Positions 1 to 24,369 of a stretch of 24,369 nt of DNA are shown here, piece by piece (within the stretch, counting starts at the first letter, position 1; each line of letters starts with the position of its first letter). Origin of the DNA: a virus. Location of the stretch: positions 1-24,369 of IMG/VR virus record IMGVR_UViG_3300029319_000495. One strand, written 5' to 3'. The notes under the pieces are model-generated. The model saw nothing but the letters and a program-made list of their open reading frames with translations, did not search any database and was not told the origin of the DNA. Both the position numbers and the translations under genes were made by a program.

Positions 1-146
1 CACTCATAATTGTCGTTTATCATCAAGCCATCGTCTAGTTCTTTGCAACACGCCTCCTCTACAGCACCATCTGCGTCTTCTGCAGTGACAAAAAATTCGT
101 AGTCCTGTTTGACTGTTAATACTACGCGATAAGTTCTGTCAAGCAT
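1..146 (-). CDS. small hypothetical protein, C-terminus outside window
   Basis: An open frame of 48 codons starts at an ATG at 146-144 and runs off the left edge without a stop. It begins MLDRTYRVVLTVKQDYEFFV and continues with acidic and cysteine-containing stretches (EEACCKEL). The start overlaps the stop of the upstream gene by 8 bases (ATGCTTGA), the same coupling seen at other junctions of this leftward cluster. The alternating hydrophobic start resembles that of the 54-residue neighbour (353-517), so the two may be related small beta-rich phage proteins; that is inference. No function can be assigned. Confidence 0.6.
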   Translation of the reverse strand, partial: MLDRTYRVVLTVKQDYEFFVTAEDADGAVEEACCKELDDGLMINDNYE

Positions 147-360
147 TGGCTGTCTCCTCACTGTGTGCGGCCTTGCATTTAGCCCTAGCATCATTCCGCA
201 TCTTGCTGACCAACTTCATGTCTTCTTTCAAACGCAGAGCGGCTTCATACGCAAAGTCTCCTGAACCGCCCTCTTCTTTATCTCCCATGTTTGGCAGGTA
301 ACCAAGCCCACCGTAGTCAAGGATGTAGTCCAAAACTATTTCAAGATCGGTCTTACTCAT
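139..360 (-). CDS. small hypothetical protein (73 aa)
   Basis: This gene encodes 73 residues if the ATG at 360 is used. A GTG two codons upstream is also in frame, but the ATG has a GGGGAG Shine-Dalgarno at suitable spacing, so it is preferred. The protein is mixed acidic and basic. It has a hydrophobic Leu/Ile/Tyr N-terminal helix, a glycine-rich middle (GDKEEGGSGDF) and a probable amphipathic C-terminal helix rich in Lys, Arg and Ala. Its start overlaps the stop of the upstream 54-residue gene by 8 bases, and its stop overlaps the next start by 8 bases, so it sits in a translationally coupled chain. I do not recognise a family. Confidence 0.65.
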   Translation of the reverse strand: MSKTDLEIVLDYILDYGGLGYLPNMGDKEEGGSGDFAYEAALRLKEDMKLVSKMRNDARAKCKAAHSEETANA

Positions 361-517
361 GTGCACTCCCCACTTCTCTAAGATGAATTTTCCAAGTCGT
401 CATGTTGTCTGCATCCCATACGGTTTGTACTGCGTCCTCATGTGCCTCGTCAAAATCTTTGCCGTCACATTCAAACACATATTCCACAATCACTGTGGCT
501 TGCCATAACTTACTCAT
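353..517 (-). CDS. small hypothetical protein (54 aa)
   Basis: This 54-residue ORF begins MSKLWQATVIVEYVFECDGK and ends VGSAHE. Its ATG at 517-515 forms an ATGA overlap with the stop of the upstream gene, and a GAAGGAG sequence lies upstream. Its own stop overlaps the next gene through ATGAGTAA at 353-360. The alternating hydrophobic N-terminus followed by an acidic DFDEAHEDAV helix looks like a compact beta-alpha fold, similar in layout to the partial gene at 1-146. Without it there would be a 150-base hole in an otherwise gapless operon, which supports it being real. Function is unknown. Confidence 0.6.
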   Translation of the reverse strand: MSKLWQATVIVEYVFECDGKDFDEAHEDAVQTVWDADNMTTWKIHLREVGSAHE

Positions 518-693
518 CTTTCCATCTCCTTCAAAATAGCTTCCACGTGGTCGCGCAGAAGATTACGTGTTGTGATCTTGTGTCCACAGTCTTGTGGTTC
601 GATGATCATGTCGAGGTAATCTATCTCGTCCATGATAGCCAAGACGTGTCTGGCTGTTTTACGGCGTTCAAGCAATGTAGATGCTGCGTTCAT
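514..693 (-). CDS. small hypothetical helical protein (59 aa)
   Basis: The ATG at 693 follows GGGGAGGACGTGAA, a strong Shine-Dalgarno, and overlaps the upstream stop by four bases (ATGA). It is chosen over an in-frame TTG at 717. The 59-residue product is charged and probably all helical, with Arg/Lys-rich segments (LLERRKTARHVL) and a stretch reading IIEPQDCGHKITTRNLLRD. The stop at 514 again makes an ATGA overlap with the following gene. No catalytic motif is visible. It may be a DNA- or protein-binding early gene product, but that is only a guess from size, charge and position. Confidence 0.6.
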   Translation of the reverse strand: MNAASTLLERRKTARHVLAIMDEIDYLDMIIEPQDCGHKITTRNLLRDHVEAILKEMER

Positions 694-917
694 TTCACGT
701 CCTCCCCAAATACCCAATCAGCCCACGGCTTTGTATTGCCGTCTTTGTCTTTCGGTGGCTTGAAATCAAAGATGGTATACAAAGCATATACCATTTCATC
801 CATCTGTTTTAGTTGAGATACTTCTACGTCACGGCAATCATCGATGTAGTTGACAATATTTCTGAGTTGATTGGTGATCTTGAGCATCCTTCTACGGTCT
901 TCCTGTTTGATGTGCAT
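690..917 (-). CDS. small hypothetical protein (75 aa)
   Basis: The protein starts at the ATG at 917-915, preceded by AAGGAAGGA eight bases away. An upstream in-frame TTG at 950 would overlap the HNH gene, but its spacing to a ribosome site is poor. The 75 residues begin MHIKQEDRRRMLKITNQLRN, a strongly charged helix, continue with a probable second helix rich in Met, Leu and Asp, and end in a Lys/Pro/Asp segment followed by WADWVFGEDVK. It lies between the HNH nuclease gene (25-base gap) and the 59-residue gene (ATGA overlap). I do not recognise the family. Confidence 0.62.
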   Translation of the reverse strand: MHIKQEDRRRMLKITNQLRNIVNYIDDCRDVEVSQLKQMDEMVYALYTIFDFKPPKDKDGNTKPWADWVFGEDVK

Positions 918-942
918 CTTTCGATTCCTTCCTTGTTGGTTT

Positions 943-1233
943 CTACGCAATTTTTACAAAATCATTATTTGCATACGTTTTCTTGCGGTGATCATTACAG
1001 CATAAAAGTTGATACTTAGACTTAGGATCAATACCCTTTTTTACCATGCGGTTAATTTCATTCATGTTGTGTTGACCATTGACCTTTACTGTGCCTTTTT
1101 CGGTGTGCATTGGGACAACGTGATCAAATTCAAGCACTTGCCAATCCTCTATACCACACACAATACACTTACCACCAAGAGAGTTGATGGCATCTATACG
1201 ACGTTTCAAACGAGATCTTTGATTGATATTCAT
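943..1233 (-). CDS. HNH endonuclease
   Basis: The 96-residue protein has a Lys/Arg-rich start, then a zinc-type Cys pair (C23, C26 in GKCIVCGIEDW), the HNH core FDHVVPMH (D37, H38), and a closing YQLLCCNDHRKKT segment with H82. HNH proteins of this size cut DNA with a beta-beta-alpha-metal active site. In phages they occur as free-standing homing nucleases, as packaging-associated nicking enzymes, or as host-DNA-degrading nucleases. The usual second CxxC reads CCND here, so one expected zinc ligand is Asp unless C79 replaces it. It lies in a leftward cluster of tiny genes far from any packaging gene in view, so a homing or host-degradation role is more likely than packaging. Its first 65 bases are overlapped by the small membrane ORF. 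Confidence 0.8.
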   Translation of the reverse strand: MNINQRSRLKRRIDAINSLGGKCIVCGIEDWQVLEFDHVVPMHTEKGTVKVNGQHNMNEINRMVKKGIDPKSKYQLLCCNDHRKKTYANNDFVKIA

Positions 1234-1366
1234 GTCTTATATGCTCCGCTGTTGGTTTCAATACATAAGCCATACAGGTAACCAATGAGGGTGTCAACAC
1301 AAAAAGAAACAGGGCCAAGAAATAAATCCCAGCCCCGCTTCCCACAACAACGAAGGAGTTCCTCAC
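1169..1366 (-). CDS. possible single-helix membrane peptide (65 aa)
   Basis: A GTG at 1366 overlaps the upstream stop as GTGA and opens a 65-codon frame. Residues 8-36 are strongly hydrophobic (VGSGAGIYFLALFLFVLTPS and onward), as expected for one transmembrane helix or a signal anchor. The tail is charged and aromatic and lies over the first 65 bases of the HNH gene in another frame. It is the only frame that fills 1234-1362, in a genome region with almost no gaps. Small one-helix proteins of this sort in phages may be holin-like or membrane-modifying. The weak ribosome site and long overlap keep confidence low. Confidence 0.42.
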   Translation of the reverse strand: MRNSFVVVGSGAGIYFLALFLFVLTPSLVTCMAYVLKPTAEHIRHEYQSKISFETSYRCHQLSWW

Positions 1367-1620
1367 GACCTACCAACTTCGTAAGGAATACCTAGTTTTA
1401 CCAGACGCGGATGATTAGCGTCAAGCCACTTTTTACAGTCGTCCCTATTTTTTCCGACATACACAGTGACAAGACGTAGATAGTCTAGCTTCTGTTTGCT
1501 TTTGACATGTTCTTTGTTTGTCTCTCCGATACGCACAGAGGATACAGGAGCGACAACCTCCCACCTCCAACGATTGACAATATCAATCTCTAACGGCTTG
1601 GTCTTCAGACTCTTCTTCAT
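1363..1620 (-). CDS. small hypothetical basic protein (85 aa)
   Basis: The 85-residue product starts at an ATG at 1620-1618 with GGAGG upstream (GGAGGCGTTAGAGG). It overlaps the preceding gene by 38 bases. The protein is basic, with MKKSLKTKPLEIDI at the start, several probable beta strands (RWRWEVVAPVSSVRIG, YLRLVTVYVG), and a C-terminal CKKWLDANHPRLVKLGIPYE segment. Its alternating strands suggest a compact domain, but no catalytic motif or known family is recognised. It lies between the ribbon-helix-helix-like gene and the membrane ORF in the leftward cluster driven from 1917-2053. Confidence 0.65.
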   Translation of the reverse strand: MKKSLKTKPLEIDIVNRWRWEVVAPVSSVRIGETNKEHVKSKQKLDYLRLVTVYVGKNRDDCKKWLDANHPRLVKLGIPYEVGRS

Positions 1621-1798
1621 CCTCTAACGCCTCCAAATACACATCTATAGCATCTCGTATCAAGTCTGCTACAGCTACTTGTTCACGACTAGTCTTTTGC
1701 ATCTTACTAGATACAGCAGCTAGTCTGTCATACTGTTCTGTCTTTAGTAACAGATTGTATGTCTTAGTAGGTTCAACGATCTTGAAAGGTCTTGCCAT
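1583..1798 (-). CDS. possible ribbon-helix-helix DNA-binding protein
   Basis: This 71-residue protein opens MARPFKIVEPTKTYNLLLKT, in which alternating residues could form the DNA-contacting strand. The following region QYDRLAAVSSKM and ADLIRDAIDVYLEALE has the two-helix layout typical of Arc/MetJ-type (RHH) proteins. The tail is acidic (EDEEESEDQ). Members of that superfamily bind operators as dimers. Here it is the second gene downstream of the divergent control region, a natural position for a regulator of that region. I see fold-level resemblance only and cannot name a family. Its start overlaps the 47-residue ORF by 26 bases. Confidence 0.6.
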   Translation of the reverse strand: MARPFKIVEPTKTYNLLLKTEQYDRLAAVSSKMQKTSREQVAVADLIRDAIDVYLEALEDEEESEDQAVRD

Positions 1799-1916
1799 CT
1801 TCTATATCTTTCTTAGCTTGTTTATCCTTTTGTTTGTTACGTTTGTCTTCTACAACACGTTTACCAAACTTAGGTAATAACTTAGCTATGGGATTAATTT
1901 TATTAACTTTTTTCAT
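1773..1916 (-). CDS. small basic hypothetical protein (47 aa)
   Basis: A 47-codon frame begins at the ATG at 1916-1914 with MKKVNKINPIAKLLPKFGKR and continues with a very Lys-rich helix (KRNKQKDKQAKKD). It is the first gene of the leftward cluster, just inside the divergent control region. Short basic proteins beginning with an NPIAK-type motif are, as I recall, common in marine phage genomes, but no function is known to me. The high positive charge fits nucleic-acid binding. It overlaps the following gene by 26 bases. The ribosome site is weak (TTTAGGG is the best candidate), so the start is moderately certain. Confidence 0.55.
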   Translation of the reverse strand: MKKVNKINPIAKLLPKFGKRVVEDKRNKQKDKQAKKDIEDGKTFQDR

Positions 1917-1938
1917 AATAATATAATCCCTAAAGGTT

Positions 1939-1969
1939 AGTATCCTTATTGGTGTAGACTAGTTGTCAA
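1939..1969 (-). promoter_or_regulatory. candidate promoter for leftward small-gene cluster
   Basis: Reading leftward, TTGACA lies at 1969-1964. Two overlapping -10 options follow: AGGATA at 17-base spacing or GATACT at 19 bases (four matches to consensus, 1944-1939). A second possible -35, TTGACC, lies at 1979-1974. Transcription would begin just ahead of the ATG at 1916. Assignment is by motif and position only. Confidence 0.42.
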
Positions 1970-1992
1970 GACTGGTCAACAAAAAAATGCAG

Positions 1993-2021
1993 TTGACAAG
2001 ATTATTCGTATGGATTATCTG
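1993..2021 (+). promoter_or_regulatory. candidate sigma70-type promoter for replication block
   Basis: A perfect TTGACA -35 box lies at 1993-1998, followed after 17 bases by TATCTG (2016-2021), a weak -10 with only its TAT matching. Start of transcription near 2028 would leave a leader of about 25 bases before the primase ATG at 2054, which is preceded by GGGGGACGGAC. The -35 and spacing are good and the -10 is poor, so activity may depend on a phage factor. Confidence 0.45.
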
Positions 2022-2053
2022 TACCCATTGTCTTTGACAAACGGGGGACGGAC

Positions 2054-2869
2054 ATGAAATCACCGAACTGGTTACAGGGGTATGTCGAGGGCTTGGAGTT
2101 TCCTAGCCTGACAAAATATAGATCAGATTGCCCCGTGTGTGGTAAGAAGAACACCTTCAGCGTTACAGATGATGGACTCAACCGTATGTGGCACTGCTTC
2201 CACGCAGACTGCAACGTGTCAGGACGCACTGGTGTTACCTTGTCACGAGAACACGCTAAGAAGGCGTTGAGTCGGGCGCGGTCCTTGAAGACCGCCACGC
2301 CCTCCTCATCCCGTACTAGTAACACTTACGAGATACCGGATACATTTGTGAGTCTTTCTCGTAGTTTGGATGCAGAAACGTATGTCAAGCGAGTTAATGC
2401 GTACGATGCGTATCTTGCGGGACGAGTTGATATACGTTTTGATTTTAAACGAAACAGAGCAGTGTTTCTCGTGAAACGTGGTAATAAAGTTGTTGATGCA
2501 ATAGGGAGATCATTGAATGGACGGGCACCTAAATGGTATCGTTATGGAAATAATAAACACCCCTTCGTATGTGGTAGCGGAACCATCGCTATTCTTGTGG
2601 AAGATTGCGCTAGTGCTTGCGCTGTTTCTAAGCCCACGGTAGGGGTAGCTTTGATGGGTACTAATCTTCTAACAGAACACATAGAAACTTTACGAAAATT
2701 TCAAACCATATACGTTGCATTAGATAAAGACGCCACAGACAAGGCTGTTGACATGGTTAGAGTGTTAAATAATCATGTGTCAACAAAACTGATGATATTA
2801 AAAACTGATTTGAAAAACATGGAAAGGGACGAACGGGATGACTTCATACGATCCTATATCAATCGATAA
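2054..2869 (+). CDS. DNA primase (zinc finger plus TOPRIM)
   Basis: The 271-residue protein makes RNA primers for replication together with the helicase encoded next door. An N-terminal zinc ribbon is visible: C26 and C29 (CPVCGKKNTF) with C48 and C53 (WHCFHADC). A TOPRIM-like core follows, with the acidic motif E183-D184 (ILVEDCASACA) and the DxD pair D224-D226 (VALDKDATDK), the expected metal-binding residues. In T7, primase and helicase are one protein (gp4); here they are separate, and the helicase frame begins 32 bases before this stop. The ATG follows a GGGGGACGGAC site and a candidate promoter. The C-terminus (TDLKNMERDERDDFIRSYIN) may contact the helicase; that is inference. Confidence 0.88.
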   Translation: MKSPNWLQGYVEGLEFPSLTKYRSDCPVCGKKNTFSVTDDGLNRMWHCFHADCNVSGRTGVTLSREHAKKALSRARSLKTATPSSSRTSNTYEIPDTFVSLSRSLDAETYVKRVNAYDAYLAGRVDIRFDFKRNRAVFLVKRGNKVVDAIGRSLNGRAPKWYRYGNNKHPFVCGSGTIAILVEDCASACAVSKPTVGVALMGTNLLTEHIETLRKFQTIYVALDKDATDKAVDMVRVLNNHVSTKLMILKTDLKNMERDERDDFIRSYINR

Positions 2870-4067
2870 ACAGATATTAGGCTTCTGCCTCAACCACAAA
2901 TTCTTTTCGGAGGTACTGAACATCGTCAACCGCGATATGTTCAGCCGTGAGATGCGTGACGTGTTCGACGTTATCGTTCACTCGCACACGAAATACGAGA
3001 ACGACATCACAGTGGGTGAACTATCTGTGCTGTTCAATGACCGCAACCCAGCCATGCCTGACAGTTCGCGGGAGAAGTCACAAGAACTAATCCTTAGTCT
3101 AGACTGTGGTAACCCTGCCAACACAGAGATGCACATGGACATGGTGCGTAACTTCTGGCTGCGTGACCGTGCGCGAATCATCGGTGAGAAAGCCATAGAG
3201 ATATTTACAGGCGAGAGTGAAGATTTTGGTGAGTTACGGTCCTTGATTGAGGACATAGAGGATGGGCGTATGTCTGACCGTACAACGTACGAAAAGATTA
3301 CGGCAGACTTGGGTGAATTACTTGAGGATCACGGGGGAGAACCCGACTTCCCTTTTGAGTTTAACCTGATTAACGAACGTGTGGAGGGCATGGACAGAGG
3401 TAACTTGGGTATTATCTTTGCTCGTCCGGAGGTGGGCAAGACTACCTTCTGTTGTTTTCTTGCCGCTAGTTACATCAGGGCAGGATACAAAGTGGTATAC
3501 TGGGCTAACGAGGAACCAGCAGAACGCATCAAGTTACGCTTGATACAGTCGTACTTCGGCATAACTCGCAAAGAACTTGAGGACAACAAGCAGAAGTACA
3601 TACCACTTAGTCTAGAATTGATAGAACCTAATCTGGATGTGATGATGGCTATCGGCATGAGCATAGAAGAGGTGGACTCGTACGCCAAACTAAACAAGCC
3701 AGACATTATGTTCTGTGATCAGCTTGACAAATTTCGTGTGTCGGGTGAATACAACAGAGGTGACGAGCGACTCAAGGAGACTTACGTGAACGCACGAGAG
3801 ATAGCTAAACGTAACAAGTGCCTTGTGTGGGCTGTCAGTCAAGCAAGTAACGATGGGCATGATCGTCTGTTCATCGACTACAACATGATGGACAATTCGA
3901 AGACGGGCAAGGCTGGTGAAGCTGACATGATCATTGGTATAGGTAAGACGGGGGCGAGTGATGTTGACAATGTGGTAAGACACATTTGCATATCCAAGAA
4001 TAAAATAAACGGATGGCACGGGCCGATAGATGCTAACATCGACATACAACGAGGAGTGTACTACTGA
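2838..4067 (+). CDS. replicative DNA helicase, DnaB/gp4 type
   Basis: This 409-residue hexameric-type helicase would unwind the fork and stimulate the primase. Residues 1-110 resemble a DnaB N-terminal domain (MTSYDPISIDKQILGFCL onward). The RecA-like ATPase core carries a Walker A motif ARPEVGKTT with the lysine at 201, a Walker B strand PDIMFCDQLD with D294, and a WAVSQASND segment resembling the conserved H3/sensor region. The C-terminus has SKNKINGWHGP, close to the NR/KNR-G-type arginine-finger stretch of the DnaB family. The start overlaps the primase by 32 bases, and its stop shares one base with the next ATG (TGATG), so primase and helicase are probably translated in a coupled way. 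Confidence 0.9.
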   Translation: MTSYDPISIDKQILGFCLNHKFFSEVLNIVNRDMFSREMRDVFDVIVHSHTKYENDITVGELSVLFNDRNPAMPDSSREKSQELILSLDCGNPANTEMHMDMVRNFWLRDRARIIGEKAIEIFTGESEDFGELRSLIEDIEDGRMSDRTTYEKITADLGELLEDHGGEPDFPFEFNLINERVEGMDRGNLGIIFARPEVGKTTFCCFLAASYIRAGYKVVYWANEEPAERIKLRLIQSYFGITRKELEDNKQKYIPLSLELIEPNLDVMMAIGMSIEEVDSYAKLNKPDIMFCDQLDKFRVSGEYNRGDERLKETYVNAREIAKRNKCLVWAVSQASNDGHDRLFIDYNMMDNSKTGKAGEADMIIGIGKTGASDVDNVVRHICISKNKINGWHGPIDANIDIQRGVYY

Positions 4068-4216
4068 TGAGCAACCATCAAAACGAAGAGATCAAAGAGA
4101 GCCTGTACGATGAAGAGTATCATCGTCTAGAGAAGAAGTATCCGCAACTGAACGCAGAGTCTATAGCTACACTCGCACGATACTTCGCAACGAAGCGGTG
4201 GGAGGAGATGGAGTGA
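4067..4216 (+). CDS. small hypothetical protein (49 aa)
   Basis: A 49-codon frame starts at the ATG that shares a base with the helicase stop (TGATG) and ends at 4216, where the exonuclease GTG overlaps it as GTGA. GAGGAG lies upstream of the start within the helicase end. The product is charged and helical (MSNHQNEEIKESLYDEEYHR, then a Leu/Ala-rich helix ending TKRWEEME). The exact coupling at both ends supports it being translated. It may be a small partner of the replisome, but there is no sequence motif to say so. Confidence 0.62.
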   Translation: MSNHQNEEIKESLYDEEYHRLEKKYPQLNAESIATLARYFATKRWEEME

Positions 4217-4794
4217 ATGTCCTGACGTTCGATGTGGAGACAACCCACACACACAAACCATCGGGTGGCACGACTGCTCTACCTTATTTTGGTAATCGTT
4301 TAGTTTCAATAGGTTACAAGTGGTCTGACGAAGAGCAGGTGTTCTACGACTGTTACTATCACGAGACTGAGCCACCTACGCCAAGCGCGGCACAAGATTT
4401 TCAGACTGCGTTGAACTACGCAACTGTGCTTGTCGGACAAAACATAAAGTTTGATCTGCAGTGGATACGCGACTGTGGATTTGTATATGAGGGATTTATC
4501 TATGATACTATGGTTACAGAGTATGTTCTATCGAAAGCGCGGAGATGGCCTCTTGGACTTGCTGCTCTTGCAAAAAAGTATAACACGGTGCAAAAAGAGA
4601 AAGACCTTGTTCAGCCGTATTTGGACGAGGGTAAGACGTTTTATGAGATACCGTGGGAGATAATCAAAGAGTACGGCACATCTGATGTTGCGGCTACAGA
4701 AGAGATAGCGTACAAACAACTTGACGTGCTAGGCACAACATTCGAAGGAATCTACAGTGAGCAATTTGGTACCAACACTACGCCTATCGTTTGA
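4213..4794 (+). CDS. DnaQ-like 3'-5' exonuclease (separate proofreading domain of DNA polymerase)
   Basis: This 193-residue protein is the 3'-5' proofreading exonuclease that is normally fused to family A phage polymerases. All three exonuclease motifs are present: Exo I FDVETT near the start, Exo II VGQNIKFDLQWI in the middle, and Exo III YGTSDVAATEE near the end. The start chosen is the GTG at 4213, because GGAGGAG lies six bases upstream and the GTG overlaps the previous stop; a GTG at 4198 is also in frame. It ends at 4794, 38 bases inside the polymerase frame, which is offset by +1. A frameshift, a real split or an assembly error would each give this layout. The product presumably works with the polymerase below. 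Confidence 0.87.
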   Translation: MNVLTFDVETTHTHKPSGGTTALPYFGNRLVSIGYKWSDEEQVFYDCYYHETEPPTPSAAQDFQTALNYATVLVGQNIKFDLQWIRDCGFVYEGFIYDTMVTEYVLSKARRWPLGLAALAKKYNTVQKEKDLVQPYLDEGKTFYEIPWEIIKEYGTSDVAATEEIAYKQLDVLGTTFEGIYSEQFGTNTTPIV

Positions 4795-6295
4795 GATGGC
4801 TAACACACTGTCGCGTATCGAACGCAACGGACTGCGTGTAAATCTAGAGACACTCGCAGAGATAGAACGACAGTATCAGGATGAGTTAGATGCGTTAGAG
4901 TTGCGCCTCAACGATATGGCTCGTGAAGCTATGGGGGACACGCCCGTCAGTCTGACCAGTCCTGACGACAGGTCTATGCTCTTGTATTCTCGCAAGGTCA
5001 AAGACAAGAACACGTGGTCCGCTGTATTCAACTTGGGCATGGAGCAGCGTGGGGCTACGATGAAACCCAAGCAGCGCACCCGCATGACCAAGAAGGACTT
5101 CAAGGCACACGTAAGTAGTAAAACAGATATCATCTTCAAGACAGAGGGACAACGGTGTCCGACTTGTCTAGGCTTTGGTCGTGTGCGTCCCGTACGTAAA
5201 GACGGCACACCAAGTAAAGCGTTGCGTGTGTGTAGGCAGTGCGGCGGCAAGGGTGTGATCTATCACTCAACGGGAGAGGTTGCTGGGTTTAAGATCATAC
5301 CACGTAACGTGCGTGACGTTGCATCGGCAGGATTCAAGACGGACAAGGAAACCCTCGCTGAGATACGAGACACATTGAGTGGTCCTGCTCGTGAGTTCGC
5401 AGATGCGTACGTCAGATACAACGCACTCCGAATGTATTTAGGAACTTTTGTGGAGGGTATAAAAAACAATGTGGACGACAAGGGACTCATACATCCTGAA
5501 TTTATGCAGTGTGTTACGGCGACGGGTCGCCTTTCGTCTCGCAATCCTAACTTTCAAAATATGCCACGAGGTAACACATTTGAGATCAGGAAGGTTGTCG
5601 AGAGTCGCTTTCAAGGCGGTAAGATTATCGAAGGCGATTACTCGCAACTGGAGTTCAGGGTAGCGGGGTTTCTTGCAAGAGACAGTCAGGTGTATATCGA
5701 TGTAGGCGAGGGCACAGATGTGCATAGCTACACTGCCAGCGTGATAGGCTGTTCTCGTCAAGAAGCGAAGGCACACACCTTCAAACCACTCTACGGTGGC
5801 ACTACGGGCACAGAGGACCAACAACGCTACTACAGAGCCTTCAAGGATAAGTATGAGGGGGTAACCAACTGGCACGATTACCTCCAGCGAGAGGCCGTAG
5901 AAAAGCGCGTAATCACCCTTCCAAGTGGGAGGCAGTATGCTTTCCCTGATGCGCGGTGGACCAAGTACGGAACAGCTACATATCGCACCAACATCTGTAA
6001 CTACCCTGTACAGGGGTTCGCTACAGCGGATCTGTTACCTATCGCTCTTGTCGAACTCGACGGATTCTTCGCAGAAAATAACTTACAGTCTGTGATATGT
6101 AACACCGTGCACGATTCGATTGTTATCGATGCACACCCAAGTGAAATAGACATCTGTATCAAACTGATGCAAGAGGCTATGCTGTGTTTGCCACACGAAA
6201 CAAATCGTCGTTACAATGTAACTTATGATATGCCTGTCGGCATCGAAATAAAAATGGGCGATAATTGGCTTGACTTACAAGAAGTCGATTTGTAA
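4757..6295 (+). CDS. family A DNA polymerase, polymerase domain with DnaJ-like zinc insertion
   Basis: The 512-residue replicative polymerase contains motif A DYSQLEFRVAGFLA (catalytic D294), motif B R334-x3-K338-x3-F342-x3-Y346-G, and motif C NTVHDSIVID (H452, D453). Motif C has Ser454 where Pol I has Glu. The residue equivalent to E. coli Pol I position 762 is Phe, a state usually linked with lytic phages. Between an N-terminal linker and the palm sits a double zinc pair, CPTCLGFG (C134, C137) and CRQCGGKG (C159, C162), like the DnaJ central domain. As I recall, this is the feature reported for phage HMO-2011 polymerase. The start is a GTG with AAGGA upstream; an ATG at 4796 is an alternative. 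The proofreading domain is encoded in the preceding overlapping frame. Confidence 0.92.
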   Translation: MSNLVPTLRLSFEMANTLSRIERNGLRVNLETLAEIERQYQDELDALELRLNDMAREAMGDTPVSLTSPDDRSMLLYSRKVKDKNTWSAVFNLGMEQRGATMKPKQRTRMTKKDFKAHVSSKTDIIFKTEGQRCPTCLGFGRVRPVRKDGTPSKALRVCRQCGGKGVIYHSTGEVAGFKIIPRNVRDVASAGFKTDKETLAEIRDTLSGPAREFADAYVRYNALRMYLGTFVEGIKNNVDDKGLIHPEFMQCVTATGRLSSRNPNFQNMPRGNTFEIRKVVESRFQGGKIIEGDYSQLEFRVAGFLARDSQVYIDVGEGTDVHSYTASVIGCSRQEAKAHTFKPLYGGTTGTEDQQRYYRAFKDKYEGVTNWHDYLQREAVEKRVITLPSGRQYAFPDARWTKYGTATYRTNICNYPVQGFATADLLPIALVELDGFFAENNLQSVICNTVHDSIVIDAHPSEIDICIKLMQEAMLCLPHETNRRYNVTYDMPVGIEIKMGDNWLDLQEVDL

Positions 6296-6329
6296 TATCA
6301 TTCTACAACCCTAGAAACAGGAGATAGAT

Positions 6330-7205
6330 ATGTTAGGGACAGAAGTGTTGGAAGTTGAAAAGGATCTCGACAGCATAGTGTCAGCTATGACCTCAGAGGA
6401 CATAACTGAGATTATGAAAGTTACTGGTCAAGGGACCACGTCATCCGAAAAGGTTGGGCTACCGCGACTCAGTATAAACTACGATCAAGAAACAGAAGAT
6501 GGCATCAACCTCAAACGAGGGGATTGGAAGATGTACCTAGATGGCAGGTTCGTCTACGCATCGGAAGTTGTCTTGCGAACTCTGATACGTACCTTTGAGT
6601 ATAGTATGTGGGATGCAGAGTTGAATGAAGGTAAGGGTGGCTTCTCGTGTAAGTCTATCCAAAAGACTTCCTTCGGAGGTGCTTTTCCAGACACTGAGGG
6701 CGGCGATAAGTGTGGTCGTTTGTCGAGGGATGAAGAGAATGCCCTAGATAAAGATGATCCACAATACTTGTCTAGTCGTGCAGTTGTCTGTAATCAGGTG
6801 ATGTACGGGCATATCAGTGGTGCTTTTCGTGAAGCAGATGGTACGCCTGTAGATGTGGTGAATGAGCCAGTTGTGGCGTACTTCAAACGGTCAGGCTTCA
6901 AGCCTATTGCTGATTTCGTTTCGTCGCTTGCGAAACAGAATAAGCTGATGGTCTTGACTGAGATGAAGTTGACTACAAGTAAACAGAAGAAGGGTAGTGT
7001 AACTTATTGGACTCCTGTTCCCTCTTCTGCTGGTGTCGTTAAGACCTTGACTGATCACGACAAGGACTTGATGGCTAACTTCGCTGATACAATCAAAGCC
7101 CACAACGATACGGTGATGGGTGAACATCGTGAGGCTGTAAAGCTGATCTCTAGCGGTGACGACATAGATCTTGCCGCTGAGTTCAGTAATGCTGCTTCTG
7201 GTTAA
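6330..7205 (+). CDS. conserved-looking hypothetical protein, possible ssDNA-binding or recombination factor
   Basis: A 291-residue protein starts at an ATG with AGGAGA upstream, 34 bases after the polymerase, the largest gap inside the plus-strand block. It has an acidic N-terminus, a likely folded core (GDWKMYLDGRFVYASEVVLR, then a Gly/Ser/Cys stretch GGFSCKS), a central VVCNQVMYGHISG segment, a strand-rich part (VVAYFKRSGFKP, LMVLTEMKLTT) and an acidic tail ending DIDLAAEFSNAASG. T7-like phages commonly encode a ssDNA-binding protein near the polymerase and nucleases, and such proteins end in acidic tails, so that role is a reasonable guess. No diagnostic motif is visible. Its last 17 bases overlap the nuclease gene. 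Confidence 0.75.
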   Translation: MLGTEVLEVEKDLDSIVSAMTSEDITEIMKVTGQGTTSSEKVGLPRLSINYDQETEDGINLKRGDWKMYLDGRFVYASEVVLRTLIRTFEYSMWDAELNEGKGGFSCKSIQKTSFGGAFPDTEGGDKCGRLSRDEENALDKDDPQYLSSRAVVCNQVMYGHISGAFREADGTPVDVVNEPVVAYFKRSGFKPIADFVSSLAKQNKLMVLTEMKLTTSKQKKGSVTYWTPVPSSAGVVKTLTDHDKDLMANFADTIKAHNDTVMGEHREAVKLISSGDDIDLAAEFSNAASG

Positions 7206-8076
7206 ACTCCAAGACTATCTAAATAAAGTTGGGCAGGGGGACGTAAATGTCTCCCTGTCTAGTTTGGCGCAGTTCACAAAAGACTGCAAAGAGTCTGCAG
7301 CTAAACAAATATCTAAGGACGACAGAACGTATCGAATACGTATGTCTGGTTTAGGTAGACACTTGTGTCAACAAATCCTAGAAAGGGATGGACACAAAGA
7401 AGAACTACCCTACAACGCTCCCACTCGTTTTTGGTTTGGTGACTTATCAGAAGCTATGCTGATGTGTATCATGCGCGAAGCTGGTATAGATATCGTTGAC
7501 TTCCAAAAAGAAGTAGAACTAGAAATAGCTGGTCACAAGATACGGGGCACCCTCGACGTTATCATACGGGATGAGTTCGGTGTCGAGAAGGTGTGGGACA
7601 TCAAGTCCGCTAGTGACTGGGCTTTCAAACACAAGTTCGGATTCGGTGGCTACGACTCTATAAAAGAGGATGATCCGTTTGGCTATGTGATGCAGGGATA
7701 TTTGTACGCTACTGCTATGAATATGCCGTTTGGGGGTTGGATCGTCATAAACAAATCTGGTGGGCAGATTGCTGTGGTCGATGCCCCAGAGTGGCAAGAT
7801 GAAGACCGTGTCAAATATATGGCGGACGCTGAAGAACGTGTCAAGTTTTTGACAGACCCAAAGTCGAAGCCTTTCAAGCCTTTTCCAGAAGAGTTCGAAA
7901 CGTATAAGGACGGTGGCATAGTTCGCACGGGTAATAAGCTTATGCCCAAGCCGTGTGGATTCTGTGGGCACAAGTTTCACTGCTGGCCCAAAGCTGAAAT
8001 ACACGGTAAGGTTACATCGAAAGCTAAGTTCCCTCCGTTAGTTTGGTATACACGTCTCAAGAAGAGGGAACTATGA
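7189..8076 (+). CDS. PD-(D/E)XK exonuclease, Cas4/AddB/RecB-like
   Basis: The 295-residue protein shows the RecB-family nuclease motifs in order: E88 (GDLSEAML), D123 (RGTLDVII), D137-x-K139 (VWDIKSAS) and the Q-x-x-Y region (VMQGYLYAT, Q169). Near the end, C256-x2-C259-x5-C265 (PCGFCGHKFHC) matches the C-terminal cysteines of Cas4 and AddB, which with one N-terminal Cys hold a 4Fe-4S cluster; C33 or C60 could be the fourth ligand. Such enzymes resect DNA ends and would serve phage recombination or host DNA breakdown, like T7 gp6. No CRISPR genes are nearby, so a Cas4 adaptation role is unlikely. The ATG at 7189 is preferred to the TTG at 7171, though its ribosome site is weak. Confidence 0.82.
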   Translation: MLLLVKLQDYLNKVGQGDVNVSLSSLAQFTKDCKESAAKQISKDDRTYRIRMSGLGRHLCQQILERDGHKEELPYNAPTRFWFGDLSEAMLMCIMREAGIDIVDFQKEVELEIAGHKIRGTLDVIIRDEFGVEKVWDIKSASDWAFKHKFGFGGYDSIKEDDPFGYVMQGYLYATAMNMPFGGWIVINKSGGQIAVVDAPEWQDEDRVKYMADAEERVKFLTDPKSKPFKPFPEEFETYKDGGIVRTGNKLMPKPCGFCGHKFHCWPKAEIHGKVTSKAKFPPLVWYTRLKKREL

Positions 8077-8077
8077 T

Positions 8078-8458
8078 ATGCCATACCTATTCGTTAGAGA
8101 CTACGAAGTAGATCTAATGGACATGAACCCTGACCTATATCACGTCTATGTAGAGTCATCTAGAGGCGAGGGTGGGGACAGGAAGTTGGTGTACATCAGA
8201 CAGAGTCAACGAGGCTTACCTATGTGCTTGCGTGAGAATCACAGCGAGACAGGAACCCTGTCCTTTCACACAGAGAAGCGAGACATATTGCATCTAGAAT
8301 CGGAACTATCTAAGATATCTAAGGTGTCACAATCAGGAGCCAACGTATGCGTCCCATTGATCCACTTGACAAACGAACTTTCTATCCTAGAAAAACAATC
8401 CCCAAAGGTCGCAGGGTACGTGCTAAAAAGAATGGGGTCGATAGGAATGCAACTGTGA
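8078..8458 (+). CDS. hypothetical protein (126 aa) overlapping endonuclease I gene
   Basis: The ATG at 8078 follows GAGGGAAC and lies one base after the nuclease stop. The protein begins MPYLFVRDYEVDLMDMNPDL, continues with probable strands (YHVYVESSRG, RKLVYIRQSQ) and ends in a Leu/Ile/Ser-rich part. Its last 112 bases lie over the start of the endonuclease I gene in another frame. It is the only sensible coding frame for 8078-8346. I recognise no domain. The long overlap is unusual even here: either the protein truly extends over its neighbour or a small indel has lengthened it. Confidence 0.6.
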   Translation: MPYLFVRDYEVDLMDMNPDLYHVYVESSRGEGGDRKLVYIRQSQRGLPMCLRENHSETGTLSFHTEKRDILHLESELSKISKVSQSGANVCVPLIHLTNELSILEKQSPKVAGYVLKRMGSIGMQL

Positions 8459-8829
8459 AGAGATCACAATTTAGGTCTAACTTTGAACTGAACATGGCTA
8501 AGTCATTGGCTAGAAAGTCTGTGCCTTACGAGTACGAGTCAACAAGATTGACCTATGTGCCCAAACCAAGAACGTACACTCCAGACTTTTATTTGCCTGA
8601 TCAAAAGATATTCATTGAAGCGAAGGGCTACTTTGATAAGGGTGACAGAGTGAAGATGCAGCTTGTAAAGGAACAGTATCCTGACCACGATATACGAATA
8701 GTATTTCTTAATTCTAAAAACAAGATATACAGAGGCAGTAAAACCACGTATGGTATGTGGGCCGATAAACACGGATTCGAATGGGCTGAAGGTGCAGTTC
8801 CGGAGGAGTGGTTAAAAGATGAAGATTGA
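8347..8829 (+). CDS. endonuclease I (Holliday junction resolvase, T7 gp3-like)
   Basis: This 160-residue protein resembles T7 endonuclease I, a dimeric resolvase that cuts four-way junctions and helps break down host DNA. The four catalytic residues are in place: E47 (FRSNFELN), D80 (TYTPDFYLPD), E91 and K93 (FIEAKGY), followed by the conserved DIRIVF and a TYGMWADKHGFEWAEG stretch as in T7 (YGEFCEKHGIKFAD). The N-terminal 40 residues are an extra basic extension (PRKTIPKGRRVRAKKNG) compared with the short T7 start. The ATG at 8347 has AGGAG seven bases upstream, which supports the long form, although it lies 112 bases inside the previous gene. It sits in a recombination/nuclease block. Confidence 0.9.
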   Translation: MRPIDPLDKRTFYPRKTIPKGRRVRAKKNGVDRNATVKRSQFRSNFELNMAKSLARKSVPYEYESTRLTYVPKPRTYTPDFYLPDQKIFIEAKGYFDKGDRVKMQLVKEQYPDHDIRIVFLNSKNKIYRGSKTTYGMWADKHGFEWAEGAVPEEWLKDED

Positions 8830-9151
8830 TGATAAACAACTAGAGAAAGCAAGTCTCTTACCCAACAGGTGGTACGTCATACTTAATAAACTAGATGATG
8901 AATCATTTTCTATAACAGCTTACGATACGACGGACGATGATGACTCTCAGTACTTTGAAGCTGGCACTATAGTTCTCAACGGTATCATGGAACTTATCGA
9001 ATCGGATTTTGATAGAGTTACCGCTGCAGGTATGTCAAGATTAGCCCACGAACACGTGAGGGAATCTATAGCAGAGGCCACAAATACTCCCGACATCAGT
9101 CGAGAAAACGGCACAAATGTAATCAAGATAGACTTCGGGAAAAAGCAATGA
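8819..9151 (+). CDS. hypothetical acidic protein (110 aa)
   Basis: The 110-residue product starts at an ATG inside the end of the endonuclease I gene (11-base overlap), with GGAGGAG about ten bases upstream. It is acidic and begins MKIDDKQLEKASLLPNRWYV, followed by strands (VILNKLDDESFSITAYD), a DDDD cluster, an amphipathic helix (NGIMELIESDFDRVTAAG) and a C-terminal segment NVIKIDFGKKQ. The stop overlaps the next start as ATGA. The layout suggests a small alpha-beta domain. I do not recognise it. Confidence 0.7.
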   Translation: MKIDDKQLEKASLLPNRWYVILNKLDDESFSITAYDTTDDDDSQYFEAGTIVLNGIMELIESDFDRVTAAGMSRLAHEHVRESIAEATNTPDISRENGTNVIKIDFGKKQ

Positions 9152-9399
9152 GACACGAAGAGTATATGAAACAGAGAATAAATGGAGAGTTGGTTGATAA
9201 CGTCAATAACCCGTCACACTACAATCAAGCAGGTATCGAATGCCTTGATGCAATCGCGGCGGCGACAGACAATGGCTACGAATATTACCTGCAAGGAAAC
9301 ATCATCAAGTACCTCTGGAGATATCGATACAAAAACGGAATCGAAGATCTCAAGAAAGCGCAGTTCTACCTCAACAGATTAATTGAAACAAAAACATGA
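9148..9399 (+). CDS. DUF3310 family protein
   Basis: This 83-residue protein carries the signature of DUF3310, a small family widespread in phages: NPSHYNQAGIECLDAI near residues 21-36, then YYLQGNIIKYLWRYRYKNG and a closing EDLKKAQFYLNRLI helix. Members are often labelled nucleotide kinase-like in annotations, but a biochemical role is not well established; their proximity to nucleotide-metabolism genes, as here beside the ribonucleotide reductase, hints at nucleotide or DNA handling. The ATG overlaps the previous stop (ATGA) and its own stop overlaps the next ATG in the same way. Confidence 0.88.
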   Translation: MRHEEYMKQRINGELVDNVNNPSHYNQAGIECLDAIAAATDNGYEYYLQGNIIKYLWRYRYKNGIEDLKKAQFYLNRLIETKT

Positions 9400-9557
9400 A
9401 TTGTTGGCACTGCAAACACGAACTGATATGGGGCGGTGATCACGACTTAGAGGAAGAATGGGACTACGCTATGGTTACGAACTTGCACTGTCCAAGCTGT
9501 AATTCTGCAGTCTATGTATATTATCCAAATCAAAAAGAAGGACAAGACGATGAATAA
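9396..9557 (+). CDS. small zinc-ribbon protein (53 aa)
   Basis: A 53-codon frame opens with MNCWHCKHELIWGGDHDLEE and contains a second Cys pair in NLHCPSC. C3, C6, C32 and C35 would bind one zinc ion in a rubredoxin-like knuckle pair. Its ATG overlaps the DUF3310 stop by four bases and its stop overlaps the reductase ATG by eight (ATGAATAA), so it is clearly part of the operon. Peptides with this MNCWHC start are, as I recall, frequent in marine phage genomes next to replication or nucleotide genes, with no assigned role. Nucleic-acid or protein binding is likely. Confidence 0.75.
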   Translation: MNCWHCKHELIWGGDHDLEEEWDYAMVTNLHCPSCNSAVYVYYPNQKEGQDDE

Positions 9558-11478
9558 TTTGTTACCCACTCCTTACCAAGAGTTTATACACAAGTCACGC
9601 TATGCCCGTTGGATAGAAGATGAAGGACGACGTGAGAACTTCGATGAAACTGTAGATCGTTACATAGGGTTTATGTCAGATCATCTGAAGGACAAGTTCG
9701 ACTACGTTCTTCCTGACAGTGACGTAGAAGACTTGCGTGAGGCTATCCTCAATCTTGAAATCATGCCGTCTATGAGGGCCATGATGACCGCTGGTCCCGC
9801 TCTAGCACGAGACAATATCTGTGGCTACAACTGCAGCTACATTCCTGTAGACAGCCCTCGTGCGTTCGATGAGTGTATGTATATCTTGATGTGTGGCACA
9901 GGCGTAGGGTTTTCTGTAGAGCGTGAGAATGTAGAGAAGCTACCCATAGTGTCGGACAACTTTAGTAAATCGAACACGGTAATCAACGTAGCAGATAGCA
10001 AGCCGGGATGGGCAAAGGCGTATCGTGAGTTGATTGCTCTACTCTACGCAGGGCAAGTTCCGCAATACAACGTGGATGGTGTGCGTCCTGCTGGTGCACG
10101 TTTGAAGATTATGGGAGGCCGTGCATCCGGACCACAGCCTCTGGTAGACTTGTTTAATTTTACGATAGAAACATTTAAGAAAGCAAAGGGGCGCAGACTA
10201 TATCCTATTGAGTGTCACGATCTTATGTGCAAGGTGGGAGAGGTTGTAGTCGTGGGGGGAGTGCGCCGCTCTGCGCTGATTAGCTTGTCGAATCTGAACG
10301 ATGATCAGATGGCACACGCTAAGTCAGGGCAATGGTGGGAGCACGAAGGACAACGTGCTCTAGCCAACAATTCTGTAGCCTACAAGTGTAAGCCAGAGAT
10401 GGGCACGTTTATGCGTGAGTGGCTTGCCCTGTACGACTCCAAGTCAGGAGAGCGTGGTATCTTCAACCGTGAGGCTGCAGACAAACAGGTTTCTCGCAAC
10501 GGACGACGTGAGGCAGGACATATGTGGGGCACCAACCCCTGCAGTGAGATTATCTTGCGCCCATACCAATTCTGTAACCTGTCAGAAGTAGTGGTGCGTG
10601 AACACGATACACTCAAGACCCTAGAGCGTAAGGTGCGTCTAGCTACCATCTTGGGAACGATACAGTCCACCCTTACCGACTTCAAGTATTTGAGGAAAGT
10701 ATGGAAAGACAACACAGAGGAAGAAAGATTATTGGGCGTGTCCTTAACTGGTATTATGGATCACTCCGTTTTATCGAAGAACGTAGACTCCAAAATCTGG
10801 CTAGAAAAAATGCGCGACACAGCGATAGAAACGAATCGACAGTATGCCCAGACTCTAGGAATCCCACAAAGCAGTGCCATTACCTGTGTCAAGCCGTCGG
10901 GCACTGTGTCTCAGCTAGTGGACGCAGCAAGCGGTATACACGCTAGACACAGCGAATACTACATACGCACTGTGCGTGGAGACTCAAAAGATCCGCTCAC
11001 ACAGTTTCTTGTAGACTCCGGTGTGCCAGCAGAACGTGACGTGATGAAACCAGAGTCAGTGATGGTGTTCTCATTTCCTATGAAGTCACCAGAGGGTGCT
11101 GTCATGCGTACAGATACAACTGCGATACAGCAGCTTGAACTGTGGAAGACATATGCTATACACTGGTGTGAACACAAGCCATCCATCACTGTCACCGTCA
11201 AAGAGGATGAGTGGATGGAAGTGGGTGCGTGGGTGTACGAGAACTTCGACGTGGCATCTGGCGTGTCATTTTTGCCGTTCTCTGACCACACATATCAACA
11301 GGCACCATATCAAGACATAGAGCCTGATGACTACATCGAATGGAAGGATCGTATGACGTACGTAAATCTAGACTGGTCACGGCTCACTGACTTCGAACGA
11401 GAAGACAACACCACTGGATCGCGTGAATTAGCCTGTACAGCGGGTGTGTGTGAAGTCGTGGACCTGAGTGCAGCATGA
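9550..11478 (+). CDS. nrdJ: adenosylcobalamin-dependent (class II) ribonucleotide reductase
   Basis: The 642-residue enzyme reduces ribonucleotides to deoxyribonucleotides using vitamin B12 coenzyme, supplying DNA precursors during infection. The active-site loop NPCSEIILRPYQFCNLSE gives N329, C331 and E333, the thiyl-radical cysteine with its partners. VKPSGTVSQLVD is the conserved phosphate-binding loop, and the C-terminal ACTAGVCEVVDL holds the redox cysteines C629 and C634. N-terminal landmarks include MRAMMTAGPAL and CGTGVGFSVE. The length and single-chain layout resemble the monomeric Lactobacillus-type enzyme (about 740 residues), somewhat shortened. The ATG at 9550 (AAGGA upstream) is chosen over one at 9514. 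No radical-generating subunit gene is present, as expected for class II. Confidence 0.93.
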   Translation: MNNLLPTPYQEFIHKSRYARWIEDEGRRENFDETVDRYIGFMSDHLKDKFDYVLPDSDVEDLREAILNLEIMPSMRAMMTAGPALARDNICGYNCSYIPVDSPRAFDECMYILMCGTGVGFSVERENVEKLPIVSDNFSKSNTVINVADSKPGWAKAYRELIALLYAGQVPQYNVDGVRPAGARLKIMGGRASGPQPLVDLFNFTIETFKKAKGRRLYPIECHDLMCKVGEVVVVGGVRRSALISLSNLNDDQMAHAKSGQWWEHEGQRALANNSVAYKCKPEMGTFMREWLALYDSKSGERGIFNREAADKQVSRNGRREAGHMWGTNPCSEIILRPYQFCNLSEVVVREHDTLKTLERKVRLATILGTIQSTLTDFKYLRKVWKDNTEEERLLGVSLTGIMDHSVLSKNVDSKIWLEKMRDTAIETNRQYAQTLGIPQSSAITCVKPSGTVSQLVDAASGIHARHSEYYIRTVRGDSKDPLTQFLVDSGVPAERDVMKPESVMVFSFPMKSPEGAVMRTDTTAIQQLELWKTYAIHWCEHKPSITVTVKEDEWMEVGAWVYENFDVASGVSFLPFSDHTYQQAPYQDIEPDDYIEWKDRMTYVNLDWSRLTDFEREDNTTGSRELACTAGVCEVVDLSAA

Positions 11479-11963
11479 TACAGGTAGCTATAACACCTGA
11501 GATAATCAATCGCGCAAAAAAGAAAGCTGCCCAAGTAGGTAATCTACAGGGCAGCATAACAGGCAGTAAGAGTCATGTTGTGGGCGCGATTGGCGAGGTG
11601 ATTGTAGCGGACTTTACAGGGGCTACAGAGTCTAATACGTATGACTACGATTTAGTTAGGGACGGGGAGCGTATCGATGTAAAGACGAAACGCTGCAACA
11701 CACGTCCCTATCCACACTATGACTGCTCAGTGGCTGCACATGGGGCCACACAAGATTGCGACAACTATGTGTTTGTCCGTATCTTGATTAACATGTCACA
11801 AGCGTGGATATTAGGTGAGATATCCAAGTCAGATTTCTATGCGAAGGCAACTAAATATAAGCGGGGTTACGTAGAACCCGCAAACAGCTTTGAGTTCAAG
11901 GCTGACTGCTACAACCTTCCGATAAGTGAGTTATCTGATGTCAAAAAAAGCATTTCTATTTAA
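11475..11963 (+). CDS. PD-(D/E)XK nuclease-like protein
   Basis: This 162-residue protein begins at an ATG overlapping the reductase stop (ATGA). The arrangement HVVGAIGEVIVADF (E41), a YDYDLVRDGERIDVKTKR strand pair (D59, D68-x-K70) and later strands (YVFVRILINMSQAWILGEI) matches the restriction-endonuclease-like PD-(D/E)XK fold, in which E41, the acidic residue and DVK coordinate metal. Comparable small proteins occur in marine phages and are usually unannotated. It could cut host DNA or process phage intermediates. The motif reading is mine and the exact family is not named. The last 26 bases overlap the next ORF. Confidence 0.68.
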   Translation: MIQVAITPEIINRAKKKAAQVGNLQGSITGSKSHVVGAIGEVIVADFTGATESNTYDYDLVRDGERIDVKTKRCNTRPYPHYDCSVAAHGATQDCDNYVFVRILINMSQAWILGEISKSDFYAKATKYKRGYVEPANSFEFKADCYNLPISELSDVKKSISI

Positions 11964-12153
11964 GTTCGAGGCGAACTTGCTGCAGGACGGAAAGGTAGAA
12001 CTTTTGTCCGACTGCATAAACCCGGAGGAATTAGAAAAGGTAATAAACAAAGGATTGCCCGAATACGATGGGGCACATTCTATCGCGTCCCTTGTTCGTT
12101 ACCTGAGTTCTATGTCGAAGGAGATTATGGAAAAGTCGGGCAGATACGTCTAG
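11938..12153 (+). CDS. small hypothetical protein (71 aa)
   Basis: The last plus-strand gene begins at ATG 11938 (MSKKAFLFKFEANLLQDGKV); an in-frame GTG at 11926 would add four residues. Neither has a strong ribosome site, but the frame is coupled to the previous gene by overlap. The product has an N-terminal strand region, an acidic helix (NPEELEKVINKGLPEYDG) and a C-terminal Ser/Met-rich helix ending SKEIMEKSGRYV. No family is recognised. Its TAG stop shares the palindrome CTAG with the stop of the convergent minus-strand gene, so no dedicated terminator separates the two transcription units. Confidence 0.65.
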   Translation: MSKKAFLFKFEANLLQDGKVELLSDCINPEELEKVINKGLPEYDGAHSIASLVRYLSSMSKEIMEKSGRYV

Positions 12154-12434
12154 TCGATAACGCCACGGCCCTTTAAAATATCTTTCTGTGTAACTTTACC
12201 ATCCCCTGTAAGGTCAGGAAATTTACCTCCTTTAGCCATTTTCATCATAGGCTGCTGCATGGCTTGATTTTGCATCATGTTTTGTTGTTGTTGTGTCGAT
12301 GTCATCATGCCACCCCCGTAAGCTTTCTTGCGGGGTTTCTTTTTAGCTGCTGTGCCGCCGTACATCATAGGTTTGTTTTTTGCTGCGCCACCATACATCA
12401 TACGTTTACGTGGGCCATTGTTATAAGTCTTCAT
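12150..12434 (-). CDS. Met/Gly/Lys-rich protein with EF-hand-like loop
   Basis: The ATG at 12434 has AGGAGA upstream and lies one base after the stop of the 1616-residue gene. The 94-residue product has low-complexity blocks: MMYGG twice plus AYGGG, Lys/Arg runs, and a Gln/Met stretch. Its C-terminal KGGKFPDLTGDGKVTQKD segment contains a good 12-residue calcium-loop pattern from D74 to D85 (D, T, D, K, T and D at positions 1, 3, 5, 7, 9 and 12). I recall the phrase FPDLTGDGKVT-x-x-D-I/V-LKGRG-V as recurrent in marine phage structural-region proteins. It is likely a small virion or assembly protein, possibly calcium-binding; function is unknown. Confidence 0.7.
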   Translation of the reverse strand: MKTYNNGPRKRMMYGGAAKNKPMMYGGTAAKKKPRKKAYGGGMMTSTQQQQNMMQNQAMQQPMMKMAKGGKFPDLTGDGKVTQKDILKGRGVID

Positions 12435-12435
12435 T

Positions 12436-15400
12436 TTAAGTTTCTCCTGCTGCAATTTTTCTAAGCCGTTCTTCTTCCGCTTCTCTTTGAGGAATCGCAA
12501 CTTCTTCCTCTACAAGTTCTGCCTGTGGCTTAGATACTTCTTCCCCAAGCAGTTGATTTAAGGTAGGCATCTCGCCGCCGCTGCGAATGATATCAGTAAC
12601 GAGGTAGTTTTCTATTCTTTTACCTAATAATTTCATATCTGCGCGAGACACAGGCTTGGGACTATTGAGCATCTCCCCAATTATTCTAGCTGCAACCTTA
12701 TCCCCTAAAGCTAATCCAATTAAAGTCTGTTGTTTTATCATAAGGGCACGAGCAGTAACTTCAGTGCCTACATATATAGGACTAACCATTCCACGTGCTA
12801 AGTTAAACACTCTAGAAAACTGACTTTCTATGGACATACCCCGTAGATCTGGGTCACTTCTAAAGCCTAGATTATTACCTATTGCTACATCTGCCCAGTC
12901 TGCAATATTCTTCATAAACTCGTAGTGTTCTTCTCCAAGAACAGCCCTCATTACAGGGGCATTCTTTTTGCCATATACATAGTCTATCAATACGCTGGCA
13001 TCTTGGACAACTTGAGTGACATCACTTGCGACTAACTCTGTTTTCTTTCCTGCTTTGGCATCGATACCACGAAGGTACATATACTTTAGTCCTGCCCTAA
13101 CTTCATCCTCATCCATGCCTTGACTGACAAATTTACCTATGTGTCTTTCAATACTTTCAGGAGTAGCGTTTTCAAACACCATATCAAAATACACGGAGGG
13201 CTTTGCCATGACGCCTTCAAAAGTTTCCATCTCTCTTAGGGTCTTGTTTAACTTATCTACATCCTGTTCTGCAGCCTTTCTTAGTGTCCCCTCGTTGCCT
13301 TTTATTCTTTCTACGACATCTTGATACTGCTGTCGGGTATTTGCATCGGTTCGTAAGAGATCGTCAAGTTTGATAGAAAAATGCTCTATCTCTGCGCGAA
13401 CAAGGTTTTTTCTACTAGGATTTCCATCTACGTTAGTCACTGGTATTGATAGTATTTTTTCTAGTTCAGTTACTCTTTTTGCCCTGCTTGTATCATAATC
13501 TGCACTCTGTTTTAATCGTTTCAATGCCCCTCTACGTGCCTTATCAGGGGCTTGTCCTGCTAATTGTTGTGCAACTTCCGTGGTGGCTTGCAATGTAGTT
13601 TGATAGGCTACGGCAACTTCTTTACCTATTAGAGTTTCTAACAAAGTGCCCACAGCGTCAGCAACCACTCTTTGCTTTCTATCGGTAAGATCAAAGCCAT
13701 ACCCCGGTGTGCCTCTGTTGTCAGTTATCATTCCTGCACCATAAAACATCATCAGTCTATTTTTTTCTACTTCTATCTGACCAAACAACTCTTCTTGCTT
13801 GTTCAAATCTGTTTCTTGAACAACTTTTCTCGCTAAAGTCGCTATATTTGTAAATGGTGCTAAAGGTTTGTTTCTGTCTATAGGATAATAATGCAGACCT
13901 TCTTTTCTATCTACAACATCAAAATCTATGTTTTCTTTTGTTCTATCTCTCCCTCTTATCACGTCCCCTGCGTATCTATTTTTATCCGTCTGCAAACCTA
14001 TGAGTTTTTTATGTGTGTCTCTTGCTTGTTCAATCAGAGGCAACAAGCCCTCATCTGTATCTCTATAGGCTTGATTAACAACTTCTGCAAATGATGGATC
14101 TAAATTGAGAGGGCTATCCTCTTTTACTTTTGCCTGTGCGTCCCTGAAAGACCTGTAGATCGCTTCTGTTTCTTCTACAGACGCTTTAAAGTATTTTAAC
14201 TCAGCTACGTTTTCTCCACTGTGTTCTGCCATCATAAGTGCAAGTTTAGTGTAGTTACGTTCTACGTTTCCATTCTTATCTTTATTCAATCTAACTTTCA
14301 AATTAGGAATAGCACTGTATATATCAAACAATCTGTCTATATCTTCAGAGTTTGGCATAGTATCGATTATGCCTCTCCTAGCTGCAGATTCAAATGCAAA
14401 TCGTGCATCCCTGCCTACACCTGATGCAAAGAAGCTAGACCCTCCCTTAAAAAAGTAAGAGAAAGGTTTATCGGCATATTCGTCGGTGAGGTTCATAAGT
14501 TTGGTAGCTACCGGAGCTAAGTCTATTGTTACGGCTTCTTCGGCACCTTCTGGAATATACTCATTTGCAGTGCGATAGGCAGCACTGACTCTTTGTCGTC
14601 TAGCTCCATACGAGATATCGAATATACGATCAGCGATTATGTTTGCCTCTTGATTTACTTGGCTTTCTGTTAATTGTCTAGAAAATTTACTTAGGGCACG
14701 AGAGTCTCTTCTTGCTGAATCAAGAATTTTTACAGCAGTGTCCTCTACTAGCCGTGCTTGCTCTATAGGCTCACGTATTTTTTCTTCGGATAGAAATGTT
14801 TTAAATCTTACTATTCTCTCTAGGGTTCTTTCATCTACAAAATCAAGATCGTTTGCGTAATCATCTATGATAGTCATCATTTCTTGTTTTTTAAGATTAA
14901 GCTTTATCATTCCTTCATCTGAAACTTGTCCTAGCTGCACAAGCATCTGTTGCAACGGCTCGTTGCTATCCAAATCTACTCCTGACTTTTCTAGAATACT
15001 AGCACTCAAAGTACGAAGAAGGGTGTCCATACCTTTATAATTAGCTTCTTCTGCTGCAAGAGCAGCCATTACCTCGTCGAGTTTACCTGCATCTCTTAAA
15101 TCTTGTTTAGATATTCTTCCTCCGCTACGTGCTTGTACTGCAATAAATGGGGCTAATCCTGTGGCATGAGCCAAAGAAAGATGAAGAGTTCCCATATTGT
15201 CAGCAATCTCTTGTTCAGTGAAAGCTAGATTTCCATCTGGAGCTTTGATGCCCCTCATAAAAGTTTCGATAGATTTCATAGTATTGTTGTACCGTTGCAA
15301 ACCTTCATGCACACGCACTTGAAACTCAGGCTTCAAAGATTGGTATATCTTTGACATGGTTTGATAGGCTTCTATAGATTTTTCTGTGACGGCAACTCCG

Positions 15401-17286
15401 TTAGCTTCCATAGCTGCACGAATAGACGACTCTTCTCCCTTTGCCAACATGCCGGGAGTTATAAATGGAATAAAGGTAGCGTGTTCTAGAGTTGTGGCAA
15501 AATCTGTAACACCTCCCAGCGTAGCTCTATCTAAGGCTTTCATACCTAGCATTGTTGTAGCTCGTGTTACTCCCGGAGCGAGTATAGGAGCAGTCAGCAT
15601 AGCTAAGATTTCTGCTACATCATTATCCATGCCTATCTTTTCCCAGCTAAGAATAGCGGGAGCATATCCCACAGCAGCGGAAATCATAATATCATCCGCA
15701 AGAAGTGATCGTTGATAGGGGTTGTTAAAGTTAGCAAAAATGCCTGTAGAACCGCCCGACTTTGCTTTGTAGGTATTGAATCCTTGCTTAAAGACTTTTA
15801 GATCCGCCCTTGCATTTTCTACTGCTTGAGGAGTGCTGTTTTTATCTTTTATAATTTTCTCAGCATCATCAATTTGTTTTTCATACATGGAGAGTGTGTC
15901 GAAGTGTTTATTCATTGTGGTGCCACGATGTATAGTTCCTTTTGAAACATACGTCGCACCTAATGTAGCACCTCCTAAAGCTAGTTGAACAAACTTATTT
16001 TGTGCTAGACGTGCCGCACCTGTCTGGCTGTTTTTCTTTATATCTTTATATACTTCAAAATCATCCATTTGAGAGTAACGAGTTGGATCATCTTTTCTAG
16101 CTTTATTTATCTTTCCAGCAATCGCTGTTCCCTTCGCTACACTCATGGCAGTTAGGCCCAACGTAAACGGTGCTTGCGTACCTCCAAACAGTATAGCTTT
16201 GTCACTAGATGATAGTTCTTGATATGCCGCGTCAATCAAATCGCTAACTAGTTCGGGAGGTAAAGGTCTATCTTTGTATTGAACGCTACCATCCTCATTT
16301 AAGACTTCCACAAGGTAGCCCTTCCCGTCCCTTCTATTCTCATCGAACTCTGGATCACCGGGTAACATGGCCTTATACACAGGATCTTGATGTAATTTCT
16401 TCCATTCATCAGCCCCATGTTTTTCTATAAATTTGTTTTTATACCAGCGATTAAAAGTCTTATTTGCAGAATCAAATATCTCTGATTTATTTAACAAGTC
16501 TTCATAAGGCTGTATAAATTCACCAAAGCCTTGCATGTTGCTTCCAAAACTTTCTACAAATTTTTCTTTATAACCTTTGTCCATTCCATTGGGTTCATCT
16601 TCAGCAAATTGTGCTGCTGTACCCGCCCACAATGCGTTTCCTATCATAGCAAAAAACGTGGGTAGTCTAGCAAAATCACCGGGTATAGCTTTGAACGCTC
16701 TGTTTGCTTCATCTACTAAATCGCCTGTGCTAAAAGACTCTAGTATAATTTCCTGTCCTTTGAACGGTACTTGAGAACTTTTTTCATCTAGCATTTTTGC
16801 TACATTTTGTCTGTTTCTTACCACCTCCATAACAATATCTTGTTGATCTTGAGGCAAGTTTTTAACGATCTGAGGTAGACGCACCTTCTCAAAATTAGGG
16901 CCAGACATAGGTACGGCTAACTTAAAAGGATCTTGTTGAGGCACTTGTTGATTTAATTTAAATCTGCCAAGTAGTTCTGCTTGTTTAGCCTTATTGTCTC
17001 TTATTAATTTTAAGGTATCCGGTGTTAAAATAAAGTCGCCAAGTTTCTTTACACCAAACTGATCTAGTTCAGCTTGAGTGGTGCTATTCATCATAGCGCG
17101 AAATGTGCTTTCCATTTCCGCGTCCGTTTTTGGGGCAAGTTGCCCCCGCTGTCTTGCTAGATCCTCTGCAGCAATCTTTGATAAGTCTACAGTAGCAACA
17201 GACGGGTCTACACCTGCAGACAACCTTTTTGGTATAGCCTGTAGCTTCTTATCAAAACCGTACATAGTATTTTGCTGTTCAGCCAT
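12436..17286 (-). CDS. very large putative internal virion (DNA ejection) protein, 1616 aa
   Basis: This is the largest gene in the window. The ATG at 17286 follows AGGAAG. The protein is mostly charged and helical with long predicted coiled regions. Some hydrophobic patches (PFTLGLTAMSVAKG, LALGGATLGATY, ISAAVGYAPAILSW, ATFIPFITPGMLA) lie in the first 700 residues and could insert into membranes. Size, position beside other large virion proteins, and lack of an enzyme signature fit the giant core/ejection proteins of podoviruses, functionally like T7 gp16, which form a channel across the cell envelope. I see no transglycosylase motif, so a murein-cutting role is not supported. The stop lies next to the 94-residue gene. 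Function is inferred from context. Confidence 0.72.
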   Translation of the reverse strand: MAEQQNTMYGFDKKLQAIPKRLSAGVDPSVATVDLSKIAAEDLARQRGQLAPKTDAEMESTFRAMMNSTTQAELDQFGVKKLGDFILTPDTLKLIRDNKAKQAELLGRFKLNQQVPQQDPFKLAVPMSGPNFEKVRLPQIVKNLPQDQQDIVMEVVRNRQNVAKMLDEKSSQVPFKGQEIILESFSTGDLVDEANRAFKAIPGDFARLPTFFAMIGNALWAGTAAQFAEDEPNGMDKGYKEKFVESFGSNMQGFGEFIQPYEDLLNKSEIFDSANKTFNRWYKNKFIEKHGADEWKKLHQDPVYKAMLPGDPEFDENRRDGKGYLVEVLNEDGSVQYKDRPLPPELVSDLIDAAYQELSSSDKAILFGGTQAPFTLGLTAMSVAKGTAIAGKINKARKDDPTRYSQMDDFEVYKDIKKNSQTGAARLAQNKFVQLALGGATLGATYVSKGTIHRGTTMNKHFDTLSMYEKQIDDAEKIIKDKNSTPQAVENARADLKVFKQGFNTYKAKSGGSTGIFANFNNPYQRSLLADDIMISAAVGYAPAILSWEKIGMDNDVAEILAMLTAPILAPGVTRATTMLGMKALDRATLGGVTDFATTLEHATFIPFITPGMLAKGEESSIRAAMEANGVAVTEKSIEAYQTMSKIYQSLKPEFQVRVHEGLQRYNNTMKSIETFMRGIKAPDGNLAFTEQEIADNMGTLHLSLAHATGLAPFIAVQARSGGRISKQDLRDAGKLDEVMAALAAEEANYKGMDTLLRTLSASILEKSGVDLDSNEPLQQMLVQLGQVSDEGMIKLNLKKQEMMTIIDDYANDLDFVDERTLERIVRFKTFLSEEKIREPIEQARLVEDTAVKILDSARRDSRALSKFSRQLTESQVNQEANIIADRIFDISYGARRQRVSAAYRTANEYIPEGAEEAVTIDLAPVATKLMNLTDEYADKPFSYFFKGGSSFFASGVGRDARFAFESAARRGIIDTMPNSEDIDRLFDIYSAIPNLKVRLNKDKNGNVERNYTKLALMMAEHSGENVAELKYFKASVEETEAIYRSFRDAQAKVKEDSPLNLDPSFAEVVNQAYRDTDEGLLPLIEQARDTHKKLIGLQTDKNRYAGDVIRGRDRTKENIDFDVVDRKEGLHYYPIDRNKPLAPFTNIATLARKVVQETDLNKQEELFGQIEVEKNRLMMFYGAGMITDNRGTPGYGFDLTDRKQRVVADAVGTLLETLIGKEVAVAYQTTLQATTEVAQQLAGQAPDKARRGALKRLKQSADYDTSRAKRVTELEKILSIPVTNVDGNPSRKNLVRAEIEHFSIKLDDLLRTDANTRQQYQDVVERIKGNEGTLRKAAEQDVDKLNKTLREMETFEGVMAKPSVYFDMVFENATPESIERHIGKFVSQGMDEDEVRAGLKYMYLRGIDAKAGKKTELVASDVTQVVQDASVLIDYVYGKKNAPVMRAVLGEEHYEFMKNIADWADVAIGNNLGFRSDPDLRGMSIESQFSRVFNLARGMVSPIYVGTEVTARALMIKQQTLIGLALGDKVAARIIGEMLNSPKPVSRADMKLLGKRIENYLVTDIIRSGGEMPTLNQLLGEEVSKPQAELVEEEVAIPQREAEEERLRKIAAGET

Positions 17287-17300
17287 GCTTACTTCCTACC

Positions 17301-19706
17301 TTACATTACGGGCACTAGATATACTTTTCCGCCTATTTCTTGTCTCTTGTATTGAGTAGAGTCGTCATCATCTATGATGATATTACCGTTTGGTAGAGAT
17401 TTTGTTCGACCAAAATAATCTGATTCTAACATTTGTGGCTGCACTTCTTGTTGTGCTCGACCACCCCCCGGTTGATCAGGTTCTAATTCTAGAAGAGGTT
17501 CGGTCCTAGCTTGTCCGCTAAAATCTCCGGACGTAATATCGTCAACATTCGGTGAAGGCGCAGTCTGTTGATTTTGTTGAGGCGCAGTCTGTTGATTTTG
17601 TTGAGGCGCAGTCTGTTGATTTTGTTGAGGCGTAATCTTTTTAGGAGGTTCAACCTGTACAGTCGAAGGTGTAGTATACGAACCAGCCTCTTCCGAATCG
17701 ACTACTGTTACAGTGCCGTCGGAATCGACTTTATAGTATACAGGGTTACCATCGCCATCTATTCTCATAATGTATGTATCTTCAGTTTCCGGATTAAATC
17801 CGACAGCCGCTGCACCTGTCGTTGTAGTGATTAAACCGTTTTCATCCCTAGATACTATTAAATCCTCTGCTGTTGGTAACACAGGCGCAGCATCTTGTGG
17901 TTGTATTTCTGTTTCGGGTTGTAGAGTTTGATTATAAGAGCGAACAACTGCATCTCGTACCTGCAAAGCTCTTATGCGTTCTTGAAGTTCTACGTCAAAT
18001 CCTCTTTGCCCCTTAGAAAGTATAAGCATGTTTAAATTTGATAAATTTTCTCTTTGAAATCTTATAGTGTCTCTAACTATATCGATAGAACGAACTTCTC
18101 CTACTTTAGTCCCTGCTCCACCCGTCAATTTTTGGAGGTTACGTTGTAAGTCTCCATCAGATAATCTACCTGATGAGTCTTCAGCACGAGCCATGTCGGC
18201 TGCAATGATAAAAGCTAGAGTGTCTCTCTTTGCTCTCTCTCCGGTGCCGCTTGCTCTTAAAGCCTCAAGTCGTGCCTGTATGATTGCTTTTTCATCTTGT
18301 TCGTCGGGACCAAAACTTCCTAAAATATCCATAAGTTGTTCAACTTGACCTGATGGCCCAAAGAATCCTTCGATAAGATTAACGGCACTATCCAAAAGAG
18401 TTCCTTTTACAGTGCTGATTTTTGTTCCCACTATTGTGGCATATATGGCAAGTTTTTTATCTGCAGACTCCGCTGCTTGTAATCTTCTTTGAAACCCTTC
18501 AAAAGAACTTCCATACACTGCCTTGAACGCTTCTTCTTTATTTTTTCCAACCCTAAACATGTCCGGATTTTTTACATTTACGGCAAGCAAGTTTCGTTCA
18601 TTCTCAGACAAAATAGAACCAGTCAAACCCTCAATTAAAAGAATTTGTTGTTTACCATCTACTACATTTTGTTCTAAATATTCTCCTACCTTTACAGCGT
18701 TATTTGTGAAGTCTATTGCCATAGATCCCTTTGTTGAACCCTGTCTGGTAATATCGTACAGATTTGCAAGGTGTCCCACAGCATCTAAAAATTGTTCCCT
18801 GTTTTCATGTTTTTGAGATAGATTGTACATAAACAGATTTGTTGACACCCCTTGCGACTGAGCAAGATCGTCTACAACTTTTAAGTCAATATCTCGTTTT
18901 ATAAAGGTGTCCTTGTACAAAATTCCATACTTACCTTTAAATTCTTCTTTCGTCAGCATGTCAAACATCGAGCCTGCACTCCCGACACGTGGAGAAACCA
19001 AAAGCATTTCTGATGCCTTTACGTCATTATCAGCTACTGATTCTAACACGTTTCCAATAAGCAAATCTTGTTCTCTATCTGTATTTAAACCTAGATAATT
19101 AGAAAGATATTCGTAGTTTCTAATTGCATTCAAATCGATTGCAAGAGGATCTCCCTGTTCCGGTCCTTTTTGTAGGGAGCGTATGAGATTACCTGCGTTA
19201 GTTTTAACAAGCTTTTTAAGTTCTGTGTAGTTACCTGAAGTGGGATCAAATTCCTTTTCAAACGCTGCCTTTTTTTCTTCTGTGTTTATTTGATCCGCTA
19301 TAGCATCGAAGAATATCGTAGCTTTAGCTGATGGATCATCCTGCTGTTTAAAGTATAGTTTCGGAACAGGCAAAAGATACGTGCCTATATTGAGATGATT
19401 TGTGTCACCAATTTCGTTGATTAGTCCCTGTACTTTTGACACATCTATATCTATGTCGTCTGTCTTTGTGCCCCAGATATCTATAGGTTTTCTATTTTTT
19501 GCTTCTGTTCGAGCGGATGCTATCAGTTCAGTAAGTTTATTGCCAGCAGCGGCATTGTAGTCTTCTCCACCCTCAAGCTGTGCCTTGAGAAGCATATCCT
19601 CTACGGCGTCAATGCGCTGATCTTCACCTAATCTTTTTGCTTCTTCTTTTGCTATATTGTTTTGGAAGCCTTGAACAAGACCCATAGCCAGTGATACGCC
19701 TATCAT
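17301..19706 (-). CDS. large putative internal virion protein, 801 aa
   Basis: The ATG at 19706 follows GAGGCGTAAA, one base after the previous stop. The N-terminus has a short hydrophobic stretch (MIGVSLAMGLVQGF), then a long acidic helical region up to about residue 600. From about residue 600 the protein changes to a low-complexity Pro/Gln/Asn/Thr-rich part holding three identical eight-residue units (APQQNQQT register), followed by an acidic Gly/Gln tail. A short region with MRIDGDGNPVYYKVDSDG may bind ions. With the 1616-residue protein it probably makes the internal core ejected ahead of the DNA, analogous to T7 gp14-gp16; that is inferred from context. No enzymatic motif is seen. Confidence 0.68.
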   Translation of the reverse strand: MIGVSLAMGLVQGFQNNIAKEEAKRLGEDQRIDAVEDMLLKAQLEGGEDYNAAAGNKLTELIASARTEAKNRKPIDIWGTKTDDIDIDVSKVQGLINEIGDTNHLNIGTYLLPVPKLYFKQQDDPSAKATIFFDAIADQINTEEKKAAFEKEFDPTSGNYTELKKLVKTNAGNLIRSLQKGPEQGDPLAIDLNAIRNYEYLSNYLGLNTDREQDLLIGNVLESVADNDVKASEMLLVSPRVGSAGSMFDMLTKEEFKGKYGILYKDTFIKRDIDLKVVDDLAQSQGVSTNLFMYNLSQKHENREQFLDAVGHLANLYDITRQGSTKGSMAIDFTNNAVKVGEYLEQNVVDGKQQILLIEGLTGSILSENERNLLAVNVKNPDMFRVGKNKEEAFKAVYGSSFEGFQRRLQAAESADKKLAIYATIVGTKISTVKGTLLDSAVNLIEGFFGPSGQVEQLMDILGSFGPDEQDEKAIIQARLEALRASGTGERAKRDTLAFIIAADMARAEDSSGRLSDGDLQRNLQKLTGGAGTKVGEVRSIDIVRDTIRFQRENLSNLNMLILSKGQRGFDVELQERIRALQVRDAVVRSYNQTLQPETEIQPQDAAPVLPTAEDLIVSRDENGLITTTTGAAAVGFNPETEDTYIMRIDGDGNPVYYKVDSDGTVTVVDSEEAGSYTTPSTVQVEPPKKITPQQNQQTAPQQNQQTAPQQNQQTAPSPNVDDITSGDFSGQARTEPLLELEPDQPGGGRAQQEVQPQMLESDYFGRTKSLPNGNIIIDDDDSTQYKRQEIGGKVYLVPVM
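17557..17628 (-). repeat. three perfect 24-bp tandem repeats in the 801-aa gene
   Basis: Three head-to-tail identical 24-base units lie at 17557-17580, 17581-17604 and 17605-17628. They encode TAPQQNQQ three times in frame, and a degenerate partial unit (TPQQNQQ) precedes them in protein order. Perfect identity at DNA level suggests recent expansion by slippage or unequal recombination. The encoded stretch is likely a flexible linker near the C-terminus. Confidence 0.95.
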
Positions 19707-19707
19707 T

Positions 19708-20274
19708 TTACGCCTCTTCTTCTTCGGGTTTGTCTTGCATACTTAGAAAATTTTCTTGTTTTGGAGCTTTAGGAGCATACCCCCGACGAACATCTTCGTT
19801 AATCTTTTCTGAGATAAATTCGAACATAGCAGGGTTGTTGTCTTTCATCATCGTAAAGAATGTTCTTTCGTCCATAACACCTTCATCTAGGGTATCTTCA
19901 TTTTCAAAAAATCTGTATGGCGTGTTTGTTTCTTCCGCTATGTTTGCCATATACATGGCTAGTGGGCCTTTGATAAGAAGACCAACATCAGGGCTAAATG
20001 TGCCATTTTGAAATTGTTGAAATATGTAGCCCTCTACCAACGCTTCGATAGATGCTCCCACAGTAAGAAGTTTTAATAGTTCCTTCTTTGTCTTTTTTAC
20101 TTCTAAAGTAGCTATAGCTTGTTCCATAGCTTGTTCAGGATCTACTATTTGCGGAGGTTGTCCCCACGGCCACCGTTCGTTGTCAAGAGTCAAACCGTAA
20201 CCTGCAGGAGCCATAGAAAATTCATCTTTGGCTGCTATGCTACCTATCGGCGGGGCATTTTCGTTGACAATCAT
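19708..20274 (-). CDS. putative virion structural protein (188 aa)
   Basis: The 188-residue protein begins MIVNENAPPIGSIAAKDEFS and continues with an aromatic-proline segment NERWPWGQPPQIVDPEQAM, two probable helices (KELLKLLTVGASIEALVEGY, GLLIKGPLAMYMANIAEET) and a Glu-rich tail. Its ribosome site is weak, being embedded in the end of the upstream gene (AATAGGGTAGTG). It is followed after one base by the 801-residue gene, so the two are probably co-translated. From its position among virion genes it is likely a head, tail or internal protein. I recall similar sequences in marine phage structural blocks but cannot name a role. Confidence 0.68.
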   Translation of the reverse strand: MIVNENAPPIGSIAAKDEFSMAPAGYGLTLDNERWPWGQPPQIVDPEQAMEQAIATLEVKKTKKELLKLLTVGASIEALVEGYIFQQFQNGTFSPDVGLLIKGPLAMYMANIAEETNTPYRFFENEDTLDEGVMDERTFFTMMKDNNPAMFEFISEKINEDVRRGYAPKAPKQENFLSMQDKPEEEEA

Positions 20275-20280
20275 ATTACA

Positions 20281-20757
20281 CTACCCTATTTCGGTTGTTT
20301 TAATTTTAATGTTGGTTCTGTCTCCCGCTAAATTAGGAGTGACCATATACTCTCGCAACATGCGTTGCACCTGTGAATTAGCTGCATTTTGAGCGAGGTT
20401 AGTAAAAGCTGTTTGAACTTGTGGCATGTTAAATACAGGGTTTGACATGGTTGTCATTTGAACTCCACGTGCAGGATTGCCACGAGTGAGTTGAGCTATT
20501 GATCTGTTTTGACGAGGAGTTGGAGCTTGAAACATAGGTGCCCTATTTCCTTGCGCATCTGTGGTAGAGTCTACGTATGCTTTTCCAGCGTCAACTAAAA
20601 CTTTACCAAAATCACTGCTTAAAAATCCTGTGCTTTTTTTTCTTTTTGCATATTCTTCTGGTCCCGCATAGGATTTAGATGTAGGCGCACCACCACCACC
20701 GCCAATAGTCCCTGCTAAAACAGGAAGAGCAATCGCAAGTATAGTTCCTAGATTCAT
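20281..20757 (-). CDS. putative virion protein with hydrophobic N-terminus (158 aa)
   Basis: This gene starts at an ATG with AGGGG eight bases upstream. The first 20 residues (MNLGTILAIALPVLAGTIGG) look like a membrane segment or uncleaved signal, followed by a Gly run. The rest is Gln/Asn/Pro/Arg-rich with several Met residues (QMTTMSNPVFNMPQVQ) and ends KIKTTEIG. Small hydrophobic-start proteins beside ejection proteins can be tail-tip or internal components that enter the envelope, like T7 gp14, but this is by analogy of position only. Gaps to both neighbours are 4-6 bases. Confidence 0.65.
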   Translation of the reverse strand: MNLGTILAIALPVLAGTIGGGGGAPTSKSYAGPEEYAKRKKSTGFLSSDFGKVLVDAGKAYVDSTTDAQGNRAPMFQAPTPRQNRSIAQLTRGNPARGVQMTTMSNPVFNMPQVQTAFTNLAQNAANSQVQRMLREYMVTPNLAGDRTNIKIKTTEIG

Positions 20758-20761
20758 TTAA

Positions 20762-22129
20762 TTAATCCCCTCTATTTCCTACCCACGTTGCAATCCAGTT
20801 ACCGATACCTGCAGCTAACGCATCTTTTTGCTGTTGATTATACAACTCTTTAGTGTTGGCAAATTCCATAGCCATGATACCAACCTCGTGTTGACGTTGT
20901 ATGGTTGATTCACTCTTTTGAAAATTCCACGCAGCATTATCACGATACTTTTGCCACAAGTTATTTAGTGCGCTTTGTGTGACATTCAACTGATTTTGCA
21001 CGTTAATTCTATTTGTTTCGTTTTGTAGAGCAGTGTTTGCAGTGTTTATAGATCTGCGCCACTGCACGTTAGATTGATCTATAGCATACCGCATGTTAGC
21101 GTTAAATTTATCACGAGAGTCTCTCATGGTAGTGTTAAATTGATTCATAGCATTTGATTCACTCGCATTAAACTGACGCATAGCTGCAATTCTGTTAGAA
21201 TTTGCAGTTTCTACTTGTGAATCTAATTCCGCAAAAAATTCTTCTACTTGTAATTCATTTTTAGCGTTAAATTGTTGACGAGCGTTATCTTCTGCCGCAT
21301 CTTTAAACATTGCCTGTGTGAGTGCGTTGTACGATAAAGTATTACCCTGCTGTCTAGCGTCAAGATTTTTTGTTTCAACCGCTAGAAGGGACTGTGCATT
21401 TGTCACTGCTCCCTGTAGCCTTGCAGACAGGTTTGCTTTGTCCATACTAGCTACAACTGCAGCGTTTTGTAAGGCTGTTTTTTGTTGATTGTTTAAATTT
21501 TGAAGTTGGATGGTTGCATACTTGTTAGCATCTTGTGCAGCGATTACAATGCCAGATTCCATAACGGCCTGTGTCATTGCGGCTGCAGCCATAGATGACG
21601 CACCTAATCCTCGTGCTTGCATAACCCCTGCTACTTTTCGTACTGCAGGTGCAGCCCACGCTGGCATAGGCTTACCTTCTTCTATACTGCCTAATAATTC
21701 GCTTAACTGATACTGTACTGTTCCTCGTGGATCAAGCTCTTGTGTAGCTGCTACAGCTTGTGATCCAGCGGAAACTGTGCCTTCAACTTGACTTATATCT
21801 ATTTGAGGGCGACGAGCGTCTTCTATTTGCGCGGCAGTCATAGGAGCAACGTCAGGTGCAATTTGTGTGGTAGCAGCTACTTGTCCGACATCAGAATCAG
21901 GTCTAGTTGGTAAAGTAGTTACTACAGATTCGTTTATACTAGCTGCAGTCGTCGATGCTTGAGGATCAATTCCACTTAAAACACTGCCGTCAGTGCCTTG
22001 AATATCTCCGGGAGTAATTTGTTGTTGCACAGCATCAACGTATGGAGTTCCTCCTTGTTGCCCTGCAGCAAGCTTCCCCACCTCATCCATCAAGTCTTTA
22101 TCAGTGGATATTTTATTTGCTTCCGCCAT
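20762..22129 (-). CDS. Gln/Asn/Ala-rich virion protein with long coiled region (455 aa)
   Basis: The 455-residue protein begins MAEANKISTDKDLMDEVGKL. The first 160 residues are Thr/Gln/Ser-rich and low in structure. A Pro-Ala-Trp segment (PMPAWAAPAVRKVAGVM) then opens a long helical part rich in Ala, Gln and Asn. Residues from about 270 to 420 show a degenerate repeat with FNA or QFN spaced by 10-15 residues (RQQFNAKNE, RQFNASES, NQFNTTMRD, DKFNANMR, then NTANTALQNE). This suggests an extended oligomeric helical bundle. The tail has WNFQKSESTIQRQHEVG and a final IGNWIATWVGNRGD. The composition fits an internal core or scaffold-like virion protein; no enzymatic motif is visible. The ATG follows GGATAGGAC inside the end of the upstream gene. 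Confidence 0.7.
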   Translation of the reverse strand: MAEANKISTDKDLMDEVGKLAAGQQGGTPYVDAVQQQITPGDIQGTDGSVLSGIDPQASTTAASINESVVTTLPTRPDSDVGQVAATTQIAPDVAPMTAAQIEDARRPQIDISQVEGTVSAGSQAVAATQELDPRGTVQYQLSELLGSIEEGKPMPAWAAPAVRKVAGVMQARGLGASSMAAAAMTQAVMESGIVIAAQDANKYATIQLQNLNNQQKTALQNAAVVASMDKANLSARLQGAVTNAQSLLAVETKNLDARQQGNTLSYNALTQAMFKDAAEDNARQQFNAKNELQVEEFFAELDSQVETANSNRIAAMRQFNASESNAMNQFNTTMRDSRDKFNANMRYAIDQSNVQWRRSINTANTALQNETNRINVQNQLNVTQSALNNLWQKYRDNAAWNFQKSESTIQRQHEVGIMAMEFANTKELYNQQQKDALAAGIGNWIATWVGNRGD

Positions 22130-22132
22130 GTC

Positions 22133-22333
22133 CTATCCTAACTTCAACAGCATCGTAACGATCATCGCTACCACGCCCATCGTAGATGCCATAATCAACG
22201 CCTCTAGCCGCCACATACGTTTATCTAGACCCTCTAACTTCTCTTGTACAGCGGCATACCGGATAGCACACTCTTTTTCGTGTGCCTCCAGTTCCATCTG
22301 TGTCTTGAGTACGGGTTCCATTGTCAGCTTCAT
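22133..22333 (-). CDS. small one-helix membrane protein, possible holin-like (66 aa)
   Basis: The 66-residue protein has a charged helical N-terminal half (MELEAHEKECAIRYAAVQEK, likely coiled coil) and one C-terminal transmembrane helix, roughly residues 46-64 (LIMASTMGVVAMIVTMLLK). Cytosolic coiled coil plus a single C-terminal membrane helix is the layout of XhlA-type lysis accessory proteins and some phage spanin or holin partners. No endolysin gene is visible in the window, so the lysis role is a hypothesis; it could also be a virion membrane protein. An internal ATG gives a slightly shorter form. It lies between the 115- and 455-residue genes with gaps of 3-5 bases. Confidence 0.65.
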   Translation of the reverse strand: MKLTMEPVLKTQMELEAHEKECAIRYAAVQEKLEGLDKRMWRLEALIMASTMGVVAMIVTMLLKLG

Positions 22334-22338
22334 CTACA

Positions 22339-22686
22339 CTACCAGCTAGATGGTGTTCCGGTAAGAATTGATGGTGTCTTCTGTTCTGCTATAACTAAGT
22401 CAAGCACAGCCTTCAGTTCTTCTTCTGTCTTACCCATACTAGCCAAGACCTTTTCTTTACACCAATCTTTGGTGATTGAGTTGTATGCTACAAAAGATGC
22501 ACCCTCCTCCATAGGAGTGGCGACTGTGCCGTACATGGTTGCTGTTAAGTAATTACCGTCAGCATCTTTATCACTGTCACTGACGCAGTTTACTCTCCAG
22601 TGGATTGTCTGAACCACATCAACCTTGTCGCCATCTTTGGCAACCCTGTCTAACTGTGGGTATTCAAATGTCATAGTTGTTGCCAT
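22339..22686 (-). CDS. small virion-associated or tail-accessory protein (115 aa)
   Basis: The ATG at 22686 follows AGGAG. The 115-residue protein reads as alternating strands in its first half (MTFEYPQLDRVAKDGDKVDV, then VQTIHWRVNCVSDSDKD and YLTATMYGTVATP) and a helical second half (SITKDWCKEKVLASMGKTEE, LKAVLDLVIAEQ). This order of a strand with IHWRVN, then YGTV, then an acidic C-terminal helix, is one I associate with a small phage family often found beside tail-fibre genes and of unknown function. Its location just downstream of the fibre supports that. Confidence in family identity is modest. Confidence 0.65.
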   Translation of the reverse strand: MATTMTFEYPQLDRVAKDGDKVDVVQTIHWRVNCVSDSDKDADGNYLTATMYGTVATPMEEGASFVAYNSITKDWCKEKVLASMGKTEEELKAVLDLVIAEQKTPSILTGTPSSW

Positions 22687-22698
22687 CGTTTACTCCTA

Positions 22699-24318
22699 TT
22701 AACTAGCTTCTAACGCAGCCACGCGACTACGTAATTCTTGGATTTCTTTAACTAACATTGGGACAAGCTTGCTGTAATCTACACCCATCATATCAGTGCT
22801 ATCTTCACTGCCTGAGACAGCGAGTGGCTCAATAGACTGAAGTTCTTGTGCTATCATTCCGTAATCTTGATGTTTGCCATCTTCAGTCCAATCAAACTGA
22901 CGCACTTTCATGGCATCAATTTTGGATGAGGCAGATGCGGCATCTTGGATGTTAGACTTTAGGCGACGGTCAGATGATGTGTTGTAAGCAGTGGTTGTAC
23001 CCGTAACAGTAATCGTGCCTCTTGTGTTGCCAGAATTATTAAATTGAATCCTAGTTCCATCACCATTTTTGTTAATGCTCACATATCCAGATGCACTAGA
23101 ATTTGCTATAATACCATCGGAACGTATTGCAGTTCCTGTGTCAGTATTTCCCAACCCCGGACTAATTGTCGTACAGGCAAAATTTAAATGACCGCTGCTG
23201 TCCAGCCTAAACCGTTCTCCAGCAGCAGAATGAAATGATAAAAAACGACTATCAAGGTCATAGTTAATCAAACCATCGATGTTATTACTGCCGTTGGGGA
23301 AAGCTATAGAAGCAGTGCCGCCATTTCCAGCACCACCACAAATAGACATGCCAGCGTGTTGGCTATCTTCAATAATCAAACTGTCACGAGAACCGTTTAT
23401 GCCATACCCGCCATTTCGTGCCGCTTCAAAAATATGCAACTTTGAGGAAGACAGAGGGCTGCTAGTGCCGATGCCGATAGCATCATTGCCGCCATCAACA
23501 AACAACATATTGGCATCGCCGTTGGACTCAACACGGAAGTCTACGTCTATACTGCTGTCGTTAAATACTGTTTCTGTGTTGGTAAAATCTAACCTAGAAG
23601 TGGCTGTGCCAGCAGTTATTGTTCTTACTATGAGGCGACCATCTTCTGTTGTGTCGCTTGCATCTATAATTGAAGTTTCAATTTTAGCAAACTCTGTAGA
23701 GTTACCCCCATCATCATCTGCTTTGAATATGATTTCTCCTGTTGCGTCACCATCAGCGGGACTACCAGAGTCTCTGTTCAAAACTATTTTAGGACCAGCA
23801 TTTGCATCTGCGTTTGTAGATGTAAGTGTAAGGTTTGTATGGTCAGAAATTGATGAGGTGATTGCACCGCAAGTAAGCGTTGCCGTGGTTGCTATGTCAA
23901 CATTACCGTCAATATCTACAGCATCTAAATTTGTAGTGCCGTCAACGTCTAAGTCACCGTTAAAGTCAGCATTACCTGTAAGTGTCGCTGTACCCGTAAC
24001 ACTAAGATTACCGCCCACACTCATATTACTGTCTACATCGCCACTGAACACACTGAACGTGTCGTAGACAACAATCTCTACTTGGTCGTTCGCAGACAGG
24101 GCAGACAGGCCAGCAATCGTGTTAGCAGTGTCTGTGTTATAGTCTGTACCAGCAACTAGTGCTACACCGTTGACTGACACATCAACAAACTCACCGTCAG
24201 TAAAGGTAAGAGTACCACCAACAGTCATAGTGCCAGAGATAGATGTTTCACTACCGCTGGCTGTTTTGTAGTATCGCTTGCGAGTTGCTTGCGAGGGTGT
24301 CTTACCTAAATATGGCAT
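22699..24318 (-). CDS. tail fibre with C-terminal S74 intramolecular chaperone
   Basis: The 539-residue protein begins MPYLGKTPSQATRKRYYKTA, an N-terminal type common in marine phage fibres and probably the tail-attachment domain. A long strand-rich region follows with short repeating units (VGGNLSVTGTATLTGNADFN and GDLDVDGTTNLDAVDIDGNV), consistent with a beta-helix or triple-beta stalk. The last 91 residues are the peptidase S74 chaperone: SSDRRLKSNI holds the self-cleavage pair S449 and K454, followed by FDWTEDGKHQDYGMIAQEL and a closing coiled coil (LVPMLVKEIQELRSRVAALE). Such chaperones drive trimer folding and cut themselves off. The protein would bind the host receptor. The start overlaps the upstream stop as TAATG. 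Confidence 0.9.
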   Translation of the reverse strand: MPYLGKTPSQATRKRYYKTASGSETSISGTMTVGGTLTFTDGEFVDVSVNGVALVAGTDYNTDTANTIAGLSALSANDQVEIVVYDTFSVFSGDVDSNMSVGGNLSVTGTATLTGNADFNGDLDVDGTTNLDAVDIDGNVDIATTATLTCGAITSSISDHTNLTLTSTNADANAGPKIVLNRDSGSPADGDATGEIIFKADDDGGNSTEFAKIETSIIDASDTTEDGRLIVRTITAGTATSRLDFTNTETVFNDSSIDVDFRVESNGDANMLFVDGGNDAIGIGTSSPLSSSKLHIFEAARNGGYGINGSRDSLIIEDSQHAGMSICGGAGNGGTASIAFPNGSNNIDGLINYDLDSRFLSFHSAAGERFRLDSSGHLNFACTTISPGLGNTDTGTAIRSDGIIANSSASGYVSINKNGDGTRIQFNNSGNTRGTITVTGTTTAYNTSSDRRLKSNIQDAASASSKIDAMKVRQFDWTEDGKHQDYGMIAQELQSIEPLAVSGSEDSTDMMGVDYSKLVPMLVKEIQELRSRVAALEAS

Positions 24319-24369
24319 TATCCTACCTCTGCTTGTACCCCTTCAGTCTGTACAGACTTAATAAGTTCG
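24318..24369 (-). CDS. C-terminal end of an upstream virion-block gene (partial)
   Basis: Read leftward from the right edge, one frame gives ELIKSVQTEGVQAEVG followed by TAA at 24320-24318, whose last base is the A of the fibre ATG (TAATG). Only 16 residues are visible, so the identity cannot be told. The exact stop-start coupling and the dense packing of this block support it being the end of a real gene. Confidence 0.45.
   Translation of the reverse strand, partial: ELIKSVQTEGVQAEVG

Follow-up and report, generated by a model that had tools for sequence, protein, structure and literature searches.

In the viral stretch analysed here (IMG/VR record IMGVR_UViG_3300029319_000495, positions 1 to 24,369; 24,369 nucleotides, hereafter the window), the exonuclease and polymerase domains of a family A DNA polymerase lie in different reading frames, raising the question of whether this reflects a sequencing error, a programmed ribosomal frameshift or two separately translated genes. 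The upstream ORF extends in frame 1 from GTG 4213 (or 4198) to the TGA at 4792–4794 (4213–4794, + strand, 193 aa) and matched Pfam PF01612 (E = 4.8e-12), whilst the downstream ORF extends in frame 2 from GTG 4757 to the TAA at 6293–6295 (4757–6295, + strand, 512 aa) and matched PF00476 (E = 1.8e-48), with PHROGs in agreement for both. Together with active-site residues and structural models, these matches identify a 3'-5' proofreading exonuclease (exo) and a family A DNA polymerase without an exonuclease domain (pol). Exo translation probably begins at GTG 4213, which forms a GTGA overlap with a preceding 49-aa ORF and aligns with the ATG starts of relatives. The frame relation of pol to exo is +1, and the genes overlap by 38 nt including the stop, from the pol GTG to the exo TGA (4757–4794, + strand); this TGA takes its T from the third position of a pol TTT codon (most relatives have CTT here) and its GA from the GAG that follows. 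A preliminary description of the locus had recorded separate ORFs with a 38-base overlap and a +1 shift, exo motifs I–III all in the upstream frame and a pol frame open from 4733, and these observations were borne out (motifs D7/E9, N77/D81 and Y154/D158; upstream in-frame stop TAG 4730–4732). The AAGGA that it had noted upstream of GTG 4757 is part of a Shine-Dalgarno-like GAAGGA (4744–4749, + strand), with a predicted anti-SD duplex energy of −5.7 kcal/mol compared to a mean of −1.8 for ATG/GTG codons inside that ORF. Within pol lies a DnaJ-like zinc-binding insert (5156–5245, + strand) with four invariant cysteines (C134xxC137 ... C159xxC162).

Gene order in the window is primase (2054–2869, + strand; phrog_47, E = 5.9e-19), DnaB-like replicative helicase (2838–4067, + strand; PF03796, phrog_19), the 49-aa ORF (4067–4216, + strand), exo and pol, forming one tightly overlapping replication operon in which the 49-aa ORF joins the helicase stop through a TGATG overlap and the exo start through the GTGA. 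Upstream of the operon is a small, free-standing HNH endonuclease gene (943–1233, − strand). Two very large virion-side proteins are encoded on the − strand (12436–17286, 1616 aa; 17301–19706, 801 aa), the smaller with tandem QQNQQTAP repeats towards its C-terminus. Searches of PHROGs, Pfam and annotated phage records matched neither, even though the terminase and coat proteins of phages with the split polymerase are HMO-2011-like; HMO-2011-type TerL and coat genes were not seen in the window itself, a 24-kb fragment.

Relatives were drawn from the IMG/VR contigs reached by our queries, the sample being enlarged with second and third protein queries and by a search for AKAHTFKPLYGG as a DNA pattern. 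Domain profiles run against every ORF identified 159 split loci, 129 fused loci and 37 loci in which no exo was found. Three contigs from other metagenomes (L001–L003) share 98% polymerase identity with the window; the junction bases of L001 are identical to the window's, and only a few nearby bases set L002 and L003 apart. The preliminary description had proposed looking for the same split in related metagenome contigs, with uninterrupted frames in close relatives counting against it; instead, exo and pol were in different frames in L001–L003 and in every relative at 71–98% identity that contained both domains. It had also raised the alternative of a one-base sequencing or assembly indel in a normal fused gene. 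Such an indel would be in keeping with the fused polymerases of the isolated phages of the group, and one defect of this kind apparently exists elsewhere, in L158, where a single break falls mid-exonuclease (L158:3815–4100) in a locus placed among fused HTVC033P relatives. This is probably an isolated assembly or sequencing defect, and L158 was the only one of the 159 split loci to resemble one. For the window, the recurrence of the same junction in independent, 98%-identical contigs, the retention of the split in all two-domain relatives and the low dN/dS of both ORFs exclude this explanation, which we regard as vanishingly improbable. As judged from these independent contigs, the split is a real, inherited feature and not a sequencing error.

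Both halves have retained the residues expected of working enzymes. The exo residues D7, E9, N77, D81, Y154 and D158 (DEDD-Y) were invariant in 46 split exos, whilst in 42 polymerases motif A (D294/E299), motif B (R334/K338/F342/Y346, in which F342 is the counterpart of E. coli Pol I Phe762), motif C (H452/D453) and the zinc-binding C134, C137, C159 and C162 were invariant, and G139/G141/G164/G166 were invariant or nearly so. Comparison of the window with L005, L030 and L037 gave dN of ~0.12–0.15 at dS of ~0.7–1.6 across exo and pol, with a pol dN of 0.19 against L037 and an exo dN of 0 at a dS of 0.17 against L003; by these substitution rates, both halves are shown to be under purifying selection. 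In AlphaFold models of the single chains, each of the two proteins forms a complete domain. The exo model is compact (mean pLDDT 91.4), ends in a last helix at residues 177–181 and found its best PDB folds in the exonuclease domain of Pol I / Klenow. The pol model (mean pLDDT 88.7, pTM 0.78) begins its first helix from residue 5 and matches Pol I large fragments (Foldseek). Exo residues after ~182 are those encoded in the overlap; this tail looks disordered in the model (pLDDT 48–59), and exo tails differ in length and sequence among split loci. As modelled, the cut is at a domain boundary, after the final exonuclease helix and ahead of the one that opens the polymerase, making two independently folding proteins plausible.

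The closest characterized polymerases are those of HMO-2011-type phages, of which the window pol shares 37–47% identity over 97–100% of its length with HMO-2011, CRP-1, CRP-2, CRP-3 and HTVC033P (tblastn). A hallmark of these polymerases is a partial DnaJ domain containing a pair of CXXCXGXG repeats (PMC9038755), and the window pol has the same insert with both repeats. The primase-helicase-polymerase order is likewise common to both, and of ten long contigs with the split, nine carried an HMO-2011-type TerL (55–59% identity) and nine the coat protein. All cultured members examined carry a single exo-DnaJ-pol protein, in agreement with the preliminary description: the polymerases of HMO-2011, CRP-1, CRP-3, CRP-212, CRP-235, CRP-738 and HTVC033P are each one in-frame CDS, and in CRP-2, CRP-207, CRP-345 and CRP-603 both domains fall in one frame by tblastn coordinates. 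In the split loci, by contrast, there are two genes, overlapping in the window, and the DnaJ insert does not lie between exo and pol of one protein, exo being a separate ORF throughout.

Phylogenetic analyses placed the split polymerases in one clade. A FastTree analysis of 158 representatives gave this clade full support, and an IQ-TREE analysis (mixture model, with T7, tf and phiEco32 as the root) gave it UFBoot/SH-aLRT support of 100/99 and recovered it in all 200 bootstrap trees examined. The root of the IQ-TREE tree is long (T7 end branch 3.4), and the clade was recovered without it in the FastTree tree. In the rooted tree the split clade branches from within the fused HMO-2011-type polymerases, such that a single fission accounts for all of its members, and one gene fission of a fused ancestor within the HMO-2011-type phages is the simplest history. 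Its carriers are uncultured and for the most part marine, and make up a large group of phages. Searches of bacterial genomes returned no usable relative (one Planctomycete MAG match at 32%) and hence no clue to the hosts of the clade.

Separate exonuclease and polymerase genes are not in themselves new, having been described in all LUZ24-group phages and phiEco32 (PMC3517423) and in Kuravirus relatives (PMC9965538), and were evident in the LUZ24, tf and phiEco32 records that we examined directly. The preliminary description's view of the split as a departure from the usual phage layout therefore holds for HMO-2011-type phages but not for phages generally. The separation is of the same kind: LUZ24, PaP3 and tf have an exo gene directly after the primase/helicase and a family A pol, as in the split clade, and phiEco32/Kuravirus-like phages also combine a pol without an exo domain with a separate 3'-5' exonuclease subunit. 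This likeness, together with the position of exo beside the helicase gene in both groups, could be taken to mean that the two-gene layout was inherited in common with LUZ24/phiEco32-like phages rather than newly arisen. Unlike in the split clade, however, exo and pol are ~2 kb apart in LUZ24, PaP3 and tf, with 8–9 genes between them, and ~8 kb apart in phiEco32/Kuravirus-like phages. Moreover, the C..C.G motifs of the DnaJ insert are missing from the polymerases of tf and phiEco32, which fall on a separate long branch of the tree, indicating that the HMO-type split arose independently; given also the nesting of the split clade among fused polymerases, we consider shared inheritance very improbable. 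Two further marine phages, MEP401 and MEP402, which infect OM43, have a polymerase in two ORFs, but there the polymerase domain itself is interrupted, around a small ORF, the authors suspecting an intron (PMC10580990), and its N-terminal part remains joined to exo, unlike in the split clade. No earlier report of an HMO-type exo/pol split was found in the literature searched, which covered few subscription journals and preprints.

Junctions within the clade were varied. The basal split lineages have simple stop-start overlaps, ATGA in L308, L318, L231 and L243 and TTGA in L209 and L235, whilst the junction of L273 has a 14-nt offset. In L253 (1081–2417) and the homologous stretch of L288, ~1.2 kb with several small ORFs separates exo from pol; part of the inserted DNA is common to both loci and the remainder differs. 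In L250 (4419–4859) a 146-aa ORF lies between the two genes in stop-start contact with both, and a DNA search of phage records with this insert gave no match. With its mixture of shared and differing DNA, the exo-pol gap of L253 and L288 looks like a site of gene turnover. Where the overlap carries an LSxE motif (99 junctions), the codon whose last base begins the exo TGA was CTT in 61, TTT in 24, CTG in 9 and TTG in 5, ending in T in 85 of the 99; elsewhere in these genes CTT accounts for only 20% of Leu codons. This bias suggests that the exo stop is maintained by selection, although the sequences, being related, do not count as independent observations. The stop can nevertheless shift downstream: in L076, L079, L173 and their relatives it lies deeper in pol, at a 59-nt offset, owing to a Leu codon at the usual stop that is CTG, not CTT.

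How pol is translated can be judged from the same junctions. In 114 distinct junctions, the pol start was ATG (n = 99) or GTG (n = 15), with a GGAG, GAGG or AGGA ahead of it in 104, and the mean anti-SD duplex energy was −6.7 kcal/mol compared to −1.8 at internal ATG/GTG codons, a contrast somewhat inflated because the start was taken to be whichever ATG/GTG scored best within the permitted region. The same best-candidate procedure applied to the fused clade near the same place, and hence subject to the same bias, gave a far weaker mean of −2.9 kcal/mol. In L220 and L303 the assigned pol start has a weaker SD. Of 72 internal candidates near the junction in fused relatives, 18 were at −5 or stronger; an internal start as the forerunner of the fission is suggestive only, given the mean of −2.9 kcal/mol.

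The alternative is that programmed +1 ribosomal frameshifting joins the frames into one exo-pol protein, either as the only product or in addition to a separate exo; the preliminary description had also considered a frameshift. A +1 change within a conserved overlap containing a conserved UGA bears a superficial likeness to RF2-type frameshifting, and the final codon and stop of exo, most often GCU UGA, GUU UGA or CUU UGA, could be read in the same light. Against this, the frame offset is not constant, being +1 in 153 and −1 in 6 of the 159 split loci, and since both signs occur no fixed slip could serve. Nor was a slippery site common to all: across 105 +1 overlaps, the commonest exo-phased heptamer occurred in 57. 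In L250, L253 and L288, the intervening genes make it impossible for a slip to join exo and pol, and in six loci (L034, L050, L058, L061, L065 and L067) a pol-frame stop two codons ahead of the pol start leaves only 35 nt in which to slip. Slippage at the UGA itself would lose the pol-frame residues LVPTLRLSF. The variable offset, intervening genes and absence of a shared slippery site effectively exclude frameshifting, to which we give only a few chances in a hundred. With frameshift and indel both set aside and start and SD conserved, translation of pol from its own GTG, as originally proposed for the window, is supported, and the production of two proteins is strongly supported by these sequence patterns.

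We consider it highly likely that the split clade encodes a two-subunit family A replicative polymerase derived from one ancestral gene fission within HMO-2011-type phages. In the proposed mechanism, an ancestral single protein (exo, DnaJ zinc finger, pol) would have been cut between the exo and pol helices. Ribosomes translating exo would pass over the pol ribosome-binding site and start, and pol would be made from its own ATG or GTG by a coupled or independent start, as start and SD conservation suggest, such that one message yields two proteins through overlapping, SD-driven starts. The products would then most likely function as a polymerase and its proofreading subunit, either through non-covalent re-association or in trans, a reading that draws on the kept active sites and the never-lost linkage of the genes. 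Proofreading activity in trans is likewise inferred from invariant active sites and from an exo that is never lost or moved.

A less favoured possibility accepts the split as real but holds that exo no longer serves pol, being a moonlighting or decaying nuclease. Physical separation would allow exo to be lost or re-used, and the variable length and sequence of exo tails could be seen as a sign of this. Yet no complete junction lacked exo; the 37 pol loci without a detected exo were all at or near a contig end. Exo stays upstream of pol even where genes have been inserted between them, and the invariant DEDD-Y residues and low dN/dS argue against decay. We therefore consider this reading unlikely and favour the two-subunit polymerase. 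Also rather unlikely is an extension of the two-subunit reading, in which the free exo would be a dissociable, separately dosed proofreading subunit, with start and stop signals in the overlap setting the exo:pol ratio; if true, the split clade would tune replication fidelity or speed through that ratio.

The split also bears on how these phages are counted. A census of HMO-2011-type phages kept DNA polymerases of 540–779 aa with at least 80% coverage (PMC9038755), required a polymerase match for genomes and states that exo, DnaJ and pol form one protein in all members (PMC9038755). We applied these limits to our own profile from six isolates, without rerunning the census pipeline: none of 114 split pols (504–524 aa, coverage 0.73–0.75) passed either limit, whereas all 122 fused pols passed. 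The census filters would thus have discarded the split polymerases, and length and coverage filters of this kind, which drop every split member tested, are a practical blind spot. In one pattern-based sample limited to these two lineages, split loci numbered 51 and fused loci 37 among those that were complete. The clade and its relatives span a graded series, from fused genes through stop-start overlaps and longer overlaps to gene-filled gaps, in which the fission of a replicative enzyme can be traced step by step. Ultimately, split and fused enzymes within one family offer a direct test of the value of a covalent linkage between proofreading and polymerisation.
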